The position numbers were made by a program, and so were the translations under genes. DNA of 64,000 nucleotides from Saccharopolyspora sp. SCSIO 74807 (GTDB lineage: Bacteria > Actinomycetota > Actinomycetes > Mycobacteriales > Pseudonocardiaceae), in assembly GCF_037023755.1 (NCBI RefSeq), contig NZ_CP146100.1, forward strand, positions 3,230,001 to 3,294,000, given 5' to 3'. The notes under the pieces were generated by a model. It searched no databases, was not told where the DNA came from, and saw only the letters and a list, made by a program, of their open reading frames with translations. This document shows positions 1 to 64,000 of this stretch, one piece after another (positions within the stretch are counted from its first letter, which is position 1; every line of letters begins with the position of its first letter).

Positions 1-1
1 C

Positions 2-139
2 ACCGAGCAAGCGTTCCGGGAGGCCGCCGAGGCCGAGCTGGCCGACGCGAGCCCGCTCGCGGGCAACGCCTTCAAAGTCCCGATGGCCAAGAACACGATC
101 GTCGCCGCGCTGCGCGACCTGACCGGGGAGCAGCGATGA
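2..139 (+). CDS. FAD-binding subunit of a xanthine dehydrogenase-family enzyme, C-terminal end only
   Basis: Only the last 45 residues lie in the window, ending in a TGA at 137-139. The tail carries the pattern GNAFKVPMAKNTIVAALRDL, typical of the C-terminus of the CO-dehydrogenase flavoprotein-like (YagS/CoxM-type) subunit, which passes electrons between FAD and the iron-sulfur subunit. The stop overlaps the ATG of the molybdopterin-binding subunit by 4 bp (ATGA), so the two are translationally coupled parts of one enzyme. The iron-sulfur subunit presumably lies upstream, outside the window. The assignment rests mainly on context and a short C-terminal motif. Confidence 0.75.
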   Translation, partial: TEQAFREAAEAELADASPLAGNAFKVPMAKNTIVAALRDLTGEQR

Positions 140-2214
140 CCGAGCAGCTGGAGCGCAACGCAATCGGGACGTCACTGGAACGCCTCGACGGCCACGCCAA
201 GGTGACCGGCACGGCGGCCTACGCCTACGAACAACCGGTCCGCGAACCGCTCTACGTGCATCCCGTGCAGGCCACGGTCGCGCGCGGGCGCATCCGCCAC
301 ATCGACACCGACGCCGCCGAGGACCTCGAAGGCGTCGCCGCTGTCCTCACCCACCTGAACGCACCGCGCCTGGCCACCGGCGACGACCCGGAGATGTGGG
401 TGCTGCAGTCCGATCGCATCGCGTTCCGCGGCCAGCTGATCGGCGCGGTGCTCGCCGAAGCACCGGAGGTCGCCAGGCAGGCGGCCGGTCTGGTGCGGAT
501 CGACTACGAGCAGGAACAGCACGACGTGGTGCTGCGCAGCAACTACGAACGGCTCTACGCGCCGGAGATCGTCAACGGGGGCTTCGGCACCGACACGCAC
601 TCGGGCGAGGTCGAAAGCGTCGAGCCCGACGTGCTGGTCGACCGGACCTACACGACCCCGATGGAGCACAACAACCCGATGGAGCCGCACACCAGCGTCG
701 CCATCTGGCGGGACGGCTCGTTGACGCTCTACGACTCCACGCAGGGCGTGTTCGCCACGAGGTCCCGGCTCGCACCCGTGCTCGGTCTGGAAGAGCAACG
801 CGTGCGCGTGATCTCGCCGTACGTCGGAGGCGGTTTCGGCTCGAAGGGCACCGCGCACGCGCACAACGTCCTCGCCGCGCTGGCGGCCCGCGTGGCCGGG
901 GGCAGGCCGGTGAAGCTGGCCCTGACCCGGCAGCAGATGTTCGACCTGGTCGGGCACCGCACGCCGACGATCCAGCACGTGCGGCTCGGCGCCGGCCGCG
1001 ACGGCACGCTGTCGCTGGTGACCCACGACGTCGTCGAGCACACCTCGACGGTGCAGGAGTTCGCCGAACAGACCGCGGTGGCCACCAGGACCATGTATCC
1101 CGCGCCGAACCGCCGCACCACGCACCGGCTGGCCGCGCTGGACGTGCCGGTGCCGTTCTGGATGCGCGCTCCCGGGGAGGCTCCGGGCATGTTCGCGACC
1201 GAGGTCGCGATGGACGAATTGGCCGAGGCTTGCGGACTCGATCCGATCGAGCTGCGCCTGCGCAACGAGCCCGACGTCGACCCGGAATCCGGCCTGCCGT
1301 ATTCGGCGCGGAACCTGGCGCGCTGCCTGCGGGAGGGCGCCGAGCGGTTCGGCTGGCCCGGCCGGGATCCCCGCCCGCGTGCCCGGCGGGACGGGAACTG
1401 GCTGATCGGTACCGGCGTCGCGAGTTCGACGTATCCGCGGTTCACCTTCCCCGGTTCGGTCGCCGACATCCGGTTCAGCGGCGGGCGCTACGAGGTCCGC
1501 ATCGGCGCCGCGGACATCGGCACCGGGACTTGGACGGCGTTGACGCAGGTCGCAGCGGACGCGCTCGGCTGCCCGGTGGAATCGGTGCGGTTGCAGCTCG
1601 GCGACACCGACCTGCCGGTGGCGACTGTGGAAGGTGGTTCCTCGGGGCTGTCGTCCTGGGGTGCGACGATCGTCGACGCCGCCCGCCGGTTCCGGGAGAA
1701 GTTCGGCACCGACCCTTCCGATGGGGACGAGGCGGACGGCATGACGCCGGACAACCCGGATGACGACCGGTTCTCCATGCATTCGTTCGGCGCGATCTTC
1801 GCCGAGGCCCGGGTCAACGCCGACACCGGTGAAGTCCGGGTGCCGCGAATGCTCGGCGTGTTCTCGGTGGGGCAGGTGATCAATCCGACCACGGCGCGTT
1901 CGCAGCTGCTCGGCGGTATGACGATGGGGCTGTCGATGGCGCTGCACGAGGAAAGCGTGCTGGACCCGCGGTTCGGCCACGTCATCAACCGCGACTTCGC
2001 GCAGTACCACGTGCCGGTGCACGCCGACATCGCCGACATGCAGGCGACGTGGCTGGACGAGCACGACGCGCACGCGAATCCGATGGGCGCGCGCGGGATC
2101 GGCGAGATCGGCATTGTCGGGTCGCCTGCGGCGGTCGCCAACGCCGTGCACCACGCCACCGGGGTCCGCGCACGCGACCTGCCGATCACTCCGGACAAGT
2201 TGTTCCGCGAATGA
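136..2214 (+). CDS. Xanthine dehydrogenase-family molybdopterin-binding subunit
   Basis: This is a 692-residue molybdenum cofactor-binding catalytic subunit of the xanthine oxidase family, close in length to YagR-like subunits (about 730). Near the N-terminus it has the small aldehyde oxidase a/b hammerhead domain, recognisable by LERLDGHAKVTGTAAYA. The cofactor-binding region with a GGGFGSKG loop follows at about residue 232. The C-terminal GARGIGEIG segment carries the expected catalytic glutamate (GEIG). It hydroxylates a purine or aldehyde substrate that the sequence does not specify. It overlaps the FAD subunit by 4 bp, giving an operon. The 146-bp gap to the next gene suggests the operon ends here. 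Confidence 0.9.
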   Translation: MTEQLERNAIGTSLERLDGHAKVTGTAAYAYEQPVREPLYVHPVQATVARGRIRHIDTDAAEDLEGVAAVLTHLNAPRLATGDDPEMWVLQSDRIAFRGQLIGAVLAEAPEVARQAAGLVRIDYEQEQHDVVLRSNYERLYAPEIVNGGFGTDTHSGEVESVEPDVLVDRTYTTPMEHNNPMEPHTSVAIWRDGSLTLYDSTQGVFATRSRLAPVLGLEEQRVRVISPYVGGGFGSKGTAHAHNVLAALAARVAGGRPVKLALTRQQMFDLVGHRTPTIQHVRLGAGRDGTLSLVTHDVVEHTSTVQEFAEQTAVATRTMYPAPNRRTTHRLAALDVPVPFWMRAPGEAPGMFATEVAMDELAEACGLDPIELRLRNEPDVDPESGLPYSARNLARCLREGAERFGWPGRDPRPRARRDGNWLIGTGVASSTYPRFTFPGSVADIRFSGGRYEVRIGAADIGTGTWTALTQVAADALGCPVESVRLQLGDTDLPVATVEGGSSGLSSWGATIVDAARRFREKFGTDPSDGDEADGMTPDNPDDDRFSMHSFGAIFAEARVNADTGEVRVPRMLGVFSVGQVINPTTARSQLLGGMTMGLSMALHEESVLDPRFGHVINRDFAQYHVPVHADIADMQATWLDEHDAHANPMGARGIGEIGIVGSPAAVANAVHHATGVRARDLPITPDKLFRE

Positions 2215-2360
2215 CCGGAAACCGTTATCCCGCGCAGGGGTGAGCGATTACCACCGGAAAGTAATGGTCGACGCGCGCATTTCCCCTGTTCGGCAGGTTT
2301 GGTGCCTTGTTTGTCACCCGGCTGAGGAGCACGCTGGGTGTTCAGGCAAGGGGGTACCAG

Positions 2361-3335
2361 GTGCGGAGAACGTTCAGCTCGGTCGTGCGCGCGTTCGCGG
2401 TGCTGGTCGCCGTGTTCGTGGTCGGTCTGGCCTGCCAGCCGACCCGCACCCAGCCCGCGCCGCCGCCTCCGCAGCCTGCCCCGCCGCAACAGCCCGCGCC
2501 CGCGCCGCCGGGGCCGCCCGCGCCCGGCCCGCCGGTGCTCGCCGTGAAGATCGACAACGTCCCGGAGGCGCGTCCTGCGGTGGGCATCGGTTCGGCCGAT
2601 CTCGTGGTGGTCGAACCGGTGGAGGGCGGGCTGAGCAGGCTCGTCGCCGTGTTCGGCGGAGATCGCCCGCCGGTGGTCGGGCCGGTGCGCAGCGCGCGGG
2701 AGACGGACATGGAGCTGCTGGCGCAGTTCGGCAGGCCGACGCTGGTCTTCTCCGGCGCCGCCCCGCAACTGCTGCCGAGGCTTTCCGGTGCTGCGCTGGA
2801 CCCGGTCCCGCCGGAGCGCGACCCGAGCGCGTTCTTCCGCGGCACCGACCGGGAATCTCCGCACAACCTGTTCGTGCGGCCTTCGGCCGTGCCGGCAGGC
2901 GCGCCGTGGTCCCCGAAGGCTCCGATGGTGTTCGGCCCCGCCCCGGCGGGCGGGCAGCCCCGCGAGTCCGCGCAGGTCGCCTACAAGTCCGCGTCGACGA
3001 GCTTCACCTGGTCACCGCAGCAGCAGCGGTACCTCGTCGGGATGGACGGGAAACCGGCCGCGGCTGCGGATTCGGGCCGGCTCGGTGCGGGAACGGTGGT
3101 GCTCCAAGAGGTGGCCATCCACCAGTCGTCCGTGAGCGATGTCGCCGGCAGCGCCTCGCCGTACGCGGAGTCCGTGGGCAGCGGGCGCGCCTTGGTGCTG
3201 CGGGACGGCATGGCTTTCGATGCGCGGTGGAACCGGCCGAGCCCGGACGTGGGGACGACCTACACGACGGAGTCGGGAGATCCGCTGCCGTTCGCGCCCG
3301 GGCCGGTGTGGGTCGCGCTGACCGGCAAGCTGTGA
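2361..3335 (+). CDS. DUF3048 (YerB-like) lipoprotein
   Basis: Starting at GTG 2361 (AAGGGGG about 7 bp upstream) gives a 324-residue protein. It opens with basic residues, a hydrophobic stretch and a lipobox ending GLAC, so it is predicted to be a lipoprotein anchored on the outer face of the membrane. A proline-rich linker of about 30 residues follows, then the DUF3048 domain (VLAVKIDNVPEARPAVGI; later GPVRSARETDME). The family includes Bacillus YerB and its molecular role is unknown. A longer reading from TTG 2307 would bury the signal peptide and is less likely. It is probably transcribed alone. Confidence 0.8.
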   Translation: MRRTFSSVVRAFAVLVAVFVVGLACQPTRTQPAPPPPQPAPPQQPAPAPPGPPAPGPPVLAVKIDNVPEARPAVGIGSADLVVVEPVEGGLSRLVAVFGGDRPPVVGPVRSARETDMELLAQFGRPTLVFSGAAPQLLPRLSGAALDPVPPERDPSAFFRGTDRESPHNLFVRPSAVPAGAPWSPKAPMVFGPAPAGGQPRESAQVAYKSASTSFTWSPQQQRYLVGMDGKPAAAADSGRLGAGTVVLQEVAIHQSSVSDVAGSASPYAESVGSGRALVLRDGMAFDARWNRPSPDVGTTYTTESGDPLPFAPGPVWVALTGKL

Positions 3336-3478
3336 ACGTCCGCCGTCGAATTCGCGCGGCAACCGCTGATCCGCATCGCTGATTTCGGCCTCGGCTTGAC
3401 ACGCCCGCAAGAATGGAGAATTGCGCTCAACTGCACGCGAAGAACGCTTTTCTTTATTCTAGCAGGGGTGGGACGGAA

Positions 3479-5692
3479 TTGTCAAAGCGGCCGAAGAACG
3501 AGGAATTGTTCGCCGAACGCACCTACGTGGCGGAGTTGTACGAGCGGCTCGACGCCGCGCGGCGGGCGGCGTCCGCCGCGCTCACCGCCTCGCTGCCGGC
3601 GAGCAGCACGCTGGAAACGGCTTGGCAGCACGACGTCGAGGTCGCGCACAACCGAGCGCGGGTCGCGCGGACGCGGATCGCTGACGCCGGGTTGTGCTTC
3701 GGCCGCATCGACGACGCGGACGGGCCCGGCTACATCGGCCGGATCGGTCTGTTCGACTCCGATAACGAATACGAGCCGCTGCTGCTGGATTGGCGCGCGC
3801 CCGCGGCCCGCCCGTTCTACTGCGCGACCGGTGCGAATCCGGAGGGTCTGTTGCGCAGGCGGCACTTCCGCACTTCCGGACGGTTGATCGAGGACTTCCA
3901 GGACGAGGTCTTCGACGGCGTCGGCGAGGAGGAGCCCGGCGGCGCGAGCACCGCGCTGATGGACGCGCTGAACGCCCCTCGCGAGTCGGTGATGCGCGAC
4001 ATCGTCACGACCATCCAGGCCGAGCAGGACGAGATCATCCGGCTGGAGCGGCCGGGCGTGCTCGTCGTCGAGGGCGGACCCGGCACCGGCAAGACGGCCG
4101 TGGCGCTGCACCGCGTCGCCTACCTGCTCTACACCCGGCGCGAGCGGTTGTCGCGGCGCGGTGCGCTGGTGCTCGGCCCGAACCCGGAGTTCCTCAGCTA
4201 CATCGGTCAGGTGCTGCCGTCGCTCGGGGAGTCCGGCGTCGTGTTCGCCACCACCGGTGAGCTGTTCCCCGGCGTGTACACCGAGATGGAGGATTCGCCT
4301 GCGGCGCAACGGGTCAAAGGCGGTGCCGAGATGGTGCAGGTGCTCGCCGCCGCCGTCGCGGACCGGCAGGAGCTGCCGGACGAGCCGATCGGCATCGAGC
4401 TCTCGGACGTCACGGTGCCGCTGGACCGCGGGATGGCGGCTCGCGTGCGGGAGCGGGCGCGGGCGAGCGGCTTGCCGCACAACCCGGCCCGGCGGGTGTT
4501 CCGCGAGGAGCTGGTCGACGAACTGGTCGAGCGGGCCGTCGAGCTCATCGGGGAAGGGTGGCTGGATGCCGGGGACGTCGGGCTGCGGGCGGATTTCGCC
4601 GCGGACGTGCGCTACGAGCTGTCCGCGCACGCCGGTTTGCGGGATGCGCTGGATCGGTTGTGGCCGTTGCTGACTCCGCAGCGGTTGCTCGCCGAACTGT
4701 TCTGCGCACCGCAGCGGCTGGCGGCCGCCTGCGGTGTTCTGTCCACATCGGATCGAGATGCGCTGCTGCGCGCGGACGGTTCTGCCTGGACGGTGGCCGA
4801 TGTCGCGTTGCTGGACGAATCCGTGGAATTCCTCGGAACATTTCCCCGCGATGCGCAGGAGCGACGGGCGCGGCGCAGCCGGGAGCACGATGCGGAACGC
4901 GTGTTGTCCACTTTGGACTACGACGACGATGACGGGGAGACGCTGCGAGCGGTGGACGTGCTCGACGCGGCGGAGCTGGCCGAGCGGTACGAGAAGCGCG
5001 ACGAGCGCCCGCTGGCCGAACGCGCCGCCGCGGACCGCGACTGGACCTACGGGCACGTCGTGGCCGACGAAGCCCAGGAACTGTCCGCAATGGACTGGCG
5101 GCTGCTGATGCGGCGCTGTCCGAGCAAGGAGTTCACCGTGGTCGGCGACCTGGCGCAGCGCCGCTCGCCGGCCGGTGCGCACTCCTGGAGCGAGGTGTTC
5201 GAGCCGCACGTGCGGGACCGCTGGACCTACCGCGAGCTGCGCACGAACTACCGCACGCCTGCCGAGATCATGGACGTTGCCGGACGAGTCCTCGCAGCGC
5301 ACGACCCCGCGTTGCGGCCGCCGACCTCGGTGCGCCGCACCGGAGTGCTGCCGTGGGCGCGCCGGGTTCCAGCGGGCGAGCTGGCCGCGGCGGTACTGGC
5401 GGTGGCCGCCGACGAAGCCGCGCGCACCGGGACCTTCGCGGTGCTGAGCGAAGCCGATCTCGACCTGCCGCCGGACGTGCCGATCCTCGCCCCGGCCGCG
5501 GCCAAGGGCCGTGAGTTCGACTCCGTGCTGCTGGTCGAGCCGGAGCTGATCCGGCGCGGACCGTGCGGCGGGGCGCAGCTCTACGTCGCGCTGACCCGCG
5601 CGACCCAGCGGCTCGGGATCGTGCACACCGAACCGCTGTCCGCGGACCTCGTCGAAGGAGTGCGCGCAGCTGTTCCGAGCCGGCCGGTGTGA
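3479..5692 (+). CDS. helD: HelD-type RNA polymerase-recycling ATPase (UvrD/Rep superfamily)
   Basis: The protein has 737 residues from TTG 3479, which follows a GGGGTGGGA ribosome-binding site. An in-frame ATG at 3413 lacks such a site. The N-terminal coiled-coil region (NEELFAERTYVAELYERLD) is typical of HelD. Walker A GGPGTGKT is at about residues 199-206, and the Walker B/motif II region DEAQELSAMDW is at about residue 529. HelD proteins of actinobacteria bind stalled RNA polymerase and release it from nucleic acid using ATP. A relative, HelR, protects against rifamycins, but I did not find the rifamycin-associated promoter element upstream. A TTGACA hexamer at 3396-3401 is a possible -35 box, with only a poor -10 partner. 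Confidence 0.85.
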   Translation: MSKRPKNEELFAERTYVAELYERLDAARRAASAALTASLPASSTLETAWQHDVEVAHNRARVARTRIADAGLCFGRIDDADGPGYIGRIGLFDSDNEYEPLLLDWRAPAARPFYCATGANPEGLLRRRHFRTSGRLIEDFQDEVFDGVGEEEPGGASTALMDALNAPRESVMRDIVTTIQAEQDEIIRLERPGVLVVEGGPGTGKTAVALHRVAYLLYTRRERLSRRGALVLGPNPEFLSYIGQVLPSLGESGVVFATTGELFPGVYTEMEDSPAAQRVKGGAEMVQVLAAAVADRQELPDEPIGIELSDVTVPLDRGMAARVRERARASGLPHNPARRVFREELVDELVERAVELIGEGWLDAGDVGLRADFAADVRYELSAHAGLRDALDRLWPLLTPQRLLAELFCAPQRLAAACGVLSTSDRDALLRADGSAWTVADVALLDESVEFLGTFPRDAQERRARRSREHDAERVLSTLDYDDDDGETLRAVDVLDAAELAERYEKRDERPLAERAAADRDWTYGHVVADEAQELSAMDWRLLMRRCPSKEFTVVGDLAQRRSPAGAHSWSEVFEPHVRDRWTYRELRTNYRTPAEIMDVAGRVLAAHDPALRPPTSVRRTGVLPWARRVPAGELAAAVLAVAADEAARTGTFAVLSEADLDLPPDVPILAPAAAKGREFDSVLLVEPELIRRGPCGGAQLYVALTRATQRLGIVHTEPLSADLVEGVRAAVPSRPV

Positions 5693-5744
5693 CGGTGCTC
5701 GAACCGCGCACACCGGCCCCACCCGGGTCTCTATCCTCGAAAGC

Positions 5745-6584
5745 ATGAGCGATCGACGGTTGCTGCTGGTGCACGCCCATCCGGATGACGAGTCCACGGT
5801 CACAGGCGCGACGATGGCCCGCTACGCCGCGGAAGGCGCCACGGTCACGCTCGTGACCTGCACCAGCGGGGAACTCGGCGAGGTCGTGGCGCCGGAGCTC
5901 GCGCACCTGCGGGACTCCCCGGAGGCGCTCGGCGAGCACCGCCGCCGGGAACTCGACGGCGCGCTCGCCGAGTTCGGCGACATCCGGCAGCACTGGCTCG
6001 GCGGACCCGGCAGGTGGCGCGACAGCGGCATGGCCGGGCTGACCAGCAACAGCGCCGAAGGCGTGTTCGCCGCCGCCGACCCGGGCGAGGTGACCCGCGA
6101 AGTGGTTCGGCTGCTGCGCGCCGAACGCCCGCACGTCGTGGTCACCTACGACGACTACGGCGGCTACGGCCACCCCGACCACATCGCCGCGAACCGCGCG
6201 GTGATGAACGCGCTGGACCCGGCAGCGGACGCGGACTGGGAGCCGCAGCTCGGCGAAGCTTGGACGGTGCCGAAGGTCTACTGGATCACGCTGCCCACCT
6301 CGTTCGTCGAACGGATGCACGCCGCCGGGGCCACCGACTTCAACCCGGGCGCCGTGCCGGACGCGAAGATCACCGCCGTGCTCGACGGCACCGCGCAGCA
6401 CCCGCGCAAACTCGCCGCGCTGCGGCACTACCGCAGCCAGGTCGACGTCGATGACGACGGCTTCTTCGCCCGGATGGTGCGCCAACCCGAGTTCGTCCAG
6501 GAGCACTTCCTGCTGGTCCGCGGCGAACGCGGGCCCGGCGCGGGCGAGCACGACCAGGAAACCGACTTGTTCGCGGGGCTGTGA
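5745..6584 (+). CDS. mshB: N-acetyl-1-D-myo-inosityl-2-amino-2-deoxy-alpha-D-glucopyranoside deacetylase (MshB)
   Basis: A 279-residue zinc-dependent LmbE/PIG-L-family deacetylase, close to the usual length of about 300. It performs the deacetylation step of mycothiol synthesis, the low-molecular-weight thiol of actinobacteria. The zinc site is visible: AHPDDES (H12, D15) and GGYGHPDH (histidines at 143 and 146). The GGPGRWRDSGMAG segment is characteristic of MshB. A related family, Mca, cleaves mycothiol conjugates and shares these motifs, but the RWRDSGMAG signature favours MshB. It stands 52 bp after helD and 106 bp before an ABC transporter, with no clear operon partner. Confidence 0.9.
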   Translation: MSDRRLLLVHAHPDDESTVTGATMARYAAEGATVTLVTCTSGELGEVVAPELAHLRDSPEALGEHRRRELDGALAEFGDIRQHWLGGPGRWRDSGMAGLTSNSAEGVFAAADPGEVTREVVRLLRAERPHVVVTYDDYGGYGHPDHIAANRAVMNALDPAADADWEPQLGEAWTVPKVYWITLPTSFVERMHAAGATDFNPGAVPDAKITAVLDGTAQHPRKLAALRHYRSQVDVDDDGFFARMVRQPEFVQEHFLLVRGERGPGAGEHDQETDLFAGL

Positions 6585-6690
6585 GCGCAGGCCCCGACGA
6601 AGACCAGCACCGACGCTGCGCACCAGGCGGAAAACCCCGGGAAAAGACGTACGGTTGACGGCGGAATCCCGTAGACCGGCTGGGGGGCGC

Positions 6691-7644
6691 ATGACCACGA
6701 GGGACCGCGCGGCCGGGCGCGCAGGGACGGAGGCGACGACCGTCCCCGCGCTCGCGCTGCGCGGTGTGGTCAAGCGATACGGCGAGATCACCGCGGTGGA
6801 CGGGCTGGACCTGACCGTGCCCGCCGGGACCTGCCTCGGGCTGCTCGGGCCGAACGGCGCGGGCAAGTCCACCACCATGCGGATGATCACCGCGCAGACC
6901 CGGGCGGACTCCGGCGAGATCGACGTGCTCGGTTTCGCGGTGCCGCGGCAGTCGAAGCGCGCGCGGGCCGTCATGGGCGTGGTGCCGCAGCTGGACAACC
7001 TGGACGAAGAGCTCACAGCTCGGCAGAACCTGGAGGTGTTCGCGCAGCTCTACCGGATTCCGCGCGGGCGGCGGGCGCAGGCGGTGCACCGGGCGCTGCG
7101 GCTGGCCCAGCTCGACAGGCGCGCCGAGACCAAGACCGACGAACTCTCCGGCGGGATGCGGCGCAGGCTGCTGATCGCGCGCGGGCTGGTGCACTCGCCG
7201 CGGCTGATGCTGCTGGACGAGCCGACCGTCGGGCTGGACCCGCAGGTGCGGCAGGAGCTCTGGGCGCTGATCGACGCGTTGCGCGCGGAAGGCGTGACCG
7301 TGCTGATGTCCACGCACTACATCGAGGAGGCCGAACGCCTCGCCGACGACGTGGCGGTGATGTCCCGCGGCCGGGTCGTCGCCCACGGCAAACCCGATGA
7401 CCTGCGCGATGAGCACGCCGGTCGGGAAGTGCTGGAGTACTACGGCCCGCCGCACCGGCTCAGCGAGGTGGAGACGATCGCGGTGGACGCGGGCCTGGTG
7501 ACCCGGCGGACCGGGCCTTCGGTTTCGGTGCTGCGCGCCGAGCTCATGCCCGAAGCCACGGCCGCGCGGCTCGGCGGCGGGCACCGCAGGGTCAGCAACC
7601 TGGAGGACGTGTTCGTGTCGCTGACCGGGGAGGTCGTGGAATGA
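6691..7644 (+). CDS. ABC exporter ATP-binding protein, NodI/DrrA type
   Basis: 317 residues from ATG 6691. Upstream in-frame codons lie in sequence without coding character. It has one nucleotide-binding domain: Walker A GPNGAGKS at residues 53-60, signature LSGGM at about 152, and Walker B LMLLDEPT near 175, followed by the H-loop STHYIEEAERLADDVAVM. The C-terminal 70 residues resemble the NodI/daunorubicin-resistance subfamily. It powers the adjacent ABC-2 permease, whose start codon overlaps this stop (ATGA). The substrate is unknown; candidates are drugs, lipids or glycans. Confidence 0.9.
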   Translation: MTTRDRAAGRAGTEATTVPALALRGVVKRYGEITAVDGLDLTVPAGTCLGLLGPNGAGKSTTMRMITAQTRADSGEIDVLGFAVPRQSKRARAVMGVVPQLDNLDEELTARQNLEVFAQLYRIPRGRRAQAVHRALRLAQLDRRAETKTDELSGGMRRRLLIARGLVHSPRLMLLDEPTVGLDPQVRQELWALIDALRAEGVTVLMSTHYIEEAERLADDVAVMSRGRVVAHGKPDDLRDEHAGREVLEYYGPPHRLSEVETIAVDAGLVTRRTGPSVSVLRAELMPEATAARLGGGHRRVSNLEDVFVSLTGEVVE

Positions 7645-8444
7645 CCGCGCACGCGCCCGGACAGGCTCCGCAGCGGTTGCGGCGTTTCGAACTCGCCGCG
7701 TTCGCCGGGGTCTGGAAGCGGGAGATGACCCTGTTCCGCCGGTACTGGATCTCCAGCACGTTCTCCTCGGTGGTGGAGCCGACGATCTACCTGCTGGCGT
7801 TCGGGTTCGGTTTCGGCACGCTGATCGCCACGATCGGCGGACTGCCCTACATCGAGTTCCTCGGCACCGGTGTGGTGGCCACGTCGGTGCTGTTCACCAG
7901 CGCCTTCGGCGGCATGTTCACCACGTTCGTGCGGCGCAAGTTCCAGCACTCCTACGACGCGATGCTGGCCGCGCCGGTGGACGTGCACGAACTCGTCACC
8001 GCCGAGGCGCTGTGGCTGGGGGTCAAGGCCGGTGTGTACGGCTGCGCGCCGCTGCTGGTGGCGATGGTGTTCGGGCTGGATCCGGCGCCGGGCATGCTGC
8101 TGGTGCCGCCGACCGGGGTGATCACCGGTCTCGGCTTCGCGTTGTTCGGCATCTGGTGCTCGGCGATCGTGCCCGCGATCGACTCGTTCAACTACATCGT
8201 CAGCGCGGTGATCACACCGCTGTTCCTGGTGGCGGGCACGTTCTTCCCGATCTCGCAGTTGCCGGGCTGGGCGGGGACCGCAGCGGCGTTCAACCCGCTG
8301 TACCACTGCGTCGAGCTGGTCCGGCACGCCGCGTTCGGGCCGCAGCCCGCGGTGGACGTCCTGCACGTGCTGGCGCTGGCCGGGTTCGCTGGACTGATGT
8401 GGTTGCTCGCCTACACCGCGATGCGCCGCAGGCTGATCGACTGA
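7641..8444 (+). CDS. ABC-2 type transporter permease, NodJ type
   Basis: A 267-residue integral membrane protein with about six predicted membrane helices. The ABC-2 segments include EPTIYLLAFGFGFGTLI near the N-terminus and FLVAGTFFPISQLPGW in the last third, matching the NodJ/DrrB pattern. It overlaps the ATPase gene by 4 bp, so the pair forms a complete homodimeric-type exporter. Nothing around it identifies the substrate. Confidence 0.9.
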   Translation: MTAHAPGQAPQRLRRFELAAFAGVWKREMTLFRRYWISSTFSSVVEPTIYLLAFGFGFGTLIATIGGLPYIEFLGTGVVATSVLFTSAFGGMFTTFVRRKFQHSYDAMLAAPVDVHELVTAEALWLGVKAGVYGCAPLLVAMVFGLDPAPGMLLVPPTGVITGLGFALFGIWCSAIVPAIDSFNYIVSAVITPLFLVAGTFFPISQLPGWAGTAAAFNPLYHCVELVRHAAFGPQPAVDVLHVLALAGFAGLMWLLAYTAMRRRLID

Positions 8445-8506
8445 GCGACGGCATGGTTGACCATGCTGGTTTCCTGGTGTTGCTGGGAGAACACTGGGGG
8501 TAGTCG

Positions 8507-9787
8507 ATGCACGATTCCGTACCGGCGCGGATCGGCAGACGGACGGCGCTGGCAGGCGCCGTGGGCGCTTCGATCAGCACCGCGATCACCGCGCCCGCCG
8601 CCGCATCCGGGCCGACGTTCGCGATAGCAGGTGCCGCCGTCTTCGACGGCAGGCGATCGCTCGGCCCCGGCGCCGTCGTCGTGCGGGGCGCGCGCATCCT
8701 CGTGGTCGGCCCGGAAACCTCGTTGCCACGCGGCATCGACATCGTCGACGGGCGCGGGAAGACGGTGCTGCCGGGTCTGATCGATGCGCACGTGCACGCG
8801 TTCGGCCTCGACGCCGACCCGGTCCGCTTCGGCGTCACCACCGAACTGGACATGTTCACGTTCCTGGACCGGCTCGGGCCGTACCGCGAGCAGCGCGAAT
8901 CCACGGCACCGACCCGGTTCTCCGATCTGTGGACGGCGGGCACGCTGCTGACCGTTCCCGGCGGGCACGGCACGGAGTACGGCCCGATCCCCACGGTCGC
9001 CCCGGACGCCGGGCGCGCGGAGATCGCGCGATTCGTCGGTGCGCGCCTGGCCGAAGGTTCGGACTACATCAAGGTGATCAAGGACGACGGCACCTTGTTC
9101 GGCGGGCGGACTCCCACCCTCAGCGACCGGCAAGTGGGGTATGCGATCGAAGCCGCGCACGCGCGCGGAGCCCGATGCGTCGTGCACGTGGTCCAGCAGC
9201 GCGACGCGCTGACCGCGTTGGAAGCCGGAGCGGACGGGCTCGCGCACGTGCCGGCGGACCCGATGCCGCCCGAGGTCGTCGAGCTGGCGCGCCGCAGCGG
9301 GGCGTTCGTGACCGCGACGTTGAGCGTGTTCAACGCGTTGAGCTGCGCGGGCGAAGCGGACCGGGTGCTGCGCGACCCGTCGCTGGCCCCGTACCTGTCG
9401 CAGCGGCAACGCGACGGGCTGAGCGCGCGGTACAGGTGCAAGCCGGGCCTATTCGCCGCGGCGCGGGACAACGTTCGCGCCCTGCATGCGGCAGGTGTCC
9501 CGATACTCGCCGGAACCGATGTCCCGAACTCGGGAACCGCGCGCGGTGTCAGCGTGCTGTCCGAACTCGGGTTGCTGGTCGACGCGGGCATGAGTCCGCT
9601 CGAGGCGCTGCGCTCGGCCACCGGACTCCCGGCGCAGCGGTTCGGCCTGGAAGGCAGGGGCGTGCTCGAACCCGGCGCCCGAGCCGACCTGTTGCTCGCC
9701 GACGGCGACCCGACCAGCGACATCAATGCCATTCGTGACATAGCCGCCATTTGGCGCAACGGACGCCGGGTGGATCGAGCCGCCTAG
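8507..9787 (+). CDS. Exported amidohydrolase-family metal-dependent hydrolase
   Basis: A 426-residue protein of the metallo-dependent hydrolase superfamily (imidazolonepropionase/prolidase-like branch). The N-terminus RIGRRTALAGAVGASIS followed by AxA is a plausible twin-arginine signal, so it probably acts outside the membrane. Metal ligands are visible as HVH (H95, H97) after the strand LPGLIDA. Conserved histidines follow at VHVVQQ and LAHVP, and an aspartate in AGTDVPN. The C-terminal ALRSATGLPAQRFGLEGRGVLEPGARADLLL is the composite beta-sandwich return. The substrate cannot be read from sequence. A 16-codon reading frame ends 3 bp before its ATG (see findings). Confidence 0.85.
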   Translation: MHDSVPARIGRRTALAGAVGASISTAITAPAAASGPTFAIAGAAVFDGRRSLGPGAVVVRGARILVVGPETSLPRGIDIVDGRGKTVLPGLIDAHVHAFGLDADPVRFGVTTELDMFTFLDRLGPYREQRESTAPTRFSDLWTAGTLLTVPGGHGTEYGPIPTVAPDAGRAEIARFVGARLAEGSDYIKVIKDDGTLFGGRTPTLSDRQVGYAIEAAHARGARCVVHVVQQRDALTALEAGADGLAHVPADPMPPEVVELARRSGAFVTATLSVFNALSCAGEADRVLRDPSLAPYLSQRQRDGLSARYRCKPGLFAAARDNVRALHAAGVPILAGTDVPNSGTARGVSVLSELGLLVDAGMSPLEALRSATGLPAQRFGLEGRGVLEPGARADLLLADGDPTSDINAIRDIAAIWRNGRRVDRAA

Positions 9788-9876
9788 GTAGTGTTCGAAT
9801 TCGCAACCTGCACCGCCGGACGGCGTACCGAATTCGTCGAGGACGGCTGCCCGGACAACGATGACCAGGGCTGACA

Positions 9877-10242
9877 GTGGCGGTACTCCGATTCCGCGCC
9901 GCTACCGCTGCCCGGTCGATGCTGCAACGGCACCTTGCGATGTCCAACTACGACGCGGTCAAACTCGCGGCCGAAGCCGCACGCAACACGTCATCGGTGA
10001 CGAGGAACCTCAAGGAGGTGGCGGGCACGATCAAGCATACGACCACATGCGCCAGGCCGTTTTACGGCGCCACCGGCATGATCGCGTTCAGCCCGGAGAG
10101 TCACGGAGACCCGATCAACAAGGCCATGCCGATCATGCAGATCGATGCTGACGGGAAAACAAAGCAGGTGGACCTCGTGTGGTCGGACGGGGTGCCTTTC
10201 AACGAGGAAAACCGCAAATCGAGCAGCAGCGGACAAGGATAG
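9877..10242 (+). pseudogene. Orphan C-terminal fragment of a branched-chain amino acid-type solute-binding protein
   Basis: The reading frame (121 codons from GTG 9877) has no recognisable start region. From about residue 24 it reads like the last part of a periplasmic binding protein of the Leu/Ile/Val or amide type: YDAVKLAAEAA, then FYGATGMIAFSPESHGDPINKA and a closing PIMQIDADGKTKQVDLVW. A complete protein would have about 400 residues with a lipoprotein signal, and neither is present upstream. No permease or ATPase genes are near. Codon use is also less G+C-biased at third positions than the neighbours. I read it as a decayed, 5'-truncated gene, though a small protein made of this lobe is possible. 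Confidence 0.6.
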
Positions 10243-10253
10243 TGAACGCGGGC

Positions 10254-11093
10254 TCAGGGTTTGCGGCCGATGGCGCCCATGATGCAGCGCTGCACGACGC
10301 CCGGTTCGACGACCGTCGGTCCGTCCGGCCACCACTCCAGCAGCGGCACCAGACCCTCGGCGGTCGCCGGGCCGGACGGGACGAGCTCCAGCCCGGGCAG
10401 CATCTCCGAGATCTGCTCGCGGGAGCGGAAGTGCTCACCGTCGAGGCCCTGCTCCAGCATGACCTCGCGGATGCGCCGCACCATGGCGCCCGCTTCGCCG
10501 CCCGGATCCCAGAAGTGGCTCAACGCCACGTACGAACCGGGCGCCAACGCCGCCACGTAGTCGCGCATGATCCCGACCAGGTCCAGGTCGTCGGGCTGGT
10601 GGTGCAGGGTCGCGCTCTGGTACAGCGCGATCGGCTGCGACAGGTCCAGATGATCGCGCACCACCGGATCGCCGAAGATCTCTTCCGGCTTGGTGAGGTC
10701 GCCTTCGATGTAGCGCACCGAGGCGTCGTCGTCGAGCAGCACGCGGCCGTGCGCGGCCGCCGACGGATCGTTGTCCACGTAGACCACGCGGGCCTCGCGG
10801 TCCATCCGGTGCACGACCTCGTGGGTGTTCTCCGCGGTCGGCAGCCCCGCGCCCAGGTCCAGGTACTGCTTGATGCCCGCCCGCTCGGACAGGAACCGGG
10901 TGGCCCGGATGTGCCACGAGCGGTTCACCTTCGCCAGCACCCCGGCTTCCGGCACCAGCTCTTCGGTGGCGGCCACCGCGGCCCGGTCGACCTCGAAGTT
11001 GTCCTTGCCGCCGAGCGCGTAGTCGTAGCAGCGCGCCACGCTGGGCACGCTCACGTCCACGCGCGGCGGAACCTGGTAACTCTCCCCGACCAC
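10254..11093 (-). CDS. SAM-dependent methyltransferase of the PF04672 family (first copy)
   Basis: 279 residues. The N-terminal SVARCYDYALGGKDNFEVDR and the glycine-rich SAM loop YLDLGAGLPT (about residue 80) define this actinobacterial family of putative S-adenosylmethionine methyltransferases, often duplicated and of unknown substrate. A VYVDNDPSA strand-end follows, with the acidic residue expected to hold the SAM ribose. The gene is convergent with the solute-binding-protein fragment and only 11 bp from it. A second family member sits at 16.6 kb on the other side of the 5-oxoproline operon. Confidence 0.88.
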   Translation of the reverse strand: MVGESYQVPPRVDVSVPSVARCYDYALGGKDNFEVDRAAVAATEELVPEAGVLAKVNRSWHIRATRFLSERAGIKQYLDLGAGLPTAENTHEVVHRMDREARVVYVDNDPSAAAHGRVLLDDDASVRYIEGDLTKPEEIFGDPVVRDHLDLSQPIALYQSATLHHQPDDLDLVGIMRDYVAALAPGSYVALSHFWDPGGEAGAMVRRIREVMLEQGLDGEHFRSREQISEMLPGLELVPSGPATAEGLVPLLEWWPDGPTVVEPGVVQRCIMGAIGRKP

Positions 11094-11162
11094 AGGTACC
11101 TCCCCGGTGTGCTGCGAACGCAGGTGATCATAACCAGCCGTCCGGAGCAGCAGAACCGGCTG

Positions 11163-11879
11163 TCAGCGGTGGGATTCGTACGCCTGGATCAGGTGGTCCT
11201 CCGCGTCGGAGAGGTAGCCGGCCAGGTCGGTGGCGGCGGATTCCAGCTCGTCGCGCGCGACCTTGTCGGCGATGACCCGGTTGCGTTCCACGTATTTCTC
11301 GTAGAAGCCGCGGGTGCGTTCCGGGTCGAGGTTGCCGTCCTCGTCGGTGGACATGACGTGGAACGCCAGCCGCAGCTCGGCCAGCAGCCCGGCCATGGCG
11401 TCGTTGATCCGGGGGCTGTCGGCGAGCCCGACCAGTGCTTCGTGGAAGCGCATGTTCGCGGTGCCGACCTCCACCCAGTCGCCGTCGCCGGTGGCCCGCT
11501 CACCTGCCGCGACCGCCCGGTCCACGGCCTCCACCAGCGACTTCTTGGTGGTCTCGGCGTAGCGGACGGCGCCGACCTCGATGATCCGGCGCAGCCGGTA
11601 CAGGTCGGTGACATCGGCGGTGGTGGGCTTGCGCACCGAGACGCCCTTGTGCATCTCGTGCACCAGCAGCCGCTCGTGCCCGAGCAGCCGGAACGCCTCG
11701 CGCAGGGTGTTGCGCGAGACCCCGAGCGCGTCCTTGGCGCTGACCTCGGAGAGCTGGGTGCCCGGCGGCAGCTCGCCCTGGATGATGCGCTGCCGCAGCA
11801 GGTCGGTGACGCGCTCGACGGTGCTGGTGCGTTCGAGCAGGACGCGGTCGGCGGCCAACCGGTCGACCCACTGGGTCAT
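11163..11879 (-). CDS. GntR-family transcriptional regulator (FadR/FCD subfamily)
   Basis: 238 residues from ATG 11879. A longer open frame upstream runs into the divergent promoter region and is not needed. Residues 20-85 form a winged helix (TDLLRQRIIQGELPPGTQLSE, then SRNTLREAFRLL). The remainder is an all-helical FCD ligand-binding domain with spaced acidic and histidine residues (RRIIEVGAVR, NMRFHEALVGL). It is divergent from the NRAMP-pxpABC operon, the normal place for a local repressor, as with KipR near the Bacillus ycsF-kipI-kipA genes. Control of 5-oxoproline use is therefore the likely role. A matching operator-like site lies at 12003-12015. Confidence 0.9.
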   Translation of the reverse strand: MTQWVDRLAADRVLLERTSTVERVTDLLRQRIIQGELPPGTQLSEVSAKDALGVSRNTLREAFRLLGHERLLVHEMHKGVSVRKPTTADVTDLYRLRRIIEVGAVRYAETTKKSLVEAVDRAVAAGERATGDGDWVEVGTANMRFHEALVGLADSPRINDAMAGLLAELRLAFHVMSTDEDGNLDPERTRGFYEKYVERNRVIADKVARDELESAATDLAGYLSDAEDHLIQAYESHR

Positions 11880-12197
11880 GTGCGCTCCAGACTCGGGCTT
11901 GATCGGGAACCGAAAGTTTAACGACGGCGCCGCGGAACGTAGGGACGTCCGACGACCGAACGATACGCGCAGCTCAAGCCGCACCCCGACCGCCTCCGTG
12001 GGATTGTTGAACGATCGAACGTTCTACATGGGAAACGTGGATATGTTCTCAAGTCCTATTGATCCCGAGGTGAACGAGCCCTATCGTGTTCCCACCGCCG
12101 GGACGGCGGCACACCACGCCGGGGAAAGCCCAGCGCACGGCATTTGGGCAGGGTCCGCCCGGGCAGGGAACCCGCAGTGCAGCGGGAGGGGAGCGCA
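11880..12197. other. Divergent intergenic region (GntR regulator / pxp operon)
   Basis: 318 bp without a supported gene. It must hold both divergent promoters. It contains the operator-like dyad at 12003-12015, the self-complementary GAACGTTC at 12017-12024 and a possible -10 TATGTT at 12042-12047. A strong ribosome-binding site GGGAGGGGAG (12184-12193) sits before the transporter start. Confidence 0.7.
12003..12015. promoter_or_regulatory. Candidate GntR (FadR-subfamily) operator
   Basis: TTGTTGAACGA at 12004-12014 fits the FadR-subfamily consensus TNGTNNNACNA exactly, and the flanking A and T extend the dyad. It lies in the regulator/operon divergent region, 183 bp before the transporter start. 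Binding is inferred, not shown. Confidence 0.5.
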
Positions 12198-13406
12198 ATG
12201 AGCGACACCAAGACGACCGGCGTCAACCGCGGCGCGCTGATCGGGGCGGTCTTCCTGATGGCCACCAGCGCCATCGGCCCCGGTTTCATCACTCAGACCA
12301 CCGAGTTCACCGTGCAGCTCGGCGCCGCGTTCGCGTTCGCCATCCTGCTGTCGGTGCTGATCGACGTGGCCGTGCAGCTCAACGTGTGGCGCGTCATCGG
12401 GGTCTCCGGGATGCGGGCGCAGGACCTCGGCAACCGGGTGCTGCCCGGGCTCGGTTACGCGATGGCGGCGCTGGTGGTCTTCGGCGGGCTGGTGTTCAAC
12501 GTCGCCAACGTCGCGGGCACCTCGCTCGGACTCGATGCGCTGTTCGGACTGGACGCCAAGATCGGCGGCGCGCTCTCCGCGCTGGTCGCCATCGGCATCT
12601 TCCTGAGCAAGCGGGCCGGTGTGGCGATGGACCGGATCGTGGTCGTGCTCGGCGTGGTCATGATCGGGCTGACCAGCTACGTCGCCGTCGTGTCCGGGCC
12701 GCCGGTGGGGCAGGCGCTGCGGCAGGCGGTGCTGCCGGACACCGTCGACTTCCTGTCCATCACCACGCTCATCGGCGGGACCGTCGGCGGCTACATCACC
12801 TATGCGGGCGCGCACCGGCTGGTCGACGCCGGGGTTACCGGACCGGAGCGTATCGTCGAGGTCAGCCGCAGTTCGGTGTGGTCGCTGCTGGTCACCGGGC
12901 TGATGCGGGCGGTGCTGTTCCTCGCGGTGCTCGGCGTCGTGGCCTCCGGGGTGTCGTTGAGCGCCGCGGGCAACCCGACCGCGGCGGCGTTCGGGCACGC
13001 CGCGGGCGAGGTCGGCGTGCGGATGTTCGGCATGATCCTGTGGGCGGCCTCGATCACCTCGGTCGTCGGTGCGGCCTACACCTCGGTGTCGTTCCTGGTG
13101 ACCTTCTCGCCCGCGCTGCAACGCCGCCGCACCTGGCTGGTCGTCGCGTTCATCGCGGTGTCCACGGCGGTGTTCCTGCTGCTGAACCAGGCACCGACGA
13201 CCCTGCTGGTGCTGGCCGGTGCGCTGAACGGGCTGATCCTGCCGGTCGGGTTCGGCGTGCTGCTGTGGGTGGGCGCGCGGCGCCGCGACCTGCTCGGCGG
13301 GTACCGCTACCCGCGCTGGCTGCTGGTGATCGGGGTGCTGGCCTGGCTGCTGTCGCTGTACTTGGGCATCAACTCGCTCAGCGGCATCGCCGGGCTCTGG
13401 CAGTGA
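12198..13406 (+). CDS. NRAMP-family transporter (YcsG-like) of the 5-oxoproline operon
   Basis: 402 residues from ATG 12198, preceded by GGGAGGGGAG. It has about eleven hydrophobic helices. The first carries the NRAMP-type signature region [16 protein letters not shown], but the metal-coordinating Asp-Pro-Gly-Asn of true manganese/iron NRAMPs is absent. That fits the YcsG branch, which accompanies 5-oxoprolinase genes and may import a non-metal substrate. It is the first gene of an operon with pxpA, pxpB, pxpC and a ycsI homologue, reproducing the content of the Bacillus subtilis ycsG-ycsF-ycsI-kipI-kipA cluster. Uptake of 5-oxoproline or a related compound is an inference. Confidence 0.82.
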
Positions 13407-13432
13407 GCGGGCGTCCCGGGAGAGGAGCGGAC

Positions 13433-14203
13433 ATGCGGATCGACTTGAACTCCGACCTGGCCGAGGGCTTCGGCCGTTGGGAACTCGGCGACGACGCGGC
13501 GCTGCTGGCCGTGGTCACCAGCGCGAACGTGGCCTGCGGGTTCCACGCCGGGGATCCTTCGGTGATCCGGCGGGCGTGCGCGGAGGCCGCCGCGCGCGAG
13601 GTCGCCGTGGGGGCGCAGGTCGGCTACCGGGATCTGGCCGGGTTCGGCAGGCGGTTCATCGACGTGCCGCCGCGGGAACTCACCGACGAGGTGCTCTACC
13701 AGCTGGCCGCGCTGGACGGCCTCGCCCGCGTCGAAGGCACCGAGGTCACCTACGTCAAACCGCACGGCGCGCTCTACAACGCGATCGTGCGGGACGAGCA
13801 GCAGGCCGCCGCGGTGGTCGACGCGGTGACCGCCTACGACCGGAACCTCGCCGTCCTCGGGCTGCCCGGCTCGAAGTGGCTGGAACTGGCGGAGTCGGCG
13901 GGTCTGCGCACCGTGCGCGAAGCCTTCGCCGACCGCGCCTACACCCCGCAGGCCACGCTGGTGTCCCGCCGCGAACCCGGTGCCGTGCTGCACGATCCGG
14001 ACGCCATCGCGCAGCGCTGCCTGCGGCTGGCGAACGGCGAACCGATCGAGGCGGTCGACGGCAGCGAGGTCGCCGTGCACGCGCAGTCGATCTGCGTGCA
14101 CGGCGACAGCCCCGGCGCGGTGGTGATCGCCGAAACCCTGCGGGACCGGCTGCTGGCCCAAGGCGTCGAGCTGGCGCCGTTCGCCCCGACCAGGGTCGGG
14201 TGA
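13433..14203 (+). CDS. pxpA: 5-oxoprolinase subunit A
   Basis: 256 residues from ATG 13433, with GAGAGGAG upstream. This is a LamB/YcsF-family protein. The N-terminal [23 protein letters not shown] and VKPHGALYN segments are family hallmarks and supply putative metal or substrate ligands. With PxpB and PxpC it forms the ATP-dependent prokaryotic 5-oxoprolinase, which opens 5-oxoproline (pyroglutamate) to glutamate. The three subunit genes are contiguous here. Confidence 0.93.
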
Positions 14204-14207
14204 GCCG

Positions 14208-14816
14208 ATGCGGACGATGCGCTGCGCGGACTCCGGTCTGCTCGTCGAACTCGACGGCCTGCGCGAGGTGCAGGCGCTCTACGGCGCGCTGACCCGGGCC
14301 GCCCCGGAAGGCGTGCTCGACGTCGTGCCCGCCGCGCGGACGCTGCTGCTGCACTTGAAGGCCGGCGCGGACATCGCCGAGGTCGAACGCGCCGTGCGGG
14401 AGACGCGACCGGCGGATTCCCAGCCCGACGACGGCGGCCTGCTGCGCGTTCCGGTGGTCTACGACGGCGAAGACCTGGCCGAGGTGGCGAAGCTGACCGG
14501 CCTCACCGAGCGCGAGGTGGTCGAGGCGCACACCGACTTCCCGTGGACGGTCGCGTTCGGCGGCTTCGCCCCGGGGTTCGGCTACCTCACGGGCGGCTCG
14601 CCGAAGCTGGCGGTGCCGCGGCGCACCGAGTCGCGCACCTGCGTGCCCGCGGGTGCGGTCGGGCTCGCGGGCGAGTTCAGCGGCATCTACCCGCGCGAAT
14701 CCCCCGGTGGCTGGCAGCTGATCGGCCGCACCGACGTGGAGATCTGGCGGCTCGACCGGGATCCGCCCGCGCTGCTGCGGCCCGGTGTGCGGGTGCGGTT
14801 CGAGGAGGCCGGATGA
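14208..14816 (+). CDS. pxpB: 5-oxoprolinase subunit B (KipI family)
   Basis: 202 residues, starting 4 bp after pxpA. It is a carboxyltransferase subdomain C/D protein: VVYDGEDLAEVAKLTGLTEREVVEAH, FGGFAPGFGYLTG and VPRRTESRTCVPAGAVGLAG are conserved in KipI/PxpB and the urea-amidolyase C-terminus. It pairs with PxpC. In Bacillus the homologue KipI was first known as an inhibitor of the sporulation kinase KinA, but the gene context here supports the metabolic role. The stop overlaps the pxpC start (ATGA). Confidence 0.93.
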   Translation: MRTMRCADSGLLVELDGLREVQALYGALTRAAPEGVLDVVPAARTLLLHLKAGADIAEVERAVRETRPADSQPDDGGLLRVPVVYDGEDLAEVAKLTGLTEREVVEAHTDFPWTVAFGGFAPGFGYLTGGSPKLAVPRRTESRTCVPAGAVGLAGEFSGIYPRESPGGWQLIGRTDVEIWRLDRDPPALLRPGVRVRFEEAG

Positions 14817-15667
14817 TCGAGATCGAGCGGACCGGTCCGCTGGCCACGGTGCAGGACCTGGGCAGGCCCGGTCACGGCGGGATCGGAGTCGGCGTTTCCG
14901 GAGCCGCCGATCGGGGTTCGCTGAAGCTGGCGAACCGGCTGGTCGGCAACGACGAGGCCGCGGCGGCGCTGGAGATCACCTTCGGCGGCTTCCAGCTGCG
15001 CGCGCACCACGCCATGACGCTGGCGGTCACCGGAGCATCTTGTCCGGTCGTGGTGGACGGCAGGCCCGAACCGGTGAACGCAGTGCTGCGGGTGCGCGCC
15101 GGGCAGCGCGTGCGGCTCGACGCACCGGAAGCCGGATTGCGCAGCTACCTCGCGGTGCGCGGCGGGATCGCCGTGGAACCGGTGCTGGGGTCGCGGTCCA
15201 CCGACCTGCTCTCCGGGCTCGGGCCTGCCCGGCTCGCCGAGGGCACGACGCTGGCCATCGGGCACGCGCACTGCCGGATCCCGCAGGTCGACGTGGCGCC
15301 GATGCCCGCCGAACCGGCCGGCGACCTGGAGCTGGCGGTCTCGCTCGGGCCGCGCGCGGACTGGTTCACCGACGCCGCGGTCGAGGCGCTGCTCGGCGAA
15401 CCGTTCGAGGTGGCCCCGCAGAGCAACCGGGTCGGGATGCGCCTGAACGGCCCGGAGCTGACCCGCGCGCGCACCGACGAACTGCCCAGCGAAGGCATGG
15501 TGGTGGGGTCGTTGCAGGTCCCGCCGTCCGGGCGGCCCACGCTGTTCCTCGCCGACCACCCCGTGACCGGCGGCTACCCGGTGATCGCGGTGTTGCCCGC
15601 GGCCGAGGTCGATCGCGCGGCGCAGGCCCGGCCGGGCCGCAAGCTGCGCTTCCGCCGGGTTCGTTGA
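14813..15667 (+). CDS. pxpC: 5-oxoprolinase subunit C (KipA family)
   Basis: 284 residues from ATG 14813, overlapping pxpB by 4 bp. This is a biotin-dependent carboxylase-like (carboxyltransferase A/B) domain: [22 protein letters not shown] near the start, [10 protein letters not shown] mid-protein, [11 protein letters not shown] at about 205 and [18 protein letters not shown] near the end. It completes the PxpABC 5-oxoprolinase. A hydro-lyase-family gene follows 13 bp later. Confidence 0.93.
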
Positions 15668-15680
15668 GAGGAGACGACGG

Positions 15681-16466
15681 TTGCGGACCGAATCGAAGGA
15701 GCTGAGCCCGCAGCAGGCGAGAGCGCAGTTCCGCGCCGGCCTGCGGGTGCCCACGTCGGGGTTCTGCGCGGGCTGGACGCAGGCGAACCTGATCACGCTG
15801 CCGCGCGAGCACGCCTACGACTTCCTGCTGTTCGCCCAGCGCAACCCGAAGTCGTGCCCGGTGCTGGACGTGACCGAGCCGGGCGGGACCGCGGCGCGGC
15901 TCTTCGACGGCGACCTGCGCACCGACCTGCCCGCCTACCGGATCTACCGGGACGGCGAACTGGTCGAGGAACGCGACGAGGTCACCGGGCTGTGGCGGGA
16001 CGACCTGGTGTCGTTCCTGGTCGGCTGCAGCTTCACCTTCGAGGCCGCGCTGATCGAGGCGGGCGTCCCGGTCCGGCACCTGGACCAGGACCGCAACGTG
16101 CCGATGTACCGCACCGATCAGGAATGCCGCCCGGCGGGTGCGCTGTCCGGGCCGCTGGTGGTGTCGATGCGGCCGATGCCCGCCGATCAAGTGGCAACGG
16201 CGGTGCGGATCACGTCGCGCTATCCGGCAGTGCACGGCGCGCCGGTGCACATCGGCTCGCCCGCGGACATCGGCGTGCGCGACTTGGACGCGCCGGACTT
16301 CGGGGAGCCGGTGGAAGTCCGGCCCGGCGAGGTGCCGGTGTTCTGGGCGTGCGGCGTGACGCCGCAGGCGGCGGTGATGCGGTCCAAGCCGTCGCTGGCG
16401 ATCGGGCACGCGCCAGGGCACATGGCGATCACCGATGCGCGGGACGGCGAATACCTGGTGCCTTGA
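15681..16466 (+). CDS. Putative hydro-lyase, DUF1445/YcsI family
   Basis: 261 residues from TTG 15681, preceded by GAGAGGAG. The full-length DUF1445 pattern is present: [13 protein letters not shown] at the N-terminus, [14 protein letters not shown] mid-protein, VSMRPMP, and a C-terminal [12 protein letters not shown] with [13 protein letters not shown]. The family includes B. subtilis YcsI and is annotated as a lyase related to D-glutamate cyclase, which interconverts D-glutamate and 5-oxo-D-proline. That chemistry would suit its place directly after pxpABC. It ends the operon. Confidence 0.88.
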
Positions 16467-16607
16467 GGCGGTGCCGGGACATCGCGGCCGGGACATCGCG
16501 GCGCGGATGCCCGCCTTCCCGATGCGGGAACTCGTTTTTCCCGGTTTTCGCTGTCCACGATCGTCGCGCCGATCTACGCTGGGGGCTCGCCGATTCTGGG
16601 GGCGTTT

Positions 16608-17468
16608 ATGCAAGGATCCGACGCGGGCGGTGCGCTCGCCGGAGCGGAGCTTCCGCAGCGGCCGTCGATCGCGCGGATCTTCGACTACTACCTCGGCGGC
16701 AGCAGCCACTTCGAGGTCGACCGGGGCACCGCCGAAGACCTCACCGCCGTGCTGCCGAACCTGCGCGGGCACGTGCTTGCGGTGCACGGCTTCCTGCGGC
16801 GGGCGGTGCGCTACCTGGTGTCCAGCGGTATCGACCAGTTTCTCGACCTCGGAACCGGGCTGTCGACGACCGGGGACGTGCACGGCGCCGCGCAGCGGGC
16901 CGATCCTTGCGCGCGAGTGGCCTACGTCGACGCGGATCCGGTGACCGTGCGGCTCGCCGAACGGCAGCTGCACGACGTGCGCGGGGTGACCGTGACCGAG
17001 GCGGACCTGCGCCAACCGGCCAGCGTGCTCACCGCTCCCGGAGTGACCTCGGTGCTGGACTTCACCCGGCCGGTCGGGGTGCTCGCGGTGGCCGCGCTGC
17101 CGTTCATCACCGACGACGCCGAGCTGACCGGGGTGGTCGCCGCTTACCGGGACGCCTGCCCGGTGCACAGCGCGCTGGTGCTCTCGCACCTCTCGCCGGT
17201 GACCGCCACCCCGGCGCAGATCTCCGCGTTCGGACCCGTCGCCGCGCGGGTCGGGGCCACCCCGGCGTGGCGGTCGCCGGAGGATTTCCGCTCCTTGCTG
17301 GACGGATACGAGATCGTGGAACCGGGGCTGGTGCACACGACGAAATGGCGTCCCGAATTGGATGACGCGGCGGGTTTTCCGGTGGAAGCGGGCGCGGACA
17401 CCTATTCGGCGGTGGGGCAGCTCGCTTCCCGGGAATCCACCGGGCCGCTCCGGCTCACCCTTCCGTGA
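16608..17468 (+). CDS. SAM-dependent methyltransferase of the PF04672 family (second copy)
   Basis: 286 residues. It has the same architecture as the protein at 10.25-11.09 kb: ARIFDYYLGGSSHFEVDR at the N-terminus, FLDLGTGLSTTGDVH as the SAM loop, then VAYVDADPVTVRLAE. The two are clearly paralogues but diverged. The substrate is unknown. It follows the hydro-lyase gene after 141 bp and is probably transcribed independently. Confidence 0.86.
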   Translation: MQGSDAGGALAGAELPQRPSIARIFDYYLGGSSHFEVDRGTAEDLTAVLPNLRGHVLAVHGFLRRAVRYLVSSGIDQFLDLGTGLSTTGDVHGAAQRADPCARVAYVDADPVTVRLAERQLHDVRGVTVTEADLRQPASVLTAPGVTSVLDFTRPVGVLAVAALPFITDDAELTGVVAAYRDACPVHSALVLSHLSPVTATPAQISAFGPVAARVGATPAWRSPEDFRSLLDGYEIVEPGLVHTTKWRPELDDAAGFPVEAGADTYSAVGQLASRESTGPLRLTLP

Positions 17469-17534
17469 TCCCGGCCGACACGCCGACGAATGTTGTCCCG
17501 TTGACGGCGGTGTTCCGCTTCTAACGTCGTCGGC

Positions 17535-17999
17535 ATGGATTTTCACGACGAACAGCGAGTGGGTGCGCACACCTACGGGATAACTGCGGGCACCGTGGCG
17601 GCGGAAAGCGGCCGTGCTCCGGCGGTGCGGATGCGGTTCACGGGATCGGACGCGGACGGCGTGGTCGTGTCCGAAGGCGACTTGACGATCACGGTCGACG
17701 AGCTGGCCGATGCCGGCGCGTTCCTGGGGCGGACGCTGGCCGGGTTGGCCGCGTTCCACGGGCGGCGGCCGCGAAAGCCGCGGGGAGCTGCGATGCACGC
17801 GGGCAGGCCTTGGTCGTCTGAGCACGGTGCGCGGTTGCGGTCGCGATGGCTGGACGGTGCGGCGGGGACTCCGGCGAGCACCGTGCTGGCCGAGCTGGCC
17901 GCCGAGCTGGGGCGCACCAGCAGCGCGGTGCGCGCCCAGCTGCCGCGCGTCGGCTGCGACCCCGACGTGCCGGGCAGGGAATTGCCGAACGGCCCGTAG
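17535..17999 (+). CDS. Hypothetical protein with a C-terminal HTH-like segment
   Basis: 154 residues starting at ATG 17535. The first half has no domain I recognise. The second half (about residues 85-145) reads GRPWSSEHGARLRSRWLDG, then LAELAAELGRTSSAVRAQL, resembling a SANT/GcrA-like helix-turn-helix used in small actinobacterial DNA-binding proteins. Start and frame are supported by strong third-position G+C. No nearby gene shares its strand closely, and the next gene is riboswitch-controlled. Confidence 0.6.
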   Translation: MDFHDEQRVGAHTYGITAGTVAAESGRAPAVRMRFTGSDADGVVVSEGDLTITVDELADAGAFLGRTLAGLAAFHGRRPRKPRGAAMHAGRPWSSEHGARLRSRWLDGAAGTPASTVLAELAAELGRTSSAVRAQLPRVGCDPDVPGRELPNGP

Positions 18000-18124
18000 C
18001 AAGTCGTTCGGATCGCCTGGAAATTGCGTCTGGGATTGCCGAAAAAGCAGGTTGCGGCACGGCGAAAGAGCCGTTTGGGGAAGAGGTGGTAATTGATTCG
18101 ACGACTCGAGTTGGGGTGCACGCC

Positions 18125-18152
18125 TTGATTGTTCCGCGTGCGCCGGTAACCT
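18125..18152 (+). promoter_or_regulatory. Candidate sigma-A-type promoter for the riboswitch transcript
   Basis: TTGATT (18125-18130) and TAACCT (18147-18152) are separated by 16 bp. Initiation about 7 bp downstream would place the transcript start right at the first strand of the riboswitch P1 stem. Confidence 0.5.
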
Positions 18153-18157
18153 TGTGG

Positions 18158-18284
18158 GCAGAAGGGGAGTAGCCCTCAATTCCGTGGTCGACACACTGGC
18201 GGCGAAGACGCGCCCGGGCACGGAGCCTCGCCGAATTCGGGCGGGCGGGCGAGACCTTCGATCCGGTACACGCCGGGTCGAAGG
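18158..18284 (+). ncRNA. yybP-ykoY (Mn2+) riboswitch with alternative hairpin
   Basis: The yybP-ykoY aptamer hallmarks appear in order: GAAGGGGAGTAGC at 18161-18173, a GTCGACACACTGG-like internal segment at 18187-18199, and CGAGACCTTCG at 18250-18260. GAAGG (18161-18165) can pair with CCTTC (18255-18259) to close P1. The same CCTTC begins a 12-bp hairpin, CCTTCGATCCGG (18255-18266) with CCGGGTCGAAGG (18273-18284), with one G-U pair. The two folds exclude each other. Mn2+ binding should stabilise P1 and open the hairpin, and the family usually switches on manganese efflux genes. The hairpin lacks a T-run, so it may act as a Rho-type or intrinsic-like terminator or as a translational element. 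Confidence 0.88.
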
Positions 18285-18323
18285 CTGCGCGCCTCCGGTC
18301 CGGCCGAGCAAGAGGGGTACGAC

Positions 18324-18902
18324 GTGTTCACGAGCCTCGCGGTGAGTTCCGCGGCGATCTTCGTCGCCGAACTCGGGGACAAGTCCCAGCTGATGGCCAT
18401 GACCTTCGCCACCAGGTTCCGCGCATGGCAGGTGCTGGTGGGCATCAGCCTGGCCACCGCGATCGTGCACCTGGCCTCGGTGGGGCTCGGCTTCGGCATG
18501 GGCGAACTGCTGCCGACCGAGTGGATCGGCCTGGTCGCCGGTGTCGCCTTCCTCGGCTTCGCGGCGTGGACGGTGCGCGGCGACCACCTCACCGAGCAGG
18601 ACAAGAGCCGCGCGTCGCGCACCGCCCGATCCGCGGTCGTCGCGGTCACCGTGGCGTTCCTGCTGGCCGAGCTCGGCGACAAGACGATGCTCGCCACGGT
18701 CACCCTCGCCTCGCAGCACGACTGGCTCGGCACCTGGATCGGCTCGACGGTCGGCATGGTGCTGGCCGACGCGCTGGCCATCGGCGTCGGCCTGCTGCTG
18801 GGCAGGCACCTGCCGGACCGCGTCATCCGCTACGGCGCGGCGGCGCTGTTCGTGCTGTTCGGCGGCTGGCTCATCGTCGAATCCGCGCTCGCGCTGGCGT
18901 GA
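18324..18902 (+). CDS. TMEM165/GDT1-family cation transporter, probably Mn2+ efflux
   Basis: 192 residues from GTG 18324, with GAGGGG upstream. Six membrane helices are arranged as two homologous halves, each with the family motif E-x-G-D-K-S/T: AELGDKS (E16) and AELGDKT (E116). GDT1 proteins move Mn2+ or Ca2+ in exchange for protons, and bacterial members linked to yybP-ykoY riboswitches export manganese. The riboswitch immediately upstream is strong context for the same role here. The gene appears monocistronic. Confidence 0.92.
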   Translation: MFTSLAVSSAAIFVAELGDKSQLMAMTFATRFRAWQVLVGISLATAIVHLASVGLGFGMGELLPTEWIGLVAGVAFLGFAAWTVRGDHLTEQDKSRASRTARSAVVAVTVAFLLAELGDKTMLATVTLASQHDWLGTWIGSTVGMVLADALAIGVGLLLGRHLPDRVIRYGAAALFVLFGGWLIVESALALA

Positions 18903-19040
18903 CCGTCCGGCTGCGCGGCCGGTGAGTTCGCCTGCGACGGCCGCCGCCGGGAACTGCGCAGCGCGGCGGGTGAGCCAGGCAACCCGTTACGGGTGCGCGA
19001 CGTGTTCGTTGGTCGGGCAGTAGCGGTGCTAGGAGGCTGC

Positions 19041-20087
19041 GTGACCTGGATGATCTACGGCGCTACCGGCTACACGGGCCAGCTCGTGGCGCAGCGCGCG
19101 ATCGAGCGCGGGCAGCGGCCGCTGCTGGCCGGGCGGGACGCCGAGAAGGTCGCCAAGGTGGCCACCCCGCTGGGGCTGCCGCACCGGGTGTTCGACTTGC
19201 GCGACGGCGCGGGCGTGGCCGAGGCGCTCGGCGACGTCGACGTGGTCGCGCACTGCGCGGGACCGTTCTCGGCGACCTCGGCGCCGATGGTCGACGGGTG
19301 CCTGCGCACCGGGACGCACTACCTGGACGTCACCGGTGAGGTCGATGTCTTCGAGTCGGTGTTCGCGCGTCACGACGAGGCGCGGCGGGCGGGCGTGGTG
19401 CTGCTGCCGGGCTCCGGTTTCGACGTGGTGCCGACCGATTGCCTGGCCGCGCTGGTCGCCGCCGAGCTGCCCGCAGCGACCGAGCTGGACCTGGCGTTCC
19501 AGGCCAGCGGCGGGATCAGCGGCGGCACCATGAAGAGCGCGCTGGAAGGCGCGGCGATGGGCGGCCGGGCGCGGGTGGGCGGTTCGCTGCGGACCGTGCC
19601 GATGGGCTGGCGGCGCCGCGAAGTCCCGTTCCCGTCCGGGCACCGCACGGTGACCTCGCTGCCGTGGGGCGACGTGAGCACCGCTTTCCGCAGCACGGGG
19701 ATCGGCGACATCACCACGTTCGCGCGCCTGCCGGGGCTGGACCGGGTCGGGCCGCGCGCCTCGGCGTTCGGGCGGGTCGTGCTGGGCAAGCCGGTGGCGC
19801 AACGCATCGGCAAGGCCGTGATCGGTTCGCTGGTGCGCGGACCGGGCACTGCGCAACGCAGCAAGAGCTGGGTGGAGGTCTACGCGGAGGCCCGCGACGG
19901 GCAGGGGCGCAGCGCGTCCGCCGCGTTGATCGGGCCGGACACCTACGACTTCACCGCGGACTCGGTGCTGCGCACGGTCGACGGGTTGCTCGCGGGCGGC
20001 GTCGAGGCCGGTGCGCACACCCCGTCGACCGCGTTCGGTGCCGAGTTCGTCCGCCGGCTGCACGGAATCCGGGTCATCGGACCCTGA
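19041..20087 (+). CDS. Saccharopine dehydrogenase-like / trans-acting enoyl reductase-family protein
   Basis: 348 residues from GTG 19041, preceded by AGGAGG (19031-19036). A Rossmann fold opens the protein (IYGATGYTGQLVAQRAIERG), followed by LAGRDAEKV and VVAHCAGPF, the NADP-binding pattern of the saccharopine dehydrogenase N-terminal domain. The HYLDVTGE and GSGFDVVPTDCLAA motifs match the family that includes mycobacterial trans-acting enoyl reductases. No polyketide synthase is nearby, so the substrate is unknown. It is convergent with a VOC gene 3 bp away. Confidence 0.82.
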   Translation: MTWMIYGATGYTGQLVAQRAIERGQRPLLAGRDAEKVAKVATPLGLPHRVFDLRDGAGVAEALGDVDVVAHCAGPFSATSAPMVDGCLRTGTHYLDVTGEVDVFESVFARHDEARRAGVVLLPGSGFDVVPTDCLAALVAAELPAATELDLAFQASGGISGGTMKSALEGAAMGGRARVGGSLRTVPMGWRRREVPFPSGHRTVTSLPWGDVSTAFRSTGIGDITTFARLPGLDRVGPRASAFGRVVLGKPVAQRIGKAVIGSLVRGPGTAQRSKSWVEVYAEARDGQGRSASAALIGPDTYDFTADSVLRTVDGLLAGGVEAGAHTPSTAFGAEFVRRLHGIRVIGP

Positions 20088-20090
20088 TCT

Positions 20091-20642
20091 TCAGAGTTCC
20101 GGCAGCACCCGCAGCATTCCGGTGGTGGGACCGCCGAGCTTGAACTCCAGGTACGGGCCCGTCCGCGCCGTCGAGTGCAGTGCGATCAGGGCGGGGTCGC
20201 GCCGGACGACCTGCAATCCGGCGGAGACCCACCGCGCGGAGTCGGCCGAAGGGTCGGACGAACCCACCACCACCGAAGCCACCGGCCCGGTGTCCACATC
20301 GGACTGCCTGGGTTCGAGCAGGCGGAGTTCGTTGCCCGCCGGGTCGGTCATCTCCTGGTACGGGACGTCTTCGCCCTCATCGGTGAACCGCGCTCCGGCG
20401 TTGAACAACCGCAGCAGCGTGTCGCGCTGGTGCTCGTAGGATTCGCTGCGCAGCTCCAGGTGCACGGCGTTCTTGCCCGCCTTGTCCGCCTCCGAGGCCG
20501 CGAACCGCAGCTCGACGCCGGGGCCGGTGGGCCGCACGACGTCGTCCGGGCCGACCGTCCACCGCAGCACGTGCGCCCACCAGTGCGCCAGCCGCTGCGG
20601 CTTGGGCGCGGCGAACTCGACGGTGAACCCGGTGCCGGTCAT
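20091..20642 (-). CDS. VOC-family (glyoxalase-like) protein
   Basis: 183 residues made of two glyoxalase/dihydroxybiphenyl dioxygenase-like halves. The first begins FTVEFAAPKPQRLAHWWAHVL and contains VHLELRS and a DPAGNELRLLEP ending. The second begins VASVVVGSSDPSADSARWVSAGL. This two-module form matches the glyoxalase-like PF18029 group of actinobacteria. Such proteins can be enzymes or drug- or metal-binding proteins, and nothing here decides which. Confidence 0.82.
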   Translation of the reverse strand: MTGTGFTVEFAAPKPQRLAHWWAHVLRWTVGPDDVVRPTGPGVELRFAASEADKAGKNAVHLELRSESYEHQRDTLLRLFNAGARFTDEGEDVPYQEMTDPAGNELRLLEPRQSDVDTGPVASVVVGSSDPSADSARWVSAGLQVVRRDPALIALHSTARTGPYLEFKLGGPTTGMLRVLPEL

Positions 20643-20696
20643 GAGCCCGGAGGTTAAGCCCTGCTGTTGAACTTGTCTTGCGGGAGAGGCCGGTCG

Positions 20697-21845
20697 TCAG
20701 GCCGCGGAGGCCACCTGCCGCGGCCCGGTCACGGCAGCACCGAGGGCGCTCCGCAGCGCGCGAGCGGCCAGCTGGCGGCGCACCGAACGCGGCGAGAGCT
20801 CCGCGAGCAGCCAGCCCACCGCAGCGGGCAGCACCCGCGGCAACCGTTCCGCAGCGCAATGCCCGGCATCGGCGACCAGCCACACCACCGCCTCCGGCCG
20901 GTCGCCCAGCGCCGTGGTGTCCCGCAACGGGATGTAGGGGTCGTTGCTGCCGTTGATCGCCAGCAGCGGGCAGCGCCCGATCGAACTCAGCAGGCCCTGC
21001 CTGCGCAGCGAGAACTCCTGCGAGAACCGGTTCGACTCGGCGCGGTGCGGCAACTGGTCCAGCCCGAGCGCGTTGCCGATGATCCCGGCCATCCCGCCGG
21101 GCAACCCGAGCACGTCCACCGCCGAACCGTTCGCGCCCACCGGCCCGCCGACCTCGATCGCCGCGTCCACCCGCCCGGTCAGTGCGAGCTTCGCGGCCCA
21201 GTGCCCGCCGAAGCTCAACCCGAGCATCGCCGTTCGCACGCAACCGGTGCGTTCCGCGAGCCGCCGAGCAGCCCCGGCCAGCACCAGATCCGAGTCCGCG
21301 GCCAGCGTTACCCGCGACTCACCGGTCCCCGGCATGTCGACCGCGGCCACGGTCAACCCGGTGCACAGCGAGATCGCCAGCGCGATGCGATGCAGCTCGA
21401 TCTTCCAGGTGTCCACCCCGCCGCACAGCAGCAGCAACTGGTCGCTGACCGCGCGGGGGCGCCGGTACACGTGCGCGACCACGCTGGTGGGCTCGCCACG
21501 GTACGGCACCTCCACCGCGTAGCGGCGGAACGTCACCGGGAGGCACGCCGAGGCGTGCCGGAAGCACTCCAACTGCCGCTGGTAGGCGTCGTGCCGATCC
21601 GAGGTGGCCAGGCAGGGGAAACGAGCCGCGCCCCAGCACGCCGCGGCGCGCGCCCACTCCTTCGCGGACTCGGCGTGCCTGGCCTCGGAGGCCCACACCG
21701 GGACCCAGCCGCTGCGTCCGCGGCCCCACACGTCGTCGATCCGCTCGCTCGCGCGTGCGACCACGTGCGCGGGGACTCCCCAAGCGCGGAACTGGCGGGC
21801 TCGTTCGGCGAACAGCTCCGTCGCCTGCACGGGAAAGGTGAACAT
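20697..21845 (-). CDS. Alpha/beta hydrolase (FrsA/YcjY-like esterase)
   Basis: 382 residues from ATG 21845, preceded on the minus strand by GGGAGGCGAGG. Upstream in-frame codons look non-coding. The N-terminal cap is about 130 residues. The hydrolase core follows, with VAAVDMPGTGES and the nucleophile elbow GLSFGGHWA (Ser in G-L-S-F-G). An aspartate/asparagine region is at NGSNDPYIPL, and a histidine at DAGHCA near the end. The arrangement matches DUF1100/FrsA-type esterases, which act on small acyl esters. Its neighbours do not suggest a pathway. Confidence 0.83.
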   Translation of the reverse strand: MFTFPVQATELFAERARQFRAWGVPAHVVARASERIDDVWGRGRSGWVPVWASEARHAESAKEWARAAACWGAARFPCLATSDRHDAYQRQLECFRHASACLPVTFRRYAVEVPYRGEPTSVVAHVYRRPRAVSDQLLLLCGGVDTWKIELHRIALAISLCTGLTVAAVDMPGTGESRVTLAADSDLVLAGAARRLAERTGCVRTAMLGLSFGGHWAAKLALTGRVDAAIEVGGPVGANGSAVDVLGLPGGMAGIIGNALGLDQLPHRAESNRFSQEFSLRRQGLLSSIGRCPLLAINGSNDPYIPLRDTTALGDRPEAVVWLVADAGHCAAERLPRVLPAAVGWLLAELSPRSVRRQLAARALRSALGAAVTGPRQVASAA

Positions 21846-22020
21846 GCCGCCTCGCCTCCCTGGTTCGGCCGCGGATACGGCGTGCGCAGGGAAAAACCGC
21901 CCGCGGTGAGCCCGATGGTGACGCACCGCGCCGCACCGGCCAAGGATCAGCCGCGCACGCAACCCCAATGTACGTGCGCATTCGTGCGTTGATCTCGCAC
22001 GGTGCCTCCGTGCGGGTGGC

Positions 22021-23538
22021 TCAGCCCTCGGCCGGGTAGTGCCAGTTCGCCCCGCTGCCGCGGTACTGCTCGACCGGGATCGGGTGCACCTCCGGCAGCA
22101 GGTGGTCCAGGCACAGCACGCCGCAGAGGTGGTCCACCTCGTGCGCGACCAGCCGCGCGATGCCGCGCTCGAAGATGGTGATCCGCCGCTCGCCGCTGAT
22201 GTCCTGGTGCTCCACGTGCACCACCAGCGGCCGCGGGACCAGGCAGCGCACGTCGAAGAAGCTCAGGCAGCCCTCGTACTGCTCGTCGCCCTGCTCGCTC
22301 GACTCGATGATCCGCGGGTTCAGCAGCGTGATCAGGTCGTCGCTGCCGGGCGGGCGCACGATCGCGGCGGCCCGCTCGATGCCGATCTGCGGCGCGGCGA
22401 TCCCCATTCCTTTGCCGAAGGTGTGCGCCTTGGCGATCCGCTGCGTCGCCGCGTGCAGCTCGTTGATCACCCGGCGGGCGTCCTCGGCCTCCGCGGGCAG
22501 CGTGAACGGCCGGGAGGGCCTGCGCAGCATCGGATCGCCTTCCTGCACGATGCCCAGCGCGGTCATCGTCTCGCTCGGTTTCGGTGGCCCGGAGCGCGCC
22601 GCGCGCACGTGATTGCGGAAATGCCATTCCAGCCGGTAGCGGGCGTGCATTGGCGGATCTTCGGTGGACCACGAGTAGATCGTGCGGTCGTCGTCGTACC
22701 GGGTCTCGACCGCGGTCTGGAACGGCATGGACTCCGCGGTCATCGAGGTGTGCAGCCCCCACACCGCCGGGTCCAGATCGGTCGGGAAGTCCAAGGTCAC
22801 CGATAATCGCCGGGTCGGCAGTCGCACCGCGCGCCGGAACCAGTGGCCCCACTTGTCGTCGCTGACCGTGTAGGTGTACTCGATCCACGCGCTTTCGCCG
22901 GGATACAGCGGAAATCGGCCGGAGTCGTTGGCGAACAGCAGCCACACCTCCTTGAAGGCGTCCCGGTCGTGCTGCACGCTCCAGCGCATCGGTTCCTGGC
23001 GCTGGTCCCCGTACCACGCCTGAAGATCGACTTCTTCCCAGGTCAGCGGGTTGTCCCGGTAGAGCTGGTTGGAGCGCTCCGGATCGCCGGGAAAGCGGTC
23101 CACCGAGATCCGGATCAGGTAGCGGGTGATCGGCTGCTGACCGTTGTTGACCAGAAGTCGCCGCATGGTGGCGCGGTAGGAACCGTTGTCGTAGAACAGT
23201 TCGGCGTGATCGTGCTCGACCACCAGACCGCCGGCGGGTTCCACCGGTGCCGGGGGAGCGGGTGGCGGCTTGCGCGGCGCCGGAACCGCGTTCTGCTCCC
23301 GCCAGGCCCGGCGCAGCGAGCCACCGGCGTTCAGGGCGCCGTCGGCGGCCTGGGCGAACTCCCGGGAAGCGTGCTCGCCGCCGCTCTCCACCTTCGACAC
23401 GTACGACCGGCTGTAGCCCATCTCCCGCGCCAGCGCCGAGCGCGAGAGTCCCCGCACATCCCGCCACCTGCGGAATTCGGCCACGAACACGTCCTGCTGC
23501 TGCGCCGCGTCGAAGTCCGCTTTCGGTTGGCCGGTCAT
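22021..23538 (-). CDS. HTH-peptide deformylase fusion protein
   Basis: 505 residues from ATG 23538. Residues about 18-75 form a helix-turn-helix of the HTH_31/XRE type (RGLSRSALAREMGYSRSYVSKVE). A proline-rich linker leads to a middle region of about 220 residues rich in beta-type sequence (LRIS, WFRRAVRLPTRRLSVTLDFP), of unknown function but resembling regions found in related actinobacterial regulators. The C-terminus is a complete peptide deformylase: GMGIAAPQIG (about 377), EGCLS (about 422) and HEVDH (about 467) carry the Gln, Cys and two His that bind metal, plus the catalytic Glu. Full active-site conservation suggests enzymatic activity on formyl-methionyl peptides, joined to DNA binding. 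Confidence 0.85.
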   Translation of the reverse strand: MTGQPKADFDAAQQQDVFVAEFRRWRDVRGLSRSALAREMGYSRSYVSKVESGGEHASREFAQAADGALNAGGSLRRAWREQNAVPAPRKPPPAPPAPVEPAGGLVVEHDHAELFYDNGSYRATMRRLLVNNGQQPITRYLIRISVDRFPGDPERSNQLYRDNPLTWEEVDLQAWYGDQRQEPMRWSVQHDRDAFKEVWLLFANDSGRFPLYPGESAWIEYTYTVSDDKWGHWFRRAVRLPTRRLSVTLDFPTDLDPAVWGLHTSMTAESMPFQTAVETRYDDDRTIYSWSTEDPPMHARYRLEWHFRNHVRAARSGPPKPSETMTALGIVQEGDPMLRRPSRPFTLPAEAEDARRVINELHAATQRIAKAHTFGKGMGIAAPQIGIERAAAIVRPPGSDDLITLLNPRIIESSEQGDEQYEGCLSFFDVRCLVPRPLVVHVEHQDISGERRITIFERGIARLVAHEVDHLCGVLCLDHLLPEVHPIPVEQYRGSGANWHYPAEG

Positions 23539-23588
23539 GAGGACCCCATCGCCGTCGCGTCCGGGCGTGCGTGTGCGTGAACGCACCG

Positions 23589-23602
23589 TGAGCAGTTGCT
23601 CA
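23589..23602. promoter_or_regulatory. Candidate operator, TGAGCA-2-TGCTCA inverted repeat
   Basis: A perfect 6-bp inverted repeat with a 2-bp spacer lies 50 bp before the start of the HTH-deformylase gene, in the 243-bp region shared with the divergent aminotransferase. Spacing and position suit a dimeric XRE-type repressor. The link to this protein is inferred. Confidence 0.4.
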
Positions 23603-23781
23603 GACTACGCGCACACCAGGGGTCCGAGGTTCGATCGAACTCGGGTTCCAGAACGTCGGCGGCAATTTCACGCAGATGGCGGGTAGCTGATCGGACCATG
23701 TCAACCGAAGTCTTTGTTTGCACAACGAGTGCGTGTTCATCGGACGCGTCCCGGTGGCGCCGCGCGGAAGGGGCTGATCAC

Positions 23782-25038
23782 GTGAGCAGCCCGCTGGCCA
23801 TCCACGGTGGGCCTCCGGTGCTGCGGACCATGGCGCCGCAGGTGCCGTGGCCGCCGATCGACATCAACACCGCCGTCGCGGTCACCGCCCAGCTCTACAA
23901 CGCGGTGTCGCTGCCTGGCCGCACCGGTGTGGTCGCCGAGCTGGAGATCAGACTCGCGGAGTTCTTCGGCGTGCGCCACGCGGTCGTCACCTCGTCCGGC
24001 ACCGCGGCGCTGCACTCCGCCTACGCGGCGCTCGGCCTCGCCGACGGTGACGAGGTGATCGTGCCCGCCTACACCTCGCACGCCACCGCCACGCCACTGC
24101 TGCACCTGCGGGCGAAACCGGTGCTGGTCGACTGCGACGAGCTCGGCAACCTCGACCCGGAACGGGTGCGAGCGGCGATCACTCCGTTCACCAAGGCCAT
24201 CGTCGCCACGCACATGTGGGGCGTGCCCGCGCGCATCGAAGCGCTCGCCGACCTCGCCCGGCAGCACGGCATCGCGCTCGTGGAGGACGGTTCGCACGCG
24301 CACGGTGCGGCGATCGGCGGCCAGCGGATCGGCACGTTCGGCAGCATCGCCGCGTTCAGCACGGGCGGGTCGAAACCGCTTTCCGGTGGGGAGGGCGGTT
24401 TCGTGCTCACCGATGATGATGATTTGTACTACCGGGTGCTGTTGCACGGCCAGGACGGCAGCCGCTGCCGCAGCGAGATCCCGATCGACCACCCGCTGCG
24501 CAGGTACGCCCTCACCGGCACCGGCCTCGCGCACCGGATGCATCCGCTGGCCGCGGCGCTGACGCTCGGCCAGCTCGGCGAACTGGACCGGCGGCTCGGC
24601 GGCCGCAGGCAGATCGCCGCCCGCGTGATCACCGAGCTGCGCGAACTGCCCGGGATCTCGGTGCCCGAGGTGCCCGGCCGCTACGCGCCGTCCTGGTACG
24701 CCGTGCCGCTGCTGCACCGGCCGGAGGAACTGGGCGGATTGCCGGTGGACGCGCTGGTCGCCGCGTTGCGCGCGGAAGGCTGCTTGGAAGTGGACCATCC
24801 GCGGGCACCGCGGCCGCTGAACGAGCACCCGCTGTTCGACGCGCCGAACCGGTTGTTCCCGAACCTCCCGGAGGGCTGGCCGCGCTACCGGCCGGGGCAG
24901 TATCCGCGGGCGGAGCGCAGGCATCGCAACACGCTCACGCTGAAGGTGCCGCACAACGACCCGGAACTGGCCGACGGCTACATCCGCGCGTTCCGCAAGG
25001 TGATCACCCACCACCGCACGCTGATCGGCCCGGACTAG
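23782..25038 (+). CDS. DegT/DnrJ/EryC1/StrS-family aminotransferase
   Basis: 418 residues from GTG 23782, preceded by GGAAGGGG. An in-frame ATG at 23698 would add a leader without family similarity. Family landmarks are SSGTAALHSAYAALG (phosphate binding), DEVIVPAYTSHATATP, LVEDGSHAHGA (aspartate for the pyridine nitrogen) and the PLP lysine in GGSKPLSGGEGGFVLT. These PLP enzymes usually aminate nucleotide-linked keto-sugars or cyclitols. No sugar-nucleotide genes are adjacent, so the product is unclear. It is divergent from the HTH-deformylase gene. Confidence 0.88.
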   Translation: MSSPLAIHGGPPVLRTMAPQVPWPPIDINTAVAVTAQLYNAVSLPGRTGVVAELEIRLAEFFGVRHAVVTSSGTAALHSAYAALGLADGDEVIVPAYTSHATATPLLHLRAKPVLVDCDELGNLDPERVRAAITPFTKAIVATHMWGVPARIEALADLARQHGIALVEDGSHAHGAAIGGQRIGTFGSIAAFSTGGSKPLSGGEGGFVLTDDDDLYYRVLLHGQDGSRCRSEIPIDHPLRRYALTGTGLAHRMHPLAAALTLGQLGELDRRLGGRRQIAARVITELRELPGISVPEVPGRYAPSWYAVPLLHRPEELGGLPVDALVAALRAEGCLEVDHPRAPRPLNEHPLFDAPNRLFPNLPEGWPRYRPGQYPRAERRHRNTLTLKVPHNDPELADGYIRAFRKVITHHRTLIGPD

Positions 25039-25054
25039 CCTCGATCGCCCAGCC

Positions 25055-25071
25055 GCCCGCCACGAGCGGGC
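25055..25071. terminator. Possible bidirectional terminator hairpin
   Basis: GCCCGC and GCGGGC, separated by CACGA, lie between the convergent aminotransferase and response-regulator genes. The stem is short (6 bp) and no T-run follows, so it is weak evidence. Confidence 0.3.
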
Positions 25072-25168
25072 ACCCGCTGCTGTTGAGATGCCTGCTGCTC
25101 GGATCCACTGAGGACAGTCGCGCGCTCTGCCGGTTCGCTTCGTCGACGGCCCAGCGGCGCGCGGGAGG

Positions 25169-25771
25169 CTAGAGCCAGTCGTGTTCGCGGGCGTAGCGGG
25201 CGGCTTCGTGGCGGGTGCGGGTCTGGGTTTTCTGCATCGCGTTCGAGAGGTAGTTGCGGACCGTTCCCTCCGCGAGGTGCAGCCGAGCGGCGGTGTCGGC
25301 GGCGGAGAACCCGTCGCGGGTGGCGCGCAGGACGTCGAGCTCGCGGTCGGTGAGCGGGCAGTCGTCGACGACGGCGAGCGCGGAGACCTCCGAGTCGATC
25401 CAGCGCTTGCCCGCGTGCAGCGTCTTGATCACCGAGGTGATGTGCGCGGGTTCGGCCGACTTGCTGACGAAGCCCTGCACGCCGAGCTTCAGCGCCTTGC
25501 GCAGCACGCCGGGCCGGGCGTGGCGGGTGAGCATGAGGACCACCTGCTGCGGCCGCGCCCTGCGGATCTCGGCGACGGCGCCGAGCCCGTCCACCCGCGG
25601 CATCTCCAGATCGATCACCAGCACGTCCGGCTCGTGCCGCAGCGCGGCGGCCACCGCGGATTCGCCGTCCTCGGCCTCCGCGAGCACGGTGATCTCGCCC
25701 TCCAGCGGTAGCAGGGCCGCCAATGCTTTGCGCAGCAAGGCTTCGTCGTCGGCTAGCACCACCGTGGTCAT
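25169..25771 (-). CDS. NarL/LuxR-type response regulator (DesR-like)
   Basis: 200 residues. The receiver domain has the acidic pair D8-D9, phospho-acceptor D54 in VLVIDLEMP, and the conserved lysine in FVSKSAEP. The output domain is a LuxR/GerE helix-turn-helix near the C-terminus (LTDRELDVLRATRDGFSAAD, then LHLAEGTVRNYLSNAM). Its start overlaps the stop of the sensor kinase gene (4 bp, ATGA). The two form a two-component system of the DesK/DesR architecture. Likely DNA targets lie in the divergent region at 26971-27022. Confidence 0.93.
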   Translation of the reverse strand: MTTVVLADDEALLRKALAALLPLEGEITVLAEAEDGESAVAAALRHEPDVLVIDLEMPRVDGLGAVAEIRRARPQQVVLMLTRHARPGVLRKALKLGVQGFVSKSAEPAHITSVIKTLHAGKRWIDSEVSALAVVDDCPLTDRELDVLRATRDGFSAADTAARLHLAEGTVRNYLSNAMQKTQTRTRHEAARYAREHDWL

Positions 25772-26910
25772 CGGTTCTCCTTCCGAGCAGGCCGGGCGGG
25801 GAAGGTCGCCGTGGTCCGGAACCGGCCGTCCCGCCGGGAGACCTCCAGCTCGCCGCCGTTGTCCGCGAGGCGTTGGCGCAGCGTGGAAAGCCCGCTCAGT
25901 TCCGGCGGCCCGGTCTCGTGCGCGCCGTCGTTGACGATGGTGATCCCGGAGGCCGACAGCGTGATCCGCACCTGGCGCGCTTGGGCGTGGCGCAGGATGT
26001 TGGTCGTCGTCTCGCGCAGGACCTGGCCGAGCAGTTCCCCCGCGTGCGGATCGGCGTCGGCTTCGCGGTCGATGTGCACGAAGATTCCCGCGGCCTCGAA
26101 GAGGTTCTTCGCGTTCTCCAGCTCCGCGGACAGGTTCAGCTGCCGCTGGGCGTGGGCGAGTTCCTTGGTCTGCGCAATGGTGTCGCCGACCAGGGCGTGC
26201 ACCTCGCCCAGTTCCTCGCGTGCCCGGCCGGGATCGCGGTCGAGCAGCTTCTCGGCGAGCGCGACCTTCAGCTTGACCACGTGCAGGGTGTGGCCCTGGA
26301 TGTCGTGCAGGTCGCTGGCGAACCGCATCCGCTCCCGCATGACCGCCAGCTCCGCCTCGCGCTGCCTGGACTGCTCACGCTCGACGATCAGGTCGGAGAA
26401 CTTCTGGTTGAGCAACGCGAACACGGTCGCCACCGGGACGGTGAGCAGCGGGACCACGACGTACTGGAAGACGCGTCCGCCCGGGTCGTCGCCGAACACG
26501 AGCAGATTCGTCGAGCCCAGCGCGGCGATGAACACGCACAGCCCGGAAAGGGTCGCGAGCCGGCGGCGGGGCAGCTGCGGGATCAGCAACGACACCACGA
26601 CGCAGATGCCGTAGACCGCGGCGGAGCTGTCCGTCAGCGCCCCGGCCAGCCAGGTGGCCGCGGTCACGACCAGGCAAGGCCGGGCGACGCGGCGGGAATC
26701 GTCCGCGGTCCAGCGCTCGGCCAGCACCAACGCGGCCGCCATTCCCACGAGCTGGAGGACGACGTGTCCCCACGAGCGTGCGGTGAACGCCAGGAACACG
26801 CCGACGACGATCAGCGGCGGGAGCGTCGAGAACAGGTTCAGCGAGCGCACCCGGTCCTGCACGGCACGGCCGGTCCAGGTCCGGCGGTCCACCGGCAGCG
26901 CGGTTGGCAT
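25768..26910 (-). CDS. Sensor histidine kinase, HisKA_3 type (DesK-like)
   Basis: 380 residues from ATG 26910, with GGAGG 3 bp upstream. Four to six hydrophobic helices occupy about residues 25-170. A dimerisation and phospho-acceptor helix with RFASDLHDIQGHTLHVVKLK follows (His in DLHDIQGH). The ATPase domain has TTNILRHAQARQVRI (N-box) and LRQRLADNGGELEVSRRDGRF near the end. No extracellular sensor domain is visible, so it probably senses a membrane state. The partner regulator is immediately downstream, and the divergent gene encodes a secreted peptidase. Confidence 0.9.
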   Translation of the reverse strand: MPTALPVDRRTWTGRAVQDRVRSLNLFSTLPPLIVVGVFLAFTARSWGHVVLQLVGMAAALVLAERWTADDSRRVARPCLVVTAATWLAGALTDSSAAVYGICVVVSLLIPQLPRRRLATLSGLCVFIAALGSTNLLVFGDDPGGRVFQYVVVPLLTVPVATVFALLNQKFSDLIVEREQSRQREAELAVMRERMRFASDLHDIQGHTLHVVKLKVALAEKLLDRDPGRAREELGEVHALVGDTIAQTKELAHAQRQLNLSAELENAKNLFEAAGIFVHIDREADADPHAGELLGQVLRETTTNILRHAQARQVRITLSASGITIVNDGAHETGPPELSGLSTLRQRLADNGGELEVSRRDGRFRTTATFPARPARKENR

Positions 26911-26970
26911 GGTCCTCCGAGGTCGGGCGGTTCCCTGCCGATCATCTCTGCCGCACCGGGTCCCCACCAG

Positions 26971-27022
26971 TGACGTCACGTCAGGTCTCGGTGGCCAGGA
27001 ACGTCACGGCGCATCGGTGACG
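26971..27022. promoter_or_regulatory. Cluster of TGACG/CGTCA half-sites, candidate response-regulator operator
   Basis: Within 52 bp there are five TGACG or CGTCA pentamers. They include the palindrome TGACGTCA (26971-26978), another CGTCA at 26979-26983, and the inverted pair CGTCAC (27002-27007) and GTGACG (27017-27022). The cluster sits between the kinase gene and the divergent peptidase gene. Confidence 0.45.
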
Positions 27023-27121
27023 CCGCCGCACTACTGCGCGGGCGCGGATCTCGCTGGAATCGGGCAGCACGACGGGATCGACGACCTGGCGGTGGTTCTC
27101 CCACCGCGGAAAGGAAATCCG

Positions 27122-28591
27122 ATGCGAAAACTTGCGCTGCCGGTGGCCTTCGCCGCCGTCGCCGCGGCGACCGCGGTGCTGGTCCCGGCGGTGTCCGCCG
27201 CGCCTGCGGCCCCGGAGGAGCTGAACTGGGGGCCGTGCCCGGACACCGGCATCCCGACGCCGGACCTGGAATGCACGACGGTGCAAGTGCCCCTGGACTA
27301 CGCGGATCCGGACGGCCGCAAGATCGACCTCGCGATCTCGCGGCTGCCGAGCAAGAACCCGGACAAGCGACGCGGCGTGCTGCTGACCAATCCGGGCGGT
27401 CCCGGCGGTGCGGGCCTGAACTACCCGCAGCTGCTGACGAACCCGGCTTTCCCGGCGCCGCTGCCGCAAGGCGTGCGCGAGCAGTACGACGTGATCGGCA
27501 TCGACCCGCGCGGCGTCGGGCACAGCGACCCGGTGACCTGCGACCTGACACCGGAGCAGCTGGCGATCGGCAACCTGCCGTACGCGAACGGCCCGGCGGA
27601 CGTCGTGCGGCAGGCGGAGGTCGCGAAGGCGGAAGCCAGGCAGTGCGCGGATTCCGCGACCGGATCGATGCTGCCGCACATGACCACGGCGAACACCGCG
27701 CGGGACATGGACCGGGTCCGCGCGGCGCTCGGTGAGTCCAAGGTGTCCTACCTCGGCGCGTCGTACGGGACGTACCTGGGGGCGGTCTACACGACGATGT
27801 TCCCGCAGCGCAGCGACCGGTTCGTGCTGGACAGCAACCTCGGCCCGGGCGGCTACGACATCGAAGCGATGCGCGGCTTCGGCCGCGGCATGCAGGACCG
27901 GTTCCCGGACTTCGCGGAGTTCGCCGCCGCGCACCCGGAGCACGGGCTGGGCACGACTCCTGCCGAGGTGACCGCCAAGTACCACGAGCTGGCCGACCGG
28001 CTGGACCGGAATCCTGTCGCGGGCTACGACGGATCGATCTTCCGCGGCATGACGTTCACCTTGTTGTACAACGACGATCTGGGCACGTTGGCGCAGGGGT
28101 GGCGCGCCCTCGATCACGGCGAGGACCCGAAGCTGCCGGGTGGCGTCCCGACCGCGACGGACAACGTCATGGCCGCGCGGTTCGCCGTGGTCTGCGGCGA
28201 GTCGGATTGGCCGCGGTCGGTGCAGAGCTACCAGCGGGACGTGGCGGTCGACCGGAAGCGGTACCCGCTGATCGGCGCGGCCGCCGCGAACATCTCGGCG
28301 TGCGCGTACTGGTCGAAACCGGCGGCAGAGCCCCAGGTGCGGATCACCGACCGCGGCCCGTCGAACGTCCTCATGGTGCAGAACGAGCGGGACCCGGGAA
28401 CACCGCTGGCCGGCGCCCGCGAGCTGCGCTCGGCGCTCGGCGACCGCGCCCGGATGGTGACGGCCGATCAGGGCGGGCACGGCGTCTACGTGTTCGGGGC
28501 CAACCAGTGCGCGAACAACGCGGTGAACGACTTCCTGGTCACCGGTGCGCGACCCGAGCAGGATTCCTCCTGCGCGGCGGAATCCCGCTGA
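27122..28591 (+). CDS. Secreted alpha/beta-hydrolase peptidase (tripeptidyl aminopeptidase, SlpD/SlpE type)
   Basis: 489 residues from ATG 27122, with GGAAAGGA upstream. A classical Sec signal peptide (MRKLALPVAFAAVAAATAV, cleavage near VSAAPA) predicts export. The core has the oxyanion-loop region TNPGGPGGAG, the nucleophile elbow GASYG (Ser214), Asp424 in NERDPGTP and His453 in QGGHGVY. This is the serine-hydrolase triad of S33-type tripeptidyl aminopeptidases, which trim peptides from the N-terminus of secreted proteins. The C-terminus carries the TAP-like domain. It is divergent from the two-component genes and may be under their control. Confidence 0.9.
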   Translation: MRKLALPVAFAAVAAATAVLVPAVSAAPAAPEELNWGPCPDTGIPTPDLECTTVQVPLDYADPDGRKIDLAISRLPSKNPDKRRGVLLTNPGGPGGAGLNYPQLLTNPAFPAPLPQGVREQYDVIGIDPRGVGHSDPVTCDLTPEQLAIGNLPYANGPADVVRQAEVAKAEARQCADSATGSMLPHMTTANTARDMDRVRAALGESKVSYLGASYGTYLGAVYTTMFPQRSDRFVLDSNLGPGGYDIEAMRGFGRGMQDRFPDFAEFAAAHPEHGLGTTPAEVTAKYHELADRLDRNPVAGYDGSIFRGMTFTLLYNDDLGTLAQGWRALDHGEDPKLPGGVPTATDNVMAARFAVVCGESDWPRSVQSYQRDVAVDRKRYPLIGAAAANISACAYWSKPAAEPQVRITDRGPSNVLMVQNERDPGTPLAGARELRSALGDRARMVTADQGGHGVYVFGANQCANNAVNDFLVTGARPEQDSSCAAESR

Positions 28592-28605
28592 ACGAGCTCG
28601 GACGA

Positions 28606-28640
28606 AACCCGGCCGATCGCCATCCGCGGTCGGCCGGGTT
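28606..28640 (+). terminator. Hairpin terminator after the secreted peptidase
   Basis: AACCCGGCCGA (28606-28616) and TCGGCCGGGTT (28630-28640) form a perfect 11-bp stem beginning 14 bp after the stop codon. No T-tract follows, which is common in high-G+C actinobacteria. Confidence 0.6.
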
Positions 28641-28775
28641 CGCGTTCGGCGGCGAGTCCGCACGCGGAACCGGAGCCTGTCGGGCGGGGCGTGCACACCA
28701 TCGGCATTCGATAGGCCCGCGCATCAGGTGTAGAAGTGGATGCCGAGATCAGGACGCACCGGCGGGAGGACGCGG

Positions 28776-31334
28776 GTGGAGAGCGAGGATTCGCGGAACG
28801 AGCCGGAAGACGTCGTGCTGAACTCGGTCGGTGGCGGAGTCAACGGCCCGGTGGTTAAGGCGAGCCGTATCCGGGACGTGATCATCCACCAGCACGCCGG
28901 TCCGCGGCCGAATCTGCCGCACCGCATCGGCGCGGTGCCTGCTCGCGTGGGGTGCTTTCAACAGCGCCGGCCGGTCGACGCGGGCGAGTTCGTGCCCGCG
29001 GGAACGGGACGAGTGCTCTCCGGCCTCGGCGGGGTGGGCAAGACGCAGCTCGCGGCCGAGCTGGCCGAACACTTGTGGTTCGAAGGCGAGATCGAGCTGC
29101 TGGTCTGGGTCGCGGCGAGCTCCCGAGAGGCGATCACCTCGGCCTACGCCGCCGCTGCCGCCGAACTCGGCTGGGACCCGGACGGGAACCCGGAGCGCGG
29201 GCCGGAACGGTTCCTGGCCGGACTCGCCTCGTCCTCGTGGCGTTGGCTGGTGGTGCTCGACGACCTGCGCAGTCCCGGCGACGCCACCGGTCTGTGGCCG
29301 CCGGACCGGCCGCAGGGCCGGACGCTCGCCACGACGCGGCGTCGCGACGCCGCGTTGGTGCACGATCGGCGCGAGCTGGTCGACATCGGCGTGTTCACCG
29401 CGGAACAGTCGCTCGCCTACCTGACGGCTCGGCTGGCCAACCGGCCGCAGGGTGCTGAAAGCGCCGCCGAGCTCACCGGTGCCGAAGGCGCCGCCGACTT
29501 CGCCGGTGCCGAAGGTGCCGCCGAGCTCGCCGCCGACCTCGGCCACCTCCCGCTGGCGCTGGCGCAGGCCGCCGCCTACCTGCTCGATGAGGATCTGGAT
29601 TGCCACGAGTACCGGGCGCTGCTGGCCGATCGGAGCCGCAGGCTCGCCGACGTGCTTCCCGAGCAGGAGGCGCTGCCGGACGAGCAGGTCGATCCGGTGA
29701 CCGCGACCTTGGCGCTGTCGGTCGAGCTGGCGGGGCGGCTGCGACCAGTGGGCTTGGCGCCGAAGGTGCTGGAAGTCGCCGCGATGCTCGACCCGCAAGG
29801 CATCCCCGCTGAAGTGTTCACCAGCACGGCGGTCCGCGCGTACCTGGAGCGGGTCACCGGTGACGCCGTGGATCAGCACGCAGTGCGCAGCGCGCTGCGG
29901 TGCCTGCATCGGCTGAACCTGATCACCGAGGACAGCGGCGCGAACTCGCGGCGAGTGCGGGTGCACGCACTGGTGCAGCGCGCGGCTCGGGACCAGCTCA
30001 CAGCAGACCAGCTCGGTGCACTGGTGCACTCCGCAGCGGACGGGCTGTACGAGACGTGGCCGCGGGAACGTTCCGGGGACCTGATCCCTACCTTGCGCAC
30101 GAACACCGAAGCGCTGCACCCGCATGCACCGGGTCATCTCTACGAGTGCTGCTGCCACCCCTTGCTGTTCCTGGTCGGGGCGAGCCTGGGCCGCAGCGGA
30201 GCGGTGACCGCCGCGGTCGAGCACTTCCAGCGGATGCGCGAGACCGCGGCGCGCTACTCCGATCCGGAACAGCACGGAGTGCTGACCATTCGCCTGGAAC
30301 TCGCGTGGTGGCGCGGGGTGGCGGGCGACCTCGATGCCGCCGTCGCCGACACGGAGCAGGTGGCCGACGTCCGTGCGCAGGCGTTCGGGCCGGACAGCCC
30401 TGCGGCGTTGGAGGCCCGCGTCAACCTCGCCCGGCTGCGTTCCGAAAGCGGTGATGTGGCCGGTGGCCTGGCCGAGTTGAACAGCGTGGTGCCCGTCCTG
30501 ATCCGGGTGCTCGGTGCCGATCACGATGACACGCTGAGTGCGCGGGTGTGCCTGGCCAACGATCAGGCCTCCCTCGGCGATATCGCGGGGTCCGTGACCG
30601 CGATGGAGGTGTTGCTGGCCGACATGCTGCGCACCCGCGAGAAGCAGGATCCGGGGGTGCTGAGCGTCCGGCACAGCCTGGCGCTGCGGCATGGTGAGGC
30701 CGGGCATGTCCAGCAGGCGGCAGCCGAATTCGGCGAGCTGCTCGAGGATCGGTTGCAGGTGCACGGACCGGACCACCCGAACACCTTGCAGACCCGCGGG
30801 TTGCTGGCCACCTATCGAGCGCGCGCGGGCGAGCCCGAGCACGCGGTGGAGGAGCTGGAGATCCTGGTGCAGGACCGGCTGCGGGTGCAGGGACCCGATC
30901 ACCCGGACACGCTGTCCACCCGGGACGAGCTGGCCACGCAGCGCGCGGCCGCGGGCGATGCGCGGGGCGCGCTGGAGGAGATGGAAGGGCTGTTGCCCGA
31001 TGCGCTGCGGGCATTGGGACGTTTGCACCCGACGACGTTGAGCATCCGGCAGGCTCTCGCCATCCGGCGCGGCGAGGCGGGCGACCCGCACGGGGCGGTC
31101 GAGTTGTTCGCCGATCTCGTTCCCGACACGCAGCGGGTGCTCGATCCACGTGCCCCCAATGCGCTGGCCGCCAGGCACAACTTCGCGTTCTGGCAGGCGG
31201 AGGCAGGCGACACCGCGCAGGCGCTGGCCGAGTTGGAGAGCCTGCTGCCCGAGATGCTCCAGGTGCTGGGCGAGGATCATCCGCACACCCGCGCGACCCG
31301 GCTCAACATCGACCGGCTGCGGGGCGAGGACTGA
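28776..31334 (+). CDS. NB-ARC/STAND ATPase with C-terminal TPR repeats
   Basis: 852 residues from GTG 28776 (GGGAGGA 6 bp upstream). An ATG at 28740 is a weaker alternative. The N-terminal 60 residues include the VGGGVNGPVVKASRI element seen before many actinobacterial NB-ARC domains. No enzymatic effector domain is visible. Walker A GLGGVGKT is at residues 83-90, Walker B WLVVLDDL near 165, and a GLPL-like motif LGHLPLAL just after a 27-bp coding repeat. From about residue 450 to the end there are kinesin-light-chain-type TPRs (PDHPNTLQTRGLLATYRARAGE). STAND proteins with this layout act as ligand-sensing switches in regulation or phage defence. It abuts the Wadjet operon tail-to-tail with 4 bp between the stops. 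Confidence 0.85.
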   Translation: MESEDSRNEPEDVVLNSVGGGVNGPVVKASRIRDVIIHQHAGPRPNLPHRIGAVPARVGCFQQRRPVDAGEFVPAGTGRVLSGLGGVGKTQLAAELAEHLWFEGEIELLVWVAASSREAITSAYAAAAAELGWDPDGNPERGPERFLAGLASSSWRWLVVLDDLRSPGDATGLWPPDRPQGRTLATTRRRDAALVHDRRELVDIGVFTAEQSLAYLTARLANRPQGAESAAELTGAEGAADFAGAEGAAELAADLGHLPLALAQAAAYLLDEDLDCHEYRALLADRSRRLADVLPEQEALPDEQVDPVTATLALSVELAGRLRPVGLAPKVLEVAAMLDPQGIPAEVFTSTAVRAYLERVTGDAVDQHAVRSALRCLHRLNLITEDSGANSRRVRVHALVQRAARDQLTADQLGALVHSAADGLYETWPRERSGDLIPTLRTNTEALHPHAPGHLYECCCHPLLFLVGASLGRSGAVTAAVEHFQRMRETAARYSDPEQHGVLTIRLELAWWRGVAGDLDAAVADTEQVADVRAQAFGPDSPAALEARVNLARLRSESGDVAGGLAELNSVVPVLIRVLGADHDDTLSARVCLANDQASLGDIAGSVTAMEVLLADMLRTREKQDPGVLSVRHSLALRHGEAGHVQQAAAEFGELLEDRLQVHGPDHPNTLQTRGLLATYRARAGEPEHAVEELEILVQDRLRVQGPDHPDTLSTRDELATQRAAAGDARGALEEMEGLLPDALRALGRLHPTTLSIRQALAIRRGEAGDPHGAVELFADLVPDTQRVLDPRAPNALAARHNFAFWQAEAGDTAQALAELESLLPEMLQVLGEDHPHTRATRLNIDRLRGED
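29451..29531 (+). repeat. 27-bp tandem repeat (three units) inside the STAND gene
   Basis: Three in-frame units at 29451-29477, 29478-29504 and 29505-29531 encode GAESAAELT, GAEGAADFA and GAEGAAELA. They sit immediately before the LGHLPLAL motif of the NB-ARC module and would vary the length of the preceding linker without breaking the frame. Confidence 0.85.
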
Positions 31335-31338
31335 CGGT

Positions 31339-32628
31339 TCAGCCGGGGCGCAGGTCGTTCAGCAGGGTGGACAGGACGATCTCCTCCTCGACCGCGCGGG
31401 AGGCCGTGGACATCAGCTCGGCCAGGTCCGGGTCCCACGGCGTCTCGACCGGGGAGCCGACGAGCTGCGGCAGGTCGAGGCGGTCGGCCGCGGCGAGGTT
31501 GACTGCTTCCCGGTAGTCGGCCGCCGACATCCGCCACAGCCCCACCTCGTGCGCGGACCACAACTGCCGGGCGATCGAGACGCCCGCCCAGTCGAAATCC
31601 CCGTGGTAGCGCAGCGCAGCCCCGTCCGCGCGCAGCCGCGAGAGCAGCGACAACGCCACCGTCGTCGGCTGCCCCGACACGCACACGACCGGATGCCGGA
31701 TCTCTTCCTGCGCGGCGGCTTCCAGCACCCGCGGGTTCTCGCAGACGGCGACGACCGTGCCCGGCGCGACCAGATTCCCCGGCGCCGCGGCCAAATCCCG
31801 ATGCGTCAGATGCGTCGGCAGACCCAGCTCACCGCGCCGCAGCACCATCCGGGACCACTCGTCGTCACCGGTCAGCGGCAGTGCCCAGCACAGCACCGTG
31901 GCGGAAACCTCGTCGAGCGCGACGCCGCAGCGCTCCCACAACGCCCGCCGGTCGCGTTCGTTCGCCGGGGGATCGATGCCGTGCGCGAGCGCCGCCGCGC
32001 GCAGCACGACGCGGCTCAGCGTCGTTCCGCTGTCGAGTTCGTGCGCGCGACCGACGCGGCTCGCGAGGTCGGCGCGCGAGGTGAACGACTCCGGTTCACC
32101 GGCCGCCGGATCCAGCACCATCGCGGAGAGCGCACCGGCCGCGTGCCGCAGCACCACGTCGAGCTCTTCCTCGGCGACCCGCCCGTACTGGTGCAGCCAC
32201 TGCACCCACGGCTGCGCCCACTCGCGTTCGGCGAGGCCGTGCTCGGCGAGCGCGGCGAGGGCGGTTTCGGTGGTGCGGTCCCGCTTCTCGGCGCGCGCCG
32301 CGGTCGGCGACTCGCGCGGTTCGACGGGCCGCTCGTGCAGGATCTCCAGCACCTGCGCCAAACCGAGGCCGAAGCGGGTGTCCTCGCGCAGCACCTTGTC
32401 CAATTTGGACACCATGATGCGGGAGTGGCCGAGGTACAGCGACCGGCCGTAGACCTCGCTGACCGCCTGCCGGGTCTGCTCGTCCGGCAGCGCGACGCTG
32501 AACCTGTCCGGGTTCCGCGGTGACTCCAGCGCTTCCCGCGCAGCCGCCCAGAAATCCCGCAGCTGCTCGCCGCCCCACACCGCGCGGACGTCCGCGCGCA
32601 CCTCGTCCGATCCGGGGTCGTCGCCCAC
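31339..32628 (-). CDS. jetD: Wadjet nuclease subunit JetD (DUF3323 + DUF2399, TIGR02679-like)
   Basis: 429 residues from GTG 32628 (AGGTGGGA upstream). GTGs at 32664 and 32667 are alternatives. The N-terminal half matches DUF3323, and the C-terminal third is DUF2399, a Toprim-like nuclease fold. VAVCENPRVLEAA supplies the acidic residue after the first strand, and LRYHGDFDWAGVSIARQLW gives the D-x-D pair expected to bind metal. In Wadjet, JetD is the nuclease that cuts circular plasmid DNA after the JetABC SMC motor has extruded it. It is the last gene of the operon. Unlike the other junctions, it is separated from jetC by 321 bp. Confidence 0.87.
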   Translation of the reverse strand: MGDDPGSDEVRADVRAVWGGEQLRDFWAAAREALESPRNPDRFSVALPDEQTRQAVSEVYGRSLYLGHSRIMVSKLDKVLREDTRFGLGLAQVLEILHERPVEPRESPTAARAEKRDRTTETALAALAEHGLAEREWAQPWVQWLHQYGRVAEEELDVVLRHAAGALSAMVLDPAAGEPESFTSRADLASRVGRAHELDSGTTLSRVVLRAAALAHGIDPPANERDRRALWERCGVALDEVSATVLCWALPLTGDDEWSRMVLRRGELGLPTHLTHRDLAAAPGNLVAPGTVVAVCENPRVLEAAAQEEIRHPVVCVSGQPTTVALSLLSRLRADGAALRYHGDFDWAGVSIARQLWSAHEVGLWRMSAADYREAVNLAAADRLDLPQLVGSPVETPWDPDLAELMSTASRAVEEEIVLSTLLNDLRPG

Positions 32629-32949
32629 TGCTTCCCACCTCTGCCGCGAGTTCGTACAAGTCACCACCGGCGGGGGCTGCTCGGCCTGCCGCCGTTCTCG
32701 GCGCAGCGCACCAGCGTAGTCGGCGCCGAAGTTTCGATCACTCGGGAAGCGCTCCGCGAGTTCGGCCGGACCGGGCAGCGGCCCACGTGCGTGGAGCGGG
32801 TATCGGCGGACGACGTACGTCCGGCGCATCCGAGTCCGCCGCATCCGAGTCCGGAGCACCCGTGACAAGGCACGCCTTCCCCGCAGCGGCCCGGAGATCC
32901 CGCAGCTGCGCCGCCGCATACCGCGGGGACGTCCGCTTCGTTCGCCGGG
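32629..32949. other. Intergenic gap between jetC and jetD
   Basis: 321 bp without a confident gene. The jetD frame stays open on the minus strand as far as 32919, so an N-terminal extension cannot be excluded. Its proximal part (to about 32770) has coding-like codon use and the distal part does not. An imperfect 15-bp tandem repeat (GCATCCGAGTCCGCC type) lies at 32827-32858. A separate jetD promoter or a lost small gene is possible. Confidence 0.5.
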
Positions 32950-35900
32950 TCAGGTCTCGGCGCGCTCCATGTCGCGGCCGTCCCACGTGGTGTGCGTGCA
33001 GGCGATGCCGTGGCCGCTGCGGGGGCGCAGCACGTCGTAGATGTGCATCTTCGGGATCTTCGGCGACACGCCCCACCCGCTGGGCCAGGTGATCAACCAG
33101 TCCATGTCCAGGTCCACCAGCAGGCCCAGCATCCGCGCGATCGTCGGATCGTCGAGCCGCTCGAACGCCTCGTCCAGCAGCACCAGCCGCAGCGGCCCGC
33201 GATCACCGGAGGCGACGCTGACCGCGTCGTAGAACGCCGCCGCCGCGGCGAACAGGGTGACGTAGGAGATCAGCCGCGTCTCGCCGGAGGAGAGCTGTCG
33301 CAGCCGCCGCACCCGGGGCTTGCCCTCCGGCCCGACATCGCGCACCCGCACGGTGAACGCGAACCACGAGCGGTAGTCCAGCGCCCGCGCAAGGATCTCC
33401 GCGTAGCCGCCGGTGGCGCTGTCCCGCTCGGCCTCGATCAGATCGGTGAACACGCGCCGCAGCAGCGCGTCCTGCTCCTCGCTGCGGTTGGCGAACGGGG
33501 TGCGCACCAGCTCGATGGCCTGCTTGATGTCGTCGCCCAGCGACGGCGCCGGTTCCCACTCCAGCTGCACGTGCACGCCTTGGCTGGAGCGGGCGCCGTC
33601 GAGCACCTCGTTCATCCGCTTGCACAGGTTCTCGGCCACCCGCATCTGCCCGCGCAGCCGCTCCGCGAGGTCGCGGATCAGGTAGTCGGCGAAGATCGAG
33701 CGGTAGCGCTCACCCAGATAGCTGCGCTGCTCGGCGAGCCGCTCGGCGACCCGGCGGGCGGCGTCGGCCACCGGCTGCGGACCTTCCTCGCCGGTCACCG
33801 TCACCGTGAGCACGCCGTGCTGGTCGCCCGCGCTGATGTCGTAGCCGCCGCTGAGCGACTGCTGCAACGCCTGGAACCGGTTGAGCACGGCGGTTTCGCC
33901 CGCGGTCTTGCGCTCGCCTGCGGCCGCCAGCAGCTCGGCGGCTCTGTCGAGTTCGGACGGAGCTTCGGCCTGCGGCGCGTCGTCGGCGTCCTCTTCGCCG
34001 ACGACCTGCGCGGCCGCCCACAGCCCCGGGATGCGCAGCGCGGCGTCGAAGGCCTCCGCGGCGGAATCCGCCTCGGACTCGCGGCCTTCGAGCTGACCGT
34101 GCTTGGTCTCCCACTGCGTCTCCAGCCGGACCACCTGCTCGCGCGCGGTGCTGATCCGCTCCCGAGCGGCAGGCAGGTCCTCGCGCAGCTGCGCGCGCTC
34201 GCGGTCCAGCGCACCGACCTTGTCGGCGATCTCACGGGCTTCACCGCCGACGGCCTCGTTCAGCTCGGCCAGTCCGGCGGCCTGCTCGGCGAACTCGGAG
34301 CAGCGCTGCTCGGCCTGCGACTCCGCCTCCATCCGGTCGGCCACCGCCGCGTCGTGGTGCAGCGAGATGTCCCGCAGGTCGGCCAGCGTGGCCAGGCAGC
34401 GGGACTCGATCGCCTCGTGCAGCGCGTCGATCGCGGAGCGGGCGTCGGTGGCCGCCCGGTTGGCGTGCTCCAGCGCCTGCGTCTCCGGCGGCAGGTCGGC
34501 TTCACCGGCCGCGCGCACCAGTTCCGAGCGGGCGGCCTGCCACCGCTGATCGGCCTGGTCGTGCTGTTCGCGGGCTTGCGCGGCGTGCCGTTGGGCGTCC
34601 TCGGCGGCTTCGTTGGCGCTGGTGAGCTTGGCGTGCGCGGTGAGCAGGTCGCCGTCGTCGGGGTAGGACTCCAGGTGCTTGTCCAGTGCCTCGGCCTGCT
34701 CGGTCGCTTCGCGGTGGCGCCGCTCGACGTCGCCGATCCGCTCGCGCAGCGCGGCCAGTTCCTCTTCGAGCTCGGCGATCCGCCGCGCGCGTGATGCTTC
34801 CCGCGCGCCGGCGCCGACGTACTCCGCGGCGTCCTTGTGCCAGCGGCCCGCGAGCACGCCCGCCCGCCAGCGGCCGTCCACCGCGACGCCCAGCCCCCGC
34901 TCGTCCGAAGCGGCCGCCGCGTCCGAAGTGGACACCGAGGCGAGCAGTGCGGCGACCCGCTCGGCGGGCACCGGCGAATCCGGCTCGGCGGCCGGAGTCA
35001 GCAGGTCGGCCAGCGTGCCGCCGGTCGCTGCGGCTACGGGCACCGCCAGCAGGTCGGCAGGCTCGGCGAGCTCGCCGCGTTCCGTGACCCAGGCGTTGAG
35101 CAGCCCGCTGGCCTGCAACGCCGCCTCGAGACCGGCCTGCTCGTCCGCGCCGAGCGACGGCTGGAAGTCGACCAGCCGGTAGAAGGCGCGCCCGGCGGCG
35201 GAATCCCGCTCGGCCGTGGCCCAAGCCGGGCGATCCGGGACGCGCTCGTGCCCCGCCCGCAGCTCGGCGAGTTCCTGCTCGCCGGTGCGCGCACGGGTGC
35301 GCAGCTCGTCGAGCTCGCGGTCCACCTCGGAGATCCGCTGCCGCGCCTCCTGCAGCTTCGGCCGCGCCCAGCGGCGGGTGAGTTCCCGCGCCTGGCGCGT
35401 CGCCGCGCGGTCCGCCAGCAGCGCTTCGGCCTCCGGCGGCTCCGGCACCGGATCGTCCGAAGTGGACAGCGGCCAGTCGGCTGCCCAGCGCCGGACGTTG
35501 TCCCGCCACGTGCTCGCGGCCTCGGAGAGCCCCTGGTGCGCTTCGTTGCGCCGCCCGGCGGCTTCGGTGGCGATCAGCTGCGCTTGGCGCGCCTGCTGCT
35601 GCAGCTTGGCGACCTGCTCCTGCTGGCCGTCCAGTTCCACGGCCTGCTGGTGCAGCGCCAGCGTCAACGCGCCGCGCTGCTGCGCGACCGTGCCCGCGTG
35701 CGCGGCGCGATCGGCCGCGGCGCGGTACTGCTCGGCCAGCGCGTCGGTGCCGACCTCGGGGGCGCTGCGGCGTTCGATCTCCAGCGGCTCGGCGTCGGCC
35801 TCCGGCGCCGCACGCACCCGGTCCGGAGTGCTCACCGGCTCCGCCTTCGGCACCTCCGGCGGGCGCGGCACCAGGCCGCCGTCCAGCCCGGCCGCGGACA

Positions 35901-37290
35901 ACTGCCGGTTCGCCCGCTGCGCCGCCTGCTCGGCCGACTCGCCGTCGCCGACCAGCCGCCGCAGCGTGCCCAGCACCGACTCCAGCGAGCGGTCCTCCTG
36001 CCCGCGCTGCCGCGCTGCGGTGTCCAGCGCCGACGCGGCCGCCGAGCGGGCGCCTTCCACGACCCGCTCGCGGTCGCGGAGGTTCTGCAGTTCGGCGTAG
36101 GCCGGGTGCGAGCGCAGCGCCTCGACACTCGATTCCAGGCGGCCTTCGCGCTGCTCCAGCTCGGTCACCGACTGCTGCGCGGCGTCCCGGTCCGCGCGGT
36201 GCGCGGTGAGCTGCTTCTCCAGCTTCGCCAGCTCGTTGCGCAGCGAGCGCAGCTTGTCGCGGGCGGTCCGCATCGCCTCCGCGCGCTCGCGCAGCGCTCC
36301 CAGCGCGTAACCGGAATAGGCGGACAGGAACGCGCCCAGCGCCTTGTCCGCGCCGGTGAGCCGGACGATGTTCTCCCGGATCGACTCCAGGTCGTCGAAC
36401 GAGGTCGCCAGCCGCTCGATCAGCGCGGGCTCCAGCGGCGGCAGCGCATCGGAGAGGATCTGCTCCAGCTGTCCTTCCAGTACCTTCAGGCCGACGTCCG
36501 GGTTGCGCAGCGTCCGCTGCAGGTGCAGCAGATCGCCGTAGCGCGCCGCGGGCACGCCGTAGACCTGCGCGGCGATCTTCGCGCGGAACGCCTGGTCGTC
36601 GAGCACGCAGTCGGCGCCGAGCACGTCGCGCAGCTGCGCCGGGCCGAGCGGCACCCGCTCCGGGCCGATCAGGTGCAGCGTGTGGCCCACCCGGCGGGTG
36701 GTGATGAAGCGCCACGAGTCACTGACCGCCTGCGAGGTCTTCGACGCCTTCACGCCGACCCCGCAGGTCAGGAACTCCTCGCCGCCGTCGGGGCGATCGC
36801 GGCGCAGCTCCACCCACGCGTAGCCGATGCGGTTCGGGCCGCCGGGGTACTCGTCGAGCATCAGGCGGCGGATGCTGACCGTGTCGAAGCCCTTGGAACC
36901 GAGCTGGCGCAGGTCGCCGTCCAGGCACAGCGGCAGCAGCAGCTCCAGGGTGCGGGACTTGCCGGAGCCGTTGGTGCCCTGGAAGATCGCGCGGCCGCCG
37001 GAGAGGTCGAAGGTGTTCTCGGCGTACTGCCAGATGTTCACGATGCCGCCGCGGTGCAGGCGCCAGCGGTGCACCCCGGGCGCCGCGGGGTCGTCGGCGG
37101 CGAACTCGTGCGAGCCGTCCGCGGCGGAGTTCGCAGCCGGGAGATCCGGCGCCCGCATCGCATCGGTGGCCGAAGAGCTCGCGGGCGGGGCCGCACCACC
37201 GGCGCCATCGTCCGAGGTCGCGCCGTTCGACAGTGCGCCGTCGGAGATCGCGCCGTCCGGGTTCGCCGGGTTCGCCTCGTCGGGGGTCAC
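32950..37290 (-). CDS. jetC: Wadjet SMC-like ATPase JetC (TIGR02680-like)
   Basis: 1446 residues from GTG 37290, which overlaps the jetB stop (GTGA). A low-complexity N-terminal leader of about 70 residues precedes the ABC half: WRLHRGGIVNIW and Walker A GTNGSGKS at residues 105-112. About 1100 residues follow with heptad-like, Glu/Arg/Ala/Gln-rich coiled coil interrupted by a central hinge-like region. The second ABC half is near the C-terminus, with signature LSSGE (about 1333) and Walker B LRLVLLDEAFERLD (about 1370). In Wadjet this is the SMC motor that extrudes DNA loops and recognises small circular DNA. All ATPase motifs look intact. Confidence 0.9.
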   Translation of the reverse strand: MTPDEANPANPDGAISDGALSNGATSDDGAGGAAPPASSSATDAMRAPDLPAANSAADGSHEFAADDPAAPGVHRWRLHRGGIVNIWQYAENTFDLSGGRAIFQGTNGSGKSRTLELLLPLCLDGDLRQLGSKGFDTVSIRRLMLDEYPGGPNRIGYAWVELRRDRPDGGEEFLTCGVGVKASKTSQAVSDSWRFITTRRVGHTLHLIGPERVPLGPAQLRDVLGADCVLDDQAFRAKIAAQVYGVPAARYGDLLHLQRTLRNPDVGLKVLEGQLEQILSDALPPLEPALIERLATSFDDLESIRENIVRLTGADKALGAFLSAYSGYALGALRERAEAMRTARDKLRSLRNELAKLEKQLTAHRADRDAAQQSVTELEQREGRLESSVEALRSHPAYAELQNLRDRERVVEGARSAAASALDTAARQRGQEDRSLESVLGTLRRLVGDGESAEQAAQRANRQLSAAGLDGGLVPRPPEVPKAEPVSTPDRVRAAPEADAEPLEIERRSAPEVGTDALAEQYRAAADRAAHAGTVAQQRGALTLALHQQAVELDGQQEQVAKLQQQARQAQLIATEAAGRRNEAHQGLSEAASTWRDNVRRWAADWPLSTSDDPVPEPPEAEALLADRAATRQARELTRRWARPKLQEARQRISEVDRELDELRTRARTGEQELAELRAGHERVPDRPAWATAERDSAAGRAFYRLVDFQPSLGADEQAGLEAALQASGLLNAWVTERGELAEPADLLAVPVAAATGGTLADLLTPAAEPDSPVPAERVAALLASVSTSDAAAASDERGLGVAVDGRWRAGVLAGRWHKDAAEYVGAGAREASRARRIAELEEELAALRERIGDVERRHREATEQAEALDKHLESYPDDGDLLTAHAKLTSANEAAEDAQRHAAQAREQHDQADQRWQAARSELVRAAGEADLPPETQALEHANRAATDARSAIDALHEAIESRCLATLADLRDISLHHDAAVADRMEAESQAEQRCSEFAEQAAGLAELNEAVGGEAREIADKVGALDRERAQLREDLPAARERISTAREQVVRLETQWETKHGQLEGRESEADSAAEAFDAALRIPGLWAAAQVVGEEDADDAPQAEAPSELDRAAELLAAAGERKTAGETAVLNRFQALQQSLSGGYDISAGDQHGVLTVTVTGEEGPQPVADAARRVAERLAEQRSYLGERYRSIFADYLIRDLAERLRGQMRVAENLCKRMNEVLDGARSSQGVHVQLEWEPAPSLGDDIKQAIELVRTPFANRSEEQDALLRRVFTDLIEAERDSATGGYAEILARALDYRSWFAFTVRVRDVGPEGKPRVRRLRQLSSGETRLISYVTLFAAAAAFYDAVSVASGDRGPLRLVLLDEAFERLDDPTIARMLGLLVDLDMDWLITWPSGWGVSPKIPKMHIYDVLRPRSGHGIACTHTTWDGRDMERAET

Positions 37291-38561
37291 CGTGGACCGT
37301 CCTCTTCCAAGTCGTCGAACAGGGACAAGCCGGGCGGTTCCGGCGCGGGAGCGGGCTCCGGTTCGCGGCCCGGTGCCGGAGTCGCGTCCGGCTCCGGCAG
37401 CCAGCGGTGCGCGGCCGGGCTCAGCCACCAGGTCTCGCCGTCGGCGGCCGAGCCTTGCGAGTCGGCTGCCGGGTCTCCGCCGCCCGGCTCCGCGGTGTCC
37501 GGCGCGCGCAGCAGCCCCAGCCGCTGCAGCAGTCCTGCGACGTCGCCGACCAGTTCCTCCTGGTCCTCGGTCGCCTGCCGGGACCACGCCGCCGGGTAGG
37601 ACTCGACCAGCTCGCCGCAGACCTCCCGGAGATCCTGCCAGGTCACCGGATGCGCCCCGGTGCCCTCCCGCGGTTCGCCGCGGGCCAGCAGCTCCGGCAG
37701 CGCCAGCAGTGCGATACGCGCGACCGTGCCGGGGCCGGGGAACAGCGTGTCGGTCAGGTAGTCCTCCGGGTCGCTGACCACGACGCCTTCCGAGCGGACC
37801 TCGGTGACCAGCCCGAAGAACCGCTCCAGCAGCCGGGCTTCGGTCCCGAAGTGCTTGAGCAGCCATTCCCGCTGCTGCGCGGGCAGATCCTCGTAGAGCA
37901 CCACGGGGTCCTCCACGAGCCTGCGCCGCACCGCGTGCTCCACGCTGCGCGGACCGGCCTGCGCGGCGGTCGCGACGAGGTCCTCCGGACCGTCGGCCTC
38001 GGCGATCGGTCCGGCCGGGAGCCTGCCCAGCAGGTCGGTGTCGATGGTGATCAGCGCCTCCGCCGAGGAGTCCGCGGCGTTCACGGTGCCCTCGGTCTCG
38101 GTGATCACTCCGAGGCTGACCAGGTGCCGCAGCGCGGCGGTGAGCGCGCGCCGATCGCCGGTGTCGTCGGCCACCGGCACCCCGGCCTCCACGGCCGCCG
38201 CGCGCACGTCGACGACCAGGCGGGACAGCAGCACCTGCCGGCCGATGCCGGTGAGCGTGGCCAGCGTCAACGCCAGGTACGCGTACCCGCGCGGGGACAG
38301 CGACGGTTCGCCGCGGGTGGCGTCCTCGCCGGGACCGGCCTTGTAGAGCCGCGCGAACCTGCGTTCCACCACGAGCCGGTAGCCCAGCAGCGAGGAGAAC
38401 AACTCGTGCAGCGCCGCGCGCTGGCGGTAGATCATCGGCAGCAGGTCGCCGTCCGGCGAGCCGGGCCGCAGCAGCGGCCTGCGCAGCAGCGCACGCGCGC
38501 AGCGGACGACGTTGCCCGCGTCGATCTCGGAGAGTTCGTCGAAGACCTTGGTCGCGTTCAC
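37287..38561 (-). CDS. jetB: Wadjet kite subunit JetB (DUF2398, TIGR02678-like)
   Basis: 424 residues from GTG 38561. The start overlaps the jetA stop and the end overlaps the jetC start, each by 4 bp (GTGA). The sequence matches the DUF2398 family: RCARALLRRPLLRPGSPDGDLL near the N-terminus, then LHELFSSLLGYRLVVERRFARLYK, and winged-helix-like segments (LTAALRHLVSLGVITETEG). Kite proteins bridge the SMC heads and the kleisin. The tail is acidic and proline-rich (PAPGREPEPAPAPEPPGL), perhaps a flexible contact region. Confidence 0.87.
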   Translation of the reverse strand: MNATKVFDELSEIDAGNVVRCARALLRRPLLRPGSPDGDLLPMIYRQRAALHELFSSLLGYRLVVERRFARLYKAGPGEDATRGEPSLSPRGYAYLALTLATLTGIGRQVLLSRLVVDVRAAAVEAGVPVADDTGDRRALTAALRHLVSLGVITETEGTVNAADSSAEALITIDTDLLGRLPAGPIAEADGPEDLVATAAQAGPRSVEHAVRRRLVEDPVVLYEDLPAQQREWLLKHFGTEARLLERFFGLVTEVRSEGVVVSDPEDYLTDTLFPGPGTVARIALLALPELLARGEPREGTGAHPVTWQDLREVCGELVESYPAAWSRQATEDQEELVGDVAGLLQRLGLLRAPDTAEPGGGDPAADSQGSAADGETWWLSPAAHRWLPEPDATPAPGREPEPAPAPEPPGLSLFDDLEEDGPR

Positions 38562-40399
38562 CGGGCGGCTCCGGTCGTTTCCGTCGCCTGCTCGGTGAAC
38601 GCGCCGTCGTGGCGCTCCTCGGGCACCGCGTCGTCCCGGCGCTCATCGGACACCGTGCCGTCCGGGCGCCCATCGGACACCGCGCCGTCCCGGCGCTCAT
38701 CCGAAGTCGCGTCGTCCCCGCCCGCGTCCGGCAGCGCGCCGTCGCCGCGCACGTCCACCACCGCGTGGTCGAGCGTGAGCGTGCCTCCGACGCTGCCGAT
38801 CCTGGTGTGCTGCCCGTCCTCCGGCCGCACCGTCACCCGCAGCCGGTGCACCGGGTCCAGCGCCGAACCGGTGTCCTCGGAGCTGTCCCGCTGCGCCATC
38901 GCCAGCGTCAGCAGCTCGCACAGCACGCCGAGGGCGTCCCCGGACAGCCTGGTGCCCTGCAGGTCCGGCCCGGCGGCGGCCAGCTCCGAGATCGCCGCGC
39001 TGCGCCGCGCGTCCTCCTCGCGCGCCTCGGCCAGCAGCGTCTCCTCGGTCATCGGGTCGTCCAGCACCCGCGACGTGCGCCCGCGCGCGCCGCGATCGCC
39101 GCGGCTGCGCACGCTCACCGTCACGTCCTGCACCGGGCCGTCGCGCCACGGCACTTCGTGGTTGTCACTGTCGTAGTCCGGGGCCGGCAGCAGGTGCCGG
39201 GCCGAGTACAGGCCGAACGCGGCCGCGTAGAGCCGGTGCGCCTGCTGCGGCTGCGACTCGTCGAACCAGCGGGCGAGCTTCAACAGCTCACCGCGCCTGC
39301 CCGGCAGCAGCCCGCCGCCCGAGGTCGCGCGCTTCACGCTGGCCAGCAGCGAACCGATGGCCCGCGCGGTGGCCTCCCGCAGCGCCGCCACCTGGCTGGG
39401 CCTGCCCGGCGCGTCCACGAACCAATCGGTGAGTTCCTGCCAGTCCGCCGCGGTGCGCCCGCGCGCCCGTTCCACCTCGGTGCCGAGCTGATCGGCCGGA
39501 CCGAGCAGCCGCAGCAGCTCAGCGCGGTCGGCGGCCAGCCCGGCCAGCGAGGTCGCGATCGTCTCGGTGTGCCGCAGCACGTCCTCCACGACCATCTGGA
39601 TGTACTCGACCAGCAGGTTGCGGAACCCGGAGATCTCCTCCGGCGCCAAGTGGTGGCGGGTGACGACCTCGCCGAGGTAGGCGTAGAAATCCCGCACCGT
39701 TGCGGCGAGTTCGGCGTGCTGCAGGAAGACGGTGGTGACCTGCTCGGCCAGCCGCTCGCGGGTCTGCTTGGCGCGCAGAGAGCGCGACTCCGCGCTCTCC
39801 GACGGCGCTGAGCGCGGTTGCGTATTTTCCGACGGCGCTGAGCGCGGTTCCGCACTTTCCGCGGCCAGCGCGTCGGACAGCAGCGAGCCGATCTGGCCGA
39901 GGCCGCGCTCGATCGCGGGCAGCAGCTCGCGGGACACCTCGCGGGCGCCTTCGGGCACCCGCAGCAGCGCGTCCACGTCCCGCTGGACCCGCACGGCGAG
40001 CTTGCTGACCTGGTAGCGGACGCTGCCGTGCTGGAACTCGGCGATGCTGGCGGCGATCGTCTCGCGGCGGCCGAGCACCAGGTTGCCCCAGCGGCGCAGC
40101 TGCTTCAGCCGGTCCACCACGGTGTCCACATCGGACTCACCGGGGTCGATGCGGCCGTCCCGCTCGGCGGCGGCCAGCGCCGCGGTCACCTCGCCGACCG
40201 ACAGGTCAGCCAGCAGCGTCGAGGTGAACAACCGCATGATCGCCAGGTAGGTGCGGTGCTTCGGCTCGCCGAGGTAGGTGAACAGCGCGAGCCGCCGCTC
40301 ATCGGCGCGCGCGTCCGAGGTGGCGTGCCCGGGCGCGGTGGCCTCGGTGCCCGCCACCCCCGCGCGCAGCACGTCGGCTTCATGATCCGGGGCGGTCAC
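38558..40399 (-). CDS. jetA: Wadjet kleisin subunit JetA (DUF2397, TIGR02677-like)
   Basis: 613 residues from GTG 40399. The open frame continues upstream without family similarity. The DUF2397 pattern is clear: LFTYLGEPKHRTYLAIMRLF at about residue 37, GRIDPGESDVDTVVDRLKQLRRWGNL, then the helical body and ISGFRNLLVEYIQMVVEDVLRHT. It is about 100 residues longer than I expect for the family because of two low-complexity insertions: a 10-residue repeat around residue 190 and a C-terminal tail of four 9-residue units. Kleisins close the SMC ring with JetC. It is the first gene of a GTGA-coupled jetA-jetB-jetC series. Confidence 0.88.
   Translation of the reverse strand: MTAPDHEADVLRAGVAGTEATAPGHATSDARADERRLALFTYLGEPKHRTYLAIMRLFTSTLLADLSVGEVTAALAAAERDGRIDPGESDVDTVVDRLKQLRRWGNLVLGRRETIAASIAEFQHGSVRYQVSKLAVRVQRDVDALLRVPEGAREVSRELLPAIERGLGQIGSLLSDALAAESAEPRSAPSENTQPRSAPSESAESRSLRAKQTRERLAEQVTTVFLQHAELAATVRDFYAYLGEVVTRHHLAPEEISGFRNLLVEYIQMVVEDVLRHTETIATSLAGLAADRAELLRLLGPADQLGTEVERARGRTAADWQELTDWFVDAPGRPSQVAALREATARAIGSLLASVKRATSGGGLLPGRRGELLKLARWFDESQPQQAHRLYAAAFGLYSARHLLPAPDYDSDNHEVPWRDGPVQDVTVSVRSRGDRGARGRTSRVLDDPMTEETLLAEAREEDARRSAAISELAAAGPDLQGTRLSGDALGVLCELLTLAMAQRDSSEDTGSALDPVHRLRVTVRPEDGQHTRIGSVGGTLTLDHAVVDVRGDGALPDAGGDDATSDERRDGAVSDGRPDGTVSDERRDDAVPEERHDGAFTEQATETTGAAR
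38597..38704 (-). repeat. 27-bp tandem repeat (four units) in the JetA tail
   Basis: Four in-frame units at 38678-38704, 38651-38677, 38624-38650 and 38597-38623 (minus strand) encode SDERRDGAV, SDGRPDGTV, SDERRDDAV and PEERHDGAF. They form a strongly charged tail just before the JetA stop. Confidence 0.8.
39781..39857 (-). repeat. 30-bp tandem repeat (two full units plus a partial) inside jetA
   Basis: The units at 39798-39827 and 39828-39857 are nearly identical and encode PRSAPSE-containing decapeptides. A partial third copy occupies 39781-39797. They insert a Ser/Pro/Glu-rich loop into the middle of JetA. Confidence 0.8.
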
Positions 40400-40674
40400 G
40401 GTCGGCCACGATAACCCGCCCACCCGACACGGCCGGTCACCTGTGCCTTTTCGGAGAGGCCGGGAAGGGTTCTGCGTAGGTGGTCGCTCGGCGGAACCGC
40501 AGGCGTCGGAGAACCCGCGGCGGTCCCGGTTGCCGAGGTGGCCGGCGCAAGCGGCTTCGCCGCTCCGGAGCAGAACCTGGTGCGGGTGCCCGCTTCGGGC
40601 GGGTGGCGCGGCGGTAGCGTGCTGCTGCCTGGACGGGTGAACGCTGTGGGTTGAACGAGGGGAGCGGGGCACCG

Positions 40675-41610
40675 GTGAGCGCGGGACGAGCGGTCGGGCT
40701 GCTACTCGGAGTGGCGGCCGATGCCGCGTTCGGCGACCCGCGGCGGTGCCATCCGGTGGCTGCTTTCGGGCGCGCTGCCCAGGCGGCGGAGCGGAGGCTG
40801 CACCGCGATCGCCGCAGCACCGGGATCGCCTACGCGGGCCTGCTCGTCGGCGGTACCGCGGTGCTCGGCGCCACCGCCGAACGCGCGACCCGCCGCAGCC
40901 CCGTGCTGCAAGCCGCTTGCACCGGCCTCACCACCTGGATCGTGCTCGGCGGCGCTTCGCTGGCGGACGAAGGGACGGCGATGGGCCGCCTGCTCGACGC
41001 GGGCGACCTGGACGGCGCTCGGGAGCGGTTGGCGCACCTGTGCGGCCGGGAAGCCGAGCACCTCGACGAGCAGGGGCTGGCGCGGGCCACCGTCGAATCG
41101 ATCGCGGAGAACACCAGCGACGCAGTGGTGGCGCCGCTGGTCTGGGGCGCAGTCGGGGGCATGCCCGGCCTGCTGGCCTACCGAGCGGCGAACACGCTCG
41201 ACGCGATGGTCGGGCACCGCTCGCCGCGGTACGCGAAGTTCGGCTGGGCCGCCGCGCGGACCGACGACCTGCTGAACCTGGCACCGGCCCGGCTGGGCGC
41301 GCTGCTCACCGCGCTGTGCGCGCCGGTCGTCGGAGGTTCGGCGAGCGGGGCGTGGCGCACCTGGCGGCAGGACGCCGCAGCGCACCCGAGCCCGAACGCC
41401 GGGCAGATCGAGGCGGCGTTCGCCGGGGCGTTGCAGGTCCGGCTGGGCGGCCGGACCGTCTACGGGCAGGCCGTGGAGCACCGGCCGGTGATGGGCGAGG
41501 GGCGCACCGCGGACGCGGGCGACGTGACCCGCAGCGTCGAGTTGTCCCGCGTGATCGGCTCGGTCACCGGGCTGCTCGCCGCCGCTGCCGCACTGGCGCG
41601 CGGCCGCTGA
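40675..41610 (+). CDS. cobD: Adenosylcobinamide-phosphate synthase (CobD/CbiB)
   Basis: 311 residues from GTG 40675 (GAGGGGAGC upstream). TTG 40651 is an alternative. It attaches the aminopropanol side chain (as aminopropanol phosphate or its precursor) to adenosylcobyric acid in cobalamin synthesis and is a membrane protein. Family motifs are AADAAFGDPRRCHPVAAFG, RATVESIAENTSDAVVAPLVWGAVGG, ANTLDAMVGHRS and DDLLNLAPARL. In M. tuberculosis the equivalent Rv2236c also neighbours a SURF1 gene and the phosphatase ptpA, as here. No complete B12 riboswitch precedes it. Confidence 0.92.
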   Translation: MSAGRAVGLLLGVAADAAFGDPRRCHPVAAFGRAAQAAERRLHRDRRSTGIAYAGLLVGGTAVLGATAERATRRSPVLQAACTGLTTWIVLGGASLADEGTAMGRLLDAGDLDGARERLAHLCGREAEHLDEQGLARATVESIAENTSDAVVAPLVWGAVGGMPGLLAYRAANTLDAMVGHRSPRYAKFGWAAARTDDLLNLAPARLGALLTALCAPVVGGSASGAWRTWRQDAAAHPSPNAGQIEAAFAGALQVRLGGRTVYGQAVEHRPVMGEGRTADAGDVTRSVELSRVIGSVTGLLAAAAALARGR

Positions 41611-41814
41611 GCGCATCGCTGCGCCTGCCGGAATGCCACCACTGCGACCAGCGGGAATGCTGGGGCGCAGCAGCGTTGCAGCGACGCGGGCTGCCAGGCC
41701 ATTGGTCCCTGTGCGCTGCGACGAAACCGCCCTTCACTGGCTTGTGACCCGCCGTGGGCGAGCGGCGATCAGCCGGGTGCGCGGGTAGGACTGGAGGCAG
41801 TGGAGGTGGTCGGA

Positions 41815-41922
41815 ATGACCGATTTCCTGGCGATCGTGCCGTCGCTGATCGTGCTGTTCGCGGTGCTGGCGGTGGTGTGGCTGCTGACCTTCAGCTACCG
41901 GCGCCCGCCCGGCAAGCACTGA
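41815..41922 (+). CDS. Small single-pass membrane protein, 35 residues
   Basis: ATG 41815 has a GGAGG 8 bp upstream. The product starts MTDFLAIVPSLIVLF, runs through one hydrophobic helix of about 20 residues and ends in a basic tail, YRRPPGKH. The predicted topology is N-out, C-in. A GTG at 41800 would add five residues. I do not recognise a family. Its place between cobD and the SURF1 gene, convergent with SURF1 and ending 14 bp from it, may hint at a role near cytochrome oxidase assembly, but this is speculation. Confidence 0.6.
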   Translation: MTDFLAIVPSLIVLFAVLAVVWLLTFSYRRPPGKH

Positions 41923-41935
41923 GCGCCGGGCGCGG

Positions 41936-42802
41936 TCAGCGCCCCTTCGTGGCGTCCTGCTGCGCGTCCTGCTGCTGTTCGCCCTGCTGCTCGCGCTGTT
42001 CCTGTTCGCGCCGCTCGTCCTCGGCGACCGCCTCCGCGACCGACATCTTGCGCGATTTGCGCACCGAGCCGACCCGCTCCTCCGGCCGCGTCTCCGCGTA
42101 GATCAGGTAGCCCACCCCGGCCACCGCCATGATCCCGAACGAGATCCACTGCAACGCGTACGAGAAGAACGGGCCCGATTCCAGCTGCGGCAGCGGCAGC
42201 GGCCCCAGCACTCCGGGCTGGCCGTCGACCAGCGCGAAGTAGCCCGGCCGCAACTGCATGCCGGTGCCCTGCGAGAGCACGCTCGAGTCGATCGAGTACG
42301 TCCAGCGATGCCCTTCCCGCTGGAAAGTCGGCCGGTTCTCGTCGTCGTGCTCGTCCACCCGGACCCGCGCGGTCAGCGTGACCCGGCCGGCGGGCGGCGC
42401 GTCGAAGTCCGGCGCGTGGGTGCCCCGCTGGCGCAGGAACCCGCGGTCGACCAGCAGCGTCTCGCCGGAGTCGGTGCGGAACGGGGTGAGCACCTCGAGC
42501 GCCGGTTCGCCCTGCACCGAACGCAGCCAGGCCAGCGTCTCGCCAGCGGGCAGGTAGTTCCCGGAGAAGGTGACCTTCGCCCACTCGTGCCGCTGGTCCG
42601 GCGCCCGGCCCGCGGGTAGCACCTCGGCCAGCGGTTTCGGGGCGGCGTGCAGCGATTCGGCGATGGCTTCGTTGCGCACCTTCCGCTCGTCGTTCCGGCC
42701 GAACTGCCACGGCGCGAGGAACGTGAAGCACAACGTGGTGAACGCCGCGACCAGCAAGATCAACGCGATCCAGCCGGGCTGCAGCAAGAACTTCAGGCGC
42801 AC
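41936..42802 (-). CDS. SURF1-family cytochrome c oxidase assembly protein
   Basis: 288 residues from GTG 42802. It has two membrane helices, one at the N-terminus (IALILLVAAFTTLCFTFLAPWQFGR) and one near residue 220 (FSYALQWISFGIMAVAGVGYLI), with the family's extracytoplasmic domain between them. Conserved SURF1 features are WQFGR, LLVDRGFL and WISFG. SURF1 helps insert heme a into the terminal oxidase. A charged Gln/Glu-rich C-terminal extension (about 50 residues) lies in the cytoplasm. It corresponds to Rv2235 in the syntenic mycobacterial block. Confidence 0.92.
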   Translation of the reverse strand: MRLKFLLQPGWIALILLVAAFTTLCFTFLAPWQFGRNDERKVRNEAIAESLHAAPKPLAEVLPAGRAPDQRHEWAKVTFSGNYLPAGETLAWLRSVQGEPALEVLTPFRTDSGETLLVDRGFLRQRGTHAPDFDAPPAGRVTLTARVRVDEHDDENRPTFQREGHRWTYSIDSSVLSQGTGMQLRPGYFALVDGQPGVLGPLPLPQLESGPFFSYALQWISFGIMAVAGVGYLIYAETRPEERVGSVRKSRKMSVAEAVAEDERREQEQREQQGEQQQDAQQDATKGR

Positions 42803-42859
42803 GCCCCCACGGTAGGCCGACGGTGCGCCGAGGTCCCTGGCGACCCCGTCACACCGCGC

Positions 42860-43723
42860 TCAGGCCGCGGAGCGCGCCGCGGCCACCGCTTGCCGCGCGT
42901 AACCGCCGCCGAACAGCACGGTGTGCACCAGCAGCGGGAACAGCTGGTGCAGGCCCACCCGCTGCCGCCAGCCGTCGGCCAGCGGGCTGACCTCCTCGTA
43001 CGCCGCCAGCACCCGCTCCAGGTGGGGGCAGCCGAACAGCGCCAGCATCGCCAGGTCGGTCTCGCGGTGGCCGCCGTGCGCGGCAGGGTCGATGAGCCAG
43101 GCGCCGCTCGCGCCCCAGTGCACGTTCCCGGTCCACAGGTCGCCGTGCAGCCGGGACGGCGGCTCGGCGGAACCTTCGAGCTCGGGCAGCCCGTCGCAGG
43201 CGCGCTCGAAGATCTGCGCCTCGGAATCGCCGATCAGACCGGCGTCGACGGCTTGCCGCAGGTACGGGCGCACGCGGTGCTCGGCGTAGAACGACGGCCA
43301 GTCCGCGCACGGCTCGTTGCGCATCGGGGCGAGCCCGATCCAGGCGTCGGCCGGACCGCCGGGCGGCGGGGCGCCGTGCGCGGGCGCTCCGGCGGCGTGC
43401 AGCCGGGCGAGTCCGCGGCCCAGTTCTTCGGCGGCGGCCGCGGTGGGGCTGCCTGCATCGAGGTGTTCGGTGACCAGGTCCCGGTCGTTGTTGCCGTGCA
43501 CAGCGGGAACCGGGATCACGCCCGGCTCGGCCAGCCAGCGCAGCGAGGCGGCCTCGGCTTCGGTGGCGCCCGGCAGTCCCGGCGGGTTCGTCTTGACGAA
43601 CACGTCGCGGCCGTCGTCGAGCCGCACGCTGTAGGACGCGCCGGCGTCTCCGCCGCCCAGCGTGCGCACCTGCACGGCCGCGGACCCGGTGTAGTGCTCC
43701 GCGACCTCCGCGGTCCGTCCCAT
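42860..43723 (-). CDS. Fructosamine kinase / ketosamine-3-kinase family protein
   Basis: 287 residues from ATG 43723. The protein-kinase-like fold is visible: a glycine-rich segment LGGGDAGASYSVRL, the ATP-binding lysine in VFVKTN, the catalytic loop RLHGDLWTGNV, and the metal-binding aspartate in WLIDPAAHGGHRETDLAML. The HGDLW and DPA-x-HGGHRE-D pattern is typical of the FN3K family, which phosphorylates sugar adducts on amines and so repairs glycated proteins. It lies between the SURF1 and ptpA-like genes. In the matching mycobacterial block this position is not occupied by such a gene. Confidence 0.9.
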   Translation of the reverse strand: MGRTAEVAEHYTGSAAVQVRTLGGGDAGASYSVRLDDGRDVFVKTNPPGLPGATEAEAASLRWLAEPGVIPVPAVHGNNDRDLVTEHLDAGSPTAAAAEELGRGLARLHAAGAPAHGAPPPGGPADAWIGLAPMRNEPCADWPSFYAEHRVRPYLRQAVDAGLIGDSEAQIFERACDGLPELEGSAEPPSRLHGDLWTGNVHWGASGAWLIDPAAHGGHRETDLAMLALFGCPHLERVLAAYEEVSPLADGWRQRVGLHQLFPLLVHTVLFGGGYARQAVAAARSAA

Positions 43724-43863
43724 CCTGACCTCACCTCCGGCTTTGCTTGCGGCTTCCCCAGCCCTGCACAGCGCGCAGGAACCCGGCGCTCATTCCGATG
43801 CCCCCGCGCCTCGCGGCGGACCGGACACGCCCGCACATCACCCGCCGGCGAGCGCTCCGATCA

Positions 43864-43959
43864 GAGTGAACGGCCTGTTGGTCCGAATAGATTGGGCGAC
43901 CAGTCCGTTCGCTCCGAGAAGTTCTGCGCTGATCGTGTGGGACACGGGCGTGTCGGCCC
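43864..43959. repeat. Dispersed palindromic element, copy A
   Basis: A 51-bp imperfect palindrome occupies 43864-43914 (left arm GAGTGAACGGCCTGTTGGTCC, shared almost base for base with copies B and C; right arm ending GTCCGTTCGCTC). The shared satellite GCGTGTCGGCCC lies at 43948-43959. It fills the gap between ptpA and the fructosamine kinase gene. Confidence 0.75.
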
Positions 43960-43965
43960 GGAAGG

Positions 43966-44433
43966 TCACTCGTCGTGCAGGTGGGCGCGGACCCAGTCGA
44001 GCAGGGCGGGCATCGCCGCTTCGATCATCGCCAGCGAGTCCTCGAAGCCGCGGTCGCCGCCGAAGTACGGATCGGGCACCTCCGCCCACTCGTCCGCGGC
44101 CGGGTCGAAGGAGCGCAGCAGCCGCACCCGCGCCGGATCGTCCGCCTCGTCCCGCGCCACCCGCAGGTGCCCGGCGTCCATCGCCAGCAGCAGATCGGCG
44201 CCCGCGTGCTGCTCATCGAACTGCGCGGCGACGTGCTCGGTGGGGTAGCCGTGGTCGGCGAGGACCTTCGCGGTGCGCGGATCGGCGCCTTCCCCGACGT
44301 GCCACGGGCCGGTGCCCGCGCTGGTCACTTCGACCTGCCCGGCGAGCCCTTCGCGGCGCAGGTGCTCGCCGAACACCAGCGCCGCCATCGGCGAGCGGCA
44401 GATGTTCCCGGTGCAGACGAAGGAGATGTGCAA
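43966..44433 (-). CDS. ptpA: Low-molecular-weight protein tyrosine phosphatase
   Basis: 155 residues from TTG 44433 (GGGAG 7 bp upstream on the minus strand). The frame stays open much further but without coding character. The P-loop CTGNICRS (Cys7, Arg13, Ser14) follows a hydrophobic strand at the N-terminus, and the general-acid aspartate is in VPDPYFGG near the end. This is the complete LMW-PTP fold. It matches Rv2234 (ptpA) in position and type. In mycobacteria PtpA is secreted and dephosphorylates host proteins; here a bacterial regulatory role is more likely. The kinase PtkA that neighbours mycobacterial ptpA is absent. Confidence 0.9.
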   Translation of the reverse strand: MHISFVCTGNICRSPMAALVFGEHLRREGLAGQVEVTSAGTGPWHVGEGADPRTAKVLADHGYPTEHVAAQFDEQHAGADLLLAMDAGHLRVARDEADDPARVRLLRSFDPAADEWAEVPDPYFGGDRGFEDSLAMIEAAMPALLDWVRAHLHDE

Positions 44434-44586
44434 GGCGGTGCTCCCGCTCTGTCGTGGGTGCTCTCGTTGCGGCCGTCGTGTCGACGCGGCGGAACCTCGG
44501 CTTCCACCGGGCTTCGACGGTACGTGCCGGAGCCGGAGCCGTTCCCGGCACCTGTCCCGCGCGCGCCGGTGGCTAAACTGCCCGGG

Positions 44587-45624
44587 ATGACCAGCCGGGG
44601 GGACGACGAATCGCTGCGCCACCACGGCGACGTGGATGCCGAACCCGGCCTGCTCGACTTCGCGGTGAACGTGCGCCTGCAACAGCCGCCGCGATGGTTG
44701 CGGGACCGGCTCGCGGCTGCGCTGGACGATCTGGGCCGCTATCCCTCCGCCGCGGACGACCTGGCCGCGCGCACGGCGGTCGCCGAACGGCACGGCCGCG
44801 ATCCCGGTGAGGTGCTGCTGCTGGCGGGCGCGGCCGAGTGCTTCGCGCTGCTGCCGCAGCTGAACCCGCGTTCGGCGGCCGTGGTGCACCCCTCGTTCAC
44901 CGAACCGGAGTTCGCGCTGCGCTCCGCCGGTGTGCCGGTGACCAGGGTGCTGCTCGGCGAGGACTACCGGCTCGATCCCGCGCTGGTGCCCGCGGACGCC
45001 GACCTCGTCGTCCTCGGCAACCCCACGAACCCCACTTCGCTGCTGCACCCGGCCGACGCGATCCGGGAGCTGATCCGCCCCGGCAGGCTGGTGGTGGTGG
45101 ACGAAGCGTTCCTGGACGCGGTGCCGGGGGAGCCGGAGGGACTGGCGAGCTCGCCGATCCCGGGCCTGCTGGTGGTCCGCAGCCTCACCAAGATGTGGGG
45201 GTTGCCCGGGCTGCGCGCCGGTTACGCCCTGGGCGAACCGGAGCTGCTGAGCAGCCTGGCCGCGCCCCGCCCGCACTGGCCGCTGGGCACCCTCGCGCTC
45301 GAGGCGATCAACGCGTGCTGCGCGCCGGAGGCGCTGGCCGAGTCCGCAGCGGCCGCCCGCGAACTCGACGCGCTGCGCGCCGGGCAGGCGGCCGATTTGG
45401 CAGCCGTGCCGGGGGTTTCGGTGATCGGCCCGGCCCGTGCACCGTTCCTGCTGCTGGACGTCCACAATGGCGCCAAGGTGCGATCGGCGCTGCGGGACCG
45501 CGGCATCGCGGTCCGGCGCGGGGACACCTTCCCCGGTCTGGGCCCGGACCACCTGCGGGTGGCGGTGCGGGACGCCGGGCGCAACGCCACGTTGGTCCGG
45601 GCGATGCGCGAACTGCTCGGATAG
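44587..45624 (+). CDS. Rv2231c-type PLP-dependent aminotransferase (CobC/HisC fold)
   Basis: 345 residues from ATG 44587. This is a fold-type I aminotransferase of the histidinol-phosphate/CobC group: [52 protein letters not shown] (aspartate for the cofactor) and the PLP lysine in [20 protein letters not shown]. The Rv2231c family is annotated as CobC-like, a possible L-threonine-O-3-phosphate decarboxylase for B12 side-chain synthesis. The proximity of cobD supports that, but a histidinol-phosphate-type activity is not excluded. The next gene begins 31 bp later. Confidence 0.87.
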
Positions 45625-45655
45625 TGCGAGAACGGCAGCGAGGGGTGCGAATCGG

Positions 45656-46516
45656 ATGACCGTGCGGATTCGGGACGTCGTGGAGTCGCTGGAGGCGGCG
45701 TACCCGCCGGAGCTGGCCGAGCAGTGGGACGCGGTCGGCCTGGTCTGCGGCGATCCGGCGGCCGCGGTGCAGCGGGTGCTGTTCTGCGTCGACCCGGTCG
45801 AGGCCACTGTGGACGAAGCCGCGGACTTCGGTGCACAACTGCTGGTCTCCCACCACCCGCTGCTGCTGCGCGGCGTGCACGGGGTGCCCGCCGACGACCC
45901 CAAGGGGCACCTGGTGCACCGGCTGATCCGCTCCGGGATCGGCCTGTACTGCGCGCACACCAACGCCGACACCGCCGCAGTCGGAGTCTCGGACGCGCTG
46001 GCCGACGCGCTCGGACTGACCGTCAGCGCGCCGCTGGCGCCGCACCAGGAGGGCGCGAGCACCGGGCTCGGCCGGATCGGTTCGCTGCCGCAGCCGGAAC
46101 CGTTCGCGCGCTTCGTCGAGCGGGTGGCCACGAACCTGCCCAGCACCGCATGGGGCGTGCGCGGCGCGGGCGATCCGGAACGGGAGATCAAGACCGTCGC
46201 GGTCTGCGGCGGCGCGGGCGACTCGCAGCTGGACACCGCGCTGGCCGCCGAGGTGGACGCCTACGTGACCGCCGATCTGCGCCACCACCCGGCGGGCGAG
46301 CACATCGCTCGCGGCGACCTCCCCGGCAAGCAGGTGCCCGCGCTGGTGGACGTGGCGCACTGGGCCAGCGAGTGGCCGTGGTGCCAGCAGGCGGCCGACG
46401 TGGTCGGCGCGGCGCTGCCGGATACTGTCGAGGTTCTTGTCTCCACTCGCCGCACCGATCCGTGGACCACCCATGCCTCCGGTGCGGCCCCCGACGCAGG
46501 GAGGACGCTCGCGTGA
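45656..46516 (+). CDS. Nif3-like dinuclear metal-center protein
   Basis: 286 residues from ATG 45656. Typical Nif3/YqfO landmarks are the N-terminal [14 protein letters not shown], the metal-ligand segments [12 protein letters not shown] and LYCAHTNAD, and late in the protein [16 protein letters not shown] and [11 protein letters not shown]. The protein family forms a hexameric toroid with a two-metal site, and its cellular role is uncertain (GTP cyclohydrolase 1 type 2 homologue is a common label). It corresponds to Rv2230c. Its stop overlaps the start of the zinc-ribbon gene. Confidence 0.92.
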
Positions 46517-47238
46517 AAGCCGACCCCGCCGTGCAGCACCGGTTGCTCGACCTCGCGGAGGTGGACGCCGAACTGAACCGGGTCAACCACCGGCGCCGGA
46601 CGCTGCCCGAACTGGAGGAGATCGGCGGCGCCGAACGCGACGCGCAGGCGAAGCGGGACGCGCTGGTCGCCGCGCAGACCTCGTTCGGCGACATCGACCG
46701 GGACGCCAAGCGGCTGGAGACCGAGATCGAGCAGGTCCGCAAGCGCGAGCAGCGGGACCGGCAGCTGATGGATTCCGGCGGCTCGTCCAAGCAGCTGGAG
46801 GAGTTGCAGCACGAGCTGCAGACCCTCGCCCGCCGCCAGGGCAACCTGGAGGACGAGCTGCTGGAGGTCATGGAGCAGCGCGAGGCCGTGGAGACCGACG
46901 TCGAGCACGCCCGCGGCGAGGTCACCGCCGCCGAGGACAAGCTCGCCGACGCCCAGCACCGCCGGGACGAGGCGCTGGCCGACCTGGACAGCACCGAGGT
47001 CAAGCGCAAGTCCGAGCGCGAGGTGCTGACCGCGGACCTGCCGGAGCAGCTGCTGGCCACCTACGACCGGATCCGCGAGGCCAAGGGCGTCGGCGCCGGG
47101 CTGCTGCAGGGCAACCGCTGCGGCGCGTGCCGGATCGAGCTGGACCGCGCCAAGCTCACCGACCTGCGCGACGCCGCCGCCGATGACGTGGTCCGCTGCG
47201 AGGAGTGCGGCGCGATCCTGGTCCGCAAGGGCTCCTGA
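46513..47238 (+). CDS. Coiled-coil protein with C4 zinc ribbon (CT398/DUF164 type)
   Basis: 241 residues from GTG 46513, overlapping the Nif3 gene by 4 bp. Residues 1-175 form a long helical hairpin rich in Glu, Arg, Leu and Gln ([24 protein letters not shown]). The C-terminus is a four-cysteine zinc ribbon with CGAC and CEEC pairs about 30 residues apart. The family resembles CT398/FlgZ-like proteins and corresponds to Rv2229c. A role in nucleic acid or ribosome-related processes is suspected, but none is established. The TGA shares a base with the ATG of the next gene. Confidence 0.9.
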
Positions 47239-48467
47239 TGCGGGTGGTCGTCGAAGCCGACGGCGGTTCGCGGGGCAACCCGGGACCGGCCGGCTGCGGT
47301 GCGGTGGTGCGCGACGCCGACGGGGCGGTGCTGGCCGAGCGCTCGCTCGGGCTCGGGGTCGCCACGAACAACGTGGCCGAGTACGAGGGGCTGCTGGCCG
47401 GATTGCGGGCCGCTGCCGAGCTCGGGGCGGACGAGGTCGACGTCCGGATGGACTCGAAGCTGGTCGTCGAGCAGCTCAGCGGGCGTTGGCGGATCAAGCA
47501 CGCGGCGCTGCAACCCCTTGCGGCGCAGGCGAAGGATCTGGTGGCCGCGTTCGCCGCGGTGCGGTTCGAGTGGATCCCGCGGGAGCGCAACGCGCACGCG
47601 GACCGGCTGGCCAACGCGGCGATGGACAGCCAGGCCGGGATCGAGCGCACACCCGCTGCCGGGGCTGCGGACAGCGCTGCCGCGGACGATTTCGCCGGGT
47701 CGGACGCGGATGTTTCGGCCGGTACTGCTGCCGGATCGGCTGCGGGCGATTCCGCCGGAACGGCCACGGATGTTGCTGCGAAACCGGCGAAGGCCGAGTC
47801 CCGCACGCGGCCCGCTGGCTGGACCGGCGCCACGGGTTCCCCGACGAAGCTGCTGCTGCTGCGGCACGGGCAGACCGAGATGTCGGTGGACCGCCGCTAC
47901 TCGGGGCGCGGCGACGTGCCGCTGACCGATCTCGGGCAGCGGCAGGCCGCGGCCGCGGCGAAACGCCTGGCCGGGATGGACGGCGTGCGCACCGAAGCGG
48001 GTGCGGCGCCGATCGTGGCCTCCCCGCTGACCCGCACCCGGCAGACCGCCGAGGCCGTGGCCGCGGCCACCGGCGGCGAGCCGTCGTACCTGGACGGCCT
48101 GCTGGAGACCGATTTCGGCGCGTGGGAAGGGCTGACGTTCTCGGAGGCCGCGGAGAAGTACGCCCAGCTGCACCGCCGCTGGCTCGGCGACTCCACCGTG
48201 GAACCGCCGGATGGCGAGAGCCTGGACGCCGCGTTCCGTCGGGTCACCGCGGCCCGCGACGAGATCCTGGACCGGCACGCGGGCAGCACGGTGATCGTGG
48301 TCAGCCACGTGACCCCGATCAAGGCGCTGCTGCGACTCGGTCTCGGCGTCGGCCCGGAGATCTTCTACCGGCTGCACCTGGACCTCGCGTCGCTGTCGAT
48401 CGTCGAGTTCTACCCCGACGCGAACGCTTCGGTCCGCCTGGTCAACGACATCTCCCACCTGCCCTGA
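47238..48467 (+). CDS. Bifunctional RNase H / histidine acid phosphatase
   Basis: 409 residues. The N-terminal domain is RNase HI-like (VVEADGGSRGNPGPAGCGAVV with the first catalytic Asp, then YEGLLAGLRAAAELG, VRMDSKLVVEQLSGRW and RNAHADRLANAAM). It is followed by an Ala/Asp/Ser-rich linker of about 60 residues and a histidine phosphatase domain (LLLRHGQTE with the catalytic His210; ETDFGAWEGLTFSEA; VVSHVTPIKALL). The fusion matches Rv2228c, where the RNase H activity cleaves RNA in hybrids and the second domain resembles alpha-ribazole phosphatase (CobC). This is the last gene of the four-gene operon. The long low-complexity linker appears expanded. Confidence 0.92.
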   Translation: MRVVVEADGGSRGNPGPAGCGAVVRDADGAVLAERSLGLGVATNNVAEYEGLLAGLRAAAELGADEVDVRMDSKLVVEQLSGRWRIKHAALQPLAAQAKDLVAAFAAVRFEWIPRERNAHADRLANAAMDSQAGIERTPAAGAADSAAADDFAGSDADVSAGTAAGSAAGDSAGTATDVAAKPAKAESRTRPAGWTGATGSPTKLLLLRHGQTEMSVDRRYSGRGDVPLTDLGQRQAAAAAKRLAGMDGVRTEAGAAPIVASPLTRTRQTAEAVAAATGGEPSYLDGLLETDFGAWEGLTFSEAAEKYAQLHRRWLGDSTVEPPDGESLDAAFRRVTAARDEILDRHAGSTVIVVSHVTPIKALLRLGLGVGPEIFYRLHLDLASLSIVEFYPDANASVRLVNDISHLP

Positions 48468-48483
48468 CCCGGCGGCCGTTTCC

Positions 48484-48578
48484 GAGTGAACGGCCTGTTC
48501 GTCCAATCTAGCCGGACCAACGGTCCGTTCACTCCGGGAAGTTCGCCCTGGATCGAGCGGTGTGCGCGCGTGTCGGCC
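48484..48578. repeat. Dispersed palindromic element, copy B
   Basis: The most regular copy is 48484-48534. It has 21-bp arms beginning GAGTGAACGG and ending CCGTTCACTC, 18 of 21 positions complementary, around a 9-bp centre AATCTAGCC. The satellite GCGTGTCGGCC lies at 48568-48578, the same 84-bp offset as in copy A. It begins 17 bp after the RNase H/phosphatase stop. Confidence 0.8.
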
Positions 48579-48713
48579 AGTGCCCGAACAGCGCGGGGTT
48601 CACTCCGGACTCCGTTGCCGCCGCGGCGAGGGGAGGTGCGGGCGTCTCGGGCGGGCCGGCTTCGAGGAGTCAACGGATCCGGTCGATCGGGCCGCTCGTT
48701 CTTCCGGCTAGTG

Positions 48714-49119
48714 CGCGGATGAGCCGACCTGTAAGCCGGATCCTGTTCCCGGGGGCCTTGCGGCCGTCCCGTTCGGCGGTCATCCATCTCGGCCTGCCGT
48801 CGCCGGCAGGCTCCAGCGGCCTACCCGCAGGCTCGGGCGGGCAGCCCTCGAGCACCTGCGCAGGCACCTCGCGGTGCCCTCTTGGCCTTGCTCCGGGTGG
48901 GGTTTACCGAGCCGTCCCGGTCACCCGGGACGCTGGTGGTCTCTTACACCACCTTTTCACCCTTACCCGGTCCGAATCGGGCCGGGCGGTCTGGTTTCTG
49001 TGGCACTTTCCCGCGGGTCACCCCGGGTTGCCGTTAGCAACCACCCTGCCCTGTGGAGTCCGGACTTTCCTCGACGCGGGTCGCGCCCGCGCCGCGACCG
49101 CCCGGTCGACTCATCCGCG
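48714..49119 (-). ncRNA. rnpB: RNase P RNA (bacterial type A)
   Basis: On the minus strand the RNA begins near GGATGAGTCGACCGG (about 49118). It contains the universally conserved GAGGAAAGTCCGGACTCC (about 49058-49075) and the CAGGGCAGGGTGGTTGC segment. It ends with GGCTTACAGGTCGGCTCATC (about 48719), whose last bases pair with the 5' end (P1/P4 elements). The length of about 405 nt suits an actinobacterial type A RNA. It is the catalytic subunit that matures tRNA 5' ends. Exact ends are estimated from the pairing GGATGAG/CTCATCC. Confidence 0.95.
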
Positions 49120-49126
49120 CCGGTCC

Positions 49127-49132
49127 ATTCTA
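49127..49132 (-). promoter_or_regulatory. Candidate rnpB -10 box
   Basis: The minus strand reads TAGAAT here, 7-8 bp before the estimated RNase P RNA 5' end and close to the TANAAT consensus. No clear -35 hexamer is seen. Confidence 0.5.
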
Positions 49133-49264
49133 GTCGCCGCCTCCCGGTACCCCGGCACCCAGCGTCCCGGCATCCAGCACCCCGGCGGCCGGCGTTCCCG
49201 GCACCCGGCGTTCCGATGCGCGGACGTCGTTGCCCGGGCCGCCGCGGCCGGTTCTACTGGCGCC

Positions 49265-49342
49265 ATGACCGCCGCCGCGTTGACCCGTCGCCGCTACGTG
49301 GACTTCGCGCGCGTCAACGGTGCTCGTTGTTCTTCCTGCTGA
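49265..49342 (+). CDS. Cysteine-ending leader peptide, 25 residues
   Basis: ATG 49265 to TGA 49342 encodes a short basic peptide beginning MTAAALTRRRYVDFARVN and ending RCSSC. The pattern LTRRR-x-V-D-x-x-R-V with a cysteine-containing end is that of the actinobacterial putative leader peptides found upstream of sulfur and sulfonate genes. Two Cys codons (TGT, TGC) lie among the last four sense codons. The next gene is an SsuE-like FMN reductase 39 bp downstream. Slow decoding of Cys codons when cysteine is scarce could change the fold of the following RNA and raise reductase expression, as with known cysteine attenuators in mycobacteria. Confidence 0.75.
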   Translation: MTAAALTRRRYVDFARVNGARCSSC

Positions 49343-49381
49343 ACCCGTCGCGCCCGTGCACGCCGAGCAGGAAGTCCGGTC

Positions 49382-49906
49382 ATGTCACCGATCATCACCG
49401 TCGTCGCCGCCGCACGTCCCGGTTCGAAGCTCGAAGAGCTGGCGCGGGTCAGCACCGAAGCGTTGCACGGCAACGGTTTCCGGCTGCGCGCCGTCCCGCT
49501 GCACCAGCTGCCGGAGTCCGCGCTGCTGGCGGGCGACACCGATGCGCCCGCGCTGCGCTGGACCCGGCGGCTGCTCACCGGCTCCGCAGGCGTCGTGTTG
49601 ATCACGCCGTGCTACGAGGCGCCGATGAGCCGCCTGGTCCGCACCTGGCTGGAGCTGATGCCCCCGCTGCGGGGAACGGTGCAGGTCGTGGGCCTGGGCG
49701 CGACGCAGGCTCAAGCATCGGGGGTGGATTACGCCGCGCGGCGGCTCCTGCGCGAGCACGGTGCGCAGCGGATCGCGCCCGCGTGCTTCGTGCGCGACCG
49801 GTCGCTGGAGTCCACCGTGGACGGATGGAGCCTCGGCGGGGCGGCGCAGGAGCACCTCGCTGCCGCCCTCGGTGTGTTCCGGGAGGAACTCGCGTCCGCG
49901 GCGTGA
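49382..49906 (+). CDS. NAD(P)H-dependent FMN reductase (SsuE-like flavoprotein)
   Basis: 174 residues from ATG 49382 (AGGAAG upstream). It has a flavodoxin-like fold: ITVVAAARPGSKLEELARV at the FMN phosphate loop, GVVLITPCYEAPMSRLVRTWLEL in the middle, and GLGATQAQASGVDYAARRLL. Residue order matches NADPH-dependent FMN reductases such as SsuE or MsuE, which supply reduced flavin to sulfonate monooxygenases. No monooxygenase or sulfonate transporter is adjacent, so the sulfur link rests on the leader peptide upstream. Confidence 0.82.
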   Translation: MSPIITVVAAARPGSKLEELARVSTEALHGNGFRLRAVPLHQLPESALLAGDTDAPALRWTRRLLTGSAGVVLITPCYEAPMSRLVRTWLELMPPLRGTVQVVGLGATQAQASGVDYAARRLLREHGAQRIAPACFVRDRSLESTVDGWSLGGAAQEHLAAALGVFREELASAA

Positions 49907-50489
49907 TTTCCGCGGGGTGGCGCCACGGCTGGTGGTCCTCGAAGGGCGGATCGGGCGAAACCGGCGCCGCCTTAGCCGTCCTGTGTGGACGTTCAACGGC
50001 GCCGTCCGGCGGTGTTCGACCGCTCCCGCGTTCCGCCCACCGGGAGCCCGCTGGTCACCGCCCGTGCCGCGACCTGCGCGGCAGCGTGGCGGGCCGGAAC
50101 GCTACGCTGGATGCAGTCAAGATCACTGCCGGACGGGTCCCGGAAGGGGGCCGCAGGCGGTGGTCCGGCACGGCGGCGTGGTGTGCGCAATTCCACTGAC
50201 CGGCCGTTTCGTGCACGGTGCGTGTGGAAGGGATTCGCAACAGGGTGAACGAGCAGGGATTCGCGATCCGGCACCGCGACCGGCCTCGCCCTTACCCGCC
50301 CGCTGCTCCGAACGAGCCAACCCCGAATGGACCAGCGGAGTGGTGATCCGCGGTCCGGGATGCCGAGCCCGCCCGGCCGAACACTACTGCTGGTGACCAT
50401 GTCATGTTCTACTCGTACCGGCGTGCCGGGAAGATCCGGCGGGCCGCAGCACCTACCCGACGACCCTTCACGCACTCAGGGGTAACAAG
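49907..50489. other. 583-bp intergenic region before the secretion-like cluster
   Basis: No confident gene. A -10-like TACGCT is at 50101-50106. A proline-rich 33-codon frame at 50245-50346 is speculative. The long distance before the first gene of the cluster could hold a long 5' leader or distal regulatory sites. No known riboswitch pattern was recognised. Confidence 0.5.
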
Positions 50490-50792
50490 ATGACCGCCAT
50501 GCCGCTGGAAACGTTGGCGCACGTGCAAGCTGCGATGGATCCGCTGGCGCAGCAGACAGGTCTCGGCACAGAAGGCATCCGCGGGTGGATCATCAACAAT
50601 CTGTTGCCGCTGCTGCTGCTGACCGTTGCGCTGCTGCTGCTGTGGCTCGGCGGCGGCAAGGGCGACAACGCCGGAGTGATGCGCCGCGTCGTCGGCGTCT
50701 TCGTCGCGCTGGCGCTGATCGGCTTCGCGGTCACCGGGGCGGGCGTGGACATCGGCACCTTCATCGCCGGCCTGTTCAGCACCAGCGGGTGA
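50490..50792 (+). CDS. Small two-helix membrane protein, VirB2/TrbC pilin-like
   Basis: 100 residues from ATG 50490, with AGGGGT upstream. A short soluble N-terminus of about 30 residues is followed by two hydrophobic helices (NLLPLLLLTVALLLLWLGGG and FVALALIGFAVTGAGVDIG) joined by a basic loop GDNAGVMRRV. That hairpin layout is like VirB2/TrbC-type subunits of type IV systems. It is the first gene of a collinear six-gene set, and a VirB3-like gene follows 6 bp later. Assignment is by topology and context, not by a diagnostic motif. Confidence 0.6.
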   Translation: MTAMPLETLAHVQAAMDPLAQQTGLGTEGIRGWIINNLLPLLLLTVALLLLWLGGGKGDNAGVMRRVVGVFVALALIGFAVTGAGVDIGTFIAGLFSTSG

Positions 50793-50798
50793 TCGGCC

Positions 50799-51374
50799 GT
50801 GCGGATCCGCACCGACGACGAGGTCTACCGGGTCGACGCCGTCTGGCTCGGCCCGCCGAAGGCGACCTTCCCGTGGCGAGCCCGCTACGTGGCATGGGGC
50901 GTGGGAACCGTGGTGTTCCTGGCCGTGCTCGCGGTGGAACGCCGGATGAACATCGGCTTCGGGTTCTTCTCCACCGCGTGGGCGGTGATCATCACGATCG
51001 TGGTTACGCGGATCGTGTGTTCCCGGATCACCCACGAACGGCCGCTAGGGGCGGTGCTGACCATGTGGTTGCGTGAGCTGACCGCGCCACGGGAGAGCAC
51101 CGCGGGACGCGGCGGGGCGGCAGGCGCGGCCAAGCTGCGGGTGCGCGCCGAACGTCCCAGGCCCAAGCCCAAGCAGACCAGCAAGCGCACCGGCCCGGCC
51201 GAGCAGCAGGGCGCGGCCGGGCGGGGCGGGCGGCCCGCCCGATCCCAGCGCAGCACCGGGACGGGGCAGCAGCCCGTCCGCCGCCCCAGGAGGTCCGCGG
51301 GCCAAGGCAGGCCCACCCGCGGGCGAGCGCGTAGCAAGGAGGTTCGCGGTGTTCGGTCGCCGTCGCGGCGGTGA
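50799..51374 (+). CDS. VirB3/PrgI-like membrane protein with a long basic tail
   Basis: 191 residues from GTG 50799. The start RIRTDDEVYRVDAVWLGPPKA precedes two hydrophobic helices (about residues 30-48 and 54-74). The last 95 residues are rich in Arg, Lys, Gly, Pro and Gln (RPRPKPKQTSKRTG), suggesting a cytoplasmic tail able to bind nucleic acid or acidic lipids. VirB3/PrgI proteins are small bitopic partners of VirB4, and the VirB4-like gene starts inside the last 26 bp of this one. Confidence 0.6.
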   Translation: MRIRTDDEVYRVDAVWLGPPKATFPWRARYVAWGVGTVVFLAVLAVERRMNIGFGFFSTAWAVIITIVVTRIVCSRITHERPLGAVLTMWLRELTAPRESTAGRGGAAGAAKLRVRAERPRPKPKQTSKRTGPAEQQGAAGRGGRPARSQRSTGTGQQPVRRPRRSAGQGRPTRGRARSKEVRGVRSPSRR

Positions 51375-54246
51375 GCGCCAGGCTCAGGTTCCCGGCACGC
51401 CCCAGCGCGCCCGCGGCGCGGGGGCGAAGGGCGCCGGATCGAAGGGCAAGCGCAAGGACCGCAGGCTGCCCGACGAGCAGAGCCTGCCCAGCTACACGCC
51501 GTCGATCGCCGCCCGCTCCATCGACGGGCACCTGCTGCGCACCGGGCAGGACGTGTTCGCCTGGTACCGGTTGTCCTCGCAGCGCTGGTCGTTCCGCTCG
51601 GACTCGCAGCGCCAGGACCTGATCGCGGCGATCGCCGGGCAGTACGCGGAGCTGCAGGGCCGCTGGATGCACCTGCGGGTCACCAGCCGCCCGTACCCGA
51701 TCCGGATGTGGGCCGAGGCGCACGTGCACAACGCCCGCGGTGCGCTGCCGGACAGCCCGGGTGCGCTGAGCTTCGACGACTACATGGTCGGCGAGCAGCA
51801 GCAGCTGATGGGCCGGTCGATGGCGGAGAAGGAGGTCTACCTCGGCGTCCAGGTGCAGACCCGCAACGTGGTGGACCGCGCGGTCGAGCGCGCCGCGCCG
51901 CTGCTGCGCAGGGTGTTCCCGGAGGCCGTGGACGCCGAACTCGTCGCCCTGGACAGCGAGATCGAGCACCTGGACCAGGTGATCGGATCCGCCGGGCTGG
52001 ACGGCCGCCCGGTCACCGCCGAGGAGATGTCCTGGCTGATGCACCGGTCCTGCTCGCTGGGCCTGCCCGCGCCGCGCAACATGCCCGCGGTGCCCGGCGC
52101 GGCGTGGGAGCCCGAGGACCTGGCCTCGTTCACCGATGCGGCCGACCTGCACCAGGAGCCGTACGCGCCGACCGCCACGGTGCGCGGCCGCACCGGCTCC
52201 AACGCCGGTGTCAGCAGGCACGTCGCGGTGCTGACCGTGGGCCAGACGCACGGCCTGCAGGTCCCGGAGGTCGACGACCCGTGGTTGCAGCACTCCGACC
52301 GGCTGCCCGCCCCGGTGGAGTGGTCCGCGCGGATTTACGTGCGCCGCCCGGAGGACGTCGGCGGCGAGCTGCAGCGCCAGATGAACAAGGTGCGCTCGCA
52401 GGTTCGCCACTACACCGAGGAACACGGCCTGGAGCCGCCGACCTCGCTGTCCCGCCAGGCGGGCCGGGTGCTGGAGATCGACGACGAGATGACCACCGGT
52501 TTCACCGCGCTCGCCACCCGCGTGCGCTCGTGGTGGCGGCTGGCGGTCTCCGGCCCGACCGAGCGCGACGCGCTCAAGCTGGCCCAGCAGATCCTGGACC
52601 TGTACAAGCCGAAGGTCGCCATCGAGCACCCCGAGGCGCAGTACGCGATGGCCCGCGAGTTCATCCCGGGCGAGCAGCTGGCCTCCGGCGCCTACCTGCG
52701 CCGCGGTTCGGTGGTGTGGGCGGCCGCGGCGGTGCCGCAGGCGACCGCGGAGGTCGGTGACCGGCGCGGCGTGATGCTCGGGGAGACCTGCACCGCGACT
52801 CGGCGGCCGGTGGCGTGGGACCCGTGGATGGCGCAGGAGATCCGCGACGCATCCGGGCTCACGGCCATGGTCGCCGGACTCGGTGGCGGCAAGTCGTTCC
52901 TCGGCGGCGGACTCGTCTACAAGACGTTGCGCGCCGGGGCGCACTGGACGCTGCTGGACCCGTCCGGGCCGCTGGCGGAACTGTGCAAGTTGCCCGAGCT
53001 GCGGCCGTACGCGCGCCCGATCAACCTGCTCAACGCCCAGCCGGGCATCCTCAACCCGTACCGGGTGGTGGCCGAGCCGCAGCTGGATCACTTCGTCGAC
53101 GAGGAAGACCCCGAGCGCGGCTGGCGGCGCGAACGCGCGCTCGCCGCGGCGACCCGGCGGCGCCTGGTGCTGGACGTGCTCACCGGGCTGCTGCCCTACG
53201 AGGTGGCGCGGCTGCCGCAGACCAGGATCGTGCTGCTGCGCGCGGTGCGGGCGGTCGGCGGCCGCCCGGACGCGCACCCCGGCATGGTCTTCGAGGCGCT
53301 GCGCCGGGACGCGTCCGAACACCACGAGCACGCCGTGGTGGTGGCCGACTTCCTGGACGAGCTCCGCGAGCGGATGTCGCTGCTGATCCCGGAGGCGGAC
53401 GCCGACCCGTACTCGGAGACCCGCGAGGACCGGCTCACCGTGCTGACCATGGCCGGGCTGACCCTGCCGAAGGACGGCGTCGGGCGCGAGCACTGGACCG
53501 ACGCCGAAGCGCTCGGCGTGGAGATGCTGAACCTGGCGGCGTGGCTGACCCAGCGCTCGGTCTACGAGCGGCCGAAGAACGAGCGCAAGGGCGTCTGGAT
53601 CGACGAGGCGTTCTTCCTGTCCGAGGTGCCGACCGGGCGGGTGCTGATGAACCGCTTCGCCCGCGACTCCCGCAAGTGGAACGTGCGGGTGCTGCTGTCC
53701 AGCCAGATCCCCGCGGACTTCCTGCGGATCCAGGGCTTCGTGTCCCTTTTGGACTCGGTGTTCGTGGGCAGGCTGGACGACGAGCAGGCCCAGGCCGACG
53801 CGCTGCGGCTGCTGAAGGTGCCGGTCGACGCGGGCTACGAGCAGGTGGTCTCGGCGCTGGGCCGCAGGCCGGGGCCGGCGCGCAACAACAGCGAGCGGGA
53901 CCGCTCGCCGCGCCAGTTCATCTTCGGCGACGGCGCGGGCGGGGTGGAGCGCATCCGCATCGACTTCGGCGGCCCGCACCTGGAGCACCTGCGCAACGCG
54001 CTGGACACCACGCCGGTCGGCGAGGACGAGAGCTCCGAGCGGCTGTCGCTGCCCGGCGGCGAGGGTGCGGCGAACTCGGACAGGCCACCGCCACCGTCCG
54101 CGCCGCCCGAGGACGACTACGACGAAGAGCTCGAAGGCTTCGACGAGCTCGAACTGGAAACCGTCGGCATCGGGCAGGGTGAACAGCACGGCAACGGCAC
54201 CGACCCGCAGCAGCGGTCCGGTCGAGGCGGAGAAGAGCAGCGGTGA
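51349..54246 (+). CDS. VirB4/TraE-like type IV secretion ATPase
   Basis: 965 residues from GTG 51349, with AAGGAGG 6 bp upstream. The N-terminal half (about residues 60-480) resembles the VirB4/TraC receptor-like domain. The RecA-type ATPase has Walker A GLGGGKSF near 509 and Walker B KGVWIDEAFFL near 747. RVLLSSQIPADFLRI follows, typical of VirB4/TraG-family motors that scan for accessory strands. The C-terminus is acidic (EDDYDEELEGFDELELE). It powers substrate or pilus transfer in type IV systems. Similar ATP-binding proteins are widespread on actinobacterial chromosomes without conjugation genes. It overlaps both neighbouring genes. Confidence 0.82.
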   Translation: MFGRRRGGERQAQVPGTPQRARGAGAKGAGSKGKRKDRRLPDEQSLPSYTPSIAARSIDGHLLRTGQDVFAWYRLSSQRWSFRSDSQRQDLIAAIAGQYAELQGRWMHLRVTSRPYPIRMWAEAHVHNARGALPDSPGALSFDDYMVGEQQQLMGRSMAEKEVYLGVQVQTRNVVDRAVERAAPLLRRVFPEAVDAELVALDSEIEHLDQVIGSAGLDGRPVTAEEMSWLMHRSCSLGLPAPRNMPAVPGAAWEPEDLASFTDAADLHQEPYAPTATVRGRTGSNAGVSRHVAVLTVGQTHGLQVPEVDDPWLQHSDRLPAPVEWSARIYVRRPEDVGGELQRQMNKVRSQVRHYTEEHGLEPPTSLSRQAGRVLEIDDEMTTGFTALATRVRSWWRLAVSGPTERDALKLAQQILDLYKPKVAIEHPEAQYAMAREFIPGEQLASGAYLRRGSVVWAAAAVPQATAEVGDRRGVMLGETCTATRRPVAWDPWMAQEIRDASGLTAMVAGLGGGKSFLGGGLVYKTLRAGAHWTLLDPSGPLAELCKLPELRPYARPINLLNAQPGILNPYRVVAEPQLDHFVDEEDPERGWRRERALAAATRRRLVLDVLTGLLPYEVARLPQTRIVLLRAVRAVGGRPDAHPGMVFEALRRDASEHHEHAVVVADFLDELRERMSLLIPEADADPYSETREDRLTVLTMAGLTLPKDGVGREHWTDAEALGVEMLNLAAWLTQRSVYERPKNERKGVWIDEAFFLSEVPTGRVLMNRFARDSRKWNVRVLLSSQIPADFLRIQGFVSLLDSVFVGRLDDEQAQADALRLLKVPVDAGYEQVVSALGRRPGPARNNSERDRSPRQFIFGDGAGGVERIRIDFGGPHLEHLRNALDTTPVGEDESSERLSLPGGEGAANSDRPPPPSAPPEDDYDEELEGFDELELETVGIGQGEQHGNGTDPQQRSGRGGEEQR

Positions 54247-56192
54247 GTTCGCTGGTCGCGCCCACGATCATGGCGGCGCTGATCGTGGCCGTGGCGCTGC
54301 TCGTCCGCCGCCGCACCCGCGGTCGCGCGAGCCGGTCGACGCTGCTGGTGCTGGCCGTGCTGGTCGGCATCCAGGCGCTGATCGGCGCACCCGCCTCCGC
54401 GCAGGGCTTCGACTGCAAGGAGGCGCCGAACCCGGAGCGGCCGGGGTCCGGGATGGTCGGCGAGCTCGACCGGGCGCCGTTGGGCGTGGGCACGCCCGGC
54501 AGCGCCTACGACGAGGTCGGTTACGCCGGTCTAGTGTGGAACACCTACGACCTCGGTTGTGGTCCGCAGGGCGTGACCAACCCGAACGCGCTGGTGGACA
54601 CCTGGCTCGGCAACGAGCTGTTCAACCTCGCCAAGAACGTCGTCGGCATCACCAACGGGCTGCACTACTCGCTGCTCGGGACCGGGCTGGTCGCTCCGCT
54701 GGACGACCTGATCTCCACCGGCACCGTGGCGCTCTACGACAGCGTCTTCACGCCGTGGTTCGGGGTCGCCGCGCTGATCCTGGCGGTGCTGCTGTTCCGC
54801 TACATCTGGCAGGGCGACCTGGCCACGATCGGCAAGCGCACGATGTGGGCGCTCGCGGGGCTGTGGCTGGCTTCGGCGACCTACTTGACGCCGTTGCTCT
54901 ACACCCACGCCCTGGACGAGGTCGTGATCAAGGGAACTTCGGCGGTGCAGGCCGGGTTCCTGCAGAACGTCGGCGTCGATCGGGTCAACGCGCTGCCGAC
55001 GCTGCTGCACGACCAGGTCGTCTACCAGAACTGGCTGCGCGGCGAGTTCGGTGATCCGGAGGGGCCGCAGGCCCAGCAGCTCGGCCGGGAACTGCTGCGC
55101 GCGCAAGCCTGGACCAAGCAAGAGGTCCGGGCCGGATTGGACGCCGGTTCACCGGAGCCGAAGAAGCAGGCGTTCGAGAACGTCGCGGGCCGGATGGGCA
55201 GCGCCTACGGCACCTTCCAAGGGGTGGAGGGCAGCCGCGTCGGCGCGTCGGTGCTCGCGCTGCTGCAGAGCTTCGCGTTCGCCTCGTTCCAGTTGATCGC
55301 GAAGGTCGCGATCCTGCTGGCGCAGGTGCTGCTGCGGGTGATCGTGCTGGCCGGTCCGCTGATCGGCCTGGTGGCGCTGCTCAACCAGCAGATCCTGCGG
55401 GCGGTCGGCCGGGTCGCGGGCGCGGCGATGCTCAACGTGCTGGTGATCTCCGCGATGGCCGGGCTGCACACCTGGGTGCTGGCGTGGATCTTCAACCCGC
55501 TGCGCGGATTCCAGCCGCTGGCGCAGATCCTGCTGGCCGGGCTGGTGACGGTCGTGTTCCTGATGGTCGGCAAACCGGTGCAGCGGATGGGCCAGATGGT
55601 GCAGCTCTCGATCGGCGGCTCCGGCGGCGTCGCGCAGGCTTCCCGCGGCGTGTTCTCCCGGTTCCGCGGCCGTTCCGGCAGGCGCGACGATCCGAGCGGG
55701 GATTTCTGGGACCAGGTGCGGGAATCCGATCCGGACGCGCCGCCGCCGGACCCGGCCGCGCAGCGCGGCAGGCGCCAGGGCAGGCCGGAGGCCGAGCACC
55801 AGTCGGTTTCGGCGACCGCGCAACGCCTGGACCAGCAGGGTTCCCCGTGGACCGCGCTGCCGGGTGCCTCTGCCGCGACCGGGGGCGGCTCCTCCGGTCA
55901 GGCGTTGCCCGCGTCCGGACCGGCGGCGCCACGCCGGCCGGGTGGCGCCGCGGCGCTGCCGGAAGGCCGGGTCAGCCGGGTCGTGGACACCGCACCGGTG
56001 GCCGATGCCTCGTGGGACCGGCGCCACGACGAGGATCCGGTGCTAGTTCCGTCCCGTGTGGACAGCGGGGTGACTCCGGTGGTGCCGGAGCCCGCGACGT
56101 CGCGGCGGTCCGACATGGAAGTGGTCTCCGGCAGGTCGATGCACGTGGTGTACCGGCCATCGCGCGGCCTGGAGGTCGCCGATGAGGATTGA
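54243..56192 (+). CDS. Polytopic membrane protein, VirB6/TrbL-like
   Basis: 649 residues from GTG 54243, overlapping the ATPase gene by 4 bp. An N-terminal helix and an ALIGAPASAQG-type signal-like site are followed by an exported loop with paired cysteines (FDCKEA and LGCGP). Six or so further helices follow (FGVAALILAVLLFRYIWQG to LLAGLVTVVFLMVGKPV), including the LAGPLIGLVALLN segment. The last 170 residues are a disordered Arg/Ser/Pro/Gly-rich cytoplasmic tail. The arrangement is that of VirB6/TrbL/CD1107-type channel subunits of type IV systems. Confidence 0.7.
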   Translation: MSSLVAPTIMAALIVAVALLVRRRTRGRASRSTLLVLAVLVGIQALIGAPASAQGFDCKEAPNPERPGSGMVGELDRAPLGVGTPGSAYDEVGYAGLVWNTYDLGCGPQGVTNPNALVDTWLGNELFNLAKNVVGITNGLHYSLLGTGLVAPLDDLISTGTVALYDSVFTPWFGVAALILAVLLFRYIWQGDLATIGKRTMWALAGLWLASATYLTPLLYTHALDEVVIKGTSAVQAGFLQNVGVDRVNALPTLLHDQVVYQNWLRGEFGDPEGPQAQQLGRELLRAQAWTKQEVRAGLDAGSPEPKKQAFENVAGRMGSAYGTFQGVEGSRVGASVLALLQSFAFASFQLIAKVAILLAQVLLRVIVLAGPLIGLVALLNQQILRAVGRVAGAAMLNVLVISAMAGLHTWVLAWIFNPLRGFQPLAQILLAGLVTVVFLMVGKPVQRMGQMVQLSIGGSGGVAQASRGVFSRFRGRSGRRDDPSGDFWDQVRESDPDAPPPDPAAQRGRRQGRPEAEHQSVSATAQRLDQQGSPWTALPGASAATGGGSSGQALPASGPAAPRRPGGAAALPEGRVSRVVDTAPVADASWDRRHDEDPVLVPSRVDSGVTPVVPEPATSRRSDMEVVSGRSMHVVYRPSRGLEVADED

Positions 56193-56248
56193 GCAGCAAC
56201 GACCCGGGCGGGCGCGCACCCGCCCGGTGGTGTGAAGGGGAACGCGCG

Positions 56249-56830
56249 ATGCCGATCCGAACGCACCGCGGGCGCGCCGCGGTCTACCGGAGGCTGTGGG
56301 GCTGGCCGCTGCGCTCGCCGAAGCACCTGGTGGGCACCGTGATCGTGCTGGCGGCGCTGGCCACGACCATCGGGATCCTGCTGCCCGATCCGCTGCCGGT
56401 GAGCCGCACCCCGCGGCCGGACACGACGGGCCAGCGCCAGGAAGTCCCGGCCGCGCCGAGCACGCCGGTCGCCGCACCGCCGACGTTCCGGGTGCCGAAC
56501 ACTCCCGCCCCGCCCGCGCCGCCGAGCCCGCAGGGCTTATCGGTGGTCGAGGCGTGGGGCAAGCAGTGGGTGAACCACCCGCCGGGCACGGCCGCGCCGG
56601 AGTGGGTGCAGCGCCTCGCGCCGTACACCACCGAAGAGTTCATCACCGAGATGGCCACGATCGACCCGGCGAACGTGCCCGCCACGGCGGTGACCGGCCC
56701 GCCCGCCGCGCAGCGTTCCACCGCGAACTCGATGGACGTGCGGCTGCCCACCGACGGCGGGGACGTCCAGGTAGAAGTGATCAACACACCGCAGGGATGG
56801 CGCGTCTCCGGCTACGACAAGGTGAGCTGA
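56249..56830 (+). CDS. Bitopic membrane protein, possibly VirB8/TcpC-like
   Basis: 193 residues from ATG 56249 (AAGGGGA upstream). A TTG at 56189 is less likely. A basic N-terminus leads into one membrane helix (LVGTVIVLAALATTIGILL), a Pro/Ala/Thr-rich linker of about 50 residues, then a compact domain of about 100 residues ending VQVEVINTPQGWRVSGYD. The terminal strand-turn-strand (a lumenal domain ending in a beta sheet after an alpha segment) is compatible with the NTF2-like fold of VirB8/TcpC. The fold cannot be proven from sequence by eye. It is directly followed by the NlpC/P60 gene. Confidence 0.55.
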   Translation: MPIRTHRGRAAVYRRLWGWPLRSPKHLVGTVIVLAALATTIGILLPDPLPVSRTPRPDTTGQRQEVPAAPSTPVAAPPTFRVPNTPAPPAPPSPQGLSVVEAWGKQWVNHPPGTAAPEWVQRLAPYTTEEFITEMATIDPANVPATAVTGPPAAQRSTANSMDVRLPTDGGDVQVEVINTPQGWRVSGYDKVS

Positions 56831-56831
56831 C

Positions 56832-57821
56832 ATGCGAAAACTCCTGGTGGCGATCGTCGTGCTGGCCGGTTTCGCCGGGCTGGTCGGGGTCGGTGCGCTC
56901 AGCGTGCTGCTCACGGCCGGGCGCGGCGCGCAGAGCTGGGGGGATTGCAGCGCGAGCCTCGGCCCGTGGGGCGACGGCAAGGGGCGCGGTGAGCGCGACG
57001 CCGCCGCGCTGCAGCAGGAGTCGGTCGGCATCGCGCAGCGCATCATCGAGATCGGCCAGCAGCGCGGCATGTCGCCGCGGGCCATGCAGATCGCCATCCA
57101 GGCGGGCAAGACCGAGTCGAACCTGGCGAACCTGACCCACGGCGACCGGGATTCGCTGGGCATCTTCCAGATGCGGCCGTCGATGGGCTGGGGCAGCGTC
57201 GCCCAGATCACCGACGTGAACTACCAGATCAACAAGTTCTACGACACATTGCTGGAGGTGCCGGGCTGGGAGGAGATGCGGCCCGGCGCCGCGGCCCAGC
57301 GGGTGGAGCGATCCGCCTACCCGATGCGCTACCACCAGTGGGAGCCGATGGCCGCGCACCTGGTCAGCACCAAGGGCCAGGTTCCCGGGTTCAGCGGTTG
57401 CGAGGACATGGCCTCGTCGAACGTGCTGGCCGGCAAGGCGATCGACTACGCCGACGACCAGGTCGGCAAGCCGTACGTGTGGGGCGCGGCCGGACCGACG
57501 GCGTTCGACTGCTCGGGGCTGACCCAGATGGCCTGGAAAGCGTCCGGTGTGGACATTCCGAAGTATTCGCAGTCCCAGTACACCCAGGGCGGCGCGCACA
57601 TCGCGCTGGAGCAGGCGCAGCCGGGGGACCTGGTGTTCTGGGGCCACGGCCGGGAACCCGCGGCGATCCACCACGTGGCGCTCTACTTGGGCAACAACGA
57701 GGTGCTGCACGCGCCGCAGCCCGGTGAGTCGGTGGAGCGGACGAAGATGTGGGACGGCGGCGAGCTGCTTCCGACGGTGGTGCGCCCGGCCGCGGACACC
57801 CCCGCGCAGGCGGCCGGTTGA
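56832..57821 (+). CDS. Bifunctional lysozyme-like + NlpC/P60 cell wall hydrolase (VirB1-like)
   Basis: 329 residues from ATG 56832, 1 bp after the previous stop. An N-terminal helix acts as signal anchor. Residues about 55-165 look like a transglycosylase/lysozyme-type domain (AMQIAIQAGKTESNLANL with the candidate catalytic Glu; DSLGIFQMRPSMGWG). The C-terminus is NlpC/P60 with Cys227 in FDCSGLTQMAW and His281 in HHVALYLGN. Together they cut glycan strands and stem peptides of peptidoglycan. In type IV machines such VirB1-type enzymes open the wall for the channel, which suits its place as the last gene of the cluster. Confidence 0.88.
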   Translation: MRKLLVAIVVLAGFAGLVGVGALSVLLTAGRGAQSWGDCSASLGPWGDGKGRGERDAAALQQESVGIAQRIIEIGQQRGMSPRAMQIAIQAGKTESNLANLTHGDRDSLGIFQMRPSMGWGSVAQITDVNYQINKFYDTLLEVPGWEEMRPGAAAQRVERSAYPMRYHQWEPMAAHLVSTKGQVPGFSGCEDMASSNVLAGKAIDYADDQVGKPYVWGAAGPTAFDCSGLTQMAWKASGVDIPKYSQSQYTQGGAHIALEQAQPGDLVFWGHGREPAAIHHVALYLGNNEVLHAPQPGESVERTKMWDGGELLPTVVRPAADTPAQAAG

Positions 57822-57919
57822 TACCGACACGGGTGGTTCGGACCGGCTGATCGCGATCGCCAGGTGTGGCAACCTTGATCCGGGGCCGCGCCCCACGGCG
57901 TCCTACACCGGGAGGAAGC

Positions 57920-58378
57920 ATGTTCACCCCTGACCCCATTCCGCGGCGTTCCGCACCCCCGGCCTCGAGCACGCCCCTGGGTGACTACTTGTCCCGGTCC
58001 GGGCACGGGGTCGACGGCAACTACGCGGTGCTGCCGCGTTCGCTGGCGGAGTCGATGCCGTTGCCGTGGCAGCAGCACATGCGCCACCTGCTGGCGGAGC
58101 TGCACCAGGCGTTCGGGCACCTGCAGTGGCCGGTGTACCGGGTGGTTCCCTCGCGCTACGAGCGGCTCTCGGACTTGGACGACGACCAGCTGGCCGAGGT
58201 CGGCTGCACCGTGGAGGTCGGTGACGACGGGGAGCTGGAGTACCGGATGCGCGACGGCAGGCGCGTCGACGACCCGGCCAACCACCACGTCCTGGTGTCC
58301 TGCCTCGACCCGATCCCGGGCAGGCCGCCGGGCGGATCGCAGCCGGCCCCGGGCGCCCCACCGCCTCCGGCGTGGTGA
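57920..58378 (+). CDS. Hypothetical actinobacterial protein, 152 residues
   Basis: ATG 57920 follows GGGAGGAAG. The body (residues 25-125) contains SLAESMPLPWQQHMRHLLAE, VYRVVPSRYERLSDLDDDQL and MRDGRRVDDPANHHVLVS. It ends in a Pro/Gly-rich tail. No known domain is recognised. Coding is supported by strong codon bias and a good ribosome-binding site. Because it follows the secretion-like cluster on the same strand after 98 bp, it may be a related accessory protein, but nothing shows this directly. Confidence 0.7.
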   Translation: MFTPDPIPRRSAPPASSTPLGDYLSRSGHGVDGNYAVLPRSLAESMPLPWQQHMRHLLAELHQAFGHLQWPVYRVVPSRYERLSDLDDDQLAEVGCTVEVGDDGELEYRMRDGRRVDDPANHHVLVSCLDPIPGRPPGGSQPAPGAPPPPAW

Positions 58379-58462
58379 TCGGCGCCCGATCGCTCGAGAC
58401 GCGATGCGGCTCGGCGCGCTCAAGGCGTGACACGTGACGGCCCCGCGTGCGAGGCTCGGACC

Positions 58463-58651
58463 ATGGCCGCCAAAGGTTGGTACTTCTGCCTGAAGCACCA
58501 GCAGGTCGAGCCCACCGCGGGATGCCGCGCAGCCGACCGGCTGGGGCCGTATGCCGACCGCGAGTCCGCCGAGCACGCCCTGGAGATAGCCCGGGAGCGC
58601 ACGAAAGCCGCGGACGATGCCGAGCGCCGCTGGTCCGAGGGCGAGGACTGA
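58463..58651 (+). CDS. Small conserved actinobacterial protein, 62 residues
   Basis: From ATG 58463 the product reads MAAKGWYFCLKHQQVE, GCRAADRLGPY and ESAEHALEIARER, a pattern that recurs in small actinobacterial proteins of unknown function (aromatic start, Cys-Lys-His, Cys, DRLGPY, acidic end). The two cysteines and a histidine could bind metal. It ends 6 bp before the RNB nuclease gene, so the two are probably cotranscribed. Confidence 0.75.
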   Translation: MAAKGWYFCLKHQQVEPTAGCRAADRLGPYADRESAEHALEIARERTKAADDAERRWSEGED

Positions 58652-58657
58652 GCCGCG

Positions 58658-60124
58658 ATGGCGACGGCACAGGTTCCACGTGGTGGTACCGATGTCGTCG
58701 CCGGTCCGCCGGGCCGCACCCCGCGCCAGCGCCGTTCGCCCGATCGCGATTTCGCCGCCGTTCGCGCGGATTTCGGTTTGCCGGTGGAGTTCCCGGCAGC
58801 CGTGCTCAGCGAGGTGGAGCGCACCGTCGCCCAGCCGGAATCGACGGGTGAGCGCTTCGACGCCACGGACCTGCCGCTGGTGACGGTGGATCCGCCCGGG
58901 GCGAAGGACTTGGATCAGGCGGTGTTGCTGCGCCGTCGCCGCGGCGGGTTCCGGATCCATTACGCGATCGCGGACGTCGCCGCCTACCTGCCGGCCGGGG
59001 GAGCGCTGGACGCCGAGGTGCGGCGCCGGGGTCAGACGCTGTACCTGCCGGACGGCAACGTGCCGCTGCATCCGACGCTGCTGTCCGAAGGGGCCGCGAG
59101 CTTGCTCCCGGACCAGGTGCGCCCGGCTGCGCTCTGGACGATCGACCTGGACTCCGATGGCGTCGCGCAGCGGTGGGACGTGCGCCGCGCGCTGGTGCGC
59201 TCGGTGGCGCAGCTGGACTACGAGGGCGTGCAGCGGTCGCTGCGGGCCGGCCGCGCGCACCCGTCGATCGAGCTGTTGCCGCAGGTCGGCAAGCTGCGCC
59301 GCGCGCAGGCGTTAGCGCGCGGCGCGATCGAGCTGGGCGTGCCGGAGCAGCAGGTCGAGGCGGACAGCACCGGCGGCTGGCGGCTGGCGCTGCGGCCGCG
59401 GCTGGTGGTCGAGGAGTGGAACGCGGAGATCTCGCTGCTCACCGGCATGTGCGCGGCGGAGATGATGCTCGGTTCCGGCCTCGGCATCCTGCGCACGGTG
59501 CCCGACCCGGAGCCCGCGACGGTGGCTGCGCTGCGCCGCTCGGCGGCCGAGCTGGGCGTGGAGTGGCCGGAGGATCTGCCGCCCGCGGAGGCGCTGGCCG
59601 GGCTGGACCCGGTGCGTCCCGAGGCGCTGGCGGTGCACGTGGCCGCGACCCGGCTGCTGCGCGGTGCCGGTTACACCTCGTTCGAGCGCGGCGCACCGTC
59701 GAAACCGCGGCACGCCGGCATCGGAGCTCCTTACGCGCACGTCACCGCCCCGCTGCGGCGCCTGGTCGACCGCTACGGCGCGGAGGTCTGCCTCGCGGTC
59801 GACGCGGGCCGCGAGGTTCCGGAGTGGGTGCGTACGGCGCTGACCGCGCTGCCTTCGGCGATGGGCACTTCGGACCGGGTCGCCACCCAGGTGGACCGCG
59901 CGTGCCTGGCCCAGGCGCAGGCGTGGGCGTTGTCCGGCCGGGTCGGCGCTGTGTTCCCGGCGACGGTGCTGCGCAGCGGTTCCGGTGATGCCGAGGTGTT
60001 CGTGCCGGATCCGCCGGTGATCGCGCGTTGCACGGGCGACGGGCTCGCGGAGGGCAAGCGGGTGCGGGTGCGCCTCACCGACGCCGATCCGGTGCGCCGC
60101 TCGGTCGCCTTCTCCGCGGCCTGA
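58658..60124 (+). CDS. RNB-domain (RNase II/R-family) ribonuclease
   Basis: 488 residues from ATG 58658. The RNB catalytic region is at about residues 75-400: VTVDPPGAKDLDQAV (Asp residues of the metal site), IHYAIADVAAYLP, RGQTLYLPDGNVPLHPTLLSEGAASLLPDQ, then LLTGMCAAEMML and YAHVTAPLRRLVDRY. The catalytic cluster reads DLDQ instead of the DFDD of RNase R, so one of the usual aspartates is glutamine; this variant occurs, as I recall, in the actinobacterial branch. No N-terminal cold-shock domain or C-terminal S1 is obvious, so it is shorter than RNase R (about 800). It likely degrades RNA 3' to 5'. Confidence 0.88.
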   Translation: MATAQVPRGGTDVVAGPPGRTPRQRRSPDRDFAAVRADFGLPVEFPAAVLSEVERTVAQPESTGERFDATDLPLVTVDPPGAKDLDQAVLLRRRRGGFRIHYAIADVAAYLPAGGALDAEVRRRGQTLYLPDGNVPLHPTLLSEGAASLLPDQVRPAALWTIDLDSDGVAQRWDVRRALVRSVAQLDYEGVQRSLRAGRAHPSIELLPQVGKLRRAQALARGAIELGVPEQQVEADSTGGWRLALRPRLVVEEWNAEISLLTGMCAAEMMLGSGLGILRTVPDPEPATVAALRRSAAELGVEWPEDLPPAEALAGLDPVRPEALAVHVAATRLLRGAGYTSFERGAPSKPRHAGIGAPYAHVTAPLRRLVDRYGAEVCLAVDAGREVPEWVRTALTALPSAMGTSDRVATQVDRACLAQAQAWALSGRVGAVFPATVLRSGSGDAEVFVPDPPVIARCTGDGLAEGKRVRVRLTDADPVRRSVAFSAA

Positions 60125-60213
60125 ACCCTTCCCCGGAAGCCCCGCGTTGGTCGCGAAGTCCCGGCTCACACTGCTGAAAGTCGCACTGCCCGATCTTGCG
60201 GCGGGCCTGCGGC

Positions 60214-61182
60214 TCAGGGTTCGAGTCGCCCGGCGTACATCGCGGCGAGCTGATCGGTTCGGTCCGCAGGCCAGCAGCGAGCCGTGCCGTTCAGCGTCGC
60301 GAAGAGCAATTCGAGGTGCGTTTGCCACGCCGCGAGGGCGGTGGGGACGAGCTCGGCCGATTCGGCGGGCAGCGCCTGGGTGACCACGAGGCGGCAGCCG
60401 AGCGGCTGCTGGCGGTTCAGTTCGAAGCGCACGTGGCCTGCCGTGGATCCACCCCGGATCCACACGTATTCGAGGGCGTGCGGTGCATCGGATGTCGTGA
60501 CCGCACCGGCGTCGAAGTAGCCGTGCGTGAACCGGAGCGGGGGTACCTCGCCGGTGACCGGCTGGCGGCCGTCGATCAACACCGCCCACACCTGTTCGAC
60601 CGACTGCGTCAGATCGCGCTCGAAGCGCACGAGGTACCCATCTCTTGCATCGCGGAGTTCGCCCTCACCCAGGCCGAACTCCTCGACGTAGCGCTCGGCG
60701 CGGTCGAGGAACCAGGCATCGTCCGGTTGGGGTGCAGGACCGCCATCCAGCCGTGCCGCCAGGAACGCGAGGCAGATGTCCCACCCCGGTCCGGTGCGCG
60801 CCACGGACGGCCGGTCGTTGGTGGTGTCCGTACCGCCCATGGTGTAGGTGAACACGAGCCGACATCCCGCACCGTCCGCGATGATCTCGAAGCACAGCAC
60901 GTCGTCGACCCAGCGGAACGCGAAGACCTTCGGTGGGTCGAACTCGAGGACCTCGCCGTGCGCGTACTGCCCGCCACCGTCCAGCGCGTCGTCGCCGAAG
61001 CTGAACCGCATCGCTGCGCCGATCGCCGGTTCGGATTCGATGTTCGCCGGGAACCAGTGCGCCAGCTCGGCGGGGTCGGTGACGGCTTTCCAGACCTTCT
61101 CCGGCGGGTGGGCGAGTTCGCGTTCGAACCGCAGCACCGGCCGCCCGTCGACGGTGCGCAGGTTTCCGAGATGGTGCTCCAT
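60214..61182 (-). CDS. Tandem SRPBCC (AHSA1-type) protein
   Basis: 322 residues forming two START/Bet v1-like modules. The first (1-150) carries LRFERELAHPPEKVWKAVTDPAELAHWFP and FAFRWVDDVLCFEI. The second (about 165-322) carries VRFERDLTQSVEQVWAVL and a trailing WQTHLELLFATLNG. Each module is an AHSA1-like hydrophobic-cavity domain that can bind small ligands. The gene sits 45 bp downstream of an ArsR regulator on the same strand, a very common ArsR-SRPBCC pairing. The function is unknown; ligand-binding or cyclase-like roles are typical guesses for the family. Confidence 0.87.
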   Translation of the reverse strand: MEHHLGNLRTVDGRPVLRFERELAHPPEKVWKAVTDPAELAHWFPANIESEPAIGAAMRFSFGDDALDGGGQYAHGEVLEFDPPKVFAFRWVDDVLCFEIIADGAGCRLVFTYTMGGTDTTNDRPSVARTGPGWDICLAFLAARLDGGPAPQPDDAWFLDRAERYVEEFGLGEGELRDARDGYLVRFERDLTQSVEQVWAVLIDGRQPVTGEVPPLRFTHGYFDAGAVTTSDAPHALEYVWIRGGSTAGHVRFELNRQQPLGCRLVVTQALPAESAELVPTALAAWQTHLELLFATLNGTARCWPADRTDQLAAMYAGRLEP

Positions 61183-61227
61183 CTGTCCGGCCTCCTCGAG
61201 AAGTTCGCGCTGGTGGCGCCTCGGTGC

Positions 61228-61551
61228 TCAGTCCGTCGGGTCGGTGTCGGCCATCGTTTCCAGGTGTCGTTCGAGCGCGTCGAGGCGGTCCTCCCAGAGC
61301 TCGCGGTACGGGTTCAGCCACCGGTCGACTTCCGCGAGCGGTTCGGGTCGCAGTTCGTACCACCGGCGCTGGCCGTCCTGGCGGACCCGCACCAGACCGG
61401 CCTCGCGCAGCATCCGGAGGTGCTTGGACGTCCCGGGCTGGGTCAAGCCGGTTTGTTCGGTGAGGTCGCCGACCAGCCGCGGCCGTTCGAGCAGCAGGTC
61501 GAGGATTCGTCGGCGGTGAGGTTCCGCGAGCACCTCGAACGGGCTGGTCAT
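61228..61551 (-). CDS. ArsR-family transcriptional regulator
   Basis: 107 residues from ATG 61551. It is a winged helix throughout: FEVLAEPHRRRILDLLLERPRLVGDL, then LTQPGTSKHLRMLREAGLVRVRQDGQRRWYELRPEPL. The metal-binding cysteines of classical ArsR/SmtB proteins are absent, so it belongs to the large non-metal branch that accompanies SRPBCC proteins. Autoregulation is likely through a dyad inside its own promoter (61558-61586). The promoter geometry suggests the mRNA starts at the A of the start codon. Confidence 0.9.
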   Translation of the reverse strand: MTSPFEVLAEPHRRRILDLLLERPRLVGDLTEQTGLTQPGTSKHLRMLREAGLVRVRQDGQRRWYELRPEPLAEVDRWLNPYRELWEDRLDALERHLETMADTDPTD

Positions 61552-61557
61552 GGGGTC

Positions 61558-61586
61558 AATATAACCAAACCGGTATATGACTGCAA
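61558..61586 (-). promoter_or_regulatory. Promoter and candidate operator of arsR-SRPBCC, apparently leaderless
   Basis: Minus strand: TTGCAG (61586-61581), a 17-bp spacer, and TATATT (61563-61558). The ATG begins 6 bp after the -10 (A at 61551), the distance normally seen to a transcription start. The spacer and -10 contain the imperfect dyad ATATACC-GGTTTGGTTATAT, a fitting ArsR site. Confidence 0.65.
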
Positions 61587-61782
61587 GGGCATATGAACGT
61601 TGCGAGCGCCGGGGCAGTTGATCTTTCCGGCGGTGCGGATGGGACATTCATCCGCACCGGATCAGCGGCCCGCCGATGTGCGGTTCAGTGTCGCGAAGCA
61701 CAGCGGGCCGCTCTGGCGCTGCCGCGCCGGGGTGCGGATGGTGGGAGTGCAGCGTTGCGAGTTGATGACGAGGAGGCCCGTC

Positions 61783-62442
61783 GTGGCTGAGGAGTTGACC
61801 ATCGGGGTGCTCGGCGGCACCGGCGCGCAGGGCAAGGGCCTGGCGATCCGCTGGGCGAGCGAGGGCAGGCGGGTCGTCATCGGTTCCCGCAAGGCGGAGC
61901 GGGCGCAGGAGGCCGCCGCGGAGATCGCCGAGACCTCCGGCGGTTCGGTGACCGGTGCGGACAACGCGACCTGCGCCGCCGACGCGGACATCGTCATCGC
62001 GGCGCTGCCGTGGGACGGCCACGAGGACACGCTGCGGTCGGTGCGGGAGCAGCTCGCTGGCAAGATCGTCGTCGATTGCGCGAACCCGCTCGGTTTCGAT
62101 AAGAAGGGGCCGTACGCGCTGGACGTGCCCGAGGGCTCCGCTGCCCAGCAGGCGGAGGCGCTGCTGCCGGACTCGCGGGTCACCGCGGCGTTCCACCACG
62201 TTTCGGCGGTGACCCTGGCGGACCTGTCGGTCACGCATGTCGACCTGGACGTGCTGGTGCTCGGCGACGACCGGGAGGCGACCGACGTGGTGCGCGGTCT
62301 CGCGGACGCGATCCCCGGAGTGCGCGGCATCTACGGCGGCCGGTTGCGCAACGCGCGCCAGGTGGAGGCGCTGACCGCCAACATCATCGCGATCAACCGC
62401 CGCTACAAGGCGCACGCCGGGCTGCGCATCACCGACGTGTGA
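61783..62442 (+). CDS. npdG: NADPH-dependent F420 reductase (F420H2:NADP+ oxidoreductase)
   Basis: 219 residues from GTG 61783 (GAGGAGG 8 bp upstream). ATG 61765 is an alternative. The N-terminal Rossmann loop IGVLGGTGAQGKGLA and VVIGSRKAERAQEAA bind NADP. WDGHEDTLRSV, VVDCANPLGFDKKGPY and RNARQVEALTANIIAINRRYK match the F420:NADP oxidoreductase family. It moves hydride between NADPH and the deazaflavin cofactor F420. The organism is therefore predicted to make F420. Its start lies in the region upstream of, and divergent from, the arsR gene. Confidence 0.9.
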   Translation: MAEELTIGVLGGTGAQGKGLAIRWASEGRRVVIGSRKAERAQEAAAEIAETSGGSVTGADNATCAADADIVIAALPWDGHEDTLRSVREQLAGKIVVDCANPLGFDKKGPYALDVPEGSAAQQAEALLPDSRVTAAFHHVSAVTLADLSVTHVDLDVLVLGDDREATDVVRGLADAIPGVRGIYGGRLRNARQVEALTANIIAINRRYKAHAGLRITDV

Positions 62443-62486
62443 GCCGCGGCAGCCGCCGGGCATCCTGCGGCCGGGAGGTGGTGGAC

Positions 62487-62891
62487 ATGGCCAAGAAGGT
62501 CGAGCAGTTGCCCGCGGAGGCCGATCGCTGGACCGACGACGAGCGGGAACGCGCCGAGCAGCTGCTCGACGGCCACGCGGTCGTGGTCAACGTCCGCAAG
62601 AGCGGCCCGCACAAGCACCTGGTGCCTTGGTTGCAGGACGAGGACCTGCTCAGCTACGTCGGCCATTCCGGCAACCGGCATTCCTGGCCCGCTTCGGACT
62701 TCGCCAGCCCGTTCATCAAGGAGGCGAAGTCGGACCGCGAGGCGATGGTGCGCCACTACGACCAGTGGCTGGACGAACAGCCGAACCTGCTCGAGCGCAT
62801 CCGCAAGGGCGAACTCTCCGGCCGCGCCCTCGGCTGCTGGTGCGCCCCCAAGCCCTGCCACGCCGACGTCCTGGCCCACCGCGCCGGCTGA
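62487..62891 (+). CDS. DUF4326-domain protein
   Basis: 134 residues from ATG 62487 (GGGAGGTG upstream). DUF4326 landmarks are VVNVRKSGPHKHLVPW near residue 35, SPFIKEAKSDREAMVRHYDQWL mid-protein and the C-terminal LGCWCAPKPCHADVLAHRA with three cysteines and a histidine that could form a metal site. The family is common in phage and actinobacterial genomes, and its biochemical function is not established. It follows npdG by 44 bp on the same strand. Confidence 0.87.
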   Translation: MAKKVEQLPAEADRWTDDERERAEQLLDGHAVVVNVRKSGPHKHLVPWLQDEDLLSYVGHSGNRHSWPASDFASPFIKEAKSDREAMVRHYDQWLDEQPNLLERIRKGELSGRALGCWCAPKPCHADVLAHRAG

Positions 62892-62902
62892 TCCTTCTTC
62901 CG

Positions 62903-62994
62903 GACTGAACGGCCTGTTGGTCCAATCCATTCGGACCAACGGTTCGCTGCGCAGGCGACCGCTCCCGGCGGATGACGTCCGCGCGTGTCGGGCC
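62903..62994. repeat. Dispersed palindromic element, copy C
   Basis: Left arm (62903-62923) ends GGCCTGTTGGTCC and right arm begins GGACCAACGGTTCGC, around ATTC-type central bases; the inner 8 bp are perfect. The satellite GCGCGTGTCGGGCC follows at 62981-62994. The element starts 12 bp after the DUF4326 stop. Confidence 0.75.
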
Positions 62995-63011
62995 AACCCC
63001 GGCGGTTCCGG

Positions 63012-63060
63012 GTGAGCGGAACCTTCGCCTGATCTATCGGGACGAACGGTCCGTTCGCTC
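63012..63060. repeat. Dispersed palindromic element, diverged copy D
   Basis: A weaker palindrome: GTGAGCGGAACC on the left, and GACGAACGGTCCGTTCGCTC on the right, which matches the right arm of copies A and B. It lies 66 bp before the transferase gene and directly after copy C. Confidence 0.5.
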
Positions 63061-63125
63061 GGTACGTCCCCTCCGGGGAGTGGGAAAGGTCGTCGCGAAG
63101 CGGGGTCGGCTCCTAGGCTGGCGGT

Positions 63126-64000
63126 ATGGCGACCGCGCAGTTCGGCAGTGAAACCTCCCGCGGCGGCGCGTGGGTGCGGCAGGCGAACCGGTTCACCGAC
63201 CGCATCACCGCCGACGGCTCCTCCGGCAGGCCGGTGCAACCGGGCCGCTATCGGCTGATCGTGAGCCTGGCGTGCCCGTGGGCGCACCGCTCGGTGATCG
63301 TGCGCAGGCTGCTCGGCCTGCAGGACGCGATCTCGCTCGGCGTCGTCGATCCGCTGCGCGACGAGCGCGGCTGGCGATTCACCCTCGATCCGCAGGGCCG
63401 CGACCCGGTCACCGGCCTGTCGTTCCTGTCCGAGGCGTACCTGGCGACCGACCCCGAGTTCAGCGGCCGCTACACCGTGCCGGCGATCGTCGACGTCGAA
63501 TCCGGGCAGGTGGTCACCAACGACTACCCGCAGATCACGCTGGACTTCGCCACCGAGTGGGCCGAGCTGCACCGGCCCGGCGCTCCGGACCTCTACCCCG
63601 CGCACCTGCGCACGGAGATCGACGAGATCAACGCGGCGGTGTACCAGGACGTGAACAACGGCGTCTACCGCTGCGGTTTCGCCACTTCGCAGCAGGCGTA
63701 CGAGGAAGCTTTCGAGAAGCTGTTCAACCGCCTCGACGAGCTGTCCGACCGCCTGCAGAACCGCCGCTACCTGGTCGGCGAGCACATCACCGAGGCCGAC
63801 GTGCGGCTGTTCACCACGCTGGTCCGCTTCGACGCCGTCTACCACGGGCACTTCAAGTGCAACCGGCACAAGCTCACCGAGCTTCCGGTGCTGTGGGCCT
63901 ACGCGCGCGACCTGTTCCAGACGCCCGGGTTCGGCGAGACCGTGGACTTCGAGCACATCAAGCGGCACTACTACGGCACGCACGCGCAGATCAACCCGAC
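63126..64000 (+). CDS. Glutathione S-transferase-like (Xi-class/YqjG-type) protein, truncated by the window end
   Basis: At least 291 residues from ATG 63126, with no stop before the window ends. A thioredoxin-like N-terminal domain carries SLACPWAHR with the active cysteine Cys50, as in glutathionyl-hydroquinone reductases (Xi-class GST, YqjG). The helical C-terminal domain contains VNNGVYRCGFATSQQAYEEAFEKLF, LVGEHITEADVRLFTTLVRFDAVY and HFKCNRHKL, all conserved in that class. Since actinobacteria use mycothiol rather than glutathione (mshB is in this window), the true thiol partner may be mycothiol. At most a few dozen residues should be missing. Confidence 0.9.
   Translation, partial: MATAQFGSETSRGGAWVRQANRFTDRITADGSSGRPVQPGRYRLIVSLACPWAHRSVIVRRLLGLQDAISLGVVDPLRDERGWRFTLDPQGRDPVTGLSFLSEAYLATDPEFSGRYTVPAIVDVESGQVVTNDYPQITLDFATEWAELHRPGAPDLYPAHLRTEIDEINAAVYQDVNNGVYRCGFATSQQAYEEAFEKLFNRLDELSDRLQNRRYLVGEHITEADVRLFTTLVRFDAVYHGHFKCNRHKLTELPVLWAYARDLFQTPGFGETVDFEHIKRHYYGTHAQINP

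Follow-up and report, generated by a model that had tools for sequence, protein, structure and literature searches.

Organization of the cluster and identity of its parts

Six open reading frames (ORFs) of 100, 191, 965, 649, 193 and 329 aa follow one another on the + strand of the window, i.e., the whole 64-kb stretch of DNA analysed, and the gaps between them (+6, -26, -4, +56 and +1 bp, in order) are those that a first-pass annotation of the same DNA had described. A seventh gene, absent from that six-gene description, begins 98 bp 3' of the VirB1-like gene, and a conserved element precedes the whole set:

50383..50417, + strand: conserved element 72 bp 5' of the first gene, a candidate promoter or operator
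50490..50792, + strand: VirB2-like small protein (P0001), a candidate by position and topology only
50799..51374, + strand: VirB3-like protein (P0002), a candidate by gene order and topology, directly 5' of VirB4
51349..54246, + strand: VirB4 ATPase (P0003), 965 aa, with Pfam, NCBIfam and PDB profile matches and motifs
54243..56192, + strand: likely VirB6-like polytopic membrane protein (P0004), with an NCBIfam match below cut-off and hydrophobic windows
56249..56830, + strand: VirB8-like bitopic protein, 193 aa, with a predicted NTF2-fold outer domain
56832..57821, + strand: VirB1-like two-domain wall hydrolase (P0006), muramidase plus NlpC/P60 peptidase
57920..58378, + strand: seventh gene (P0014), conserved after VirB1, product with no hydrophobic segment

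A gene caller based on GC content by codon position kept five of the six ORFs, dropping that of the VirB3-like protein and giving that of the VirB8-like protein, whose 193 residues are counted from the ATG at 56249, an upstream TTG start. The six ORFs are not chance ones, since they occur in order in all 20 family loci and, together with the seventh gene, in 76 of the 80 named loci; the other four comprise two loci at contig ends and two with runs of N. The upstream 35-mer shows 0–10 mismatches across 17 named loci (L105–L121) and eight or fewer in 16 of the 80 loci, while shuffled sequences never fell below 14. A 23-letter pattern taken from this element occurs once without mismatch in the own genome, the only further matches being two with three mismatches, and a shared regulon was discarded, as these three matches at up to three mismatches compare with three for the reversed control. 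A scan for promoters and terminators led nowhere, and ARAGORN found no tRNA genes in the window.

Three of the six VirB labels assigned in the first pass, namely VirB4, VirB8 and VirB1, are supported. The VirB4 ATPase matches Pfam AAA_10 (2.2e-18) and NCBIfam TcpF (6.6e-15, under the cut-off of that model), its family profile finds the VirB4 structure 4ag5 in the PDB (4.8e-7), and the Walker A motif GLGGGKS and the Walker B motif hhhDE are present in 79/80 and 80/80 named loci, respectively. The 193-residue protein is predicted to fold like VirB8, as had been anticipated, its outer domain matching the NTF2 fold. The wall hydrolase matches Pfam NLPC_P60 (2.9e-24) and, in the PDB, 4fdy over residues 60–297 and the muramidase 8b2e over residues 72–176; moreover, Glu95, Cys227 and His281, which we take to be the catalytic residues, are kept in 76/76 family copies, and both active sites are predicted to be intact. 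The label VirB6 is likely for P0004, whose gene is present in 79/80 named loci and whose product displays nine hydrophobic windows, some overlapping, together with a match to the NCBIfam CD3337/EF1877 family (NF046089; 4e-7, 29 bits against a curated cut-off of 120). The labels VirB2 and VirB3 remain candidates, unproven by profile. Both genes are found in 80/80 named loci and encode proteins with two hydrophobic helices, the VirB2-like one also having a short basic loop and the VirB3-like one a basic tail. The window copy of the VirB2-like protein has no Pfam match and one of 24 aligned copies matches TrbC/VirB2 (E 0.093), while the VirB3-like copy has none at E 0.1 and one of 20 aligned copies matches TcpE (E 0.008).

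Conservation across Pseudonocardiaceae and the seventh gene

VirB4 was found in 55/55 listed Pseudonocardiaceae genomes, i.e., in 36/36 genomes of the window's family (f1) including its own and in 19 new ones, the count of the latter relying on the list of unmatched genomes being ordered by kinship. Each listed family genome holds one strong VirB4 match, and neighbours are shared in the fetched stretch, with an RNase H/phosphatase gene in 54/80 loci, RNase II in 51/80 and a 62-aa ORF in 66/80. The patchy presence and variable location of integrative conjugative elements (ICEs) are thus not seen, and an integrated ICE or recent island, the finding in relatives that would have overturned the first-pass reading, was rejected. 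Compared with six Saccharopolyspora-like relatives, VirB4 is 86–92% identical and VirB2 78–95%, the VirB4 values exceeding those of the neighbouring RNase II (70–84%). dN/dS stays under 0.7 for every gene in the six comparisons, as estimated by a simple method in very GC-rich genomes, and VirB8, VirB1 and VirB6 are the fastest-evolving parts. The cluster is under purifying selection, judging from these substitution patterns. A decaying, functionless remnant of an integrated conjugative plasmid would account for the missing coupling protein and relaxase, but it is scarcely credible for a cluster that is present in all listed family genomes with intact motifs and such dN/dS values.

Outside the family, the expectation that similar clusters occur in other actinobacteria was partly wrong. 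Isolated strong VirB4 matches exist in other families (G499 of f4, 793 bits; G631 of f103, 857 bits), and among the large surveys, which scored two or six candidates per genome, the two-candidate survey gave a match in at least 15 of 396 genomes, an undercount. However, f8, which is guessed to hold Mycobacterium, shows no VirB4 match above 36 bits, and the Streptomyces-like genomes (f18, Streptomyces being inferred from cmd) carry a different cluster, cmd. A broken VirB4 in genus g303 of f15, where one stop was flagged in three genomes, was also discarded, since the ORFs are open over 885–889 aligned residues; in G517 of this genus, checked coordinates show that the alignment overran the gene's own stop.

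The seventh gene is present in 20/20 family loci and follows VirB1 in 76 of the 80 named loci, and among the loci listed it was not found adjoining the clusters of other families. The model of its product (pLDDT 70.9) gave no fold match, and comparison with PHROG gave weak, unannotated matches only. Proline-rich tails occur in many relatives (31 copies are counted as long, including that of L142, read across runs of N), and in 26/76 loci the protein carries a conserved basic motif, which follows a long proline-rich tail in those listed. These long tails were considered as polymorphic toxins, a reading rejected because they are proline-rich and, by eye, of low complexity.

Such tails bear on a somewhat unlikely alternative, namely protein export by a relaxase-less type IV secretion system (T4SS), which would release wall enzymes, signals or antibacterial effectors into the medium or pass them to neighbour cells, with the cargo loaded without a coupling protein as in the Ptl and Brucella systems. 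The basic motif and the rapid evolution of VirB8, VirB1 and VirB6 are in line with export; furthermore, the accessible part of one survey counts VirB4 clusters that have no relaxase among the putative protein exporters (PMC3158045), and known VirD4-less systems export proteins according to the accessible part of another source (PMC12857230). Nevertheless, the window's own seventh protein is devoid of the tail motif, and no cargo or toxin is evident by eye among the ORFs listed.

Relaxase, coupling protein and plasmid relatives

The first-pass annotation had seen no relaxase or coupling protein nearby, and tblastn with six coupling-protein or pump queries and one TrwC query agrees, giving no match in 119 cluster loci (2.1 Mb) or in the whole window. 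The same search matched 12 of 14 control loci, nine of which were recovered with a query taken from a different locus, and a diverged pump could escape it because two control loci (L067 and L081) were missed. The relaxase search comprised PF03432, PF08751 and the TrwC query. In the own genome, PF03432 has no match, and the nearest PF08751 match, a TrwC relaxase, lies ~1.74 Mb from the cluster, in an island at 5.02 Mb that was rejected as the cluster's partner since it brings a coupling protein and VirB4-like genes of its own. The four PF12696 matches (TraG-type coupling proteins) are all at other loci, and two genomes that carry the cluster (G002 and G016) match none of PF03432, PF08751 and PF12696. 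The best own-genome match to the plasmid-pump profile is an FtsK-like protein (60 bits versus 765–958 for the plasmid pumps included in the profile). In these searches, neither the relaxase nor the coupling protein or dedicated pump by which conjugative systems are recognized was found beside the VirB genes.

Relatives of this gene set also reside in actinomycete plasmids. A VirB4 relative is present in 88 PLSDB records, ~33–42% identical among the 30 matches listed, and plasmid modules of Streptomyces (e.g., pSM17C), Nonomuraea, Pseudonocardia and Rhodococcus display the same gene order in 8/8 records opened, as judged by single-gene homology in four and by annotation and size in the other four. 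VirB2 was not recognised in the Nonomuraea plasmid, two Rhodococcus records have a different type of wall hydrolase by annotation, and the seventh gene was not found in the four records searched. The main difference is that an annotated FtsK/SpoIIIE- or T4CP-like gene lies within 12 kb of the module in 7/8 plasmid records, whereas none was found beside the chromosomal cluster. In the VirB4 tree, f1 groups with the plasmid rows and f7 (98/99), the group for the AU test having been named after the first tree had been seen.

This pairing of gene set and pump in plasmids, together with the many relaxases but few T4SS reported for actinobacteria in the accessible part of PMC3158045, would fit an orphan mating channel borrowed in trans by mobilisable elements, whether plasmids or islands, that bring a relaxase or FtsK-like pump of their own. 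We regard this as unlikely: host selection for a channel serving parasites would hardly yield presence in 55/55 genomes, the own relaxase island brings its own VirB4-like and coupling genes, and deletion of the analogous cmd left the transfer of an SLP2-derived plasmid unchanged (PMC2782261). The conserved VirB-type envelope apparatus proposed in the first pass is borne out as far as it was tested, the VirB8 candidate being predicted to fold as expected and the cluster in relatives not looking like part of an integrative element, and we are highly confident that the cluster is a conserved T4SS core of non-conjugative use, the latter being inferred.

Putative cell-envelope use and comparison with known systems

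The best explanation of the whole, in which our belief is evenly poised, is a relaxase-less T4SS core that derives from conjugation and is maintained for a function in the cell envelope. It would descend from a conjugation module of the actinomycete plasmid type, domesticated no later than the base of Pseudonocardiaceae, and would retain the trans-envelope core of Gram-positive T4SS (VirB4, VirB6, VirB8, VirB1 and possibly VirB2 and VirB3). VirB8 and VirB6 may form a channel around the membrane-bound VirB4 ATPase, lined or extended by the VirB2-like helices, while VirB1 would open the wall locally and the seventh protein might replace or regulate the missing cytoplasmic loading part. The cluster is probably reused within the own life cycle of this mould-like soil bacterium. 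A developmental use, which we put forward tentatively by analogy, could consist of opening the wall, or of transport, at the septa and tips of hyphae or at the septa of spores in mycelial life, as the effects of deleting the analogous cmd operon in Streptomyces suggest.

A DNA-uptake (competence) machine like Helicobacter ComB, which is also without VirD4, is very unlikely, and we know of no report of natural competence across Pseudonocardiaceae. In its favour, ComB is described in the accessible part of PMC12857230 as VirB2–4 plus VirB6–10 without VirD4, a composition to which that of the cluster is similar in part.

Returning to the envelope core, a broader version seems distinctly unlikely as a whole. 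Conjugation channels would have been domesticated repeatedly in actinomycetes (one module of plasmid type in Pseudonocardiaceae, its sister in f11/f13/f15, another in f101 and the split-VirB4 cmd in Streptomyces), and the channel of the window's family would work with the cell's own FtsK, which would stand in for the FtsK-like pump of plasmids, to move or clear DNA of the chromosome across the wall at septa.

Among characterized machines, Tn916/pCW3/pIP501-type conjugation systems have VirB4, VirB8 and two-domain VirB1 parts that match those of the cluster, and they work with a relaxase and a coupling protein. Comparable, too, are MOBless T4SS, defined by Guglielmini et al. 2011 as VirB4 clusters without relaxase (PMC3158045, accessible part), a survey in which few T4SS were found in actinobacteria. 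The cluster agrees with this class for the two relaxase families searched, with no relaxase within 60 ORFs, and it differs in that no coupling protein was found either and in being present across a whole family. T4SS of Patescibacteria are likewise chromosomal, monoderm, mostly without relaxase and thought to be co-opted, although they form a separate lineage with VirD4-type coupling proteins in many genomes (PMC12102498, accessible part). A survey of actinobacterial ICEs lists 17 putative T4SS-type elements, and its main text, in the part available, is without the word Saccharopolyspora (PMC3218068). Our literature search, with most subscription journals outside its scope, found no description of the cluster; a VirB4-like gene is mentioned without functional work in Micromonospora lupini and in Frankia, in sources available in part.

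The closest experimental parallel found is cmdABCDEF (SCO4126–4131) of Streptomyces coelicolor, a chromosomal set of six co-transcribed genes conserved in several Streptomyces, whose VirB4-like ATPase is located at the membrane and whose deletion impairs sporulation, septation and the segregation of chromosomes with no significant effect on the transfer of the SLP2-derived plasmid (PMC2782261). Both systems are chromosomal, with six genes and a VirB4-like ATPase; in cmd, however, VirB4 is split into two genes and the gene order differs (candidates L208–L210). The family VirB4 profile scores CmdB at 7.6 bits, matches to CmdB in the own genome do not exceed 57 bits, and weak profile matches (~14 bits) were confined to the genes of VirB2 and VirB8 type. 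Identity of the two systems was therefore rejected, there being no orthology signal beyond these two small parts, which still allow remote kinship; as far as sequence comparison goes, cmd would be at most a remote relative. The cluster would represent a clear example of a conjugation apparatus converted to domestic use, across a whole antibiotic-producing family and with no recognisable DNA-loading part. Beside Streptomyces cmd, it offers a second system in which the role of relaxase-less T4SS, left open by surveys, can be studied in multicellular bacteria.

Gene layout and conservation

The six VirB-like genes form a conserved, conjugation-derived, relaxase-less core of a type IV secretion system (T4SS), and the first-pass annotation, which had proposed a conserved envelope apparatus, was largely right in this sense. 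The gene set is present as annotated, with its spacing confirmed (intergenic distances of 6, -26, -4, 56, and 1 bp), in a genome of 6.69 Mb on a single contig. The following features were delimited in the window:

50383-50417: upstream element of 35 bases, near-invariant in Saccharopolyspora loci within an otherwise variable upstream region
50490-57821, + strand: six head-to-tail genes
57920-58378, + strand: seventh gene, starting 98 bp past the six-gene set

The upstream element, which contains a TGAC-CAT-GTCA inverted repeat, is present in a single copy at that match quality in the host genome, and no match to a known binding site was recognised in it. All seven genes are ordered alike in 20 of 20 Pseudonocardiaceae loci and in 76 of 80 named loci (the best 80 of 436 relatives), the four exceptions being loci that stop at contig ends (L133, L154) or contain N runs (L153, L160). 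The seventh gene reaches at least 240 aa in 31 of 76 copies (one read across N runs); several, including L123, L152, L162, L174, and L184, carry a long proline-rich tail terminating in a conserved FGPTG-PTEIPYRYR-like motif, found in 26 of the 76. In comparisons with six Saccharopolyspora-like relatives, VirB4 shows a dN/dS of 0.14-0.23, VirB2 of 0.10-0.34, VirB3 of 0.24-0.45, and the seventh gene of 0.16-0.26; values for VirB8, VirB1, and VirB6 range over 0.30-0.66. The adjacent RNase II gene was less conserved than VirB4 in all six.

Searches with the VirB4 ATPase of the window gave matches in 46 of the 60 genomes of a first sample, including all 36 from the Pseudonocardiaceae, the family to which Saccharopolyspora is assigned, namely the host genome and 35 others (including the congeneric G002) with 66-92% VirB4 identity to the window. 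A second search yielded some match in 70 of 150 genomes; the 25 Pseudonocardiaceae among the matches listed were all strong, and 19 were new to the survey. VirB4 is therefore found in 55 of 55 Pseudonocardiaceae genomes listed (36 plus 19), a count that relies on the list of unmatched genomes seeming to be ordered by kinship and, among the rows listed, starting with other families. Beyond this family, the second search gave matches above 1000 bits in families f15 (22 genomes), f13 (5), f11 (2), f9 (2), f7 (1), and f5 (1), and none above 36 bits in f8 among the 150 genomes; one f4 genome (G499) matched at 793 bits. A class sample of 148 genomes added 12 f101 genomes at 265-406 bits and one f103 genome at 857 bits, with no match above 73 bits in Streptomyces-like f18. 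A record labelled Rhodococcus rhodnii NRRL B-16535 (L166) holds a Pseudonocardiaceae-type VirB4, 88% identical, and is probably a mislabelled or contaminated genome.

The loci of f5, f7, f9, f11, f13, and f15 present their recognised genes in the order of the window, although VirB2 was not recognised in L060, L062, and L063, nor VirB8 in L066, and the seventh gene was absent where looked for. By eye, these loci adjoin housekeeping-like genes, which we take to be infC-rpmI-rplT-like in L061 and L062, mshC-like in L059, and folP-like in L063. The f101 set keeps the order with additional genes (L226-L229), and lies near a presumably sdhA-like gene in L226. A second chromosomal VirB lineage was observed in L067, L068, and L069 (f5 and f11); L068 and L069 each contain a gene resembling a coupling protein, and genes in L067 and L069 are presumed by eye to be of gua type.

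Relaxase, coupling protein, and pump genes

The absence of a relaxase and coupling protein at the cluster, noted earlier from the sequence, was borne out by six coupling-protein/pump queries and a TrwC query, which gave 0 matches in the window and in 119 loci carrying the cluster. Of 14 control loci, these queries detected 12, nine of them with a query taken from a different locus, and missed L067 and L081. In genome-wide searches of 19 Pseudonocardiaceae genomes (G000-G018), the relaxase families PF08751 and PF03432 occur in 10 and 5 genomes, respectively, and the TraG-type coupling family PF12696 in 15; thus, relaxase and coupling genes vary from genome to genome, whereas the cluster is constant. 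None of the three families matched genome-wide in G002 (70 contigs) or G016 (one contig).

The TrwC of the host genome lies at 5.02 Mb, inside an island (L091, L092; G000:C1:5008000-5047000) that brings its own machinery: besides the TrwC relaxase, it contains a TraG-type coupling protein and, by eye, PrgI/VirB4-like genes. The remaining three PF12696 matches are weaker and fall in three loci with VirB4-like genes and, as presumed by eye, PrgI-like ones (L100, L101, L102), the T4CP-like protein being 99.9% identical between L101 and L102. A profile built from plasmid pumps scored at most 60 bits in the host genome, where it aligned to an FtsK-like protein of 854 aa over its motor core.

Plasmid relatives and origin

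Relatives of VirB4 occur in 88 plasmid records. In each of the eight opened, two small genes are followed by the ATPase, a large gene, a mid-sized gene, and the wall hydrolase, with an additional small ORF in the Nonomuraea plasmid set; in seven, a gene annotated as FtsK/SpoIIIE or T4SS-transfer lies within 12 kb, and seven are typed non-mobilizable. In the Pseudonocardia plasmid, the only one of the eight that lacks such an annotated gene, the pump profile matches at 72 bits some 6 kb beyond the hydrolase gene; this match is unsure because it is no stronger than the 77 bits of an FtsK-like protein in G020. In the actinomycete plasmids L079, L080, L082, and L245-L248, the six-gene set is paired with an FtsK- or T4CP-like pump, and six of these seven are typed non-mobilizable by MOB-suite. 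Such a pairing may amount to a conjugation mode that is a hybrid of TraB-type dsDNA transfer and the classical T4SS.

In the VirB4 tree, the Pseudonocardiaceae copy joins plasmid rows and f7 with support of 98/99 (97 in a quick tree), and a single clade of all chromosomal rows was rejected (AU p 0.009, a value subject to long plasmid branches). Both results suggest that this copy and that of f11, f13, and f15 probably have separate histories, and capture from plasmid to chromosome would be the simpler of the two possible directions for the former.

Putative function and comparison with cmd

No paper on this cluster was found in the literature searched. The main rival to a life-cycle role is protein export. 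Relaxase-less T4SS are already known and, in the available part of PMC3158045, are read as probable exporters of proteins; the accessible portion of PMC12857230 reviews T4SS without VirD4 and names no actinobacterial example. A role in the life cycle may instead be inferred from an analogue, the Streptomyces cmdABCDEF operon, the closest experimental system found. According to the portion of PMC2782261 available, its deletions lead to reduced spore numbers, aberrant branching, impaired septation, and anucleate spores (6-8% vs 0.1%), with actinorhodin overproduced in several mutants and a normal-looking cmdA mutant. CmdB altered at K90 or K404 no longer complemented, an SLP2-derived plasmid was transferred without significant change (data not shown there), and a membrane complex serving chromosome segregation was proposed (PMC2782261).

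Candidate cmd loci (L208-L210), assigned by size and order against this description and not by accession, contain six genes with an ATPase of about 475 aa. The window VirB4 gave no blastp match to them better than E 2 and a profile score of 7.6 bits, and the VirB2- and VirB8-type profiles scored about 14 bits each, which may be a weak sign of remote kinship. CmdB is 91-100% identical among the 12 f18 genomes listed, and nothing in the host genome scores above 57 bits against CmdB. The two systems are thus analogues, perhaps remote relatives. What is new is a family-wide actinomycete variant of relaxase-less T4SS without a recognisable coupling protein, sharing with cmd a chromosomal, relaxase-less VirB set in an actinomycete.
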